IMG/VR virus record: IMGVR_UViG_3300005253_000595 | Coordinates: 1-47,349 of that record | Reading direction: 5' to 3' (one strand) | Source of the DNA: a virus | DNA length: 47,349 nucleotides | Shown: positions 1 to 47,349 of the stretch, one piece after another | Numbering within the stretch: position 1 is the stretch's first letter | How the letters are laid out: every line of letters begins with the position of its first letter | The notes under the pieces: generated by a model | Databases searched by the model: none | Told to the model about the DNA's origin: nothing | Seen by the model: the letters and a program-made list of their open reading frames with translations, nothing else | Program-made: the position numbers and the translations under genes

Positions 1-251
1 TTGGAGATATAGTAAAGGGAGTTGAGTTGACAGTTGGTGAAAATCCTAGATATAGGCAAGGGAGAGTTAAGGCTGAAAAGGAAAGGAAAGCACTTATAGA
101 ACGTGTGATAAGAAATTCAATTGATATAACTAGCAAGGTTACAGGTGCACCAGTTTATTCAACATTGAGAACGCTGGAAATAATTTCTAATACAGTAGGG
201 CTAGTTGATAAGGATGAAGATATTAAACACTATAGAAAAAGGAGATATTAA
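1..251 (+). CDS. C-terminal part of an unidentified, probably large phage protein (5' end outside window)
   Basis: The reading frame is open to the first base of the window, so only the last ~83 codons are seen. A TTG at 27 is available, but no good ribosome-binding site precedes it, which argues for a C-terminal fragment. The visible part is charged and helical, with a TGAPVYSTLRTLE stretch and a very basic end (HYRKRRY). It lies just upstream of small late genes, as the large internal virion or polyvalent proteins often do. It shows no clear similarity to the end of the 1265-residue protein at 42122-45919. Function not recognised. Confidence 0.6.
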   Translation, partial: GDIVKGVELTVGENPRYRQGRVKAEKERKALIERVIRNSIDITSKVTGAPVYSTLRTLEIISNTVGLVDKDEDIKHYRKRRY

Positions 252-252
252 A

Positions 253-378
253 ATGAGTAAATGGACAGATGAAGCATGGGAAATAAAGAAGACGTGGAAT
301 GAAAAAAGTTGGTGGCAGAGATTTATAACAGTTGTAACATTTGGGATTAAAACATATTTAAAAAGGAAAGGAGTTTAA
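253..378 (+). CDS. Small hypothetical protein (41 aa)
   Basis: ATG preceded by AAAAGGAGATATTAAA, a strong ribosome-binding site, directly after the preceding stop. The product is 41 residues, rich in Trp, Lys and Arg (starts MSKWTDEAWEIKKTW). Its second half (RFITVVTFGIKTYLKRKGV) is a short amphipathic or weakly membrane-associated segment ending in basic residues. The next gene begins one base after its stop. The signal for translation is good; the function is unknown. Confidence 0.6.
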   Translation: MSKWTDEAWEIKKTWNEKSWWQRFITVVTFGIKTYLKRKGV

Positions 379-379
379 C

Positions 380-610
380 ATGAGTTTGAAGATACCTGAA
401 AATGTAGCAAATGTAACTTTGAGTGACACAACTGTTCTTGCACCAGCAGGGATATTGTTCATTGGTGGTGCTGGTGATTTAAAATTATCAGGGGCACAAT
501 CTGGTGTAGCTACTTTTAAGAACTTAGCTGCTGGTAAATTTCTTAACATAAGAGCTGGACTAGCTTGGTCAACTGGTTCTTCTGTAACAGATGTTGTAAG
601 GTGCTGGTAA
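380..610 (+). CDS. Small phage protein of the 'VTxSDTT' type (76 aa), copy 1
   Basis: 76 residues with a good ribosome-binding site (AAAGGAGTTTAACATG). The sequence has NVANVTLSDTTVL, then LFIGGAGDLKL, and ends SVTDVVRCW. The same pattern, with conserved SDTT, VG/GGAG and TDIV blocks, forms the C-terminal two thirds of the product of 32437-32772. Its first 27 residues are nearly repeated at the start of the fibre gene at 45921. From memory, small proteins with this pattern are common in phage virion gene clusters, usually without assigned function. A compact beta-rich virion component is likely (inference). Confidence 0.65.
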   Translation: MSLKIPENVANVTLSDTTVLAPAGILFIGGAGDLKLSGAQSGVATFKNLAAGKFLNIRAGLAWSTGSSVTDVVRCW

Positions 611-1002
611 TGAAGATAACTACACCACTCATATTAAAGTTTCTTGATAAAGCAAAAGACGGTAAATGGTTTGAATTATATGAAGAATTTGAATTTTACA
701 TTGATTGGACTAAAACTCATAGACAAACGTTTACAGTCCCAAAAAGTTTTAAAACTGACTTTGCAAGTATACCAAAAGTGTTTAGAGTTATATTGTCTAC
801 AGTTGGTAAGCATGGGAAAGCAGCAGTTCTTCACGACTATCTTTGTGAATATGGGTACTTATCTAGAAAAAAAGCTGATTTAGTGCTTTTAGAAGCAATG
901 AGAGTTTTAGGTGTTGGTTACATAAAAAGAACCATTATGTATCGTGCTGTAAGAATTTATTCAATTGTTTCAAGAGCAAAAGCAGGGTACAAAAATGTAT
1001 AA
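610..1002 (+). CDS. DUF1353 family protein
   Basis: 130 residues. The start chosen is the ATG at 610, overlapping the previous stop as TAATG; an upstream ATG at 565 lies inside the previous gene. Typical DUF1353 features are present: FTVPKSFKTDFASIPKVFR near residues 45-63, then KAAVLHDYLCEYGYLSRKKAD with the conserved His-Asp pair. The family is common in tailed phages, often close to lysis genes, and its biochemical role is not settled. Here it precedes a single-span membrane protein, matching that context. Confidence 0.8.
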   Translation: MKITTPLILKFLDKAKDGKWFELYEEFEFYIDWTKTHRQTFTVPKSFKTDFASIPKVFRVILSTVGKHGKAAVLHDYLCEYGYLSRKKADLVLLEAMRVLGVGYIKRTIMYRAVRIYSIVSRAKAGYKNV

Positions 1003-1417
1003 CGGAGAAGAAAAACGCAAACATGCTAACACCGCTTTGAGGATTCTCATTAATGTACAAGAACAAACACATGCCTGTGTCAAAAGTTTGACAAGAGATG
1101 TGTCTAGGAATAGTGCGCTTACAATTGCTAATGGTGTGAAGTTGGATACTGCAATTAAATACAATGAGGAATGTGATAAAAGGTTGACAGGTGTAGAACT
1201 CTGGAAAGCTGGGCATGTCGGTGAAGGTAAAGGTAGAGATAAACTATCGTCTAGTATAGGCACCAAAATAACTCTCTACAGTGTAATAGGAACACTTATC
1301 ATCGCTGCTCTAGCTTTCTATTTCACTTCCGTAAAACCTACAATGGACAAAGCTGTAGGTGTTTACGAAAAAGTAAGTGTTATAGAACAGTCATATCAAG
1401 ATTTCTTAAAGAATTAA
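995..1417 (+). CDS. Single-span membrane protein, possible lysis-associated (holin-like) protein
   Basis: 140 residues from the ATG at 995, overlapping the preceding stop by 8 bases. About the first 95 residues are soluble and charged. One transmembrane segment (ITLYSVIGTLIIAALAFYF) follows near residues 98-116, then a short tail that may be helical. Position after DUF1353 at the end of the late transcript suggests a lysis or membrane role, but no known holin or spanin family is recognised. The last bases overlap the convergent nuclease gene by 38 bp. Confidence 0.6.
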   Translation: MYNGEEKRKHANTALRILINVQEQTHACVKSLTRDVSRNSALTIANGVKLDTAIKYNEECDKRLTGVELWKAGHVGEGKGRDKLSSSIGTKITLYSVIGTLIIAALAFYFTSVKPTMDKAVGVYEKVSVIEQSYQDFLKN

Positions 1418-1760
1418 GTGGGTGGGATGGCATATTTTGCAAATCACCTCTTGTAAAAATGTGCTTCTGGACTTTCCACCCACTTTTCAACTCACGCCAG
1501 CCAACTAGCCACAGTTCCCCAGCTTCCGCCCACTTTAAAGCGAAGGGCGATGCTTTAATCTTTTTTATATGAGGTGACCAATCTGCACCGCAAACTTGTA
1601 TACCAATAATCCTTTTGTTGTGTAGTGCAACAACATCAATGATACCAAACAAATCCTTTCGTCTTTTGCTGAAAGCATTGTAAGATTCTACAATGTCATA
1701 CTTCATGTTTTGCTCTCTTAACCATGCAAGTGTTCTTTGCATTGGTGTTATTTTAGCCAT
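1380..1760 (-). CDS. VRR-NUC / Holliday-junction-resolvase-like PD-(D/E)XK nuclease
   Basis: 126 residues. The order of motifs matches the small nucleases found in phage replication modules: an N-terminal TPMQRTLAWLREQ helix, SKRRKDLFGIIDVVAL (Asp42) and RIIGIQVCGADW, where the strand carries Q-x-C instead of the textbook E-x-K. It probably cleaves branched or flap DNA during replication and recombination. It is the last gene of the leftward operon and overlaps the small membrane gene upstream by 13 bp. The changed third catalytic position is common in this subgroup as I remember it, so activity cannot be excluded. Confidence 0.75.
   Translation of the reverse strand: MAKITPMQRTLAWLREQNMKYDIVESYNAFSKRRKDLFGIIDVVALHNKRIIGIQVCGADWSPHIKKIKASPFALKWAEAGELWLVGWRELKSGWKVQKHIFTRGDLQNMPSHPLNSLRNLDMTVL
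1416..1488 (+). terminator. Possible terminator or stem at the convergent gene ends
   Basis: A perfect 10-bp inverted repeat (AAGTGGGTGG at 1416-1425 and CCACCCACTT at 1476-1485) starts at the stop codon of the rightward gene and is followed by TT. The 50-base loop is larger than in a classic intrinsic terminator, and the whole element lies inside the coding sequence of the convergent leftward gene. It could end rightward late transcription or form a long-range stem. Confidence 0.4.
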
Positions 1761-1852
1761 TCTCTTATTCCTTTAATAAAAGTTACTATTACAAGTAATG
1801 AAGCTACTAGCAATAAAACACTTCCAATTTCATCAAAAAAAGTTATGTCCAT
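1748..1852 (-). CDS. 34-aa single-span membrane microprotein
   Basis: ATG at 1852 preceded by AGAGGTATAA, inside the end of the upstream HNH gene, and stop overlapping the nuclease start (ATGGCTAAAATAA). The product starts MDITFFDEIG, continues with a ~19-residue hydrophobic helix (VLLLVASLLVIVTFI) and ends in a basic KGIREWLK. The tight overlaps on both sides and the N-out/C-in charge pattern support a real gene. Function unknown; a small holin-like or host-membrane effector is conceivable. Confidence 0.6.
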   Translation of the reverse strand: MDITFFDEIGSVLLLVASLLVIVTFIKGIREWLK

Positions 1853-2192
1853 TTATACCTCTTAAAAGTCTCTCAAAATCATCAGGGTCTAAGAATGACT
1901 TAGCAACATTGTATCCCCAAATAACAACTTGTGTGTTCTTATAAGTGTACCCTTTCCTACTGTCAATTCTATCTAGTGATGGTGAAAAGGGATTAGCATT
2001 GTAGTGAGGTTTAGGTTTATTATAACTAAAATGAATCCCTGTTACTTCACAAAAACCTATTATAAGTCTCCTTTTTACCCATCCCTTTGTAATTTGAAAG
2101 CTGGGTTTGTTCCTACTCTTTGCCCTGTTCCATAGTTTCGCTGCTCTTAGCTCAATAAAATTATCCCTACCTAACTTAATTTTTGTCGTCAT
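1833..2192 (-). CDS. HNH-type endonuclease without zinc finger
   Basis: 119 residues. The C-terminal half carries NPFSPSLDRIDSRKGYTYKN followed by TQVVIWGYNVAKS, the same signature as the HNH genes at 29461 and 34680 (SPSLDRID, SPSIDRIS). CEVTGIHF occupies the place of the CPVF/CPVY segment. It lacks the N-terminal CxxC...CxxC finger of those two. Probably a free-standing homing endonuclease or a domesticated relative. It overlaps both neighbours, so it is well fitted into the operon. Confidence 0.7.
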   Translation of the reverse strand: MTTKIKLGRDNFIELRAAKLWNRAKSRNKPSFQITKGWVKRRLIIGFCEVTGIHFSYNKPKPHYNANPFSPSLDRIDSRKGYTYKNTQVVIWGYNVAKSFLDPDDFERLLRGINGHNFF

Positions 2193-2577
2193 AGTGTTTC
2201 CTCCATTTTTTCAGGTTGTCTTTTTCTTCTACGCTTTGCTCTATTTTCCATTTCTTTGCAAAGTCCCCTCTGTCTGGAATATCCTCAGATGATATAGACG
2301 CTTGACATTTTTTATTCATACACTTCGCTTTCATGAACCCATCCTGCCTGAAGAAAAATCTCATCTCTCCATGACATTTAGGATTCGGACAGGGAATTTC
2401 CTTGCTTTCTGGTTTATAGTCTACCCACAACAAAATACTTGGGTCTTTAATATTGATTGAGATCATGTCAGTAAGACACACATAGAAACTGTCAGTAGGA
2501 TACATTACCTTCTTGAAAGGTTGTAAACACAGAGGGCAGTCTGGATGCTTTTCTCCTTTAATATGAATGTTAACCAT
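2176..2577 (-). CDS. Zinc-ribbon protein
   Basis: 133 residues with three paired-cysteine sites: CPLC near residue 14, CPNPKC near 63 and CMNKKC near 86, consistent with one or two zinc ribbons. The C-terminus is charged. No catalytic motif is seen. Small zinc-ribbon proteins are frequent in early phage regions as nucleic-acid or host-factor binders. It overlaps the HNH gene downstream and the basic small protein upstream, so it is translationally coupled. Confidence 0.65.
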   Translation of the reverse strand: MVNIHIKGEKHPDCPLCLQPFKKVMYPTDSFYVCLTDMISINIKDPSILLWVDYKPESKEIPCPNPKCHGEMRFFFRQDGFMKAKCMNKKCQASISSEDIPDRGDFAKKWKIEQSVEEKDNLKKWRKHYDDKN

Positions 2578-2737
2578 TTCTATTTCTCCTCCTCAAAAGT
2601 TTAGCAACCTTGTTAGCTGCCCTTCCTTTACGTTTCTTTGATAAGTTTCTTCTGAGGTTCTCCTTACCTCTATTCGTTGTCTTCCTTACCCACCTTATCA
2701 TCTTTACCATTGCTTTTAGTTGGTCGAATTTTTGCAT
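2570..2737 (-). CDS. Small very basic protein (55 aa)
   Basis: ATG at 2737 after AAGGAGAAACA, a good ribosome-binding site inside the end of the upstream gene; the stop overlaps the zinc-ribbon gene start by 8 bases (ATGGTTAA). About 22 of the 55 residues are Arg or Lys, including NLRRNLSKKRKGRAANK and AKLLRRRNRNG near the C-terminus. Such charge suggests nucleic-acid binding. No family recognised. Confidence 0.6.
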   Translation of the reverse strand: MQKFDQLKAMVKMIRWVRKTTNRGKENLRRNLSKKRKGRAANKVAKLLRRRNRNG

Positions 2738-3024
2738 TGTTTCTCCTTAAAAACTGTTCTTTTATAAGCCTTGAAGATTGCCTTAAGAATTTCTTTTTCA
2801 TCTTCCTTTTTATAAGGGAGAGTTATAATCCAATGTTTAAACTTTGAGTAAATTCCATCAGGTTTAACACCATAATAAAAACCCACTCTAACAACTGAAA
2901 TCATATGGTCATCTAATGGGTCATATGGTAAAACAAATTGTGTTCCAATTAACACAGTTAATTTTTTAAGAAAACAAAGACGTTTCCAAAAATACCATTT
3001 TAATTTTCTTTTAAATTTTTGCAT
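2716..3024 (-). CDS. Hypothetical protein (102 aa)
   Basis: Starts MQKFKRKLKWYFWKRLCFLKK with a basic, aromatic N-terminus that may sit on membrane or RNA. The middle (VVRVGFYYGVKPDGIYSKF) and the end (IITLPYKKEDEKEILKAIF) look like a small alpha/beta fold. Ends overlap the neighbouring genes by about 20 bases. No family recognised. Confidence 0.5.
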   Translation of the reverse strand: MQKFKRKLKWYFWKRLCFLKKLTVLIGTQFVLPYDPLDDHMISVVRVGFYYGVKPDGIYSKFKHWIITLPYKKEDEKEILKAIFKAYKRTVFKEKQCKNSTN

Positions 3025-3290
3025 TGACCTTTCCTTTCATCATATTTTTTAATGTCAGTTCTTGTTGGCGAGGGTTTAGAAGTACCACCTGTATACACTT
3101 TCCGTTGTATTGTAATGCAAACATTTTTCCCATTAACACTAAACGAGCTTTTGTGTAATTGCTTCTGAAGAATGTGAAACAATACATCTGCCATTTCACA
3201 AAATTCATCTACAAAATCGTTAAGGTTTTCTTCTGCTGCATTTTGAAAAAAAGTTTTTCCACCAAATTGTGTATATTTTTCATAATTCAT
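3000..3290 (-). CDS. Hypothetical protein (96 aa)
   Basis: Mixed helical N-terminus (LNDFVDEFCEMADVLFHILQK) followed by a strand-rich part (FSVNGKNVCITIQRKVYTGG). The start overlaps the upstream stop by 4 bases and the end overlaps the next gene by 25 bases, as expected within this operon. An alternative reading frame at 3011-3208 is contained in it and has weaker context. No function recognised. Confidence 0.5.
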   Translation of the reverse strand: MNYEKYTQFGGKTFFQNAAEENLNDFVDEFCEMADVLFHILQKQLHKSSFSVNGKNVCITIQRKVYTGGTSKPSPTRTDIKKYDERKGQCKNLKEN

Positions 3291-3865
3291 TTGTCTTCCC
3301 CTTTCGTATACAACTTTAAAATTTTATCAAGTTTTAAATTTCTTCTGATCTCTCTTTCTAATGCTAAACCATTTGCAACCTTTGAAATTCCCATCTTGTC
3401 AAGCTGCTTCCATAATACCTGCTTGTCACTATTTATATACTCATTCAAACCATCAAAGCTCCTATAGTAATCATAAAACATATCATCACTTCCGCTACCA
3501 TAATGAAACCACAAAACAGAAGTAACCCATCCTCTCAATCCTATTTTCATGCTAAAAGATTTTATGTAATCAATCCACTCTTGAGGTGTCCTCATATTAC
3601 AAATTAAATCATTCTTAGCATCGTTGATATATGTCTTAAGGTGTTTTCTCATTATGATAGGCACAGGGATGGGTAGCCTCCACATTCTTAATGTACGTTT
3701 CTTACCACTGATAATGGCTTGAATTTTTGTTGTCGTTACAATGTCTACCTCTATCTTTTGTTTAGCCATATTTGTCTCCATATTCTCTAAAGATTTTTCT
3801 GTTACAAAATATTCTTTCATGTTAACAGACACAAATTTTATGCCCTCTGCCTCTTGTCTAGCCAT
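3287..3865 (-). CDS. Hypothetical protein (192 aa)
   Basis: Start ATG at 3865 after GAAGGTGAGGGT. Contains KQKIEVDIVTTTKIQAIISG near residues 35-55, then LPIPVPIIMRKHLKTYINDA, and a C-terminal half rich in Trp and Tyr. The last residues are charged (LKLDKILKLYTKGEDK). It overlaps both neighbours. No catalytic motif or known domain is evident. Confidence 0.5.
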   Translation of the reverse strand: MARQEAEGIKFVSVNMKEYFVTEKSLENMETNMAKQKIEVDIVTTTKIQAIISGKKRTLRMWRLPIPVPIIMRKHLKTYINDAKNDLICNMRTPQEWIDYIKSFSMKIGLRGWVTSVLWFHYGSGSDDMFYDYYRSFDGLNEYINSDKQVLWKQLDKMGISKVANGLALEREIRRNLKLDKILKLYTKGEDK

Positions 3866-4095
3866 ACCCTCACCTTCCTTCTTAAGATTTCGATTGTTGA
3901 TAACTCAATTTGATTATACCACCACCTTCTTCTATAATCTTGACCATAAGTAATTCTTTTCCATCCAACAATAGCTCTCCCACTATCATGAAACACCGAC
4001 CAATCTTTTAATTCAGAACGTATTAATGCTGCCTTTATAAAAATTTGTTTTTGATACTCTTTAATCCATTCTGAATTGATTTCTATTTTACTCAT
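3838..4095 (-). CDS. Hypothetical protein (85 aa)
   Basis: Small helical, basic protein (IKEYQKQIFIKAALIRSELK and LRRKVRVWLDKRQRA). Start overlaps the upstream zinc-ribbon stop by 4 bases and the end overlaps the next gene by 28 bases. No family recognised. Confidence 0.5.
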   Translation of the reverse strand: MSKIEINSEWIKEYQKQIFIKAALIRSELKDWSVFHDSGRAIVGWKRITYGQDYRRRWWYNQIELSTIEILRRKVRVWLDKRQRA

Positions 4096-4307
4096 TTAAA
4101 TATCAACCTTCCTTTCGTTCTCCAAAACATCCATTGTGGGTAATCTCTAACAAACTTAACTGAGTGTTGTGAGTGACGAACAATGGCATCTCTACTATTC
4201 ATACCACAGTGAGGACATACTCCATGACTATTTAACACTTCATCCCAAGTTAATTCTTTTTGGCAATTATCTGCCCAACATTTATACATAACTCTCCATT
4301 TACTCAT
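4092..4307 (-). CDS. Small zinc-ribbon protein (71 aa)
   Basis: CWADNC near residue 10 and CPHC near residue 32 form a probable four-cysteine zinc ribbon; His and basic residues follow. The start overlaps the stop of the DNA polymerase gene by 4 bases, so it is coupled to polymerase translation. Possibly a DNA- or polymerase-associated factor, by position only. Confidence 0.55.
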   Translation of the reverse strand: MSKWRVMYKCWADNCQKELTWDEVLNSHGVCPHCGMNSRDAIVRHSQHSVKFVRDYPQWMFWRTKGRLIFK

Positions 4308-6259
4308 TTTAAAAACCTTTTATTTTTCCAACCTTCAACCTTTAATGGACAGTCACCCATCCATGCTGGTTTTTGAGATAATATTGTTTCATAGTGTTTT
4401 ACTGATTTTTGATTAACTGGCACTTCTGTAAGTATCTCATCATGCACAGTCAACAGAGTTTTGTAACCGAACTCCTCACCAGTGAACATTCCATACACCA
4501 CCACATCTCTAGCTGTCCCCTGAACAATGTTCTCAACAAACACACCGCCCCATGTGCGCTGACGTTCATAACAACCACGTTGAGACACCCAGCCCATGTG
4601 AGTTATTACGTGTCCTTCAAGTCTTGGTTGATGATATGCAAGCATACGCTTGGATGGTAGCTGAATGTAAAGGAAGTCTTGGTGTGTAAATATATTCAAC
4701 ACGCCAACCTTGACAACCTTCTTTGTTCTGATAGCATCAACAACAGCATTTTCTATAATCTTCCAATAAGCTACAACTGCTGGATGCTCATTTCTATATG
4801 TTCTGACAGCCCTTTTAGCAATTTCAATCGGAACAGTTACGTTGTGTTTCCTGCATGTTGCTATGAACCTCTCACCATTAAGTCCCATACCAAAACCACA
4901 ACCCAATTCTGTTTGCTTCCCAACAAACCTCTGCATCTTATTTACACTCTCTAATTCAACACCAAAAATCTTAGTAGCCATAATCTTGTAAGGGTCTTTG
5001 TCTTGTCTGTAATAATCAAGTCCTTTTTTATCACCAGCAAACCAAAGGAGTATTCTCGCTTCAATTGCGTTCCAGTCAGCCCCAATAAACTCATGTCCCT
5101 CTCTCGCTATCAACATACCTCTGATACATTGTGATAGTGTTTGTAGCACGTTTGGAAACATAGATTGAAATGAACCTAAATTATCATTTCTAAGTAATTC
5201 TATTGCACTATCTATGTTTTCTTGTGTCACTCTCGGAAGGTTATGAAGCTGCGCCCTCTGTCCTGTCCACCTTCCAGTTGCAGCACCATGATAAATTAGG
5301 GCATCATAAAGAACACCATCATCACCTGTAGACTCTTTGAACGCTGTATATTTTGCTATACTGGTTTTACCTAACTCCTGTCTTATCTTCAACACTTTTC
5401 TAATCTTGTCTGGAAGCTCTCCATTCAATGCTTCGTTAACTGTCTCTTTTGTAAAGTCTTTAAGCTCTACTCCCTCACCCTTTATCCACGTTAACACTCG
5501 CTGTCTCCTAGATAGCCCATCAAGGAATCCATCTGATAACTTAACGACTTTTTGTTCCTCTAGTTTTTTGTATTCCTCAACTAATTTAATAGCAGAGTCT
5601 ACTGCTTGCGTATCAATTCTAATGCCTCTCAAGTTAACCTCTTGGTCAAGGTGAAACACCTTTTGCTCACTAGGTGAAAGATCACGCATGGTATTATCAG
5701 CAATACGTTCAATTTCAACATCAGCTATACAATATTTATGTAACTTGGCAAAGTCTTCTGGTGATTCGTGCCATAGAGCAAAGACAGTACCATTTTCAAC
5801 TTCGTTCTTAGTTGGCTTTCTAGGCTTACACATCTTCAACATTACAGCATAGCCTTCTTTGTCTTTTTTAACTGGTAAATTCAAGGCGACTGCAAGAGCA
5901 TCAAGTCCTCTTGGCAAAGCTAACGCTGAAGCCATAGCTGCTGTACAACGCCACATGTGTTTGGGTATCACAGGATAACCAAATCTCGGGACAAGTATGT
6001 TATGCCAAATAAGGTACTCGAACATAGCACTGTGAGCAATGTAAAGTGGTCTTTTATCAATATACCTATCAAAAGCCATTTCCTGTTGTTGTAAATAAGG
6101 AATACATAATTGTTCTTTGGTCATCAGCTTAACAGGTTCATTATTAATTCCATAAGCCATACACTGAACCTCAGTAGATGGGTGACGTGAGTAAACCCAC
6201 GCCCCCACCTTCTTGATGTTAAGTTCTGACCTTGTTTCAAAATCTAAATGGATTTTCAT
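4304..6259 (-). CDS. polA-like: Family A DNA polymerase with 3'-5' exonuclease domain
   Basis: 651 residues. Exonuclease motifs: LDFETRS with Asp6 and Glu8; AHSAMFEYLIW near 75-85; YCIADVEIE with Asp180. Polymerase motif A is GADWNAIEARILLWFAGD with Asp395; motif B is KMQRFVGKQTELGCGFGMGL near 441-460; motif C is LLTVHDEIL with His606, Asp607 and Glu608. It synthesises phage DNA in the cytoplasm. No 5'-3' exonuclease domain is present, as usual for phage polymerases. It sits next to the DUF2815, DUF2800, VRR-NUC and SNF2 genes, a well-known phage replication set. Confidence 0.95.
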   Translation of the reverse strand: MKIHLDFETRSELNIKKVGAWVYSRHPSTEVQCMAYGINNEPVKLMTKEQLCIPYLQQQEMAFDRYIDKRPLYIAHSAMFEYLIWHNILVPRFGYPVIPKHMWRCTAAMASALALPRGLDALAVALNLPVKKDKEGYAVMLKMCKPRKPTKNEVENGTVFALWHESPEDFAKLHKYCIADVEIERIADNTMRDLSPSEQKVFHLDQEVNLRGIRIDTQAVDSAIKLVEEYKKLEEQKVVKLSDGFLDGLSRRQRVLTWIKGEGVELKDFTKETVNEALNGELPDKIRKVLKIRQELGKTSIAKYTAFKESTGDDGVLYDALIYHGAATGRWTGQRAQLHNLPRVTQENIDSAIELLRNDNLGSFQSMFPNVLQTLSQCIRGMLIAREGHEFIGADWNAIEARILLWFAGDKKGLDYYRQDKDPYKIMATKIFGVELESVNKMQRFVGKQTELGCGFGMGLNGERFIATCRKHNVTVPIEIAKRAVRTYRNEHPAVVAYWKIIENAVVDAIRTKKVVKVGVLNIFTHQDFLYIQLPSKRMLAYHQPRLEGHVITHMGWVSQRGCYERQRTWGGVFVENIVQGTARDVVVYGMFTGEEFGYKTLLTVHDEILTEVPVNQKSVKHYETILSQKPAWMGDCPLKVEGWKNKRFLK

Positions 6260-6268
6260 AAGGTCTCC

Positions 6269-6934
6269 TTATATTTGATCGAGTAATTTAGGTTGTACTT
6301 TATTTCCTGTTTCAACTCCACCAGCCACAAACAGTGCTTCCTTATTAGTGTCAAGTAGTTCGCTTGTAATCGGTTCAAAATCCTCTGCTGCATCTGCAAA
6401 CGCTGAGAATGGTTTACCATCTTTAACCTTCTGGAGAGCAAGGAATCCTATTGACACTCCCTGACCACCAACATTGTCCCACAGATAGGCATTGACACTT
6501 GCCTTGCAATAACAACCAGCATAAATCTCACTTGGGTCTATAATCTCTTGTGGTTTAATACCTTTATCTGCATTACCACCGTCAACCACAGGTCTCTTGT
6601 AATCACTAGCAGCGTTGACAACCTTTGAATCTACAAAACCCTCATAAGGTTCACTTGTCTTCTTGGAAAGACTCAAATTCCCATCCTTAAATGGAAGGTA
6701 AAAACCTGTTGGTGGTTGTGTACCAACACCATATTTCTTCTCAATTAAATCCTTAACTAAAAGTCGTAGAGGTTTAAGTTCGGTGTCCCACAACCCATTA
6801 GGATATAACATAGTTATCCTGAACTTGAAAGCCCCTCTGCCTTGAATCTGTGATGCTTTTTCAACTGCTGGAAATGCTAACCTGAAAACAGGTGTTGTAA
6901 TTCTACTCTCACTTACTAAAGTTTTTCCCATCAT
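6269..6934 (-). CDS. DUF2815 family ssDNA-binding protein
   Basis: 221 residues. An N-terminal RITTPVFRLAFPAVEKA is followed by strand-rich segments, the GCYCKASVNAYLWDNVGGQG motif near 145-160 and an acidic C-terminal third, as in DUF2815 (functional counterpart of T7 gp2.5). It should coat single-stranded DNA and the acidic region may recruit replication partners. It lies directly between the polymerase and exonuclease genes. The frame at 6256-6441 is a shadow of this gene. Confidence 0.85.
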   Translation of the reverse strand: MMGKTLVSESRITTPVFRLAFPAVEKASQIQGRGAFKFRITMLYPNGLWDTELKPLRLLVKDLIEKKYGVGTQPPTGFYLPFKDGNLSLSKKTSEPYEGFVDSKVVNAASDYKRPVVDGGNADKGIKPQEIIDPSEIYAGCYCKASVNAYLWDNVGGQGVSIGFLALQKVKDGKPFSAFADAAEDFEPITSELLDTNKEALFVAGGVETGNKVQPKLLDQI

Positions 6935-6940
6935 AATCTC

Positions 6941-7747
6941 CTAACTAAAATCGTTAATAGCTTGCGATACAGAATAAGTCGTGTTCTGTCTCCACGTTTG
7001 TTTCTCTGCTATCTCACATATCAAGATAGCTGGACAAAATTTACACCACGACCCTGCCTTTAACTGTAAGACAGGTTTTTTAGTTGCTAAAATTTTTCCT
7101 GTTAACTCATGTTTAAAATCCATCAATTCCTGAATCGTGTATGTACATGATCTTATATTACCATCTTTGTGTTTCTTTCTAGGTTGAACAATAACTATCT
7201 CAATTTCCTCAACCTCTTTTTTAAGATGGTTAAAACCATTTCCTTGTAATGCTCCAATCGCATAGTAAAGCAACTGTTTGTTATCCTTTACTTCTACAGC
7301 TACCCCCTTTCCATGTTTATAATCTATAACAAATAACTTCTTTAAATTAGGTAAAAACACATAAGCATCATTCACACCATACGCTTCTTCATCAACGTCA
7401 TACAGATGAAATTCTTTTTCAAATCCCCACACAGCACTAGCATTAAAACTGAGAATAACCCTAACAAAGTCAAGATAATCTTGCACAGCGTCAGCCATAT
7501 CCTGAGACACCTTGACCAATTCATCTTCCACCTCTATAACTGACCCCACATATCCATCTGCTACATCACTGGTTCTGAAACAAACTTCTGCTAACAAATG
7601 CGCTGCTGTTCCTTCCATAGCAAATTTACTGGTGTCCTTCACTTTCCCCTCACGTTTAGCCTTCTCAGAAAGGGCAACGCACCCCTCACACTCCCAAAAT
7701 CTATGTGCTCCAGAAGCACCAATTTTACTATGATTAATTACTTCCAT
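6941..7747 (-). CDS. DUF2800 / Cas4-RecB-like PD-(D/E)XK exonuclease
   Basis: 268 residues. Motifs in order: EGTAAHLLAE with His50, YGVNDAYVF with Asp127, and FVIDYKHGKG with Asp142 and Lys144. Cys20/Cys23 near the N-terminus and Cys235, Cys238 and Cys244 near the C-terminus could hold an iron-sulphur cluster of the Cas4/AddB type. A Q-x3-Y motif (KQLLYYA) follows the core. Likely a processive or recombination exonuclease working with the DUF2815 protein. Confidence 0.85.
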   Translation of the reverse strand: MEVINHSKIGASGAHRFWECEGCVALSEKAKREGKVKDTSKFAMEGTAAHLLAEVCFRTSDVADGYVGSVIEVEDELVKVSQDMADAVQDYLDFVRVILSFNASAVWGFEKEFHLYDVDEEAYGVNDAYVFLPNLKKLFVIDYKHGKGVAVEVKDNKQLLYYAIGALQGNGFNHLKKEVEEIEIVIVQPRKKHKDGNIRSCTYTIQELMDFKHELTGKILATKKPVLQLKAGSWCKFCPAILICEIAEKQTWRQNTTYSVSQAINDFS

Positions 7748-8166
7748 TCGTTTAATGCCTTTCTAAATTTTGCTACGATTTCAGGATAAAATTCCTTTTT
7801 AACATCTTCCAATTTAGCAACACCATACCCTATGATAATATCCCTTGCCTTTGCAAAACCTAACTGAGCACCATGTTCATCTTTAGTTACAAGAGTGTTA
7901 GCCTCTGCCTTAACAGTGTCATAATTTAACTCAACAACTTCACCAGATTGACTGATAAGATTTTGTTTAACAGTAGGAACTTCAGCATCTTTCCCTGTCT
8001 CTTGTGTCTTTTGACCAAAATCTTCTTGTTCTTTTTTAGCCTTATCACCTGATATGATATAAATAACAGATGTTAATTGGTCAATCAATACTTCTAATGA
8101 CTCCGCTATCCTTCCTAATTCTTTAGACTGAGGTGGTAAGGTCTTCTTTGTTTTCTTTACTGCCAT
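7738..8166 (-). CDS. Hypothetical replication-region protein (142 aa)
   Basis: Basic N-terminus (MAVKKTKKTLPPQSK), a helix, an acidic linker near residues 43-63 and a helical C-terminus (IVAKFRKALNEWK). It overlaps the exonuclease gene start by 10 bases and the diphosphohydrolase gene by 44 bases. The segment VTKDEHGAQLGFAKARDIII recalls proteins that accompany phage recombination genes, but no domain is identified. Confidence 0.5.
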   Translation of the reverse strand: MAVKKTKKTLPPQSKELGRIAESLEVLIDQLTSVIYIISGDKAKKEQEDFGQKTQETGKDAEVPTVKQNLISQSGEVVELNYDTVKAEANTLVTKDEHGAQLGFAKARDIIIGYGVAKLEDVKKEFYPEIVAKFRKALNEWK

Positions 8167-8458
8167 TTTCTCTCTCCTTTATAATGTATTTTAATTCCTG
8201 TAAAAATAATAAATCACAAGTTGCATGGGCAATATGTGTAACACCTGTCTGCTTGTCAACTTCTTCACCACGCATGTAAGCAAATATATGACGCAATGCT
8301 GCGCCCAACAATTTTGGTAAGTCTTCTTCTTTAATATTCCTCCAACCATTAGGACTGTACTTCTTAGCTCCAAAATCTAAAACTTGTACTACTTCCTCAA
8401 TAGCTAAAGCTGGTAACAACTCGTAAGGCAACTTATGATCTTCCAACTCATTTTCCAT
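8123..8458 (-). CDS. dATP/dGTP diphosphohydrolase-like (MazG-related) protein
   Basis: 111 residues. It has LPYELLPALAIEEVVQVLDF, then GAKKYSPNGWRNI, then ALRHIFAYMRGEEVDKQTG and THIAHATCDLLFL. This is the pattern of the phage dATP/dGTP diphosphohydrolase N-terminal family, with His57, Glu65/66, Asp69, His75 and His78 as likely metal-site residues. It would hydrolyse a dNTP to dNMP and pyrophosphate and shift the nucleotide pool. Relatives (MazZ) act in Z-genome phages, but no PurZ was found here. The start has GGAGGGAGTT upstream. Confidence 0.75.
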   Translation of the reverse strand: MENELEDHKLPYELLPALAIEEVVQVLDFGAKKYSPNGWRNIKEEDLPKLLGAALRHIFAYMRGEEVDKQTGVTHIAHATCDLLFLQELKYIIKERENGSKENKEDLTTSV

Positions 8459-8467
8459 AACTCCCTC

Positions 8468-8650
8468 CTATCTTACTGGATTAATGTGAAATTGAACTAC
8501 ACTATTTACATCAGAAGTATTGATAGTTGCAACAAGTGTTGCCTCCCCTTTTTTGATTGTATCAATCTTCTTCTGAACTAACTCTGCCAACCCTCTTAAT
8601 TCATTCGGTGTAATAATAATCTTAACAATGTGTAAATTACTTGCTATCAT
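8468..8650 (-). CDS. Hypothetical protein (60 aa)
   Basis: Small alpha/beta protein (HIVKIIITPNELRGLAELVQ, then ATINTSDVNSVVQFHI). ATG at 8650 overlaps the region of the interrupted membrane ORF; AAAGGGCTAAA gives a moderate ribosome-binding site. No function recognised. Confidence 0.5.
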   Translation of the reverse strand: MIASNLHIVKIIITPNELRGLAELVQKKIDTIKKGEATLVATINTSDVNSVVQFHINPVR

Positions 8651-8651
8651 T

Positions 8652-8750
8652 TTAGCCCTTTCTATTTAAAATTTTCACATAAACAAACCATGCTAATCCA
8701 TATCCTGCAAAGTAACACAGTAGAAAAAATATTCACAATGGTATAAACAT
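8652..8750 (-). pseudogene. Membrane microprotein ORF interrupted by TGA
   Basis: A strong start (GAAAGGAGAATAGAAATG) opens a frame that meets TGA after five codons (MFIPL). The same frame then runs 26 codons through a good transmembrane segment (FFLLCYFAGYGLAWFVY) to a basic end and a TAA. Reading the TGA as Trp would give a normal 32-residue membrane peptide. Probably a recent nonsense mutation or a sequencing error; recoding is possible but other genes here use TGA as a stop. Confidence 0.4.
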
Positions 8751-8764
8751 TTCTATTCTCCTTT

Positions 8765-9085
8765 CTATTTAGTTTTATATTCTTCTTCCTCTTCTTCGTC
8801 TGGTAAATCATCTACATGCACAATAGCCATAAAACCATCAATTGCAAAGGCAATAAAATGACTTCTATTGTCATGTTTGTATAGCAGGGGATACATGTCA
8901 CCATTTTTAAGAAATGCCCATGCAACTAAAGGTATGTAAACTTCTTTCTCTTGCTTGTCTTTAAACTTTGCATAAAATCCAGTAGCAGGAGTAATAGTTA
9001 ACAAGTGTTTTGGGTCTGGTAAAAATCCTGATAAGATATTAATCTTGTCTTCCTTAGACAATTCTGGAGCATCGCTGAACACCAC
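8765..9085 (-). CDS. Hypothetical protein with acidic tail (106 aa)
   Basis: The middle has TPATGFYAKFKDKQEKEVY followed by IPLVAWAFLKNGDMYPLLY. The C-terminus is a run of Asp and Glu (DDLPDEEEEEEYKTK). A ~42-bp DNA segment around 8948-8989 recurs with three differences at 15298-15339, where it ends another gene. Ribosome-binding site GAAAGGGGGATAAGTG precedes the start (an alternative GTG is possible). Function unknown. Confidence 0.5.
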   Translation of the reverse strand: MVFSDAPELSKEDKINILSGFLPDPKHLLTITPATGFYAKFKDKQEKEVYIPLVAWAFLKNGDMYPLLYKHDNRSHFIAFAIDGFMAIVHVDDLPDEEEEEEYKTK

Positions 9086-9096
9086 TTATCCCCCTT

Positions 9097-10326
9097 TCAA
9101 TCTAAAATTTTTGCAATTAACTTACGATTTCTAATCATGCTATTCAACACAGAATATTCAATTGAATCCTCAACTGCGAGGAATTGGGCATGTACTCCCT
9201 TTTTTTGCCCCTCCCTCCTCAATCGACCAACAGCTTGCAAAATATCTCTCGCTAACCAGCTTGCCTCGAAGAACAGCGCATGATTGCATACATCCTGTAA
9301 CCCATCCACTCCCACACCAGCAGCTTGAAATTGAGCAAGGAGAACTTTGTTATCATTTGGATTTATAAAATTGTCAATTTGTTCTTGTCTTCCTTTTCCT
9401 GAAACTGAACCATCAATAAAAGAAATACCATAATTTGTCTTTTCATAAAGTAGTTTTAACAATTGCTTACCAATTTCACGATGATAAAAGAACACCACTA
9501 ACTTTGGAACTGTGTTAATCATATCAACTATATAATCAGCAGTATACTTAATTTTCCACAATGCTGTCTCCTGTCTTTGTGTTGCTACATGGGGAGCAGT
9601 TTCAATGTAGTCAGGAATATGCACAGGCACAACATCATACACTACGTCAGGAAGATTGCCAACATCAGTGCGCCTTATCATAAATGGCTTTAACAATTCC
9701 TTGAACTCCTCACAGTTAGTTGCACCGTTAGCAATGAGTGTTCCTGAATACTTGTCCCTGTAAGCACCACAATACCTGTAAGCGTAGTCTTCATAACTTG
9801 TGTACTTCCCTAGACACTCGTTTGCCAGCGTTCTTAGAATTGGATACAGGTCAATGGGTCTGGTCAAAGGTGTCCCTGAAAGACACATCTTGTAAGTACA
9901 ATTTTTGATGATTCCATTTTTTCCTAAGATGTTCTTTGAACGCTGTGAAGTTATTGACTGCAAATAATGTGCTTCATCCAGAACACCAACAGCAAAGAGC
10001 CTTTTGTTTAACTGATTTACAATTGTCTTTGACAATAGAAGATGATAATTAAGAATTACAATATCAATATCTGGATTAATCCACGCATTCATACCTTCCA
10101 CCACTTGAATAGAGTGTGGATACCTACTCCACTCTTTTATCTTCCTTGCCCAATAATATTTCACACTCTTAGGACAAATTATCAGCACTTTCTTTGCACC
10201 TAACTCACCCATAGCTGCTATAGTCTGGATAGTCTTTCCAAGCCCCATATCGTCAGCGTTTAGCGAGTGAGTACGTGAAGTCATAAACTGCACTCCTTCT
10301 ACTTGATAATCATATAATCTACTCAT
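9097..10326 (-). CDS. SNF2-family DEAH helicase/ATPase
   Basis: 409 residues from the ATG at 10326 (MSRLYDYQVEG). This start is preferred over one 14 codons upstream because it overlaps the upstream stop as ATGAGTAG. Walker A is DDMGLGKT near 25-32; the DEAH box is at 117-120; LSGTPLTRP is motif III; QAVGRLRREGQ is motif VI. Phage SNF2 proteins of this size belong to the polymerase/DUF2800/DUF2815 replication set and probably remodel or unwind DNA. The first 23 bp are duplicated upstream of the inserted HNH gene. Confidence 0.93.
   Translation of the reverse strand: MSRLYDYQVEGVQFMTSRTHSLNADDMGLGKTIQTIAAMGELGAKKVLIICPKSVKYYWARKIKEWSRYPHSIQVVEGMNAWINPDIDIVILNYHLLLSKTIVNQLNKRLFAVGVLDEAHYLQSITSQRSKNILGKNGIIKNCTYKMCLSGTPLTRPIDLYPILRTLANECLGKYTSYEDYAYRYCGAYRDKYSGTLIANGATNCEEFKELLKPFMIRRTDVGNLPDVVYDVVPVHIPDYIETAPHVATQRQETALWKIKYTADYIVDMINTVPKLVVFFYHREIGKQLLKLLYEKTNYGISFIDGSVSGKGRQEQIDNFINPNDNKVLLAQFQAAGVGVDGLQDVCNHALFFEASWLARDILQAVGRLRREGQKKGVHAQFLAVEDSIEYSVLNSMIRNRKLIAKILD
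10304..10326 (-). repeat. 23-bp direct repeat, copy in the helicase start
   Basis: The first 23 bases of the SNF2 gene (ATGAGTAGATTATATGA, one variable base, TATCA) are repeated with one mismatch at 10654-10676. The two copies flank the HNH gene 10319-10663. Confidence 0.85.
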
Positions 10327-10663
10327 GGTGAATTTGTTGATGGTGTCTATTACAAAAATAAATAACATCTAAAGGCTTTAAATAATCTTCATGGTGTTTG
10401 TGTCCTACTTTTTTACACCCCTTTACAGAACAAGGTTTAATTGGAAGTTTTCTTGCAAGACTCCTTGCTTTTATTTTCTCTGGACTATTTAAGACTAATA
10501 AAAGATATGCTTTACGTTTATCCATTTTTCTTTTTTTAGAAGCATCGTATCTTCTTTGTACTAATGCACCTTTTTTTGAAAAGGCATGTTTTTTTCGTCT
10601 TGCTATGCCTTTTTCAGAAACATCATACTTTCTTTGAATTTCTTTTCTACCCATGATATTCAT
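10319..10663 (-). CDS. HNH-like endonuclease inserted at the helicase start
   Basis: 114 residues (or 111 from an internal ATG at 10654). The first ~60 residues are very basic, with a repeated pattern (RKEIQRKYDVSEKGIARRKK, then QRRYDASKKRKMDKRK). The C-terminus is CSVKGCKKVGHKHHEDYLKP, then LDVIYFCNRHHQQIH, the zinc-bound HNH pattern of many small phage endonucleases. Its own stop codon is supplied by the repeated helicase start sequence. Probably a free-standing homing endonuclease. Confidence 0.75.
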   Translation of the reverse strand: MNIMGRKEIQRKYDVSEKGIARRKKHAFSKKGALVQRRYDASKKRKMDKRKAYLLLVLNSPEKIKARSLARKLPIKPCSVKGCKKVGHKHHEDYLKPLDVIYFCNRHHQQIHHE

Positions 10664-10676
10664 ATAATCTACTCAT
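10654..10676 (-). repeat. 23-bp direct repeat, upstream copy
   Basis: Copy of the helicase start sequence, located at the end of the HD-domain gene. It would encode MSRLYEYHG followed by a stop, compared with MSRLYDYQVE in the helicase. It shows the junction that existed before the HNH gene arrived. Confidence 0.85.
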
Positions 10677-11160
10677 TATAAACCCTCTCCATAATTTTGT
10701 GTATAGTACCATAAAACCAATGAATCTTGTCCTGTGTTCTAAACTTTTTGTAACCAGAAATTTTCATGAACTCTATGATCTCCCCACTCAAAGAACTGAG
10801 AATTAAATAAACAAAACAAGAAAGAAATATCATTGACAGCTTGTCAGCCTTAAATAACTTTGATAGAGGGAAATTATTAACTGAAGCAAAACTTCCACTA
10901 TGACCATAAATTTCCCACATTACTTTCCGACCAAATTTACTATATCTCCACATTTTTCCTGCTCTTAAAGGATGATTACTACCTTCATTACCATCCATGT
11001 TAGAACATCCCCAATACCCCCAATCGTGTGTAACAATAGCACAGAGTTGAAAGAGTCGTGGAAAGCATTTATAATATATCAGCCATGCGAGCAGCACAAG
11101 AGCAGGGTGGAGCATAAACTGGTGTACACCAAAAAGTAAACTTTTAGTACCTATTTTCAT
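10669..11160 (-). CDS. HD-domain phosphohydrolase-like protein with hydrophobic segments
   Basis: 163 residues. Candidate HD metal ligands are His45-Asp46 (THDWGYWG), His63 (GSNHP), His87 (YGHSG) and Asp106 (KADKL). An N-terminal stretch (LHPALVLLAWLIYYKCF) and LSMIFLSCFVYLILSSL are hydrophobic and may be buried helices or membrane contacts. The HDWGYWG...MDG.EG..HP layout fits a phage family I remember as HD-superfamily hydrolases acting on nucleotides. Start overlaps the upstream stop. Confidence 0.6.
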   Translation of the reverse strand: MKIGTKSLLFGVHQFMLHPALVLLAWLIYYKCFPRLFQLCAIVTHDWGYWGCSNMDGNEGSNHPLRAGKMWRYSKFGRKVMWEIYGHSGSFASVNNFPLSKLFKADKLSMIFLSCFVYLILSSLSGEIIEFMKISGYKKFRTQDKIHWFYGTIHKIMERVYNE

Positions 11161-11387
11161 TACACCTCCTTTTTAACTGTAATTATAAGTTCGCCTCTAA
11201 GTTCATCAATTCTATATTGTTTTAAAATTGATAATGCTAAATAATCTGCTTCACTTAAAATCCTTGTCCTAACTAATCTTTGCGCTTTTTCAACTTCTTC
11301 TTCAACAATCTTCTCAATACGTCTTTCAACTGCTATTCTAATACCATCCTCAAACATACTAGATGTTGTTCCAAATAGTTTTTTCAT
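11160..11387 (-). CDS. Hypothetical helical protein (75 aa)
   Basis: Long charged helix with heptad character (RRIEKIVEEEVEKAQRLVRT), probably a coiled coil, followed by a short alpha/beta end. Start overlaps the upstream stop as TAATG. No family recognised. Confidence 0.5.
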   Translation of the reverse strand: MKKLFGTTSSMFEDGIRIAVERRIEKIVEEEVEKAQRLVRTRILSEADYLALSILKQYRIDELRGELIITVKKEV

Positions 11388-11548
11388 TAGTCTTTTCTCC
11401 TTTCCCCATCAGGGTCTATCAGTTCAAACCCTTTTGTTAACCTGTCAGAATAATTATTTTCGTCAAGTGGTTCAAAACACTCATGGTGTAAATCAGTGAT
11501 TGGCTTCTCACACCATTGACAAATTTCGATTTCATACTTATCACTCAT
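11387..11548 (-). CDS. Small zinc-binding protein (53 aa)
   Basis: Begins MSDKYEIEICQWCEKPITD. CQWC plus His-His-Glu-Cys about 10 residues later gives a plausible zinc knuckle, followed by an acidic/basic C-terminus. Start overlaps the preceding gene's stop by 8 bases (ATGAGTGA) and the stop overlaps the next ATG (TAATG), which is strong support for translation. Confidence 0.6.
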   Translation of the reverse strand: MSDKYEIEICQWCEKPITDLHHECFEPLDENNYSDRLTKGFELIDPDGERRKD

Positions 11549-11732
11549 GTAATTTCTCCCAGCCACCTTCCTCTGTCCAAATAATAGTCTCCAGTGTTGG
11601 TTGAGTTACCAGCACTGAATATTTACCATTTATGCTCCTATCAGAACCCTTTATACAGATTCTAGCCTCTGCAACAATGTATTTTTCTGGAACAAATTTT
11701 AAAGCTGCTTTCAATATTTTCTTTGCGTTCAT
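11541..11732 (-). CDS. Hypothetical protein (63 aa)
   Basis: Start ATG at 11732 after AGGAGAAAAATT; a longer frame would run into the tRNA gene. Begins MNAKKILKAALKFVPEKYIV and has a strand-rich C-terminus (YSVLVTQPTLETIIWTEEGG). It follows the tRNA-Glu gene by 17 bases. Function unknown. Confidence 0.55.
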   Translation of the reverse strand: MNAKKILKAALKFVPEKYIVAEARICIKGSDRSINGKYSVLVTQPTLETIIWTEEGGWEKLHE

Positions 11733-11749
11733 AATTTTTCTCCTAAAAA

Positions 11750-11820
11750 TAGGGACAGTGAGAATCGAACTCACGCAGCATGGCTGAAAACCATGAAGTC
11801 TACCACTAACCTATGTCCCC
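11750..11820 (-). tRNA. tRNA-Glu (anticodon UUC)
   Basis: Complete cloverleaf: acceptor GGGGACA/TGTCCCT with a G1-U72 wobble, D arm GGTT/GACT, anticodon stem CATGG/CCATG with loop TTTTCAG (anticodon TTC), T arm GTGAG-TTCGATT-CTCAC and discriminator A. No CCA is encoded. It abuts the stop codon of the primase-helicase gene with no gap and must be cut out of the leftward mRNA. It would help decode GAA, a common codon in this AT-rich genome. Confidence 0.93.
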
Positions 11821-13950
11821 TTATAATTGGTCAGAAAGTCTACCAGATATAGGTCTAATGTAAACTCGCTTTATAACTCCATTAATAGTTTTGGTTGTCT
11901 TGACCCAATCCATTTCCTTCACCATCACATTTGCAATCCTTCTAAATTGTGACGAACTCAGTTTATCTTTGTCACCACCCAAAGCATGTGTCCAAACTTC
12001 TGTTGCTGAAACTATTTCTTTAGGTACACCAGTACCATCAGGATTTAATAGCCATTCTGCTATTGAATCACTCCACGAATCAACATCACGCCTCTTTAAT
12101 GTTTCTTCTTCTGCTTGCTTATAAACAACTTTGTCTGTCAAATAAAGTGGTTGATGAGGATTAGCTTTATATTTAACAAGTGCCTCTGCCCATACTTGAC
12201 CAACATCTTTCGTAAACTTCTTAAAATCTAAAAACTCCGTTCCCTTAACCAACAATGGAAGGTATCTCCTATTACCTGTCATGTCTTTCAAATAACTTCC
12301 AACAGTGTCAGGATTAAACGTACCTATAAATATGTTATGTCGTGGAAAATCCTTTGATGTTCTAGCATAGGCAAGTCTCACTGTATCTGTTCTTCTTGAC
12401 AAAAATGACTTCAATGCCTGTGTCTCAGCACGTTTGGTACACTCCATTTCAGAAATCTCAATAATCCATTTGTTTCTCATGCAGTCAACAGTGTCAGGAC
12501 TGTGAACATTGAGAACCAGATCAGCATACCAATCCTGTCCTAAAATCTCACAGATAGTTGACTTCCCTATCCCCTGCTCTCCCTCAAGTACCACCATGTA
12601 ATCATACTTACAACCTGAATCATATGTACGTCTGATAGCTGCTCTAAGCATTAGCTCCCCCACAGCCTTAGAATAATCTGTTTCTTCGACTCTTACATAA
12701 GTTGACAACCAGTTGAAAACTCTTGGTTTTCCATCCCATTTCTGAGACTCCAGATATTTAACCACTGGATTATATTTGTTCTGTTGTGCGACCGCAAGAG
12801 CAGTATCATGTATCAAATTCTTAGTCACATTAAACGCCAGTTTAGTTGAGAGATACTTCATCACAGCATTGGCATCATTATCATCCCATGCAGTCAGAGG
12901 TTCATGTTTATTTATCCAAAATGGTTTACGAATAAACTCTATATTCTGAGAAAGAGTGTTAAATCTAAGAAGTTTATTAAGCTCAATTGTTTCTATATAC
13001 CCATTGAAAAAATTACAAACGTTGTGTATGCTATTCCTTTGCCATTCACCTTGTTTATTCAAGTGCCATGTGAAGTCGGGTTCAGTTTCCAACTTTACAT
13101 CAACAGCCTCGCCTACTTCCAACCCATCTGGATAGTCAACAACTTCAAGCGGTTCAAACTGATTAGAAGGATGAAACTTTCCAGCAGGGTCTTGGTTAAA
13201 CTTGTAAGCGTTGGAAACAATTTTTCTTAATTCATTTTCATCCCACGCAGGCTCACATCCAGGATTCCAAAATGTTAACATTAAAGTAGCTGTCATATTA
13301 TTACTCAGCCCAAAATCTCTACCACGACATGCAACCTTGAAAGTTGTATTATTTCCACCTTGTCCTTCAATGGCAATATCAGCACTATAAACAATATAAT
13401 CTTCAAACTTTTTTTGTGTTTCTTCTGAATCATCAATTAATTCATCTGTCTCCACAATTACATGCTTAGACTCTATTAAATCCAATAATGATTTAGGTGC
13501 TGGTAACACATCATCAAAGGAACCCGACACTATCTTGTAAGGTTTTTTTGATTCTGGATGAATTGAACCAGCACCTAACACTTGTTTACCAGAAGATAAA
13601 AAGTCTATGCCTTGATAATCTTTCACATTCTTTTTAATCTTAAAGTCTACTGGCTTAGTGAAATAGATATGAAGACCTCCACCACCTGTCTCTATTACCA
13701 GAGTCTTTTTCATTTCTGGTACAATCTTAGACAATCTCTGATGAGGTTTATCATCCTTTTTAAAATTTCTTGGGTCTATATCTAAAACTAGATCGTAAGG
13801 CTGAAGACAAACACCAAAATTTCCTTTGAACCCTTTTAAAAAACTGTTCTGTTTGAACGTGGTTTTCTGCCAGCTATTTGCTATAGGTATCTTACCCCTT
13901 AAAGGAATAAGAGTAAACCCATGTTTTTCATATAATTCAATTTCTTTCAT
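11821..13950 (-). CDS. PrimPol-VapE fusion: primase and SF3-like helicase
   Basis: 709 residues. The N-terminal primase-polymerase domain (residues ~1-160) has LVLDIDPRN with Asp57 and Asp59 and GGGLHIYF with His94. The C-terminal VapE-type helicase domain (~400-640) starts WDGKPRVFNWLSTY, with Walker A GEQGIGKS at 457-464, IIEISEME as Walker B, and GTFNPDTVGSYLKDMTGNRR as sensor and arginine finger region. It should prime and unwind DNA at the replication fork. Good ribosome-binding site (GGAATAAAAT). Confidence 0.9.
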   Translation of the reverse strand: MKEIELYEKHGFTLIPLRGKIPIANSWQKTTFKQNSFLKGFKGNFGVCLQPYDLVLDIDPRNFKKDDKPHQRLSKIVPEMKKTLVIETGGGGLHIYFTKPVDFKIKKNVKDYQGIDFLSSGKQVLGAGSIHPESKKPYKIVSGSFDDVLPAPKSLLDLIESKHVIVETDELIDDSEETQKKFEDYIVYSADIAIEGQGGNNTTFKVACRGRDFGLSNNMTATLMLTFWNPGCEPAWDENELRKIVSNAYKFNQDPAGKFHPSNQFEPLEVVDYPDGLEVGEAVDVKLETEPDFTWHLNKQGEWQRNSIHNVCNFFNGYIETIELNKLLRFNTLSQNIEFIRKPFWINKHEPLTAWDDNDANAVMKYLSTKLAFNVTKNLIHDTALAVAQQNKYNPVVKYLESQKWDGKPRVFNWLSTYVRVEETDYSKAVGELMLRAAIRRTYDSGCKYDYMVVLEGEQGIGKSTICEILGQDWYADLVLNVHSPDTVDCMRNKWIIEISEMECTKRAETQALKSFLSRRTDTVRLAYARTSKDFPRHNIFIGTFNPDTVGSYLKDMTGNRRYLPLLVKGTEFLDFKKFTKDVGQVWAEALVKYKANPHQPLYLTDKVVYKQAEEETLKRRDVDSWSDSIAEWLLNPDGTGVPKEIVSATEVWTHALGGDKDKLSSSQFRRIANVMVKEMDWVKTTKTINGVIKRVYIRPISGRLSDQL

Positions 13951-13953
13951 ATT

Positions 13954-14547
13954 TTATTCCTCTGTGTTGAAAATTGGTGAAGTTGCAGAGAGAACAGACC
14001 TGCATCCTTTTTTAATTCCTTCTTTTGATTCTAACACTACTGGATTTCTAACTAAAGACTTCAAAAAGTTTACTTCCCTCACAGCTAACTCATAACATTT
14101 TGAACACTGAATCCTTAAACCATATGTTGGAAATGGTTGATTGCCATGATTTTTTATATGATGGTCAACCCAATATTCATAAGGTGTGTTTCCACAATCA
14201 TTCTCACCTGATTTCTCCTTCACATGGCAACCATTACATGAATATTGATTTTTGGTATTTCTGAATCTTTTACAAAGTGGACAATTCCTAGCACTATGGT
14301 CTACCACTGTCCCATCTATGACACCATACCACTTTATAATTGATCTTTCAAGTGCAAGATCATTTTTCACTAATTCTAATTCTGAATGTGCCAGTGTCAG
14401 TTTTCTTGACATATCCACCTGTTCCTTTTCTACAAAGCTATTCTTTTCTTTTAAATAATCTTCATACGAATGTGATGTTCTCCTAAAATATTGTATATTT
14501 TTCCTTCTCATAATATCTTCAATTCTTTCATCTGATTCTCTTGACAT
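13954..14547 (-). CDS. Cysteine-rich zinc-binding protein with coiled coil
   Basis: 197 residues. A helical, charged N-terminal half (~1-75) is followed by a metal-binding part: CPLCKRF, CNGCHV, ENDCGNTPYEYW, DHHIKNH and CSKC. The CPLC...CxGC...C..TPY order resembles a phage zinc protein family of unknown function that I have seen in replication regions. It starts at the stop of the next upstream gene and ends 3 bases before the primase gene. Confidence 0.6.
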   Translation of the reverse strand: MSRESDERIEDIMRRKNIQYFRRTSHSYEDYLKEKNSFVEKEQVDMSRKLTLAHSELELVKNDLALERSIIKWYGVIDGTVVDHSARNCPLCKRFRNTKNQYSCNGCHVKEKSGENDCGNTPYEYWVDHHIKNHGNQPFPTYGLRIQCSKCYELAVREVNFLKSLVRNPVVLESKEGIKKGCRSVLSATSPIFNTEE

Positions 14548-14810
14548 TATAAATCTCCTATTGTAAAATGTTTTAAATTTGGATTACATCTATTATGCCT
14601 GAATACTCTCTGCTTGTCAAACCTCCCTGTTATTTCAATCACTGTCATGTTTGCTTTGTGTCTTAAAGCTAACGCTTTGTCAGTGTAGTAGTAATCGTCA
14701 TTCTTACGATTAGCAAGTGTTCTAACACGTTTTAAGACATGAATTAAATTATCACATACATAGCAACGCAGCTCGCTATCCTTGATTTTTGACAATGTTT
14801 CTTTTGACAT
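14547..14810 (-). CDS. Hypothetical protein (87 aa)
   Basis: Start ATG at 14810 (MSKETLSKIKDSELRCYVC) after AAGGAAGGATTAGGT; a start 14 codons earlier would overlap the upstream gene. CYVC near the N-terminus and a late HNRCNP may bind zinc. Basic centre. No family recognised. Confidence 0.5.
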   Translation of the reverse strand: MSKETLSKIKDSELRCYVCDNLIHVLKRVRTLANRKNDDYYYTDKALALRHKANMTVIEITGRFDKQRVFRHNRCNPNLKHFTIGDL

Positions 14811-14823
14811 ACCTAATCCTTCC

Positions 14824-15027
14824 TTAAAAAATAGGTGACCCTGTGTCTTCAAATGGTAAAATTATGATTGTCTTATCTGAGTGAACTTCACGAGGTAATC
14901 CACTTTTCATCAATGGTTGAGCGTAAAGCTGACTGCAATGCAGACATTTGTATAGACTCCACGTTGTGCCAGTTCCACAATTTGACACTGCTGCATTGAA
15001 ATCTTGTTGACACTTATGACATTTCAT
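14824..15027 (-). CDS. Small zinc-ribbon protein (67 aa)
   Basis: MKCHKC and YKCLHC form a four-cysteine zinc ribbon about 25 residues apart; the C-terminal half has no cysteines and a PRE motif. Ribosome-binding site GGAGAGGTAAAC. Unknown function. Confidence 0.6.
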   Translation of the reverse strand: MKCHKCQQDFNAAVSNCGTGTTWSLYKCLHCSQLYAQPLMKSGLPREVHSDKTIIILPFEDTGSPIF

Positions 15028-15049
15028 GTTTACCTCTCCTTTTTCATAT

Positions 15050-15286
15050 TTAATCTCTCCTCAAAAATTCAACAAGTCCTTTAGTATCAAAATTTAACAC
15101 AGTGTGACATTTCTTGCAGCGATAAAAAACAGCATCATCATTAGGAATAAATGTTACCAGATCAGTAACAAGTCCATTGTCTAATGTAACCCCGACAACC
15201 TTTGCAACTCTGATACCTTTTGTTAACTCCTCAATTTCTGTACTTATACATTTGGGACATTTGAAATAATTACTGTATTCACTCAA
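15050..15286 (-). CDS. Small zinc-ribbon protein (78 aa)
   Basis: FKCPKC at the N-terminus and YRCKKC near residue 57 form a zinc ribbon around a strand-rich core. The start is TTG at 15286 after GAGGATGT; no in-frame ATG suits. Function unknown. Confidence 0.55.
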   Translation of the reverse strand: MSEYSNYFKCPKCISTEIEELTKGIRVAKVVGVTLDNGLVTDLVTFIPNDDAVFYRCKKCHTVLNFDTKGLVEFLRRD

Positions 15287-15303
15287 AACATCCTCACTTT
15301 CTC

Positions 15304-15498
15304 TTACTTGTCTTTAAACTTTGCATAAAGTCCAGAAGACTGAGCAAGAAGCTCTAAAAAATGTTTAACATCATCATACTTGACATACTTCCCATCATGC
15401 ACTTCATCCATAACAGCTTTCTTACATGTTATATCAAGAACAGAAACATCTATTAATCTAGGCTCGTACCTTGTAAGATACTCGTCAATGTGTTGCAT
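15304..15498 (-). CDS. Hypothetical protein, probable truncated relative of the 8765-9085 product
   Basis: 64 residues ending SGLYAKFKDK. The DNA for this end matches the middle of the 8765-9085 gene (TGFYAKFKDKQEK), and the similarity continues past the stop: CAA in that gene is TAA here. So the present stop may be a nonsense change in a once longer gene. It overlaps the start of the lipoprotein gene by 14 bases. Confidence 0.5.
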   Translation of the reverse strand: MQHIDEYLTRYEPRLIDVSVLDITCKKAVMDEVHDGKYVKYDDVKHFLELLAQSSGLYAKFKDK

Positions 15499-15847
15499 TT
15501 TTTATTTTCTCTCCCTTCTTATTAAACCCATAACGATATTTTAATATGTCAAAAAATTCTTTTGTATGCCCATATCCTTTCGCATGAAGTAACTCATGTA
15601 ATATAGTATACTCCATGTGAGGTGATCGTCTTGAAATTTCAACAAAACGATACTCTTTAACCTCATAGTGTCTACCCCAAATTTCAGGGAATGGAAAATT
15701 CCAACTATGCAAAACATCATGAAACGATATTTCAACTTCTCTGCTAACAATAATTCTATTTATCTCCTGCTTTTGAATAATAGGCTTAGAAATTGTTGCA
15801 CAGCTTACCAAAAATAACAGTGTCAACATTATAAGATATCGTTTCAT
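15485..15847 (-). CDS. Lipoprotein with HExxH metalloprotease motif
   Basis: 120 residues. N-terminal MKRYLIMLTLLFLVSCATIS is a lipoprotein signal with Cys16 as the lipidated residue. The C-terminal part has TILHELLHAKGYGHTKEFFD: His84, Glu85 and His88 with a third His94, the zinc-site spacing of SprT- and gluzincin-like small peptidases. It would be anchored in a membrane facing the periplasm or cell surface. This is unusual in a phage early operon; possible roles are host envelope protein processing or blocking superinfection (inference). Confidence 0.65.
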   Translation of the reverse strand: MKRYLIMLTLLFLVSCATISKPIIQKQEINRIIVSREVEISFHDVLHSWNFPFPEIWGRHYEVKEYRFVEISRRSPHMEYTILHELLHAKGYGHTKEFFDILKYRYGFNKKGEKIKNATH

Positions 15848-15855
15848 GTCTTTCC

Positions 15856-16104
15856 TTATTTAAAATATTTTATAAAGTCCAACCAATCCCTAACACCTAA
15901 TTTAGGTACTGCATGGTCAATTACTTTCCTTACATCGTTACCAGAAATGTTGGTTTTATCATCAAATATTCTGCAAACAGGATTATAATTAAACAAATTA
16001 CGAAAAGCCATTGCTTCCTCTCTAGTTTCAATTGTAAACTCTAACTTGAACGGAATAAATTTTGGTGTTTCCAATGGATAAAATCTTTGTGTTTTTACCT
16101 TCAT
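15856..16104 (-). CDS. Hypothetical protein (82 aa), related to the 16203-16406 product
   Basis: KFIPFKLEFTIETREEAMAF resembles FVPKVIEIHFDLAEEYDAF of the neighbour at 16203, and both continue to an Arg/Asn-rich helix (DVRKVIDHA; LRRILDAF). They look like a diverged tandem duplication on either side of the tRNA-Thr gene. Start after AAGGAGATAAAA. Function unknown. Confidence 0.5.
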   Translation of the reverse strand: MKVKTQRFYPLETPKFIPFKLEFTIETREEAMAFRNLFNYNPVCRIFDDKTNISGNDVRKVIDHAVPKLGVRDWLDFIKYFK

Positions 16105-16120
16105 TTTTATCTCCTTAAAA

Positions 16121-16191
16121 AGCTGGTGGAAGGATTCAAACCCTCATTAGCTGATTACAAGTCAGCAGTAATGCCATTATACAACACCAGC
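16121..16191 (-). tRNA. tRNA-Thr (anticodon UGU)
   Basis: Acceptor GCTGGTG/CACCAGC is perfect. The anticodon stem is GCTGA/TCAGC with loop CTTGTAA (anticodon TGT). The T arm is GAGGG-TTTGAAT-CCTTC. The T loop has T instead of the usual C at position 56, which would weaken the G19-C56 contact. No CCA encoded. It sits between two leftward genes and must be processed from mRNA. Confidence 0.88.
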
Positions 16192-16202
16192 TAAAAATTA
16201 AA

Positions 16203-16406
16203 TTACATAACATCATTAAATGCATCTAAAATTCTCCTTAACATACACCTTTTCCCATTGTCAAAAGGATAAACTGCTTGTGGTACAGAACAATTTGTTC
16301 TAACCATACTTAAAAAAGCATCGTATTCCTCTGCAAGATCAAAATGAATTTCTATAACTTTAGGTACAAAACCAACTGGTTTTCTTTTTATAAATATTCT
16401 TGCCAT
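16203..16406 (-). CDS. Hypothetical protein (67 aa)
   Basis: Start ATG at 16406 (MARIFIKRKPVGFVPKVIE) after GGAGAAACAAA; a longer frame overlaps the upstream gene. Appears homologous to the product of 15856-16104 on the other side of the tRNA. Function unknown. Confidence 0.5.
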   Translation of the reverse strand: MARIFIKRKPVGFVPKVIEIHFDLAEEYDAFLSMVRTNCSVPQAVYPFDNGKRCMLRRILDAFNDVM

Positions 16407-16419
16407 TTTGTTTCTCCTT

Positions 16420-16719
16420 TCAATTAATTTCGTTAATAGAAACAGTTGCAGTCGTGACCAGCACTGACTCTTGATTGTTTTTGTTTTTAATGTCACCAGC
16501 TATTGTCAGGACTTTATACTTATCACCAATTTTGCCTATAATCTCTATGACTTGAGAGTTTTCTATTTTACTTTTCCATCCACCAGCAGTATAAATGACA
16601 GTAAAGCCCCCATCTGGAAATTGCCTGTAAATAATTTCTTCAATGACCTTAATATTATCCTTGTCCTTAGTGTAAATCCTGTAGACTACTGCCTTTTCTG
16701 TTTTATGCTTAGACATCAT
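16420..16719 (-). CDS. Hypothetical protein (99 aa)
   Basis: Strand-rich protein (AVVYRIYTKDKDNIKVIEE, then GGFTVIYTAGGWKSKIENSQ, then EIIGKIGDKYKVLTIAGDI). Start overlaps the upstream stop and follows AGAAAGGAGAA. No family recognised. Confidence 0.5.
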   Translation of the reverse strand: MMSKHKTEKAVVYRIYTKDKDNIKVIEEIIYRQFPDGGFTVIYTAGGWKSKIENSQVIEIIGKIGDKYKVLTIAGDIKNKNNQESVLVTTATVSINEIN

Positions 16720-17003
16720 TTTCTCCTTTCTAAAAAAAGGTCTTCTAATATTTCATAAATTTCATACAGCTTAATATCATCTTCTTTTTTAAATCCATGT
16801 TTAATAACATCATCAATGTTATGTTCACCTATAAATTTATACAATAAATTAGCCTCGTCTTCTGATAATGTTAAAACTATACTTTCCTCTATATTTCGTC
16901 TATCACCTTTCTTCTTAGCTAAGTTACCTTCAAGTTTTGCTATCTCTCCAGAAAGTTTTTTAAATTGCACAGCATTGGGTTTTAATTCTGCTCTTGCCAT
17001 CAT
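16716..17003 (-). CDS. Hypothetical protein (95 aa)
   Basis: N-terminal helix with coiled-coil character (AVQFKKLSGEIAKLEGNLAK) and a C-terminal helical half rich in Glu and Leu. Start ATGATGG after AAAAAGGAGAAA, inside the end of the frameshifted zinc-ribbon gene. Unknown function. Confidence 0.5.
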   Translation of the reverse strand: MMARAELKPNAVQFKKLSGEIAKLEGNLAKKKGDRRNIEESIVLTLSEDEANLLYKFIGEHNIDDVIKHGFKKEDDIKLYEIYEILEDLFLERRK

Positions 17004-17144
17004 TTTCTCCTTTTTAAAGATTGTTTTCTACCTTTAATCTTGGTAGGTTTGATTATATTTTTGTTTACAAAAAAGCATACCTCACAGTCATCTGGATATA
17101 AAGTCTCATGAAAACATTTACTACACTTCGCTTTTTTTTATCAT
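17000..17144 (-). pseudogene. Zinc-ribbon microprotein with frameshift in an A8 run
   Basis: ATG at 17144 after AAGGAGAATA, directly behind the 187-nt structured RNA. The frame ATG ATA AAA AAA AGC stops after 7 codons. Removing one A from the 8-A run gives a 47-residue protein with AKCSKCFHE, DDCEVCFFV and a basic tail ending just at the next gene's start. Possible causes are a homopolymer sequencing error, a true frameshift mutation, or slippage on the A run. Confidence 0.5.
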
Positions 17145-17156
17145 TATTCTCCTTTC

Positions 17157-17343
17157 AGAGTGTAATTGCTGGGTGAGACTGGACTTCTAACTTTTCATTC
17201 CCATTACTTCTGGTGAAAGTCATTACCAGCAATGGTAGCTAACCATTTTGTAAGTGATACTTGACTCTGGTAGCTTATCCCCTTTGCTATTTTCTCACTT
17301 GTCTAAGTCGTTAACTTAATACCTCACCCAGCAATTACACTCT
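17157..17343 (-). ncRNA. 187-nt structured RNA closed by a 21-bp perfect stem
   Basis: The ends 17157-17177 and 17323-17343 are perfect inverted repeats of 21 bases. Inside are further helices: 17304-17308 with 17314-17318, 17252-17257 with 17295-17300, 17231-17236 with 17242-17247, and 17210-17214 with 17225-17229. No protein-coding frame of note fills it. A sigma70-like promoter lies just upstream, with its expected start within about 2 bases of the stem. A ribosome-binding site follows immediately after the 3' arm. It may be a stabilising 5' leader, a riboregulator or an independent small RNA. It matches no class that I recognise. Confidence 0.75.
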
Positions 17344-17347
17344 TTTA

Positions 17348-17375
17348 AGTATACCACACATTCAAGAAAAAACAA
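17348..17375 (-). promoter_or_regulatory. sigma70-like promoter for the structured RNA
   Basis: TTGTTT (17370-17375), a 16-bp spacer ending GTGTGG, and TATACT (17348-17353), read on the minus strand. The -10 box and spacer length are identical to the three other promoters found in this window. Transcription should start near 17341. Confidence 0.7.
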
Positions 17376-17395
17376 GGGTTAAAAATTATTTATTT

Positions 17396-17605
17396 TTAAC
17401 ACACCTTTTTTGAAATTTTAAATTCCAAAATATAATTTCCCTTGTTATTTATTGAACCAGTTATGGTATGAAAATCATCAAAGATAATCCCAGCAACAGT
17501 ATATCTTAGCAATTTCAATTCACCTTTTAATGCCTTGCGAATCCTCTTTCTAATTTCAGGCATAGGATTGTCTCTAATTTTATCTAATTCATCTTGTTTT
17601 ATCAT
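17396..17605 (-). CDS. Hypothetical protein (69 aa)
   Basis: ATG at 17605 (MIKQDELDKIRDNPMPEIRK) after AAAGGGGATTCAG; a frame starting 15 codons earlier enters a stem-loop region. Basic helix followed by strands (TVAGIIFDDFHTITGSINN). It is the last gene before the internal leftward promoter. Function unknown. Confidence 0.5.
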   Translation of the reverse strand: MIKQDELDKIRDNPMPEIRKRIRKALKGELKLLRYTVAGIIFDDFHTITGSINNKGNYILEFKISKKVC

Positions 17606-17636
17606 CTGAATCCCCTTTCTTAAATTGCTGACGTGT

Positions 17637-17683
17637 TCAGAATCCTGCACTGTTCACACTTTTTGAACACTTCTAGGTTCTGA
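17637..17683 (-). other. Stem-loop in an intergenic gap
   Basis: TCAGAATCC (17637-17645) pairs with GGTTCTGA (17676-17683) with one bulge, enclosing a second hairpin GTTCA/TGAAC (17652-17656 and 17664-17668). There is no T-run for a classic terminator. It lies in the 132-base gap before the 17396-17605 gene and may be a processing site or attenuator. Confidence 0.45.
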
Positions 17684-17737
17684 CATACACCTCACTTGAT
17701 AAAATGCGCTGGTGACGATTCTCGGGCTAATTAGGGA

Positions 17738-17953
17738 CTATTCCTCTGGACTGGTAATATCTAAGACCCAAAACTCCTTAAGTAAGTCCCTTGCAAGTAA
17801 AACACCACCATCTCTTGAACCACCCCAATATGCGTCATCAAAATTACCGCCTGAACATTCTTTGGGGTTAAAATCTTCATCCTCTGACCAAATTACCTTT
17901 ACTGCTAATTTTTCTAGTTTTTGTTGCAATTTTTGAAAGTCCTTACCATGCAT
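17738..17953 (-). CDS. Hypothetical protein (71 aa)
   Basis: Helical N-terminus (KDFQKLQQKLEKLAVKVIW), then a Gly/Asp-rich centre (CSGGNFDDAYWGGSRDGG) and a short helix. Start after GAAAGGAGATAGAA, a leader sequence repeated at two more genes nearby. Function unknown. Confidence 0.5.
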   Translation of the reverse strand: MHGKDFQKLQQKLEKLAVKVIWSEDEDFNPKECSGGNFDDAYWGGSRDGGVLLARDLLKEFWVLDITSPEE

Positions 17954-17965
17954 TTCTATCTCCTT

Positions 17966-18133
17966 TCAATAAAGGTCTTTAAAGTCTATCTGCTTAATTT
18001 CGGCTAATTCATATAACTGGTCTATGATGTGCCATACTTCCCCCGCAGTGTAAGTCTTGTTACCTACAGCAGTTATAAACTGTACTCGTGTCTGATTTTT
18101 CTGATAAGCATTAATTGTCTCGGGTGTATTCAT
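17966..18133 (-). CDS. Hypothetical protein (55 aa)
   Basis: ATG at 18133 (MNTPETINAYQKNQTRVQF) after AAAGGAGATAGAA. Ends in an acidic helix (IIDQLYELAEIKQIDFKDLY). Function unknown. Confidence 0.5.
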   Translation of the reverse strand: MNTPETINAYQKNQTRVQFITAVGNKTYTAGEVWHIIDQLYELAEIKQIDFKDLY

Positions 18134-18191
18134 TTCTATCTCCTTTACTTCCAAAGGTTTCCAATATATCAGCGTATTCTTCTGGATTCAT
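18111..18191 (-). CDS. Possible 26-aa peptide
   Basis: ATG at 18191 after GGAGTTAGAA opens a 26-codon frame (MNPEEYADILETFGSKGDRN...). It overlaps the start of the next gene by 23 bases. It could be translated or act as a coupling leader; the evidence is only the ribosome-binding site. Confidence 0.35.
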   Translation of the reverse strand: MNPEEYADILETFGSKGDRNEYTRDN

Positions 18192-18204
18192 TTCTAACTC
18201 CATT

Positions 18205-18372
18205 CTAACCTCTATGGGCTAATTTAAGTTGTTTTATAAATGTTGCAAGTCCTTTACAACGCTTGAGTTCTGAGTTCGTTATGAACTTCATAATACATAT
18301 GTTCTCAATTTTAGCATTTAACCAAACTCCATTTACTGAAAACTCAATCGTGACAGGCATTTTCATGTTCAC
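18205..18372 (-). CDS. Hypothetical protein (55 aa), relative of the 18386-18559 product
   Basis: The GTG at 18372 sits 6 bases after AGGAG and is preferred; ATG at 18366 is the alternative. GVWLNAKIENICIMKFITNSE and a final FIKQLK helix align with GVWFTELDE...RFFNNTDLE...LLEQLQ of the upstream neighbour, so the pair looks like a tandem duplication. Confidence 0.5.
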   Translation of the reverse strand: MNMKMPVTIEFSVNGVWLNAKIENICIMKFITNSELKRCKGLATFIKQLKLAHRG

Positions 18373-18385
18373 AATACACTCCTTT

Positions 18386-18559
18386 CTAAAAATTAAAATC
18401 AATTTGTAATTGCTCAAGTAATAAAAATATATCTCGCTCTAAGTCTGTATTATTAAAGAACCTACTACGATTTATACGTTTACCATGTTCGTCAAGTTCA
18501 GTGAACCACACACCAACAGGTGCAATTTCTATCTCAAATTTTTTACGTGGATTTGACAT
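18386..18559 (-). CDS. Hypothetical protein (57 aa)
   Basis: ATG at 18559 (MSNPRKKFEIEIAPVGVWF) after GAAAGGAGATAGAA. Strand-rich N-terminus, Arg-rich loop (GKRINRSRFFNNTDLERD), C-terminal helix. Paralogue of the following gene. Confidence 0.5.
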   Translation of the reverse strand: MSNPRKKFEIEIAPVGVWFTELDEHGKRINRSRFFNNTDLERDIFLLLEQLQIDFNF

Positions 18560-18572
18560 TTCTATCTCCTTT

Positions 18573-18740
18573 CTATTTTTTAGACACTTCAATAAGTCCA
18601 TATTCAGATTTTATTTCATCATAACAAAAATCACATACACGATTTATAATAGGGTCTCCAAAATCAATACTTCTTAAATCATCAATATTTATTTCTTCGC
18701 CACAAGATTGGCAATTCCCTTTTCTTTGCTCAGCTTCCAT
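18573..18740 (-). CDS. Small zinc-ribbon protein (55 aa)
   Basis: ATG at 18740 after GAAAGGAGTGATTTATT. Two cysteine pairs, CQSC near residue 10 and CDFC near residue 36, suggest a DksA/TraR-like or plain zinc ribbon. The centre is acidic (EEINIDDLRSIDFGDP). Function unknown; TraR-like transcription modulators are one possibility. Confidence 0.6.
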   Translation of the reverse strand: MEAEQRKGNCQSCGEEINIDDLRSIDFGDPIINRVCDFCYDEIKSEYGLIEVSKK

Positions 18741-18756
18741 AATAAATCACTCCTTT

Positions 18757-18951
18757 CTAAGTTATTTTACTTGCGCAATCGGGGCACAAAGTAGTGCCAT
18801 CATCAAATTTAACAATATTTTTCTCTAATACATTACCTTGTTTGCACTTACAAACATTTTTACAAGTATAAACATTTCCAAAATCTAGTTTCTCGCTCCG
18901 CTTCGAGATAATTTTACCGAATGTTTTAATATTTGTCATACGTTTTTTCAT
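18757..18951 (-). CDS. Small zinc-binding protein (64 aa)
   Basis: ATG at 18951 (MKKRMTNIKTFGKIISKR) after AGAGGTTACA. TCKNVCKCKQG and a late CPDC give up to five cysteines for zinc binding. Basic N-terminus. Function unknown. Confidence 0.55.
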   Translation of the reverse strand: MKKRMTNIKTFGKIISKRSEKLDFGNVYTCKNVCKCKQGNVLEKNIVKFDDGTTLCPDCASKIT

Positions 18952-18967
18952 TGTAACCTCTTTCAAT

Positions 18968-19537
18968 TCAATGTTTTGTTAATCCTATAAAAAGACTTTT
19001 CGTATTTAAAGCCACTAAATCACTATAACTACTGTCAACATAACCTCTTGCCCATAATTCATAATCAGTATTAAATACCCTAGCATGTGGTTTGTCAAAG
19101 TCTATTAAATCATCATGTTTACCACCAAAACTTTGAATGATTTTAGTATTTGGTAGCCTTGTGAACGCTTTAAAATCAAGCTGTAATGACTTTGTATAAG
19201 CATAAAACCTTGTATCGGGTAAATTTTTTGCAATTTCTGTCCATTTGTTAAGATACACTTGATTATAAAAGTCCCCGCAATCATGTATTCTAACTATCTT
19301 AATTTTTCTTCTATCAATCTCTTCTACTATTCTACTTGCAAAAAACATAGACTTACTAAATTTAAAATTTCTTGCGTGTGCCTTGTCAACTGTTTTCTTG
19401 TAAACCATGTATGCACCTTTAGTCGCATAACAAAATTTAAGACACTCTTTTGCTCCTTTACAAGTCTTTTTAACAGGTAAGCTAAACTTGAAAATTTTAT
19501 CCTTTTTTAAAGCTGAATTTGTGTTTAGGTAATTCAT
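18968..19537 (-). CDS. Gp88-domain-like protein
   Basis: 189 residues. KTCKGAKECLKFCYATKGAY near residues 24-43, a conserved Asn in AHARNFKFSKS, VRIHDCGDFYNQVYLNKW near 92-109 and RFYAYTKSLQ follow the order of the family named after mycobacteriophage gene product 88. The cysteine cluster and His/Asp residues suggest metal or cofactor binding; the biochemical role is unknown. Its start overlaps the end of the SprT-like gene, so the two are coupled. Confidence 0.65.
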   Translation of the reverse strand: MNYLNTNSALKKDKIFKFSLPVKKTCKGAKECLKFCYATKGAYMVYKKTVDKAHARNFKFSKSMFFASRIVEEIDRRKIKIVRIHDCGDFYNQVYLNKWTEIAKNLPDTRFYAYTKSLQLDFKAFTRLPNTKIIQSFGGKHDDLIDFDKPHARVFNTDYELWARGYVDSSYSDLVALNTKSLFIGLTKH

Positions 19538-19875
19538 AATACCTTCCTTTCAATACCATGTAACATAAAAGTATCATTGTTTTTAAAAGTACTACTAGCA
19601 TTGTCAACCTTTAAATAATCACAAGAGATTTTAAATTGTAAATTATGACCATGACCATAGCCAATCCTAGCGTGGGCAATCTCATGTAAAACTGTGGTAT
19701 GAACACGTTTACAATTATTTAATTTAACGAACCAACTTGATAACTTGATAGTTTTTGTAACATGACAACAATTACCAGCAGTAGTTTTTTTGTTCATAAA
19801 TCCAATTTGCCAACCTTGTAAGTAATTGTCATCTAAATACTTACGCATCATTAATTTAGCTTGTTTTGGCTTCAT
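19534..19875 (-). CDS. SprT-like zinc metalloprotease-like protein
   Basis: 113 residues. TTVLHEIAHARIGYGHGHNLQFK near residues 61-82 (split here: TVLHEIAHARIGYGHGHN) holds the HExxH core His64, Glu65, His68 and a following GHGH, typical of SprT/SPRTN domains. No signal peptide. Relatives cut DNA-crosslinked proteins or act as plain zinc proteins; here a cytosolic role in DNA or host takeover is likely (inference). Confidence 0.7.
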   Translation of the reverse strand: MKPKQAKLMMRKYLDDNYLQGWQIGFMNKKTTAGNCCHVTKTIKLSSWFVKLNNCKRVHTTVLHEIAHARIGYGHGHNLQFKISCDYLKVDNASSTFKNNDTFMLHGIERKVL

Positions 19876-19891
19876 TTTAATCCACCTTTCT

Positions 19892-20101
19892 TTATTTTAC
19901 ATTTACTAAAATGTTATCCTCAACTGTCAAGGTTCCAAAGACATTTCTAATTCGTGTACAATCTAAACTTATACACACTGTGAACTTACCTGTTGGTTTA
20001 TACTCTAATCCGAACAAACTTGTATCTTGAAATAAATGTTCAACATTTGTGCCAATTAATTCCCTTGCAGCTTTTTTAGTTTTAGCTCTAAATCCCATCA
20101 T
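19892..20101 (-). CDS. Hypothetical protein (69 aa)
   Basis: Basic N-terminus (MMGFRAKTKKAARELIGTNV) and a strand-rich remainder (GKFTVCISLDCTRIRNVFG). Ribosome-binding site AAGGAGTTATAATC. The second Met is an alternative start. Function unknown. Confidence 0.5.
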   Translation of the reverse strand: MMGFRAKTKKAARELIGTNVEHLFQDTSLFGLEYKPTGKFTVCISLDCTRIRNVFGTLTVEDNILVNVK

Positions 20102-20117
20102 GATTATAACTCCTTTT

Positions 20118-20282
20118 CTAACAAGTTATTAACTCAAAATTAAATACTTCCGTTTCACCAACTTTATTTGAGATTAAACTTACATCATCATTAATAATTT
20201 TTATAACTTTGTAATAACCCGAAGAAATATTATCATTGGGGTCATTCCAAAAAACATCATCATTTATTTTAATTCTTTTCAT
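20118..20282 (-). CDS. Hypothetical protein (54 aa)
   Basis: ATG at 20282 (MKRIKINDDVFWNDPNDNIS); a start 6 codons earlier is the alternative. The strand pattern VFW.....GYYKVIKIINDDVSLI suggests a small SH3-like barrel. Function unknown. Confidence 0.5.
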   Translation of the reverse strand: MKRIKINDDVFWNDPNDNISSGYYKVIKIINDDVSLISNKVGETEVFNFELITC

Positions 20283-20296
20283 AGTTCTAAGTCCTT

Positions 20297-20521
20297 TCAT
20301 TCTATTTCTAAATTATACTTGATAAATACTATTTTTATTTTAGTATACGCCTTGTCTGCTAATTTCTTAGACTTAAAATAAAATGTCATATCTCTATAAC
20401 CAAAGCCAGCACCAGCATCTCCAGAATGTTTTCCAACAGCTTTTTCAATTTCCTGTCCAACTCTTAAAGCATTATACTTATTACTAAATGGTATAACTAA
20501 TTTAATTTTATATTCTTTCAT
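20297..20521 (-). CDS. Hypothetical protein (74 aa)
   Basis: ATG at 20521 (MKEYKIKLVIPFSNKYNAL) after GGAAATAGAT. Alternating strand-helix-strand-helix order suggests a ferredoxin-like fold, with GDAGAGFGYRDMTFYF in the centre. Function unknown. Confidence 0.5.
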   Translation of the reverse strand: MKEYKIKLVIPFSNKYNALRVGQEIEKAVGKHSGDAGAGFGYRDMTFYFKSKKLADKAYTKIKIVFIKYNLEIE

Positions 20522-20535
20522 ATCTATTTCCTTTC

Positions 20536-20604
20536 CTATAATAGTCTTACGACTATACAATAAATAAACAAGATAGCAATGTAAACCTTGTAAGGTAAAT
20601 TCAT
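20536..20604 (-). CDS. Possible 22-aa membrane peptide
   Basis: ATG at 20604 after GAAAGGATTTAAAACA. The sequence MNLPYKVYIAILFIYCIVV plus RLL is a single hydrophobic helix. The small size and fitting ribosome-binding site favour a real membrane peptide, but there is no other support. Confidence 0.4.
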   Translation of the reverse strand: MNLPYKVYIAILFIYCIVVRLL

Positions 20605-20621
20605 TGTTTTAAATCCTTTCA

Positions 20622-20774
20622 TCATAAAGATTTAATTATCTTTAAAACTCTTGATAATTGCACTTCTGTAGCTGATACTATACTTGTACGATATATGCTA
20701 TATAAAAATTGATCGAGAACATTAAGAAATTCTTCTATATTACTAAATGATAAGTTTTTCCAATTTTTCATCAT
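20622..20774 (-). CDS. Small hypothetical protein (50 aa)
   Basis: ATGATG at 20774 after GAAAGGAGTT, overlapping the preceding stop. Begins MMKNWKNLSFSNIEEFLNVL and is mostly helical. Function unknown. Confidence 0.5.
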   Translation of the reverse strand: MMKNWKNLSFSNIEEFLNVLDQFLYSIYRTSIVSATEVQLSRVLKIIKSL

Positions 20775-21064
20775 AACTCCTTTCTAAACAATACCATACC
20801 ATTATAAAATAATTGTGTTTTGTTTTTAAATACTACATACCATTTACCTTTGCGTTGGTTTACTGTAAAACCTAAAGCAAACTGGGAGCTACATTGATTC
20901 ATTCTATCCTTTGTAGACCTTGTAAAAAACCCACCATTTCTCAATCTAATTGAATCTTTATTAAAATCCACTATAATTGTTTCATGATAAGTTACATTTG
21001 TAAAGCCTTTTTCATCCACAATTACCATTGTCTTATATCTACCTAAAGTATGTTGTTGTGCCAT
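20771..21064 (-). CDS. First gene of the leftward operon, hypothetical (97 aa)
   Basis: ATG at 21064 (MAQQHTLGRYKTMVIVDEKG) after GAAAGGATGGTGTAAG. A longer frame would start upstream of the promoter's expected start site region. Strand-rich, with basic end (KWYVVFKNKTQLFYNG). As the first early gene it may be made earliest after infection. Function unknown. Confidence 0.55.
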   Translation of the reverse strand: MAQQHTLGRYKTMVIVDEKGFTNVTYHETIIVDFNKDSIRLRNGGFFTRSTKDRMNQCSSQFALGFTVNQRKGKWYVVFKNKTQLFYNGMVLFRKEL

Positions 21065-21111
21065 CTTACACCATCCTTTCACAATAAAGGTTTTAAATAG
21101 TTCTTTGCTAA

Positions 21112-21139
21112 AGTATATCACACTTTTTTAGTTTGTCAA
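21112..21139 (-). promoter_or_regulatory. Main leftward promoter, sigma70-like
   Basis: On the minus strand TTGACA (21134-21139), a 16-bp spacer and TATACT (21112-21117). A near-perfect consensus, placing the start near 21105 and giving a ~40-base leader before the first early gene. Confidence 0.85.
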
Positions 21140-21924
21140 GGCTAAATTACACATAATTACACATAAATCATCTGTAATGATCTGTGTGTATGCGTTAACT
21201 CTAGTCGCAAGTGAGTTTTACCTTCCTAATTACACATTAACACTAGATCATCTATCTATGCTAACATAAAAGGGGATTATATTATCTAGTACTCTAAGGC
21301 ATCTTTTATGTGTAATGTGTGTTTTTGATTATAACTTGATCGGTCTAAAAGGCTTACAACTAAACACATGCTTAACACATGCGATTATGTGTAATCCTTC
21401 AAGCCAAAATCATGCCAAACGCTTAAATATCCGATTGCTTTTACATCATAAGTTCACAAGGCTAACAGCCTTACAACAATTTAAAATGTTTTATTTAAAC
21501 ATTAATAACATTGTAAACTTGTAAACAACTGTTTACATTGTCATGATTCATTGAATCATCATAAGCTCTTAAGCTGTCAAGGCTTACAGTGTATACAATA
21601 CATTTACAATGTTGTAAGTGTAGCAGCTGTGATGGTTTATAGCACTGTAAACATATGTATACATGATAACGGCTTGAAAGCGGGGGACAGATGGAGTCAA
21701 GTATAAATACCTTGATGTACTGACAGCAACTGTCAAGTTCTTGTCTGATACTGTCAAGTATTTTAAATACCCCACCCCCCATTTCAAATTGGCGGGGCAT
21801 CCCAGAGCAAGTTTGAGTTTCGATTACGTAATAAGGTAAATATGGTTGTGTTCTAATGATAACATAGGAATCTTTATTCTCATTTAAATGGGGTAATGGA
21901 TATGCTAAATAGGGTAACAGAAAT
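21140..21924. other. Gene-free control region with short repeats; candidate replication origin
   Basis: About 785 bases with no convincing gene between divergent promoters. It holds repeated short words in both orientations: TTACACAT/ATGTGTAA (near 21150, 21160, 21230, 21308, 21385), TGTAAAC/GTTTAC (near 21513, 21520, 21530, 21646), GGCTTACA (near 21350 and 21571) and CTGTCAAG (near 21565, 21730, 21750). There is also a hairpin AAGGCTAACAGCCTT near 21459, a 17-bp palindrome and a C-run/G-run stem near 21768-21798. Such clustering fits an origin or regulatory region. Confidence 0.5.
21543..21559. repeat. 17-bp palindrome
   Basis: ATGATTCA-T-TGAATCAT is a perfect inverted repeat around one base. 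It could be an operator for a dimeric regulator or part of an origin. Confidence 0.6.
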
Positions 21925-21938
21925 TTTTCTCAAAAATC

Positions 21939-21966
21939 TTGACAAATAGGAAATGTATGGTATACT
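21939..21966 (+). promoter_or_regulatory. Main rightward promoter, sigma70-like
   Basis: TTGACA (21939-21944), 16-bp spacer ending GTATGG, and TATACT (21961-21966). The 19 bases TTTTCTCAAAAATCTTGAC (21925-21943) are repeated exactly at the promoter at 29425. The start is expected at about 21973. Confidence 0.85.
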
Positions 21967-21972
21967 TAAAGC

Positions 21973-22053
21973 GTGTGGATGATTGTCCTATGAAATTTCT
22001 AAACAGGAAATATAACAAATAGGAAATAGGATTCCTGAACAAATCATCCACAC
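21973..22053 (+). ncRNA. Structured 5' leader of the rightward transcript
   Basis: GTGTGGATGATT (21973-21984) pairs perfectly with AATCATCCACAC (22042-22053). Inside, CAGGAA (22004-22009) pairs with TTCCTG (22032-22037). The outer stem begins at the predicted first transcribed base. A 13-base word (ACAAATAGGAAAT) is found both in the promoter spacer and at 22015-22027. It has the same design as the RNA at 17157-17343: promoter, then a transcript whose 5' end is locked in a long stem, then a ribosome-binding site. Confidence 0.7.
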
Positions 22054-22080
22054 TTAAAATTTTTTAAAGAGAGGTGAAAA

Positions 22081-22269
22081 ATGTGGAAGTTTTGGAGTAG
22101 ATTAGCTTGGAGATTGCCAAATGAATTAGTTTATTGGGTTTTAATAAGAGCAGGGGGGTATGCAATTTCAGGTGAATATTTAGGACAAAGACTTTCAAAC
22201 TTAACTTTTAAAGAAACTTTAAATAGATGGAATAATAAATGTAAAAAGAAAGAGGTGAAAAATGACTGA
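22081..22269 (+). CDS. Small phage protein (62 aa)
   Basis: First rightward gene, after AGAGAGGTGAAAA. WKFWSRLAWRLPNELVYWVL and a later GEYLGQRLSNLTF match a type of small protein I remember at the start of phage packaging operons; no function is assigned. Amphipathic N-terminus, basic C-terminus. Confidence 0.6.
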   Translation: MWKFWSRLAWRLPNELVYWVLIRAGGYAISGEYLGQRLSNLTFKETLNRWNNKCKKKEVKND

Positions 22270-23062
22270 AATGACAGGTTGTTTAGTGACAGTGGAGGGT
22301 AACTACTTTGCCCTTGCTGGCAGTATTGACAGAAAGAAAGTAAAGAAGACATATAAAATTGTTGTCAGAGTAGCTGCCCCTGAAGGCGCATTGTCCGTTA
22401 TAAAAAATAAGTTGCTAGACAGAGTACTCACAAGGCTGAACCCTGACTACCATACTTACCACACTCATGAGATCACAGGGATTACAGACCTAGAAGGGCG
22501 ACCTCTGATGGGGTATTCAAATGTGAGGATTATGAACTTTAATCAGATAGCTGAGTATGTAGTAGCTCAACGTCTACCTCTGAAACTCGAATTGTATACA
22601 GAGCTAGATACCTTAAGAACTATGGTATTCCTTGCAGAGACAAACACACAAGAGTTTGCTAGAAAGCAGTTAATTATTGAAAAGGAAGCTAAGGAGGATG
22701 CGGTGTTGGCAGCATTGAATCCAGAGTTATTTGATTTGAAGCACCCGATTGCTGTTCCAGTAGTTACAGAAGTTCCAACTATAGAACCAGCAAAGAATAT
22801 TTCCGATCAGAAGGTGCAACAGACATGGGATGAAAAGCAGAAGAAGTTTATTCCAATAACTGATTTTAAAGAAGACTTCGAGAGGGAAAGCGAAGCTCCG
22901 TATGGAACTAATGTGGATGATGAAGGGTTGGCACAAACTCCTCCAGCAACAGGAACAGGAAGTGGTGGTATGATTCAGAATCCTTCAGTAACAGCTTCAG
23001 AAACATTTGGAGATAATTTAGAAACATTGCAAACAAAAAAAACTTTAATGGATGAACTTTGA
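22262..23062 (+). CDS. Hypothetical protein before terminase (266 aa)
   Basis: An alpha/beta N-terminal half (GCLVTVEGNYFALAGSIDRK, then TYKIVVRVAAPEG), a helical middle and a low-complexity Thr/Pro/Gly C-terminus (TPPATGTGSGGM). Overlaps the previous gene by 8 bases and the next by 4. Its place suggests a packaging or head accessory role. No domain recognised. Confidence 0.55.
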   Translation: MTEMTGCLVTVEGNYFALAGSIDRKKVKKTYKIVVRVAAPEGALSVIKNKLLDRVLTRLNPDYHTYHTHEITGITDLEGRPLMGYSNVRIMNFNQIAEYVVAQRLPLKLELYTELDTLRTMVFLAETNTQEFARKQLIIEKEAKEDAVLAALNPELFDLKHPIAVPVVTEVPTIEPAKNISDQKVQQTWDEKQKKFIPITDFKEDFERESEAPYGTNVDDEGLAQTPPATGTGSGGMIQNPSVTASETFGDNLETLQTKKTLMDEL

Positions 23063-23460
23063 AAGACAAACAACTTGTAATAAAATGGGTAGATGGCAAA
23101 CCAGTTCCAACAGAAAAAGAAATCTTAACTAAAGAAGCTGTGACCGAACTACCCATTACAGTCATGTCAGTGCCATACAAAAGATCACCTCTGGAAGTTG
23201 AATTTAAAATAGATGAACGTTTTGAAGGTATGACCAACGGTGAAGTAATGATGCTTCGTATGGCAGAAGATGCTGCGAGGGGAAATCACAAGGCTGCTGA
23301 TATGCTCTTGGATAGAATACTTGGCAAGCCAAAGATGTTTTCAGAGAATAAGAATATAAACGCTACTTATCAAGACTATCTACAGGAGATTGCAAATCGA
23401 GAAGAATCCGAACTTAACGAGGCAGACATTAAACAAAATCCACAGCCGTTTACAGAATGA
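23059..23460 (+). CDS. Probable terminase small subunit-like protein
   Basis: 133 residues from TTG at 23059, overlapping the previous stop. MMLRMAEDAARGNHKAADML, then LDRILGKPK resembles proteins placed just before the large terminase in many phages, where they bind DNA or regulate packaging. The long overlap (71 bases) with the large subunit frame supports coupling. Assignment is by position and helix pattern. Confidence 0.5.
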   Translation: MKDKQLVIKWVDGKPVPTEKEILTKEAVTELPITVMSVPYKRSPLEVEFKIDERFEGMTNGEVMMLRMAEDAARGNHKAADMLLDRILGKPKMFSENKNINATYQDYLQEIANREESELNEADIKQNPQPFTE

Positions 23461-25030
23461 ATTTCCGTTCTTTGCTAGACATGCTTGTGTGATTACTGAT
23501 AAAGAGGGTGGAGAGTTAAGACCATTTATATTTAATTCTGCTCAAGAGAAGTTACATAAAGCCATAGAAGATCAACTAAGACGTACAGGTAGAGTCCGTA
23601 TCATAATTGTTAAAGGTAGACAACAAGGCTGCTCGACTTATGTAGCTGGAAGGTTCTACTGGATTGTTACTCGTAACAAAGGTAAGTTCTGCTTCATTCT
23701 ATCACATGAGGCGAGCACGACTGAAAAGTTATATGGGATGGTCAACAGGTTTCAAGAACATATCCATCCCTCGATGCGACCAATTACTTCTATACATAAT
23801 AGAAGACAGATGCAGTTCACAGGGCTTGGAAGTGAGTATGCGCTAGGAACTGCTGGAAACGAAATGGTTGGTAGAGGTGGAACGTTACAATTATTTCATG
23901 GTAGTGAAGTTGCATTTTGGGAGAAAACTGATGGTATACAAACAGGTGTTATGCAGAGTATTGCTGATGTGGATGGAACAGAGATCATTCTGGAATCAAC
24001 CGCAAATGGTTTTGGTAACATGTTTCATCGTATGGTTATCAACGCTTTAGACCCTGAGAGTGCAACACCTTATGAAGTAGTGTTTATAGCATGGTATATG
24101 CAGAAGGAATATCGAACACCTTGCCCCGAAGGATTTGAATTAACAAACGATGAAGTTAAATTAAAGGAGTACTTTAAACTTGACAACGAACAAATCAACT
24201 GGCGAAGAATCAAAATTGCCGAATTTGGAAGCCTCTGGAAATTCAGACAAGAGTATCCTAATACTATCCAAGATGCCTTTGTCACCACTGGAAGCTCTCT
24301 TATTGACCCTGACTACACCCTTGCTGCAAGGAAAAGACAACTCACAGACCCTGACGCACCTCTCATACTTGGCGTTGACCCAGCCCGAACTGGAGATAGA
24401 TGTGTAATAGCAAGACGTAGAGGGAGACATATTACAAGGATACAGTTTATTAAACCAGAGGGAGATGGAAAAATCCGCCAAACGCAAGTCGCTGCGAGAC
24501 TGGCAAGTATTATAGATAATGAAGATGTTGCAAAATGTTTTATAGATGTTGCACATGGGTATGGGGTTATTGATATTCTTCATAGTCTTGGGTACGGTCA
24601 GATAGTACGAGGTGTTCACTTTAATGAGAAGACTGCTTTTCCCGATAAATATTCAAACAAACGTGCTGAGATGCACATGACATTTAGAGATTGGATTCAT
24701 AGTGAAGAAGTTAGTATTCCAGATAGAGAAGATGTTCAAATGGATTTTTCCGTTGTACCAGATTTCGAGACAACAATGAATGGTCTCATTCGTATAACAG
24801 CAAAAGATAAGATAAAGAAAGTTTATGGTAAATCACCAGATATTGCAGATGCCTGTATACTTACTTTCGCTTACCCTGTTCACAGGCTTATAATGACTCG
24901 GAGAGGTAGGCAGAATAAAATTAAAAGAGTTGGAAGAAACCAGAGTCCTCTAACAACATTGAATAGGTTTAGAAAACCAAATAAAGGTAGACAAGAGGGA
25001 ACAGTTTATACAGTTTCCTATGACAACTAG
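23390..25030 (+). CDS. terL: Terminase large subunit
   Basis: Up to 546 residues. The ATPase part has IIVKGRQQGCSTYVAGRFYW (degenerate Walker A) near residue 73, and FHGSEVAFW and EIILESTANG as downstream ATPase motifs. The nuclease part has LGVDPARTGDRCVI, KCFIDVAHGYGV and KSPDIADACILTF with the three catalytic acidic residues. It pumps DNA into the procapsid and cuts concatemers. The true start is uncertain: TTG at 23390 has its AGGAG too close, but no later start fits. Confidence 0.9.
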   Translation: MQIEKNPNLTRQTLNKIHSRLQNEFPFFARHACVITDKEGGELRPFIFNSAQEKLHKAIEDQLRRTGRVRIIIVKGRQQGCSTYVAGRFYWIVTRNKGKFCFILSHEASTTEKLYGMVNRFQEHIHPSMRPITSIHNRRQMQFTGLGSEYALGTAGNEMVGRGGTLQLFHGSEVAFWEKTDGIQTGVMQSIADVDGTEIILESTANGFGNMFHRMVINALDPESATPYEVVFIAWYMQKEYRTPCPEGFELTNDEVKLKEYFKLDNEQINWRRIKIAEFGSLWKFRQEYPNTIQDAFVTTGSSLIDPDYTLAARKRQLTDPDAPLILGVDPARTGDRCVIARRRGRHITRIQFIKPEGDGKIRQTQVAARLASIIDNEDVAKCFIDVAHGYGVIDILHSLGYGQIVRGVHFNEKTAFPDKYSNKRAEMHMTFRDWIHSEEVSIPDREDVQMDFSVVPDFETTMNGLIRITAKDKIKKVYGKSPDIADACILTFAYPVHRLIMTRRGRQNKIKRVGRNQSPLTTLNRFRKPNKGRQEGTVYTVSYDN

Positions 25031-25044
25031 AAAGGAGAGGACTT

Positions 25045-25266
25045 ATGGGGATATTAAGTTTATTGGGACAGGCTTTTAAACAAGGTTCAGCAAAGCCTGA
25101 AGGTGGTAATAGTGTAGGTTTACAATCGAGACAAAGTACATCAACACCAGCAGCAGAACAACCAAAAGCTAAAGCTGCTGCAAAATTAGCTTTAATTAAG
25201 ACAGGTGGTAAAGGTGGAGTTTTAAATGAAGCAACTACAGGTCGTAAGAAACTTTTAGGAAATTAG
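25045..25266 (+). CDS. Small head-region protein (73 aa)
   Basis: Low-complexity Ser/Thr/Pro/Ala region followed by AKAAAKLALIKTGGKGGVL and RKKLLGN at the end. The end motif occurs in small proteins between terminase and portal genes of other phages as I remember them. Good ribosome-binding site (AAAGGAGAGG). Confidence 0.55.
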   Translation: MGILSLLGQAFKQGSAKPEGGNSVGLQSRQSTSTPAAEQPKAKAAAKLALIKTGGKGGVLNEATTGRKKLLGN

Positions 25267-25276
25267 GAGAGGAGTT

Positions 25277-25516
25277 ATGACAAGTCCAAATACATATACA
25301 AAAACGTATAGTACAGAAGAAAGAACACTTGCAAATCCAACTGCAGTAGCCGTTGGTGCTTTGGGTAATGGTGCTAATGGTGCAAGTTCAACAGCAAATT
25401 TTGATAAAATAGCTGTAGCAATTGACGCTTTGATTGCTGATAATCTTGACTTAAGACAATTAGTAGCTGCATTAATTGATGATATTGCAGCTAGTCATTT
25501 AAGAATTTTAAAATAA
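25277..25516 (+). CDS. Small hypothetical virion-cluster protein (79 aa)
   Basis: Ala-rich with a C-terminal helical half (IAVAIDALIADNLDLRQLVA and LIDDIAASHLRILK) likely to be a trimeric coiled coil. Start after GGAGAGGAGTT. Function unknown. Confidence 0.5.
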   Translation: MTSPNTYTKTYSTEERTLANPTAVAVGALGNGANGASSTANFDKIAVAIDALIADNLDLRQLVAALIDDIAASHLRILK

Positions 25517-25525
25517 GGAGATAAT

Positions 25526-25795
25526 ATGTCACGTTTAGGAGTAGCATATAAAAGATTAATAGATTTAGCAACACTTACAGCAATTCCTGTTGATGGAGAC
25601 TATTATGTTGTTAGTGATGTAAGTACTGCAAACAGAGAGAAAAAGATAGATGCAGGGAGAATACAACACATTGATTTAGCAACTGGAGATTTACAGACAG
25701 AAGGAGACCTAGATGTATTAGGTGAAGTAAAAAATGTGAGTTACGAAAGTAACACAGTTTATTTTGAAGGTAATATAGTATTTAATAGAGATTAA
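25526..25795 (+). CDS. Small protein (89 aa) homologous to both ends of the 32782-33774 product
   Basis: The N-terminus (GVAYKRLIDLATLTAIP and STANREKKIDAGRI) and the C-terminus (VSYESNTVYFEGNIVFN) match the corresponding ends of the 330-residue protein at 32782-33774, which has a repeat domain between them. So this is the minimal form of a modular virion protein. Start after AAGGAGATAAT. Confidence 0.65.
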   Translation: MSRLGVAYKRLIDLATLTAIPVDGDYYVVSDVSTANREKKIDAGRIQHIDLATGDLQTEGDLDVLGEVKNVSYESNTVYFEGNIVFNRD

Positions 25796-25807
25796 GGAGA
25801 AATAGAA

Positions 25808-26206
25808 ATGGCAGATTTAAAAGAGAGTGGTTTAACTTTATTGAGTGATACAGCAGGTGGAATAACAGCTTTAACTGACATGTCAGTAGCAGCTATTCAA
25901 ACTTTGTATACAGTACCAGTAGGAAAGACTTGTATTTTATCTCATGCAATCTTAGAGATAAGTGCTGATGCTGGAGCAAGTCTTGCAGTTACAATAGGTA
26001 AAGATGCAGCAGCTATAGATTTTGTTGGAACAACTAATGGTGATAATCTTGATGCAGATGGAGATTGTATTTTAATAGCACCAGTACCTAGTGCAACGCC
26101 AGCAACATTGAAAGCATATGCAGCAGGGGATGTTATTAGTATTGATATAGCTGTTGCAGGAAATGCAACTACAGCTAATGTTTACTTATTTGGTATACTT
26201 TACTAA
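25808..26206 (+). CDS. Probable virion structural protein (132 aa)
   Basis: All-beta pattern rich in Ala, Gly and Thr (TLYTVPVGKTCILSHAILEI, then SLAVTIGKDAAAIDF), ending in TANVYLFGILY. Similar small jelly-roll-like proteins occur before the portal in some podoviruses. The exact role is unknown. Confidence 0.5.
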   Translation: MADLKESGLTLLSDTAGGITALTDMSVAAIQTLYTVPVGKTCILSHAILEISADAGASLAVTIGKDAAAIDFVGTTNGDNLDADGDCILIAPVPSATPATLKAYAAGDVISIDIAVAGNATTANVYLFGILY

Positions 26207-26220
26207 AGTGAGGAGTTTAA

Positions 26221-27981
26221 ATGTCAGCGAAAGTAAAAGCTATAAAAGCAAAGTTTGAAGCATTGAAAAGTAAGAAGTCAGTTTGGCTTGAATACTTTCA
26301 GTTGATAGGGGAGTACATTAATCAAAGACGTTTAGAGTTTACAGAGATAAGCGTAGCTGGTAATTTTCTTAACAGAGAATTGTTTGATAGTACTGCAGGG
26401 AGAAACAATCAGATCATGGCTTCAGCATTGGTTGGAGCCTTATGGGCTGGTGGGAATCAGACAATCAAGATTATGCCAGCTTTCGGTATTGAAGATAATG
26501 ATACTAACAAAGAGTATTATGAGTTTATGCTTAATACAATTATCAATGTAGTAGATTCACCAAAAGCTGGATTTTCAAATGCTTTTGGTGAATATATGAT
26601 TGACGAAACATCTTTTGGAACATCAGGTATTGGGGTTTTTGAGAATGAAGAACTTGAAACAAAAAGGAATACTCCAATTCGATATACTGCATGGAATATA
26701 AAAACCATGCACATAGCTGAGAATAGATGGGGAGTAGTTGACACTGTTTACAACCTAACTGAACCAACAATATCAGAAGTAGTTGATGAACATGGTGTTG
26801 ATGCTCTCAGTGCTAAAAGTCGAAGACTGTATGATAGTAACAAAGGTGATACAGAAAAGATTAAAGTTTTACATGCTATAGAACCACGAAGGGAAAGGAG
26901 TCCTATAAGATTTGGTAATAAGAATATGCCAGTTGCTTCTATTCATATAGAGTGGGATAGTGATAAGATTTTAAAAGAGAGTGGTTATGAGTCAATGCCT
27001 GTCAAGGTTGTAAGATTCTCTAAACTACTTGGCGAAGTTTATGGTCGTGGTTCAGGTGGTCTTGCATTACCAGATGCACTTGAGTTAAATGCAATTTGGG
27101 AAGCAGTTACAATAGCAAGTGAAAAAACTCTTGACCCACCTTTAGGTGTTCTTAACGATGGTGACTTAACCCCTATCATTGATACAAGTGCTGGTGGTCT
27201 TACTGTTTTTAATGTTACAGGGAGATTTGGAAATCAACCTCCTGTTTTCCCTTTATTTACAGTGGGAGAAATAAAGGCTGTTGAACCTTTAATAGATAAA
27301 TTAACTGAATCCTTATCAAATCATTTCTTTCTTGATAGATTGTTAGACCTTAATAACGATACGAGGATGACTTTTGGTGAGGCACAGATTCGTAATGAAT
27401 TGCGAGCAGCTTCATTAGGTTTGGTTTATACAAGACAAATTAAAGAAGGTCTTGTTCCAGTGCTCGAAAGAACTGTAGAGATTTTGTTTAAAAAAGGTTT
27501 GTTAGGTGTAATGCCTGATTCACAGGAAGCAGAAGACGCAATCATTGATGGAAAAAAAGTAATTATTATTCCAGAAGAAATTGCACAAAGAATTGTTGAT
27601 GGTTTAGAATTTTTTGAAATTAAATTTATTTCCCCTGCTGCTAGGGCTATGAACGCTGAACAAGTTCAAGGTTTACTTGCTACATTACAATTTACAACTC
27701 AGGCTTCTGCTATAGATCAGAACGCAAGAGATGTTATTGATGTAGATGCTGCTGTTAAAAGAATTGCTGAATTGACAGGTGCTCCTGAAGAAGTTGTCAG
27801 GACATTACCTTCAATCAAAAAGTTGCGTGATGCAAGAGATGTTAATATCGCACAACAAGCAGAACTTGAATCAGAAAGGCTAAGGTCAGAAATAGCTCGT
27901 AATTATGCTCAAGCTTCTTCGGTAGTTGCTGGTACAGGTGGAGGTGGCGGTGCACTAAATAAAGTACCGCTTAATGGTTAA
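26221..27981 (+). CDS. Head-to-tail connector (portal) protein
   Basis: 586 residues, with the T7-type connector layout. N-terminal helix (KSVWLEYFQLIGEYINQRRL), FDSTAGRNNQIMASALVGAL near 58-77, EYMIDETSFGTSGIGVFENE in the wing domain, GRGSGGLALPDALELNAIWE near the middle, and NDTRMTFGEAQIRNE before the C-terminal crown. It forms the dodecameric vertex through which DNA passes. Length is normal for the family. Confidence 0.9.
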   Translation: MSAKVKAIKAKFEALKSKKSVWLEYFQLIGEYINQRRLEFTEISVAGNFLNRELFDSTAGRNNQIMASALVGALWAGGNQTIKIMPAFGIEDNDTNKEYYEFMLNTIINVVDSPKAGFSNAFGEYMIDETSFGTSGIGVFENEELETKRNTPIRYTAWNIKTMHIAENRWGVVDTVYNLTEPTISEVVDEHGVDALSAKSRRLYDSNKGDTEKIKVLHAIEPRRERSPIRFGNKNMPVASIHIEWDSDKILKESGYESMPVKVVRFSKLLGEVYGRGSGGLALPDALELNAIWEAVTIASEKTLDPPLGVLNDGDLTPIIDTSAGGLTVFNVTGRFGNQPPVFPLFTVGEIKAVEPLIDKLTESLSNHFFLDRLLDLNNDTRMTFGEAQIRNELRAASLGLVYTRQIKEGLVPVLERTVEILFKKGLLGVMPDSQEAEDAIIDGKKVIIIPEEIAQRIVDGLEFFEIKFISPAARAMNAEQVQGLLATLQFTTQASAIDQNARDVIDVDAAVKRIAELTGAPEEVVRTLPSIKKLRDARDVNIAQQAELESERLRSEIARNYAQASSVVAGTGGGGGALNKVPLNG

Positions 27982-27992
27982 GGAGGTGAAAT

Positions 27993-28319
27993 GTGTCTAT
28001 TGATTCAAAGGTTAAAGAAAAACAGGATAAAGCTAATCTTGAAAGTGCAAAGAAGATGGCGCAGTTGACAAATTGTATAGCAATTGCGTCAAGTACAGCA
28101 GAAGGTATTATAGCGTTTAGACAATTGATGTGTATGTGTGGCTATAATCAATCTACTGTGGCTGTTAATCCTCAGACTGGTGCTGTAAATATAGAAGGTT
28201 CAATTTACAACGCTGCAAGGGAAAACATCTGGAAAGAGATAAGGCAATTAATTCCTGTTAAAACAAGAAAGAAAATCGAGTATGAAAAAACACAATTTAT
28301 TGATGAAGGAGGTGAATGA
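27993..28319 (+). CDS. Bbp19-like small phage protein (108 aa)
   Basis: GTG at 27993 after AAGGAGGTGAAAT. Contains EGIIAFRQLMCMCGYNQST, then EGSIYNAARENIWKEIRQL, the 'GR..L..LL..~gv...EG.RN..~.L' arrangement of Bbp19-type proteins found next to portal genes. Role unknown; conserved with capsid genes. Confidence 0.6.
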   Translation: MSIDSKVKEKQDKANLESAKKMAQLTNCIAIASSTAEGIIAFRQLMCMCGYNQSTVAVNPQTGAVNIEGSIYNAARENIWKEIRQLIPVKTRKKIEYEKTQFIDEGGE

Positions 28320-29143
28320 TGGCAGAAGATGATGGTATTGCAGAGGCAGGGCATCCTTCCGATGCTGGCAAACCTGTTGTTGAGGGAGCTAAGTTTGAAG
28401 TACCAACAGAATTTGCAGAAAAAGGATGGGCAAAGGATTTAACATCTTATGATGATGTATACAAGAAGTTAGACGGTGCTCAAACTTTGATTGGACAGAA
28501 AGCTGTTCCAGATGATAAGTCTACGCCCGAAGATTGGGATACACACTACAAATCATTAGGAAGACCTGATAAATCTGAAACATATACTTTTAATCGTGAA
28601 GGTTTCAGTAAAGAATTTCAAGAAGCACAGAATGATGAATATGACAATGCTGTTAAAGGTATTCTTCATAAAGCTGGAGTAAATCAAAGACAGGTTAATA
28701 TTATACAACCAGAATTTGAAAAGTTAGCAGAAGCAATTCAAACTACTGATATTACTAAAAAAGCAGAGGCTGATAAAGCATTTGATGAACTTACTGAAAA
28801 AACATTTGGAACTAATAAAGATCAAATACTTGCTGACACTTCACAGTTGCTAAAAGACCTCACACCAGAAGGATTCAAAGATAAGATTGCTAGTCTTGAC
28901 AATGAGACTTTAGTTATTCTTTCAGGTGTGTTGAACAATGTAAAAACAAAGTATATAAACGAAGATGGTTCTGGTGGTGGTGAAGGTGGTAATCTTGGTG
29001 GTGAAACAGTAGAAACTTTGAGAGAAAAAGCTAGGGGGATAATGCAGACAGATGAATACAGGAATTCATTTAATTCATCGAGTGGTGACAAAAGAAAGGA
29101 AGTGGCTGCTATATATGAAAAAATTTCTAAACTTCAGTCTTAG
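28316..29143 (+). CDS. Scaffolding protein
   Basis: 275 residues, acidic. VPTEFAEKGWAKDLTSYDDV, then KKLDGAQTLIGQKAVPDDKS, then GRPDKSETYTF near residues 35-100 is the typical signature of scaffold proteins from several tailed phages. The centre is helical, a Gly-rich hinge (GSGGGEGGNLGG) follows, and the helical C-terminus should bind capsid protein. It overlaps the previous stop (ATGATG after GGAGGTGA). Confidence 0.8.
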   Translation: MMAEDDGIAEAGHPSDAGKPVVEGAKFEVPTEFAEKGWAKDLTSYDDVYKKLDGAQTLIGQKAVPDDKSTPEDWDTHYKSLGRPDKSETYTFNREGFSKEFQEAQNDEYDNAVKGILHKAGVNQRQVNIIQPEFEKLAEAIQTTDITKKAEADKAFDELTEKTFGTNKDQILADTSQLLKDLTPEGFKDKIASLDNETLVILSGVLNNVKTKYINEDGSGGGEGGNLGGETVETLREKARGIMQTDEYRNSFNSSSGDKRKEVAAIYEKISKLQS

Positions 29144-29402
29144 TATTATTGTTGCTATTATTCTTACATGTTCTCTAACTTTTGCCGAACCTCAAAGATG
29201 GAGTTTCGGTGTATGGCATGAGGCACAGTTTATCAGTGGTGAATGTAAACTCGAAACCAAAGATTTTATAGTAGAAGGTGTAACACTTTGGACATGTGAA
29301 TTTAAAGATGGTTGTCTAGCTGGATGGATAAGTGATATAACTGGCGCACATCCAAGAAATCATCGTTGGATTACAAAGATGAAGCATGGAAGATTGACCT
29401 GA
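29115..29402 (+). CDS. Secreted small protein with signal peptide (95 aa)
   Basis: ATG at 29115 overlaps the end of the scaffold gene by 29 bases. MKKFLNFSLSIIVAIILTCS then LTFA is a Sec signal with likely cleavage before EPQRWSFGVW. The mature part has three cysteines (GECKLE, WTCEFKDGC) and His/Arg near the end. Unusual inside a head gene cluster: possibly periplasmic superinfection exclusion or lysis-timing protein (inference). The ribosome-binding site is distant, so coupling to the scaffold gene is likely. Confidence 0.55.
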   Translation: MKKFLNFSLSIIVAIILTCSLTFAEPQRWSFGVWHEAQFISGECKLETKDFIVEGVTLWTCEFKDGCLAGWISDITGAHPRNHRWITKMKHGRLT

Positions 29403-29424
29403 TTATTTACTTTTCTCAAAAATC

Positions 29425-29452
29425 TTGACTATTTCAGGAAGTATGGTATACT
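29425..29452 (+). promoter_or_regulatory. Internal promoter for the HNH gene and capsid region
   Basis: TTGACT (29425-29430), 16-bp spacer and TATACT (29447-29452). Shares an exact 19-base upstream block (29411-29429) and GTATGGTATACT with the main rightward promoter. Predicted start near 29459, one or two bases before the HNH start codon. Confidence 0.8.
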
Positions 29453-29460
29453 ATTAGCAT

Positions 29461-29901
29461 ATGGAAAAAGAATGTACAAAGTGCGGTGAGGTGAAGGCTT
29501 TGGATAATTTTGGGTTTCATAAAGATTGTAAAGATAATTTAAAATCTACTTGTAGACAATGTAATAGAGAAGTTGCAAGAGAACATAAGTTAAAATATCC
29601 AAATAGATTTCTTTTAACTAAAGCAAAGGGTAGGGCAAAAAAGTTTGGTATCCCTTTTGATTTGACAAAAGAAGACATTATTGTACCTGATATTTGTCCA
29701 GTTTTTAATAAGCCACTTGTTTTTGGTTATGGTAATGGAAGAAATCCTATGTCACCTTCACTTGATAGAATTGATAATACAAAAGGTTATGTAAAAGGAA
29801 ATGTAATAGTAGTTTCATGGCGTGCAAATCATTTAAAGAATGATGCAACAATTGATGAACTTGAAACTTTGACAAATTTTTATAAAACGATTTTAAAATA
29901 A
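29461..29901 (+). CDS. HNH homing endonuclease with N-terminal zinc finger
   Basis: 146 residues. CTKCGE and CRQC (Cys5, Cys8, Cys31, Cys34) make the zinc finger, and DICPVFNKPLVFG leads to the nuclease core SPSLDRIDNTKGYVKGN, then VIVVSWRANHLKND. Homologous along its whole length to the gene at 34680. No ribosome-binding site precedes the ATG; the mRNA from the promoter at 29425 would be nearly leaderless. It lies between scaffold and capsid genes, a usual place for homing genes. Confidence 0.8.
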   Translation: MEKECTKCGEVKALDNFGFHKDCKDNLKSTCRQCNREVAREHKLKYPNRFLLTKAKGRAKKFGIPFDLTKEDIIVPDICPVFNKPLVFGYGNGRNPMSPSLDRIDNTKGYVKGNVIVVSWRANHLKNDATIDELETLTNFYKTILK

Positions 29902-30044
29902 GGGTATCAGTGAAAACTGTCCTTTGCTAATAGGTAAGCTATAGGTATCTCCTCCAAATGGAGTTAAGTTGGGTATGGAATATCGAAAATGAAGTTTTTG
30001 TTTTTGGTAATTTTTTAATCTAACTTATTATAGGAGAAGTACTT
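29902..30044 (+). other. 143-base capsid-gene leader, role unknown
   Basis: Gap between the HNH gene and the capsid gene. It holds a small hairpin (CTCCAAATGGAG near 29953), repeated GGTATC words (29903 and 29943) and a good ribosome-binding site (TATAGGAGAAGTACTT). No promoter with the window's usual -10 was found. It may be a leader that boosts capsid expression or a remnant of the inserted element. Confidence 0.35.
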
Positions 30045-30932
30045 ATGGCGATCCCAAACATAGATGTCGCACAAATCACCCAGTTTTCAGATGAGCTGCA
30101 TTTGAAATCACAACAAATCAAAGCAAGACTCCGTCCCTATGCAAGAATTAAGCCAATGATTGGTGATTTATTTGCTTATGACGGATTAGGGGACGTAGAA
30201 GCACAAGAAGTTGCTGGTCGTGTTCAGCCTACCGTCTTTCAAGATATTGACCACTTAAGACGTAAGATTAAAAGACGTAGGTTCGTTGTTACCCTGCCAA
30301 TTGATGATATGGATGCTAAAGGTGTTCTTATCAATCCTGACTCTGAATATGCTACCGCATGTGTTAGAGCTATGGAAAGGGTATTTGACCGAGTTGGTGT
30401 AGACGCATTATTCGCTTCAGTTGAAACTGGTAGAGACTTCGGTACTACAGTTACTTATGCAAGTGATAATGGTTTCACTGTTAACGCAACAGCAGGATTG
30501 ACTTATGAGAAGTTACTTGAAATAAGTCAAAACTGGATTGATGTAGATGTTGGAAATGATATTCCTGAAACAAAGGTTCTTGGTATAAGTGGTGATGAAC
30601 ATACTGCTTTGATGAAAGAATCTGAATTAATCAGTGGTGACTTTAGCAGACAGTTCGTTGTAGACAAAGGCGAGATCACAATGGCTGCTGGATTAATTCT
30701 TTTGAAGTTTGCTGGTAATGCAAGAGTACCTATTCTTAGTGTTACAAGTGGAACCAGAGATTGCTTTGCTATAACTAGCAGAACGCTTTGTTATGGTCTT
30801 TCAAAGTCTGTTCAGGTTACATTAAAGGACAGGTCTGATTTAGTTGATGTTAAACAGGTTCAGATCGTTGGTATTCTTGGCGCAGTAAGAACAGAAGGTG
30901 TCTTGGCACAGAAAGTTCAAACTACTGACTAA
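30045..30932 (+). CDS. Major capsid protein
   Basis: 295 residues, after AGGAGAAGTACTT. Position after scaffold and the sequence KIKRRRFVVTLPIDDMDAKG, then TACVRAMERVFDRVGVDALF, point to an HK97-fold phage capsid of the podovirus type. No delta domain or protease was seen. It is followed by a small decoration-like protein and a strong terminator, as expected for a gene needing high expression. Confidence 0.85.
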   Translation: MAIPNIDVAQITQFSDELHLKSQQIKARLRPYARIKPMIGDLFAYDGLGDVEAQEVAGRVQPTVFQDIDHLRRKIKRRRFVVTLPIDDMDAKGVLINPDSEYATACVRAMERVFDRVGVDALFASVETGRDFGTTVTYASDNGFTVNATAGLTYEKLLEISQNWIDVDVGNDIPETKVLGISGDEHTALMKESELISGDFSRQFVVDKGEITMAAGLILLKFAGNARVPILSVTSGTRDCFAITSRTLCYGLSKSVQVTLKDRSDLVDVKQVQIVGILGAVRTEGVLAQKVQTTD

Positions 30933-30958
30933 AACTTTTTTTAATAGGAGATTTTATA

Positions 30959-31498
30959 ATGGCTACAAGTGCAATAACAGATGTATATGTAAGTGAGTTA
31001 TTGGAGTCAGGAAAGCTCGCAGAAGCTCCTTATGTCAATGGTGCAAGAACTATTACTGTGATTGAAACAGAAGAATTACCAATTGCAGATGGTTCAGCAA
31101 ATATTGATATTTACAGGTTTTTCAAGGGTCTTAATCCTAACCTCATAATTACTCAATTGAAGGTTTATGTTGATGATGCTGTTGCTGGTGCAACAGATTG
31201 TGACTTAGGTTTGTATGAACAAAATGGTGGTGTAGTTGTTGATGTAGATGCATTCGCTGATGGCGTTGATTTATCTCAGGCTGGTGGTCATGTTCGTGGT
31301 GGAGGTGTCATAGATACAGATGAATTTCTTGATGGTCTTAAGGCTGTTGATATTGTTAATCTTACAAAGAAACTCTATGAACATGTTGGGCATACCGTTA
31401 AGAATTACAAACAAGGTTACGACCTTGCATTGACAATTAATTCAAACGTTACCACAGGTGGAACAGTTACAATAATCGCTCAATTTATCGAAGGTTAA
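30959..31498 (+). CDS. Probable capsid decoration or virion protein (179 aa)
   Basis: Beta-rich sequence (ADGSANIDIYRFFKGLNPNL, then IITQLKVYVDDAVAGATDCD) and a C-terminal TTGGTVTIIAQFIEG. It lies between the capsid gene and the terminator and so shares the capsid mRNA, which suits an abundant virion component. Family not certain. Confidence 0.6.
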   Translation: MATSAITDVYVSELLESGKLAEAPYVNGARTITVIETEELPIADGSANIDIYRFFKGLNPNLIITQLKVYVDDAVAGATDCDLGLYEQNGGVVVDVDAFADGVDLSQAGGHVRGGGVIDTDEFLDGLKAVDIVNLTKKLYEHVGHTVKNYKQGYDLALTINSNVTTGGTVTIIAQFIEG

Positions 31499-31513
31499 AT
31501 TGTAAATTTTATG

Positions 31514-31560
31514 AACGGTGTGTTGGAGTTTCAAAACTCTCGATACACCGTTTTCTTTTT
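31514..31560 (+). terminator. Rho-independent terminator after the capsid genes
   Basis: AACGGTGT (from 31514) pairs with ACACCGTT (to 31552). An inner stem GAGTTT/AAACTC lies inside, and TTCTTTTT follows. Structure and T-run are typical. It should separate capsid-level expression from the fibre genes downstream. Confidence 0.85.
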
Positions 31561-31570
31561 ATAGGAGAAA

Positions 31571-32434
31571 ATGATGGCAAATAATTTTTATTGTAGAACA
31601 GCCCTGATAGGTGGAGCAAGTGGGGCACTAGATGAAATTGACGGTGCTGGTCTAAACGATTTAGACTTTGCCATCGTTTCAATTCTTAATAAAATATATA
31701 TGTATAGTCTCGATGATGATGACGGTGGAGCTGAAAGTTCACCGGGAAAAATTCAACCAGATGCAAATGCTGGTACAAAAATGTGGGTTCTTCAGGGGCT
31801 AGGACTTCCACTAGAAACTGATTTAGAAAGTCCTACTTTATCTTTTGGTGATGAAAACACAGGTTTTATAGAAGAATCTGATAATAATATTCGTGTAGTT
31901 ATTGCTGGTAATGCAAATATAGGATTTGATGGGAATGGACTTAAAGGTTTTAATAATTTTTCAGGATTAGTTAAAAAAGGTGCTGGTTCTGCAACAATTC
32001 CAGTTCATTCATTTGTCGGGGATACAGATACAGGAATGGGTAGGGCTGCTGAAAATGAACTTAGTTTAATTGCTGGTGCTGTAGAAGGTATTAGAGTTAC
32101 CGAGGTTGCTGGTGTTATAAATGTACTAAATGATGGTTTTACAAAACTGGGTTCTGGTGCCCCTACAATTAAGATGAAGAAAGTCACTGGAACAACTGGT
32201 GCTACTGAAGGAACCAGTACTTTTATTGCTCATGGGTTAACACAAAGTAAAATCCTCAGTTTTCAAGTTTTTATAACTTCAACAGATTTAATTCCCCCCT
32301 TTTTTACAGCTATTGCAGAGTTCCAGTATGATGTTTATTTAGAGTCTCCTAATGTCGTTATTATGTTACACTCAACAAATAGTGGCAATTTACTATCTAA
32401 AGCAATCACTGTTTTAATAACTTATGAGGAATAA
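31571..32434 (+). CDS. Tail-fibre-like protein (287 aa)
   Basis: N-terminus CRTALIGGASGALDEIDGAG and a middle of fibre-type repeats (LSFGDENTGFIEESDNNIRV, then FVGDTDTGMGRAAENELSLI, then EGIRVTEVAGVINVL). The last 85 residues form a separate beta-rich domain (TFIAHGLTQSKILSFQVFIT). Such repeats are common in phage fibre proteins of marine and freshwater metagenomes. Start after ATAGGAGAAA. Confidence 0.65.
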   Translation: MMANNFYCRTALIGGASGALDEIDGAGLNDLDFAIVSILNKIYMYSLDDDDGGAESSPGKIQPDANAGTKMWVLQGLGLPLETDLESPTLSFGDENTGFIEESDNNIRVVIAGNANIGFDGNGLKGFNNFSGLVKKGAGSATIPVHSFVGDTDTGMGRAAENELSLIAGAVEGIRVTEVAGVINVLNDGFTKLGSGAPTIKMKKVTGTTGATEGTSTFIAHGLTQSKILSFQVFITSTDLIPPFFTAIAEFQYDVYLESPNVVIMLHSTNSGNLLSKAITVLITYEE

Positions 32435-32436
32435 AA

Positions 32437-32772
32437 ATGACTACTAAATGGCTAGACACAACTGCTGTAGTTTGGTTGGACACTGTAGACTGCGTTTGGA
32501 AAGATGTTGAATTTCTTTCTGCTGCTTTAGAACAAGAAGATTTTAATGAAAAAGTATTCGACAACGTTGCAAGTGTTACACCCTCTGATACAACTATATT
32601 AAAAGTTGGACACATATTTGTAGGGTCAGCAGGGCTTGTCAAAGTACGTTCAGCACATAACAAACAAGATATTATCCTCAACGTTCTCACTGCTGGCAGT
32701 TGGATAAGATTTAGAATTGATAGAGTATATTTGTCTAGTACAGTTGCAACAGATATAGTTCATGTATATTAA
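32437..32772 (+). CDS. SDTT-module protein with an N-terminal extension (111 aa), copy 2
   Basis: Residues ~42-111 (NVASVTPSDTTILKVGHIFV, then GSAGLVKVRSAHNKQDIIL, ending VATDIVHVY) align with the complete 76-residue protein at 380-610. The first 40 residues are extra, with two WLDT repeats (KWLDTTAVVWLDTVDCVWKD). Overlaps closely with the fibre-like gene before it. Probably a virion component. Confidence 0.6.
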   Translation: MTTKWLDTTAVVWLDTVDCVWKDVEFLSAALEQEDFNEKVFDNVASVTPSDTTILKVGHIFVGSAGLVKVRSAHNKQDIILNVLTAGSWIRFRIDRVYLSSTVATDIVHVY

Positions 32773-32781
32773 GGAGATAAT

Positions 32782-33774
32782 ATGTCAAACATAGGAGTAG
32801 CATACAAAAGAGTAAATGATTTAACAGAACTCTCAGCTATACCTGCTGATGAAGATTTTTTTATTGTAGTTGATATTAGTGATGCGAACAGAGAGAAAAA
32901 GATTTTAGCTTCCAGAGTTATTTCCAATACTGGTATAAATTTAGCAGATACTACTACTTCTACCACAGGAGTTATTACAAAGGCATCAACTAGATTTATA
33001 CATAACTTTCATCATCCAACTGGTTCTAGTGCTATACCTGATGCAGAGAACACTTTTGTTGGTTTAAGTTCTGGTAATTTTACAATGGGAAGTACAGCTA
33101 CTCAAACTTGGCATGGGAGTTTAAATACTGCTATTGGATTTAATACTTTAAATGCGTTAACTACAGGTTATGACAATACTGCTGTCGGTTCAGAAACTTT
33201 ACCTGCTCTTACTACAGGAGCAGAAAATACTGCTGTTGGCACATGGGCAATGATATTATCTACAACTGGTAATAACAATACTGCTATTGGCGCAGGTAGT
33301 ATGTCTGGTGTTGATATAACAGGTAATAAAAATACTGCTGTGGGGTATACTGCTGGTAGAAATATAGGAGCAGGATCAAATAATACTGCTATTGGTTATC
33401 AGACACTTCTTATTGGAAGTGGTGATAGTAATACTGCTTTAGGAACTAGAGCATTGCTTTCCTTAACCACTGGTTCTGATAATGTAGCAATAGGACATGC
33501 AGCAGGGAGATTTATTACAGGTGGTGTAACGGCTAATGAAACATCACTTAATTCTATTTATATAGGAAAAGATATTAGAGCACTCGCTGATGGGGGTGAT
33601 AACGAAATTATTATTGGAGATTCTCTTACAGGTCTTGGAAGTAACACAGTTGTTATAGGAAATGATAGTATAACTAAAACTACTTTGAAAGGTGATGTAA
33701 CTATAACAGCTTTAAATTTAGTTAGTTATGAAAATGAAACAGTTTACTTTGAAGGTAATGCTGTATTTAATTAA
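32782..33774 (+). CDS. Modular virion protein with YadA-like 'NTAIG' repeats (330 aa)
   Basis: The first 45 residues (GVAYKRVNDLTELSAIPADE and ANREKKI) and the last 25 (VSYENETVYFEGNAVFN) match the 89-residue protein at 25526. Between them lies a domain of ~23-residue repeats with NTAIG/NTAVG and LTTG (residues ~105-250), similar to left-handed beta-roll repeats of trimeric adhesins. Likely a trimeric fibre or spike part exposed on the virion. Confidence 0.7.
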   Translation: MSNIGVAYKRVNDLTELSAIPADEDFFIVVDISDANREKKILASRVISNTGINLADTTTSTTGVITKASTRFIHNFHHPTGSSAIPDAENTFVGLSSGNFTMGSTATQTWHGSLNTAIGFNTLNALTTGYDNTAVGSETLPALTTGAENTAVGTWAMILSTTGNNNTAIGAGSMSGVDITGNKNTAVGYTAGRNIGAGSNNTAIGYQTLLIGSGDSNTALGTRALLSLTTGSDNVAIGHAAGRFITGGVTANETSLNSIYIGKDIRALADGGDNEIIIGDSLTGLGSNTVVIGNDSITKTTLKGDVTITALNLVSYENETVYFEGNAVFN

Positions 33775-33790
33775 AAGGAGATAATTTACT

Positions 33791-34666
33791 ATGGCTGCAC
33801 CTACAGTAGATGTTGATATTTGTAATTTGGCTTTAGATTTTCTGAAGCAGAATAAAACTATTGTTGAAGATATTACTTCCACACCCACAACAGAAGAAGA
33901 AATAACTTGTGCAAGGTGGTATCACACAACAAGGGAAGCCCTACTCCGTTCACATTATTGGGTATTTGCAAGGGGGCGTAAACAGGCTTTGTTGCACAGT
34001 AAAACTATCACAGGTGCTACTGCGGCCAACCCTGTTGTTATTACTTCAGTTGCTCATGGTTTTGCAGATGGTGACGAGATTCGTATTAACGATGTTGTTG
34101 GAATGACAGAATTAAATGGTAATTCTTATTTGGTAGCTAACAAAACAGATGATACATTTAAACTTAATGACTTCGATAGTACAACTATAGATGGGTTATT
34201 GTTTACTGCATGGTCTTCTGCTGGAAAAATTATACCATTTAGTTTTGGTTATGCCAACACGTACACCATGCCCTCTGATTATTTGAAACTTCATTATATT
34301 GGTAATGATGCAACACAAAACTATAAAAGAAAATATGAGATTCAGGGTAATCAGATTCTCATAAATAATTCAGGTGCATCAACTTTAAAAATTGGTTACA
34401 TAACAGATGAAACTGATGTTACTAAGTTTGATGCCTTGTTTGTTATATTGTTAGCTGCTGAACTCGCAATGAACATGAGTTATAAATGGACACTCAAAAA
34501 TTCTGTTATTCAGAGGCTTGAAGGAATATTGACAGTAAAGAGATCAGAGGCGAAAAGCGTAAATGGTCAAGATAGAAGCCCAGTAAGATATGAGAGAAGT
34601 AAATTTATTACTGCAAGGAGAGGCTTTGGAAATTTAAATCAAAAGAATACATATTTCGATATTTAA
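33791..34666 (+). CDS. Tail tubular protein A-like (gp11-type) with an inserted domain
   Basis: 291 residues. An N-terminal VDICNLALDFLKQNKTIVED, then ARWYHTTREALLRSHYWVFA, and a C-terminal ALFVILLAAELAMNMSYKW match T7 gp11-type gatekeeper proteins. Residues ~75-130 are an inserted FCCH-like beta domain (NPVVITSVAHGFADGDEIRI, then LNGNSYLVANKTDD) that also occurs twice in the tail tubular B-like protein. It joins connector and tail nozzle. Confidence 0.8.
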   Translation: MAAPTVDVDICNLALDFLKQNKTIVEDITSTPTTEEEITCARWYHTTREALLRSHYWVFARGRKQALLHSKTITGATAANPVVITSVAHGFADGDEIRINDVVGMTELNGNSYLVANKTDDTFKLNDFDSTTIDGLLFTAWSSAGKIIPFSFGYANTYTMPSDYLKLHYIGNDATQNYKRKYEIQGNQILINNSGASTLKIGYITDETDVTKFDALFVILLAAELAMNMSYKWTLKNSVIQRLEGILTVKRSEAKSVNGQDRSPVRYERSKFITARRGFGNLNQKNTYFDI

Positions 34667-34679
34667 GGAGAGGTGAGAA

Positions 34680-35132
34680 TTGAAAAAATGTTCAAAATGT
34701 GGTAAAGAAAAATCTTTAGATGAATTTTATAATAGAGAAAGAGATAAATCAGGAAAACAATCAGAATGTAAATTATGTCACTTAAAAGTATCAAGAATTT
34801 ATAGAAAAAAGAACAAATTAGAATTTCCTTTAAAATATATACTTTGGGGGGCAAAACATAGAGCTAAGAAAAATGGTATTCCATTTGATTTAACTGAAGA
34901 TGGTTTAGAAATTCCAGAAATTTGTCCTGTATATGGAGAACCTTTTGTTTTTGGAACAGGTAATCAAGATGATTTTTCACCTTCAATAGATAGAATTTCA
35001 TCTTCTAAAGGCTATACTAAAGACAATATAATTATTGTTTCTTGGAAAGCAAACAGATTAAAAAATAATGCCACAATAGAAGACCTTTTATTGTTAGCAA
35101 ACTTTTATAAAAAATTTAAGAAGGAGTCATAA
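34680..35132 (+). CDS. HNH homing endonuclease with N-terminal zinc finger, copy 2
   Basis: 150 residues from a TTG at 34680 after GGAGAGGTGAGAA. CSKCGK and CKLC form the zinc finger, and ICPVYGEPFVFG precedes SPSIDRISSSKGYTKDN, IIIVSWKANRLKN. It closely parallels the gene at 29461 in every block. It sits between the two tail tubular genes, with no sign of disrupting either. Confidence 0.8.
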   Translation: MKKCSKCGKEKSLDEFYNRERDKSGKQSECKLCHLKVSRIYRKKNKLEFPLKYILWGAKHRAKKNGIPFDLTEDGLEIPEICPVYGEPFVFGTGNQDDFSPSIDRISSSKGYTKDNIIIVSWKANRLKNNATIEDLLLLANFYKKFKKES

Positions 35133-35136
35133 GTCC

Positions 35137-37569
35137 TTGACTACTAACGTTATACAAAGTAACTTTGCAAGTGGTGAGTTGTCACCTAAATTATATGGCC
35201 GCTTTGAATTAAAACTTTATCAAAATGGTCTCTCAATATGCGAGAATTTTATTGCAGAGGTGACAGGCAGTGCTCGTTTTAGAACAGGTACAAAATTCAT
35301 TTGGCACACCAGATTATATCAAAAAGCTGTTCTTTTACCATTTCAATTTAATGATACTCAAGCATACATCTTAGAATTTACAGATGGTTATATTAGATTT
35401 TTCCGTAACGGAGGAATCATTCAAGAAGGTGATGTTACTGTAACTGGTGCTTCTACTACCGACCCTGTTATTGTTGATGCAACTGGTCATGGCTACTCAA
35501 ATGGTGATGAAGTCACTATTAGTGGTGTAGTTGGCATGACACAACTCAACGGTAACACATATCTAGTTGCTAATAAAAATCCAAATGACTTTGAAATAAC
35601 TGATATAGATGGAAATAATATAAATGGAGATGATTTTACTGCATGGTCTTCTGGTGGAATTTTAAATAAAACTTATGAGATAACCACACCCTATGCACTA
35701 GCAGACCTATATGACTTCAGACTTGCACAAAACGCTGATGTTATGTACATAGCGAACCGAGGCTATGATATTAAAAAACTAACAAGAACAAATCACGCTG
35801 CATGGACTTTAAGTTCATTTTCAAGAACAAGTGATAAATTCCCAGCAAAAACTATAACAGGTATTACTCTAAGTCCTGTTGTTATCACTTCAGTTGCTCA
35901 TGGATTTGCAAATGGTGATACTATAGTAATTTATGAAGTTGGTGGTACAGTAGAGTTGAATCATAATGTTTATGTAGTTGCTAATAAAGCAGCAGATACA
36001 TTTGAATTAACTGATAGAAATGGTGATGCTATTTCTGGTGCAGCATTTTCAGCGTTTACATCTGGTGGAACGTTTGGTTCTTTTCCAAAGGCTGTTGCAT
36101 TTTATGAAGGAAGAATTTTCTATGCTAATACTTATGATGCGTCTGAAACTTTTTGGGGAAGTAGATCACCTGACACTACAACTGGTATTGCAAGGTATGA
36201 TGATTTAACAGTTGGTTCTAATGCTGATGATGCTTTTATATTTACTCTCTCACCATCTGCAACTGGAAAAGTTGATGCAATTGAATGGCTTGCTGGTACT
36301 ATTAAATTTCTTGCTATTGGAACATTTGGTGGAGTTTCAAAGGCAACAGGGAGTGGTACTAATGAACCAATAGCCCCAGCTTCAATTAATGTTAAACCAG
36401 TTGTGCCTGAAGGTTGTGCTAACATGAATCCTATACCACAAGGAAATATTATTTTATATATGCAGAGGGGTGCAATAAACTTAAGAAGTTTTGAATTTGA
36501 TGTATTGTCTGATAATTTTATATCAGTTGACAGGAATTTAGTAGCTGACCATATATTCCATAGTAATGCCTATGCTTTGCAAATTGCTTTTGAGAAAGGA
36601 AGTCCTGATATATCATGGGCTGCGAGAAGTGATGGAGTATTAGCTGGAGTTTCTTTAAAAGGAAAAGAAGATGTTTCAGGTTGGCACAGACAAATAATTG
36701 GTGGAGAACATACTGACTCTAATGGAAATATTACAAAACCAAAGGTTCTCAGTGTTCAAACTAATCCACAGGCTAATAATTTTGACCAAACTTGGGTAGT
36801 TGTTGAACGAAAGATAGGTGGCGCAGCCACTGGAGTAGCAAGAAGATATGTTGAAATGTTTAGTGATACTGTGAGAGTACCATCACCTGAAAGTTTCTTT
36901 ACAGGAGAGGGAAATGAAGCAGCGGATGCAATTGCATTTAATAATGACATGTTTGAAGCACAGAAAGATATAATTCATTTAGACAGTGCAGTTACTTTTG
37001 ATGGTTCTACTGCTCAAACCTCTACTATAGCCCCAGCAGCTACTACAGGTTTTGATATTGTCTTTACTGCTGGAACTGCTATTTTTGTTATAGGTGATAT
37101 TGGAAAACAAATTTGGAAAAAATCAATTAATGGTGTGGGGACAGGAAGAGCTGTTATAACAGAATTTACAGATACTACTCATGTAAAATGTGAAATTATA
37201 GTTGACTTTGATAATACAGATACAATTGCTTCTGGTAACTGGTTCCTAACAACAAGTGGTGTTTCTGCTGGTCTTGGACATCTTGAGGGAGCAACTGTTG
37301 GTTTGGCTGCGGATGGCGTTGACTTGGGAGATGCAGTAGTTACAGGTGGTGTTATACCAGACACAGGTACACAATTTTCTGTGTTGCAAGTAGGTCTTAG
37401 ATACAAAGGATTACTTAAATCTTTAAATATAGAAGTTGGTGGAATACAGGGAGTTGCACAATCACGACAGAGAAATGTAGAAAAGGCAGCAATAAGATTC
37501 TTGGGAACCTTGAAAGCGAAAGTTGGAACACAGAGATATAGTTTAGAAGAAGTAAAGGAGAACGACTAA
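35137..37569 (+). CDS. Tail tubular protein B-like (gp12-type nozzle) with two inserted FCCH-like domains
   Basis: 810 residues from TTG at 35137. N-terminus IQSNFASGELSPKLYGRFEL, then CENFIAEVTGSARFRTGTKF is typical of T7 gp12 nozzle proteins, as is the C-terminal EKAAIRFLGTLKAKVG. Residues ~100-180 and ~240-310 are FCCH-like domains (HGYSNGDEVTISGVVGMTQL; HGFANGDTIVIYEVGG). Longer than many relatives because of these insertions. It forms the end of the tail tube. Confidence 0.8.
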   Translation: MTTNVIQSNFASGELSPKLYGRFELKLYQNGLSICENFIAEVTGSARFRTGTKFIWHTRLYQKAVLLPFQFNDTQAYILEFTDGYIRFFRNGGIIQEGDVTVTGASTTDPVIVDATGHGYSNGDEVTISGVVGMTQLNGNTYLVANKNPNDFEITDIDGNNINGDDFTAWSSGGILNKTYEITTPYALADLYDFRLAQNADVMYIANRGYDIKKLTRTNHAAWTLSSFSRTSDKFPAKTITGITLSPVVITSVAHGFANGDTIVIYEVGGTVELNHNVYVVANKAADTFELTDRNGDAISGAAFSAFTSGGTFGSFPKAVAFYEGRIFYANTYDASETFWGSRSPDTTTGIARYDDLTVGSNADDAFIFTLSPSATGKVDAIEWLAGTIKFLAIGTFGGVSKATGSGTNEPIAPASINVKPVVPEGCANMNPIPQGNIILYMQRGAINLRSFEFDVLSDNFISVDRNLVADHIFHSNAYALQIAFEKGSPDISWAARSDGVLAGVSLKGKEDVSGWHRQIIGGEHTDSNGNITKPKVLSVQTNPQANNFDQTWVVVERKIGGAATGVARRYVEMFSDTVRVPSPESFFTGEGNEAADAIAFNNDMFEAQKDIIHLDSAVTFDGSTAQTSTIAPAATTGFDIVFTAGTAIFVIGDIGKQIWKKSINGVGTGRAVITEFTDTTHVKCEIIVDFDNTDTIASGNWFLTTSGVSAGLGHLEGATVGLAADGVDLGDAVVTGGVIPDTGTQFSVLQVGLRYKGLLKSLNIEVGGIQGVAQSRQRNVEKAAIRFLGTLKAKVGTQRYSLEEVKEND

Positions 37570-38564
37570 TGGCTACTATAGTAGCAAGTTTTACATCAAA
37601 TATAGTACAAGCTGTATTTCCTGCATCAATACAATTTACTGATACTTCAACTGGTAATCCAACAAAATGGTTTTGGGATTTTGGTGATGGAACTTCTTCT
37701 GATTCACAAAATCCTTTGCATGTTTATCAAGCACAGGGTGTTTATTCAGTTAAACTAAAAGCGTGGAATAATAATGGAAGTCTTGTTTCAAATGGTGATT
37801 TTGTTACATCTAGAGGAAAAATTAGACTTATTACTACTACTATAAATGGTCTTGGTGGGTCTCCAGATGAAGATGTATTTTGGACAGAATGGATAGGAAT
37901 GCCTGTAGATAATTGGGGAAGTGGAAGTGACTTTGGCGTAAACTATAGACATAATCTTACTGGAGTTCTTTGGTCAAGTTGGGGTAGAAGTTATGGTGGT
38001 AATAAAACAGAAGTTGATATAGATTTATCTTCTTATGATATAACACTACATATTTGCCAATGGACAAATACTTTATATGGTGCTTCATCTACAATAAATG
38101 GAACTTTTGGTCAGAAAGCTGTAAAACAAGGATTTAACGCTGCTGGAATAGGACTTGATGGTGTACTTACAAAAAATACTGATGGAATTATAGTTGATTT
38201 AGATGATTTTATAGGACAACCAAAATTTGAAAATTTAATTTTAAGAGATAGTGGAAATTATTCTGTTAGATACCCTAGCATAGGGGCAGCAGGGAACTCA
38301 GATCATTATAGTTATTCTCATTCTACAAAACTTGAATTGTGGGCATTTCCTAGTGATACTGATTTTGATACTGTTTTTAAACCAAACTTTATAACAGTAA
38401 ATGATAATGTTATTCTTAGACCACCTGTGCTTTTTTCAGGAATTAAAGAGGCATACTTTAAAGATGGTTGGGAAAATGAAAAACATATTTATATTGAACA
38501 ATCAAAGGCTCAACCTTGTACAATTCAGTTTGTTGATATTTATGCAGATACGGAGAACGAATAA
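37569..38564 (+). CDS. PKD-domain adhesin-like virion protein (331 aa)
   Basis: Residues 1-75 are a PKD domain (FPASIQFTDTSTGNPTKWFW, then DFGDGTSSDSQNPLHVY). The middle (~80-285) is beta-rich with no domain recognised. The last 44 residues (FSGIKEAYFKDGWENEKH, IEQSKAQPC) are shared with the next gene. PKD domains bind proteins or sugars on surfaces, so a role in receptor contact or decoration is likely. Confidence 0.65.
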   Translation: MATIVASFTSNIVQAVFPASIQFTDTSTGNPTKWFWDFGDGTSSDSQNPLHVYQAQGVYSVKLKAWNNNGSLVSNGDFVTSRGKIRLITTTINGLGGSPDEDVFWTEWIGMPVDNWGSGSDFGVNYRHNLTGVLWSSWGRSYGGNKTEVDIDLSSYDITLHICQWTNTLYGASSTINGTFGQKAVKQGFNAAGIGLDGVLTKNTDGIIVDLDDFIGQPKFENLILRDSGNYSVRYPSIGAAGNSDHYSYSHSTKLELWAFPSDTDFDTVFKPNFITVNDNVILRPPVLFSGIKEAYFKDGWENEKHIYIEQSKAQPCTIQFVDIYADTENE

Positions 38565-39307
38565 TGCCAACGCTAACAATACAACCCTCTGGTGCTGATT
38601 CTGAATTAAGAAATAATGAAGCAGCAAATAATTATGGTTCATCAGCTTTATTTAAAGTTAGAGGTGGTGCTATAATATATAGAGCACCGCTTAAATTTGA
38701 TTTTTCTGCGCTTCCAGCAAGAACAACTATTACAGGCGCAACACTTTCTATATATTTTTTTGAAGTACATGCAGGGTTAGATGCTGTTGGAAGAACTTAT
38801 GAAGCAAATAGAATTACTCAAATTGGTTGGACAGAGGGTTCTGGTGGAATAAATGATGTTTCTTGGAACAAATATACTACAGGAAACGCTTGGGCATCTG
38901 GTGGTGGTGATTTTACTACTACAAATCAAGCGACTGCAGTTGTACCAGTAGTAGGGAATTGGATAGATTTTGATGTTAAAGATCAAGTTATATACGCCCA
39001 TAATAGTGTTTCAGACATTGCTCATTTTCTTATAAAAGATCAAACTGAAGGAGGCACTGACAAATCATCTAAATTTTATTCTAATGATGAAGTAACTAAC
39101 TTAACACTTAGACCAAAACTTGTTATAACATATACTCTAATTTCTAGTATTAGCACAGCCTTACCAACAGGACTTTATAGTGGTGTTAAAGAGAAACATC
39201 CTAAAGATGGTTGGGAGAATGAAAAGAACTTTTTTGTTGAACAGTCAAGTCCTCATCCTTGTATAGTACAATATTGGGATTTATTTGTGGATACAACTAA
39301 TGAATAA
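38564..39307 (+). CDS. DNRLRE-domain carbohydrate-binding-like virion protein (247 aa)
   Basis: Residues 1-195: LTIQPSGADSELRNNEAANN, then YGSSALFKVRGG, RAPLKFDFSALPARTTITGA, and DFDVKDQVIYAHN show the DNRLRE/CBM96-like beta-jelly roll that binds glycans. The last 44 residues (YSGVKEKHPKDGWENEKN, VEQSSPHPC) are homologous to the end of the preceding protein. Starts on the previous stop (TAATG). Confidence 0.7.
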   Translation: MPTLTIQPSGADSELRNNEAANNYGSSALFKVRGGAIIYRAPLKFDFSALPARTTITGATLSIYFFEVHAGLDAVGRTYEANRITQIGWTEGSGGINDVSWNKYTTGNAWASGGGDFTTTNQATAVVPVVGNWIDFDVKDQVIYAHNSVSDIAHFLIKDQTEGGTDKSSKFYSNDEVTNLTLRPKLVITYTLISSISTALPTGLYSGVKEKHPKDGWENEKNFFVEQSSPHPCIVQYWDLFVDTTNE

Positions 39308-39500
39308 AAAATTGAGAAAAAAATGTGGTAAGTGTAGAAAAGAAAGAGAATTAGAAGATTTTCATATAGCAAAGAAAGGAGAATGCGGTAGGCAATGGGC
39401 TTGCAAAAAATGTGTTTCAAAAGAAAGAAAATCTCATAGACTTTTCATGTCAAGACCTACTGGTAAGACTAGTATCAGGGGTATGGATAGATGGTTTTAA
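39300..39500 (+). CDS. Zinc-finger protein, probable remnant of an HNH endonuclease (66 aa)
   Basis: MNKKLRKKCGKCRKERELED, then CGRQWACKKCVSKERKSH has the same finger as the HNH genes at 29461 and 34680, but the nuclease half is absent and the C-terminus is short and basic. It may be a degraded homing gene or a reused DNA-binding domain. Starts within the end of the previous gene. Confidence 0.55.
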   Translation: MNKKLRKKCGKCRKERELEDFHIAKKGECGRQWACKKCVSKERKSHRLFMSRPTGKTSIRGMDRWF

Positions 39501-39640
39501 TGAAGGCTAGATTTGAAATAAGTAAAAGAATAATTATATTAGCCTTAATACTAACTATCTGTTCAGGGTGCAGGTTTGCAGTATATGAACCAATTGATAA
39601 TTATGAATTAAAGAAACAACTTTTAAAAAATGAAGATTAA
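39500..39640 (+). CDS. Small lipoprotein (46 aa)
   Basis: ATG at 39500 overlaps the previous stop (TAATG). MKARFEISKRIIILALILTI, then CSGCRF gives a lipoprotein signal with Cys24 lipidated, leaving a ~23-residue mature peptide. Its end overlaps the start of the next gene by 11 bases. It could be an outer-membrane spanin subunit, or an exclusion lipoprotein; size fits Rz1-like proteins but it is not Pro-rich. Confidence 0.6.
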   Translation: MKARFEISKRIIILALILTICSGCRFAVYEPIDNYELKKQLLKNED

Positions 39641-40076
39641 AATAATTGACTTTCATCCAGCACATTTAGATTTGATGGACATTAGAGACCACGAAGTAAC
39701 AGAGGTTTGTGTTGGTGACTATAAACAAAAGTTCACAGTGCTGTCAAAGCTGGGAGTCTCTGGAACTGTTATATATGATGGTGAGATACTTTGTGTGATC
39801 GGAGCATTTGATATGTGGAAAAGTGTTTGCGAGGTATGGATTCTTCCTAGCAAAGCAATCGGGAGACACAAATTAATTTTTGCAAGGTTGATTAAACAAC
39901 AGCTTGAAGCTCTTGAAGAAGTTGGCAACTATCATCGGATTCAGGTGTCAGCATTGGATGATGAGTTTCATAATAAGTTTTTTACTTGGTTAGGATTCGA
40001 TAGGGAGACTCCAAACGGTATGAAGAATTTTACTAAAAATAAAAGTAATTACAATTTGTGGAGTAAAACAAAATGA
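39630..40076 (+). CDS. GNAT/gp13-like internal or accessory protein (148 aa)
   Basis: The fold pattern with VCEVWILPSKAIGRHKLIFA, then RIQVSALDDEFHNKFFTWLG matches small acetyltransferase-like proteins that precede internal virion protein genes in T7-like phages (gp13-type). Whether it keeps acetyl-CoA binding is unclear. Confidence 0.6.
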   Translation: MKIKIIDFHPAHLDLMDIRDHEVTEVCVGDYKQKFTVLSKLGVSGTVIYDGEILCVIGAFDMWKSVCEVWILPSKAIGRHKLIFARLIKQQLEALEEVGNYHRIQVSALDDEFHNKFFTWLGFDRETPNGMKNFTKNKSNYNLWSKTK

Positions 40077-40549
40077 GTACAGCATTGGCATCAATAGGAG
40101 GTTTAAGTAAAATCCTAGCGGTAGGAGGATTAGCAGCTAATATAGCTGGAACAGTTTTTTCAGGTATCTCAGCCAATAAAGCTGCTCAAGAAGAAGCAGA
40201 TGATATAGAATTTCAGGCGCAACTTCAAAGAGAAGAATCTCAAGAAGAAGCTGATAGACTTGATAAAAAGAATAAGAAATTTTTAGCAATGCAAAGTCTC
40301 AGGTTTTTAAAAGGTGGTGTAACATTAGCAGACTCTCCATTAATTATATTACAAGAAACAAGAGAAGAATCTGCAAAGGAATCTGGTGCTGTTAGAAAAC
40401 GAGGGAAGGCATTGTTTTCTTTTGGTATTAGAAAAGCTGCGAGAACAAGAGCTAGTGGTAGAAGTGCATTTATAGGAAGTTTATTTAGTGGACTTGGAAC
40501 TGCTGGAGTTGGTGCATTTGAACTTAACCGATTGGGGGTATTTAAATAA
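40073..40549 (+). CDS. Internal virion protein, gp14-like (158 aa)
   Basis: N-terminal hydrophobic helix (ILAVGGLAANIAGTVFSGIS), a long acidic helix, then FLKGGVTLADSPLIILQETR and a basic C-terminus. This fits the smallest ejected core protein of podoviruses, which forms a channel in the outer membrane on DNA ejection. Overlaps the previous gene by 4 bases. Confidence 0.7.
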   Translation: MSTALASIGGLSKILAVGGLAANIAGTVFSGISANKAAQEEADDIEFQAQLQREESQEEADRLDKKNKKFLAMQSLRFLKGGVTLADSPLIILQETREESAKESGAVRKRGKALFSFGIRKAARTRASGRSAFIGSLFSGLGTAGVGAFELNRLGVFK

Positions 40550-42120
40550 TGGGCAGCTTACCTGAATTTTTAACAAAACAATTAGCCTCATCAGTAGTTG
40601 GAACGCTTGGGGTTGATAAATCTGGGCAAAGGTTGGGGGAATCTATAGCTGGTGTTGGTGCGAGAGCAGCAAACTTAGGTTTTAGAGAACTAGCTAAAAG
40701 AAAGCAAGTGTTAGATACAACTGAAGCAGAGACAAAACAAAGAGAATTTGACGTACAATTGTCAGAAGAAATTAGAAACATACAAAAAGATTTTAGAGAT
40801 AATCCATCAGGGGGGCTTGTACAAATTAAAATAAGAAGTAAAGAAATGTCAGAAGAATTTCTCAATGATATAGTATCTGACAGTGTAAGATCATTAACAT
40901 CTATAAGAATAGGGCAAGGTATATCACAAAAAACTAAAAGTCTTCAACAGTGGTCATTCAATCAAGAAGTTATTAACTTTGGAAAAAATTTAGAAACTTC
41001 AGTTGATGCGTTGGGAGAAAGAGTTTCTAACACAACAGATGTATTTGAATTTTTAGATAGCATAGATGAAGCTGAAAAACTCTTTGAATCAGGAGATGCT
41101 GGTTTGTCAGCAGTAAATGCTAAAAAATTTAGAGAAAGTGGAAAAGAATTTCTAGCAGAACAATTTTTAAATAACCTTTTAGAAAAAGACCCAGTTCAGG
41201 CAAGAGACCTTATAGAAAATAAACTTTTTGAAGATTTTTTACCAGACAATAAGGTAGAATCTTTTGAACTTAAATCTGCTGAAAACGCTTTTATGGTTGA
41301 GGCTGCTGTTGATATTAAAGAAGCGGTGAAAAATGTTGAATCAAATCCTAACTTAACTGCTTTAGAAAAAGTTAATACAACAAACAAATGGTTCAACAAA
41401 AAAGCCTCTTGGGATAAAGGTTTAGCAAAACTTGTTAAAGAAAGAAAGGAAAAAGCTACAACAAAAATATTCAATGGGATTCAGGATGGCACTGTAACTG
41501 ACATATCTGTACTGAGAGATTTATCTAGAGGATTTGAATTAAGTTATAAAGTACAAAAGTCTTTAGAACAAGATTTTGAAGATCAGATAAGTGGAAAGAC
41601 AGTTGAAAGTACAATTTCTTATAATCATTACTTTAATGACATACTTGATGGTGTGAATTATTCAGATGAAGCTATAAGAGCATTTAAAGATGTGAGTCCT
41701 GAGAATAGGTTAAATCTATTAGATATAAGAGCAGATATAATAAAAGACCCAATATTTAAAAATGAACTTTATACAGAATCTAAAAAACTAATAAACGATT
41801 TGTTTAGGGCTGGGCTTCTTGATAAATTTGACCCTAATTTTCAGGATAAAAAAGTTACTGCAAAATGGGATTTTATGCAATCAATTATAGCTAGAAGAAA
41901 GGCAGGGGGACAAAATCCTTTAAACGAAAATACAATTATATCAGAAGAATTTATTAAAGTTAAAGATCGAATTAATGAAAGTAGGGGTGGTGGTATTACA
42001 GTAAGGTCTTCAACTCCAGAAGTAACTGCTAGAAGAAAATTCCTTTTACGAAAAATTCTTAACCAAGATGCTTCACCAGAAGAAAGATCAGAATTGTTAA
42101 ATTTAAACTCTAGGAGATAA
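40549..42120 (+). CDS. Internal virion protein, gp15-like (523 aa)
   Basis: Almost entirely helical and charged (AAETKQREFDVQLSEE-type stretches) with no catalytic motif seen. Position between gp14-like and the 1265-residue protein matches the second ejected core protein. Ends 1 base before the next gene. Role in periplasmic tunnel formation is inferred from position and composition. Confidence 0.7.
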   Translation: MGSLPEFLTKQLASSVVGTLGVDKSGQRLGESIAGVGARAANLGFRELAKRKQVLDTTEAETKQREFDVQLSEEIRNIQKDFRDNPSGGLVQIKIRSKEMSEEFLNDIVSDSVRSLTSIRIGQGISQKTKSLQQWSFNQEVINFGKNLETSVDALGERVSNTTDVFEFLDSIDEAEKLFESGDAGLSAVNAKKFRESGKEFLAEQFLNNLLEKDPVQARDLIENKLFEDFLPDNKVESFELKSAENAFMVEAAVDIKEAVKNVESNPNLTALEKVNTTNKWFNKKASWDKGLAKLVKERKEKATTKIFNGIQDGTVTDISVLRDLSRGFELSYKVQKSLEQDFEDQISGKTVESTISYNHYFNDILDGVNYSDEAIRAFKDVSPENRLNLLDIRADIIKDPIFKNELYTESKKLINDLFRAGLLDKFDPNFQDKKVTAKWDFMQSIIARRKAGGQNPLNENTIISEEFIKVKDRINESRGGGITVRSSTPEVTARRKFLLRKILNQDASPEERSELLNLNSRR

Positions 42121-42121
42121 C

Positions 42122-45100
42122 ATGGCATTAATTGATATAAAACAAAAGCCTCTTGACACTAAACTATTAGAAGTAAAATCGCCTATTGATACATCTATTG
42201 ACACTGAACCTATAGATGAAAAAGGGTTTGCTGACATTTTAAGTGAGTCTAATGACTTAGCTGCCGATCAAGAGTTAATCATGGACACAATGAGACTTAT
42301 TGAAGCTGATGAACCTAAAGATCAGAAAAAAGGCATCTTAACTTCAATTAATGATTCATTAGCAGAGATTCCTGAACAAATGCAGGCTGGTGCACAAATA
42401 GCTATAAAAAATTCAATACAAGCCATAAGTGATGTGGTTGACTTAGTTGGTGACTTGTCTGGAACTGATTTTAAGATAAATGAAAAAGTTGAAAAGTTCT
42501 TAGAACAGTTTAATGAAGTTGATGTCTCAGAGAAAGGAATAACTAAGGCAACACAGGAAGGTAAAGCTCCTGTAGTACCAAAAGCTGAAACAAAAGCTGG
42601 TGAGATTGCTAAGACAGCAGCGCAATATTCAATTGGATTTTTTCCAATAATGAGAGGTTTAAAGTTTGTTAGTGCTATACCAAAGGTGGGTAAAGTTGTA
42701 CAAACTGCATTTGCTGGTGGACTAGCAGCGTTTGCAGCTTTAGACCCTGATACACCAAAATTCACTGAACTTTTTGAAGCGTTGCATCCAAAATTAAAAG
42801 TACCCTTTGCCTCTTATTTAAGAGGGGAGCAAGATGATTCTAATGTTGAAAAAAGATTTAAGAACTCAATTGATGATGCTATTGGTTTTGGTGCGCTGGG
42901 AAGTTTATTTTTTGGAATAGGGAAGATTATAAAAAATGCTGGAGCTATTGGAAGAAAGATTGGTGGAATAAAAAAAGAAACAAAAATTGTTAACCCAAAA
43001 GATATGGCAAATGACATATCAAAGAAAATTGAAGTTGAGGAAAGTGTAATCAAAGCTGCTGGTGAACAAAGAACAGCTAAATCAGAACGAAGACTTCTTG
43101 CACTCGCTAAATTTAAAGGTAAAGAGGCAAGTATAGCACAGATTAAAAAAACAAAATTAGAAAATCTTACAAAAAAAGAAGTTGATTTCGTAATAGCAAA
43201 TAAAGACAAATTTGATGAAAAGATTCTAAAAAAAATTGAAGACATAGAACCTCAAAAAGAAAGGCGAGTAAGACAAAGGCGAGAAAGAGAACAAGTGGGA
43301 ACATTAGAAACTGTTCAACATATGAAACAAGGGAAATTAAATGCACAAATAACAATACAGGATTTAAAAAACACACAAAAGAAATTTAATTCTCACGCTG
43401 CTGCAAAGGAAGGTAATTTTACAAATTCAGGGAAATTGGTTTCTCAAGCTGCTAAAGGAAAACCTTTACCAAAAGGCTTTGACCCTGTTTCAAAAAAACA
43501 GTTTAAAGACCTTCAAGGCATAAGTGAGAAAGATGTTGCATTGACTGACATAGAGTTGAATATAAAAACTGATAATTTTCATGTTGAGGCAGACATTCAA
43601 ACCTCTTATAATAAAGTAGCAACTTTGTTTAAAGATGATGTTAAGGCTGCAAAAGGAGATGCTCCTCTGACAAGAGCGAAGATAAAAGTTCTTGCAGAAG
43701 AACATGGTTTGTCTGTCAAAGACATTGTTGAGATGAACGCTGGGCAACCAATATTTCCTCACCAGATAAAGTCTTTTAAATTTCACATTGCTCAGTCATT
43801 AGAAAAAATTGATAAACTAACAAAGGCATTTCAAGGTGGAGACAAATCAGTAAGCACTGAACTCAGAAAGGAAATTGCACTGGCTGGTCACTTGATACCA
43901 AAATTTGAATCTATAGGAACAACTTCAAGTAACATGTTGAGGGAATTTAAACTTGACCCTGACTTAAATTTAAAACTCATTAAACAAGTTGGAAATACTT
44001 TAGAAGAACTACCAGTTGGTGCTAATATGGAACAGTTGGTAGAAGCATTGTCAACCTTACCAAAAACTTTAAAAGCTAAAAACATATTTACAAGGACTAT
44101 GTCAACAGGGTCAGATATGTTTAGAGAGGCTTGGATTGCTGGAATGGTTGCTGGTACTAAAACTCTTTTAGCTGTAAACCCTTTAGGAAACCTTAATCTT
44201 TTGATGTTTGGTTTTCAGGAGAGAGCAATTGCAAGGGGGATAAGTATGGTGTTTACGGGTGGGAAAAAAGGAGTAGCACCACACGAAGCACAGTATCTAG
44301 CTTATGGTATGATAAACAGTGTTAGAGAGGCTGTGGAAGTCGCTGGAAAAACTTTAAAGTCTGGTATTCAAGACCCTCAGTTTTCAAAGTTCGCAATCCC
44401 AAAAGCCTTGTCAAGTGAAAACGTGAACTTATCATTTGTAAAAAATGAAGTTACACAAAATTATTTAAAACGAGGCATTGATGCTTTAGGTTGGACAATA
44501 AGAACTCCTTTTAATGTGCTTGGTGCAACAGATGACTTTTTTAAAGTATTGAATACTAGAGGTCATATGTATTCTTTGGGTGCAAGAAAGGCTTTTAAAA
44601 ATGGACTTACCCCTGAAAGTGATGATTTTATAAAAGCAGTTGCAGAGGTTGTAAACAATCCAACACCAGCTTTAAAGAAAGAAGCTATTGACTTTGGACA
44701 TTACCAAACTTTTACAAATGAGTTAAACAAGGATAGAGGATTTATAGAAGCTGCTGGAGCACAAATAACAGAATTTGCTAATGAACATTTGCTTGCAAAA
44801 ATCATAGCACCTTTTTCAAGGATAGCAACCAACATAACTAAATATACTTTAGAACGAACTCCAATGGCTTTTTTAATGCACGACTTCAATATGTCAATGA
44901 AGGCAGAGGGAGCACAAAAACAGTTAGCCTTCGCTAAAATTGCTTTAGGTTCTATGTATGGTGGTCTTTTTGCTTATCTAGCTAGTGCTGGTCTTATCTC
45001 TGGAAACTATCCTACTGGAAGTTTAACACAATCAAGATTAAAAACAGAAGCAGGGTTCCCAAAAAATGCTTTTAATATTGGTGGAAAGGCGCACCCATTT

Positions 45101-45919
45101 AGGAGAGTTGACATAATTGGTTCTCACATGGCTGCTGCTGCTGATATTGTAGAAATGTCTGAGACTTTGGACAATGACTCATTGGGAGAATTAGCTACAG
45201 GGTTGAGTGTCATGATAAGTGATAATATTTTAAGTAAATCTTATTTGACAGGAGTAGCAGATGTTATGGAAGTTTTACTTGGAAAGAAAAATGCCAGCAC
45301 AGTTTTGCAAAGATTCGCTGGTACTTTATTTCCTTTTTCTAGTGCAGTTAGGGAACTTGCAAGGGCAATTGACCCTACTGAAAGAGAGATAAATCCTAAT
45401 GCTGGAATATGGGAAAGTTTTAGAGATGGGTTCATAAAAGGAAAACCATTTTTAAAAGATTTATACTTATTGCCAAAGAGAGGATTTTTTGGAGAGGTTA
45501 TAAAGAGAGAAAGATATTTTGACACCATGAACCAACAGGACAATCCAGCCTTAAATGCTCTGATTGAATTTGAGGCTAAAGTTGCTTTCAAACCTAGTAG
45601 GTTTATAGCTGGTAGTAAACAAGCTCGCTTAAGACCACCAACATCTGCGGATGGAATAGAATTATCTAACGAACAATACGATAAACTTAGAGAAAATTTT
45701 GGGATTATTGAAATAGGTGGACTTGTTGTTCAAGAGGCAATAGAACAAATTATTGAACAACCTCTGTTCAAGAACGCTTCAAAAGCACAGAAAGCAGGGA
45801 TTCTTGAAAGTATAGTACATACTTACAGAAGTGTCGCTGAAGAAAAATTAAAACAAGATGATGATGAATTAGATGAATTAATTAATTTAAAACTTTTATT
45901 GAAAGCACAGGAGGAATAA
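42122..45919 (+). CDS. Large internal virion (ejection) protein, gp16-like / LPD38-type (1265 aa)
   Basis: 1265 residues. Predicted membrane-active stretches near 155-200 (GEIAKTAAQYSIGFFPIMRG) and ~240-265, a long charged helical centre, and a C-terminal half with KRGIDALGWTIRTPFNVLGA, then DDFFKVLNTRGHMYSLGARK, which resembles the LPD38-type region of large phage polyvalent proteins. No lytic transglycosylase motif was recognised. Probably ejected into the host envelope with the DNA. Confidence 0.75.
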   Translation: MALIDIKQKPLDTKLLEVKSPIDTSIDTEPIDEKGFADILSESNDLAADQELIMDTMRLIEADEPKDQKKGILTSINDSLAEIPEQMQAGAQIAIKNSIQAISDVVDLVGDLSGTDFKINEKVEKFLEQFNEVDVSEKGITKATQEGKAPVVPKAETKAGEIAKTAAQYSIGFFPIMRGLKFVSAIPKVGKVVQTAFAGGLAAFAALDPDTPKFTELFEALHPKLKVPFASYLRGEQDDSNVEKRFKNSIDDAIGFGALGSLFFGIGKIIKNAGAIGRKIGGIKKETKIVNPKDMANDISKKIEVEESVIKAAGEQRTAKSERRLLALAKFKGKEASIAQIKKTKLENLTKKEVDFVIANKDKFDEKILKKIEDIEPQKERRVRQRREREQVGTLETVQHMKQGKLNAQITIQDLKNTQKKFNSHAAAKEGNFTNSGKLVSQAAKGKPLPKGFDPVSKKQFKDLQGISEKDVALTDIELNIKTDNFHVEADIQTSYNKVATLFKDDVKAAKGDAPLTRAKIKVLAEEHGLSVKDIVEMNAGQPIFPHQIKSFKFHIAQSLEKIDKLTKAFQGGDKSVSTELRKEIALAGHLIPKFESIGTTSSNMLREFKLDPDLNLKLIKQVGNTLEELPVGANMEQLVEALSTLPKTLKAKNIFTRTMSTGSDMFREAWIAGMVAGTKTLLAVNPLGNLNLLMFGFQERAIARGISMVFTGGKKGVAPHEAQYLAYGMINSVREAVEVAGKTLKSGIQDPQFSKFAIPKALSSENVNLSFVKNEVTQNYLKRGIDALGWTIRTPFNVLGATDDFFKVLNTRGHMYSLGARKAFKNGLTPESDDFIKAVAEVVNNPTPALKKEAIDFGHYQTFTNELNKDRGFIEAAGAQITEFANEHLLAKIIAPFSRIATNITKYTLERTPMAFLMHDFNMSMKAEGAQKQLAFAKIALGSMYGGLFAYLASAGLISGNYPTGSLTQSRLKTEAGFPKNAFNIGGKAHPFRRVDIIGSHMAAAADIVEMSETLDNDSLGELATGLSVMISDNILSKSYLTGVADVMEVLLGKKNASTVLQRFAGTLFPFSSAVRELARAIDPTEREINPNAGIWESFRDGFIKGKPFLKDLYLLPKRGFFGEVIKRERYFDTMNQQDNPALNALIEFEAKVAFKPSRFIAGSKQARLRPPTSADGIELSNEQYDKLRENFGIIEIGGLVVQEAIEQIIEQPLFKNASKAQKAGILESIVHTYRSVAEEKLKQDDDELDELINLKLLLKAQEE

Positions 45920-45920
45920 C

Positions 45921-47349
45921 ATGAGTTTAGCAATACCAGAAAATATAGCAGATGTAACATTGAGTGATACGACTGTTCTTGCCCCAGCAGGAATACTATT
46001 CTCTGGTGATACTGTAGTTGACGATGCTACTGGGCTTATTTATATCGCTTCTACTTCAGGATCTCCCCCTCTCGGGCCATCCCTTAATCTGAGCATTGAT
46101 GCCATAGTTCGTGGATTTGTAGCTGTAGATAATGAAAATATAACAGGTGTTACCGCTGAGGACCCGGCGTTTGTCGTAAAGGCGCAAACATTAAGTGTCA
46201 CGGACGGCTCTACGATCACGAATCAAAGACAGGTGTGGTTCCGGGCGCCTACGATCAACGGCGTAGGTGGAGGTGGCACTGAGACGATCACGAATGCCGC
46301 CACCGTCTATATCGACGGCGCCCCTTCCGGATCAAATATCACGTTTACGAACGGCCCTTATGCCCTCTGGATAGACGATGGCGCTCTGCGTGTAGACGGG
46401 AACACGACGGTCAGTGGCGGGGACTTGTTGGTGGCTGACGACAGCCCACACGCCGAGTTGTGCGACACCACGGATGGTACGGCCTGGCAGATTCACTATG
46501 ATGAATCGGAGACCTTTAACGGACTCACATTTTGGAAAGGCACCAACGCTAACTGCACCAGTAACTTTGCCATTGCGAATACCTACCCTACCCTGGAACT
46601 TCAATTAGATGGAGATGCCATCTTCAACAATGGCAAAGTCGGAATTGGGCTAGAACTGAGGAGTCCAGCTGAAAACCTCCATGTGGCAGGAAATGCAAAA
46701 GTTGAGGAGAAGCTCGACATTGGAGTTCCCGGTACAGGGGGGGGATTGGACGTTGGGGAAGGGGGTAGTTACAAGGCCAATTCGGCGGGGGTTACGATTG
46801 TCCGTGCCTTCACCTATGATGCTTCAGCAACTTCTGGTTCACGCTTTACGGAGATTTCAGACCTCGATGCCCAGAATACCCTGTTAGGCGCTGCGGGAGA
46901 TCGTGTCTATGTCGGGAGTCCACATAAAATCTGGGCAGCACGCTTTGAGGTTGGGGTTGCGAAGAGTAGTGAACTCCTGAGTGGATTCTACTGGAACGGT
47001 AGCGCCTTGACCGCGATGACCTTTATGGGCATCAAGAAGGATACCGTCGTTTCGGTGGGTGACAACGTCTTGGAGCAAATCTCCGAGAAGGAATACATTG
47101 TGTTCGACCAGCAGATTGATGCGGATTGGGCTACGGCAGACAATCAGACCGATACTATTCCGAACACGGGCGAGAACCTCTATTGGATTGCCCTGCAAGT
47201 ACCTGTGGGGGGCTTTGCTACTCCACCACGCGTGGATGAGATTCGTGTCAGGGGATCGGACAGCGATTTTGTAACTGGCACAGCACAGTACGTCATGTGG
47301 GGTAAGTCGAGGGTCGAAATCCATACAGTCCTTTCAGCGTTCACGAAGA
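45921..47349 (+). CDS. Tail-fibre-like protein starting with an SDTT module; truncated by the window edge
   Basis: The frame from ATG 45921 (after GGAGGAATAAC) is open for 476 codons to the window end. The first ~27 residues (MSLAIPENIADVTLSDTTVL) nearly repeat the start of the 380-610 protein. After about 46000 the DNA becomes GC-rich (about half to 60% GC in the blocks I counted), with fibre-type repeats (TETITNAATVYIDGAPSGSN, then WIDDGALRVDGNTTVSGG, then SPAENLHVAGNAKVEEKL). The start contains the late ribosome-binding pattern of the phage. It is either a swapped receptor-binding region or an assembly chimera. Confidence 0.65.
   Translation, partial: MSLAIPENIADVTLSDTTVLAPAGILFSGDTVVDDATGLIYIASTSGSPPLGPSLNLSIDAIVRGFVAVDNENITGVTAEDPAFVVKAQTLSVTDGSTITNQRQVWFRAPTINGVGGGGTETITNAATVYIDGAPSGSNITFTNGPYALWIDDGALRVDGNTTVSGGDLLVADDSPHAELCDTTDGTAWQIHYDESETFNGLTFWKGTNANCTSNFAIANTYPTLELQLDGDAIFNNGKVGIGLELRSPAENLHVAGNAKVEEKLDIGVPGTGGGLDVGEGGSYKANSAGVTIVRAFTYDASATSGSRFTEISDLDAQNTLLGAAGDRVYVGSPHKIWAARFEVGVAKSSELLSGFYWNGSALTAMTFMGIKKDTVVSVGDNVLEQISEKEYIVFDQQIDADWATADNQTDTIPNTGENLYWIALQVPVGGFATPPRVDEIRVRGSDSDFVTGTAQYVMWGKSRVEIHTVLSAFTK

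Follow-up and report, generated by a model that had tools for sequence, protein, structure and literature searches.

We report a 187-nt element at positions 17157-17343 (minus strand) of a phage genome, closed by a perfect 21-bp stem that runs from the predicted start of an internal leftward transcript to the edge of a ribosome-binding site. Our preferred reading, to which we give a rough probability of 0.45, is that the element is a stem-closed mRNA leader, which would seal the 5′ end of its message beside the ribosome-binding site and probably stabilizes it. The stem, its length, its place relative to the consensus promoter and ribosome-binding site, and its recurrence at the late promoter of the same phage and in a distant relative (L021) are established directly. 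The features discussed below are collected in Table 1.

Table 1 Features of the two leaders of the phage and of their surroundings.
Feature	Position	Strand	Basis or remark
Promoter TTGTTT-16-TATACT, extended -10, TGGTATACT	17348..17375	-	Consensus only
Stem 5′ arm, AGAGTGTAATTGCTGGGTGAG	17323..17343	-	Inverted-repeat comparison
Interior, 145 nt	17178..17322	-	Non-coding, because stops occur in all six frames; hairpins no better than shuffles
Stem 3′ arm, CTCACCCAGCAATTACACTCT	17157..17177	-	Inverted-repeat comparison
Shine-Dalgarno sequence AAAGGAG	17149..17155	-	Two bases past the 3′ arm, one base between
Short frame MIKKSEV-stop from the ATG behind the Shine-Dalgarno sequence	17121..17144	-	Reading frame
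CxxC...CxxC zinc-ribbon-like frame, 45 codons, without own start	17000..17137	-	Reading frame
Late promoter TTGACA-16-TATACT, extended -10, same promoter family	21939..21966	+	Consensus
Second leader, 5′ arm, GTGTGGATGATT	21973..21984	+	Begins exactly at predicted +1
Second leader, 3′ arm, AATCATCCACAC	22042..22053	+	27 nt ahead of ATG 22081

The window, i.e., the whole stretch analyzed, is the single virus record IMGVR_UViG_3300005253_000595 (47,349 bases, G+C 0.36). It represents an unclassified phage with a podovirus-like gene set: the rightward genes include those for the large terminase, a head-tail adaptor (portal-type), the major head protein and tail proteins, and the leftward genes comprise a replication set of primase-helicase, DNA polymerase, ssDNA-binding protein and nuclease. 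The nearest annotated phage is the uncultured MW202485, with 44% identity in the terminase and 53% in the capsid protein. Metagenomic relatives reach 57-58% in the terminase and 77% in the capsid protein, and the relative L021 shows 36% identity in the primase-helicase and 43% in the terminase. A close relative is absent from the collections searched, and the early region around the element is common to none of the relatives compared. The record is a metagenome assembly, in which small assembly errors are possible; such an error is an unlikely source of a 21-bp repeat that ends at both +1 and the Shine-Dalgarno sequence. A comparison of the PADLOC defense library with the proteins near the element returned no matches.

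On the minus strand, bases 17343-17323 form the exact reverse complement of bases 17177-17157, and the preliminary description had both the coordinates and the departure from chance right. The longest inverted repeat in 40 Markov-shuffled windows measured 12-15 bp, and the 21-bp stem is the sole inverted repeat in the window of at least 14 bp with arms no more than 500 nt apart. It is far above chance expectation. A perfect terminal inverted repeat around a non-coding interior would also fit a small MITE-like mobile element, inserted between promoter and ribosome-binding site. We consider this extremely improbable, as the ends of the element coincide with +1 and the Shine-Dalgarno sequence, the flanks carry no target-site duplication, and it occurs as a single copy in the window and the collections searched.

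The promoter upstream of the stem combines an extended -10 (TGG ahead of TATACT) with a poor -35 (TTGTTT). Consensus spacing, from which all +1 positions given here are derived, places the predicted +1 at A 17341, seven bases past the -10 and at the third base of the stem, in line with the earlier claim that transcription starts at the first bases of the stem. The ribosome-binding site claimed directly behind the 3′ arm was likewise recovered (AAAGGAG at 17155-17149, followed by an ATG at 17144). This site lies outside the closed stem and is partly open in the computed fold. The predicted pairing probability in the transcript is 0.57 at base 1 and 0.97-1.0 from base 2 over most of the stem, so that, with +1 taken from the consensus, the first transcribed bases lie within the predicted duplex, as is expected of a leader that seals its 5′ end. 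The element is situated 3.4 kb upstream of the primase gene and is read in the same direction.

Two further observations concern the immediate surroundings. Downstream, the zinc-ribbon-like frame (KKAKCSKC...CEVC) joins the ATG at 17144 only if one A is skipped in a run of eight (17132-17139); the break may reflect slippage during transcription, a broken gene or an error of the assembly. Upstream, a G+C-poor terminator-like hairpin at 17400-17378 on the minus strand (GTTAAAAAT/ATTTTTAAC plus a T tract) overlaps with its T tract the -35 of the promoter.

Thermodynamic folding bears out a structured element as a whole, with -67.2 kcal/mol and z = -6.4 for the 187 nt. This significance rests wholly on the closing stem. 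When the 145-nt interior was folded alone, it scored z = -1.2, and 20 of 200 shuffled sequences were as stable. The four additional short helices of the preliminary description do appear in the minimum-energy fold, yet they receive no support above chance in these calculations; such inner helices, and with them a many-helix RNA, may exist. The earlier notion of a discrete 187-nt RNA found no confirmation either: a terminator was sought behind the 3′ arm and none is present, and the element therefore reads as an mRNA leader. The statement that no known RNA class is recognizable stands, since at the gathering score Rfam 15 matched nothing in the window except two tRNAs and, for the element at E 10, returned chance matches with nothing credible among them.

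These results bear on the idea that the function resides in the interior, be it as a regulatory leader (riboswitch or protein-binding operator) or as a processed small RNA. The size of the element and its closed multi-branched fold would suit such a role, as would several possible 5-6-bp contacts within the interior, which would give pseudoknots or alternative pairings. Overall we regard it as unlikely, given the insignificant interior fold and Rfam matches at E 10 no better than chance. Moreover, the Shine-Dalgarno sequence is outside the structure, so that there is no evident switch, no homologue was found in the collections searched, and no terminator would yield a free RNA. Of the three roles offered in the preliminary description, 5′-end protection of the mRNA is favored by the present results, with the predicted +1 inside the stem and the late and L021 leaders (see below) built alike. 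For a ligand- or protein-sensing leader there is no specific evidence, and a free processed small RNA, for which 21 bp would suit RNase III, is a possibility without positive evidence.

Homologues were sought at several levels. Comparison of the DNA with phages and plasmids gave short chance pieces only, and no homologue was found among viral contigs or bacterial and archaeal genomes. Five viral contigs containing a 16-mer of one arm were dismissed as chance matches, because the second arm is absent from them, and the full 21-mer occurs in none of 85,000 bacterial/archaeal genomes. When a covariance model was derived from this one sequence, it matched none of 60 loci and nothing in 22 related records scanned in full. 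Neither the downstream protein (16716-17003) nor the zinc-ribbon frame retrieved relatives when used as search handles, and the gene behind the L021 leader retrieved only itself. Scanning for the promoter sequence ATGTNTGGTATACTTAAA yielded seven contigs, in none of which a terminal stem exceeds 7 bp. Other long inverted repeats in four relatives (L010, L011, L102 and L103) looked like repeats of iteron type or a hairpin that buries a ribosome-binding site, not like promoter leaders. In L010, a long near-perfect hairpin at 5506-5660 buries both the ribosome-binding site and the start codon of a leftward gene (5054-5542); it looks as though an inverted copy of the beginning of this gene had been placed ahead of the original.

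Across promoters of the same type it is the layout of the leader that recurs, while its sequence does not. The late promoter of the window, which has AATGTNTGGTATACTTAAA in common with the promoter of the element and heads a late operon of roughly 24 kb, is followed by a leader with a perfect 12-bp stem that closes upstream of the ribosome-binding site (z = -3.9). Similarity between the two leaders of the window is limited to the promoter and the first transcribed bases, and their sizes differ (187 versus ~80 nt). In L021, a leftward promoter ~2.2 kb upstream of the primase gene carries a perfect 13-bp stem at +1. The arms of the three leaders show no similarity to one another. Of 20 strong promoters in the phage group, 3 have a perfect stem of at least 12 bp that starts at the predicted +1; when random positions of these genomes are taken instead, the share is 0.1%. 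Leaving out the 17157-17343 element, two of the remaining 19 promoters qualify, which corresponds to a binomial probability of about 2e-4; because the test was devised after the late leader had been seen, these probabilities are in that respect post hoc. Among control promoters of the form TTGACAAATAG-N-TGNTATACT in other viral contigs, 0 of 85 showed a stem of at least 10 bp, and a mean 5′-end pairing probability of at least 0.9 was reached by 0 of 84 control promoters versus two of the strong promoters of the window. The architecture is confined to particular promoters: a +1 stem is lacking at the two remaining strong promoters of the window (21139 minus and 29425 plus), and the nearest relatives (L010, L011 and L013) have none at their late promoter.

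Some details of these loci are worth recording. At 29425-29461 (plus strand), a small CxxC-motif gene has its own same-family promoter (TTGACT-16-TATACT) and almost no leader; its CxxC motif resembles that of other late-operon genes, which are of the HNH/endonuclease VII type. The L021 leader (L021:4842-4971, minus strand) contains two perfect interleaved inverted repeats of 13 bp and 14 bp in the order A-B-A′-B′, whose 3′ arms abut in front of the ribosome-binding site. This arrangement may represent a pseudoknot of very large size or a switch between two states, and in the computed fold the 5′ stem loses out to the 14-bp repeat interleaved with it. In the same record, low-complexity frames (MALAMAMA... 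and SGSGYGDG..., in different frames) lie beside two paralogous genes at L021:3618-4437, which suggests a long tandem repeat.

Structured leaders head both the leftward internal transcript and the ~24-kb late operon, and a processive antitermination function could be considered, in which the structured beginning of a long operon's transcript modifies RNA polymerase in the manner of HK022 putL/putR. In HK022, putL is located immediately downstream of its promoter (PMC9378689). We hold this explanation to be very unlikely for the present element: putL and putR are alike, whereas the leaders of the window are dissimilar beyond promoter and first bases and differ in length, and the interior fold is not significant.

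Another possibility is that the element is a processing leader, i.e., that host RNase III cuts the duplex, frees the interior and trims the mRNA just before the ribosome-binding site. Transcripts reading through from the promoter at 21139 would then be cut at the same place. The 21-bp stem provides the near-perfect duplex of ~20 bp or more that the enzyme calls for, in uninterrupted Watson-Crick pairs close to the ribosome-binding site, and the element lies within a leftward gene array that is also read by this stronger upstream promoter. On the other hand, the stems of the other two leaders (12-13 bp) are short for RNase III, and cleavage does not need a stem that begins at +1. We judge RNase III processing to be rather unlikely.

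That the arms are unrelated while the architecture is kept suggests that the paired 5′ end as such is what matters. An added 5′ hairpin stabilizes bla mRNA, and a base-paired 5′ end impedes RppH (reviewed in PMC3997798). Together with this precedent, the paired first bases of three leaders that close upstream of a ribosome-binding site argue for the stabilizing leader. We infer that the promoter is active and that in vivo the stem forms and stabilizes the mRNA. According to this model, the internal leftward promoter of the early/replication operon would start an mRNA of which the element is the 5′ untranslated leader. Transcription would begin inside the stem. Once made, the 3′ arm would capture the 5′ end by pairing with it over ~19-21 bp, and this duplex would stop a single base short of the Shine-Dalgarno sequence. 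The interior would be looped out and the ribosome-binding site left open next to the sealed end. The duplex would shield both the leader and its 5′ triphosphate from 5′-end-dependent decay, presumably by RppH/RNase E in a proteobacterial host and by RNase J elsewhere. Protection at a distance is more pronounced in Bacillus than in E. coli (PMC3997798).

Several points count against the stabilizing leader. A 10-bp hairpin would suffice for protection, which leaves the 145-nt interior unaccounted for, and a perfect 21-bp duplex could itself invite RNase III. The -35 is poor, the +1 stem is absent at the other window promoters and at the late promoters of the nearest relatives, and there are no compensatory changes to weigh because no homologue was found. 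A broader variant, which we think quite improbable, is that this is a group-specific kind of leader, repeatedly evolved, in which +1 pairs over a long range just before the ribosome-binding site and thereby controls timing or lifetime of the message, the interior being a domain of a new RNA class. If the stabilizing reading is true, phages repeatedly build leaders with their first and last bases paired across 80-190 nt, at chosen promoters only, and a simple rule (a stem from +1 to the ribosome-binding site) would find phage leaders that control stability without sequence homology. If it is wrong, the stem still stands out as strong and unusual in a phage that has no close relative in the collections searched.

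Among known systems, a retron ncRNA (msr-msd with paired a1/a2 ends) resembles the element as a long RNA with pairing ends followed by a gene. It needs an adjacent reverse transcriptase gene, however, and the window record has none; PF00078 is absent from it, whereas control genomes do match, and a retron was rejected. RNase III sites precede phage genes in the lambda N leader and in T7 early mRNAs. These sites share with the element a long duplex directly before the ribosome-binding site of an early transcript, but the stem described here begins at +1, and the stems of the sister leaders are too short to suit the enzyme well. Likewise, HK022 put RNA is structured and directly follows a phage promoter where an operon begins. 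There, putL and putR are mutually similar ~70-nt RNAs of two adjacent stem-loops (PMC9378689), in contrast to the 187-nt closed multi-branch of the element. A similar arrangement of paired end and ribosome-binding site is found in bacterial and phage mRNAs protected by a 5′ hairpin, in which the 5′ end is paired at +1 or not more than one or two bases from it, ahead of an open ribosome-binding site. The ompA leader and the T7 gene 10 leader are of this kind. Another example is bla mRNA with an added 5′ hairpin (PMC3997798). Their hairpin is local and short, whereas in the element the pairing partner lies 145 nt off and the whole leader is looped out.
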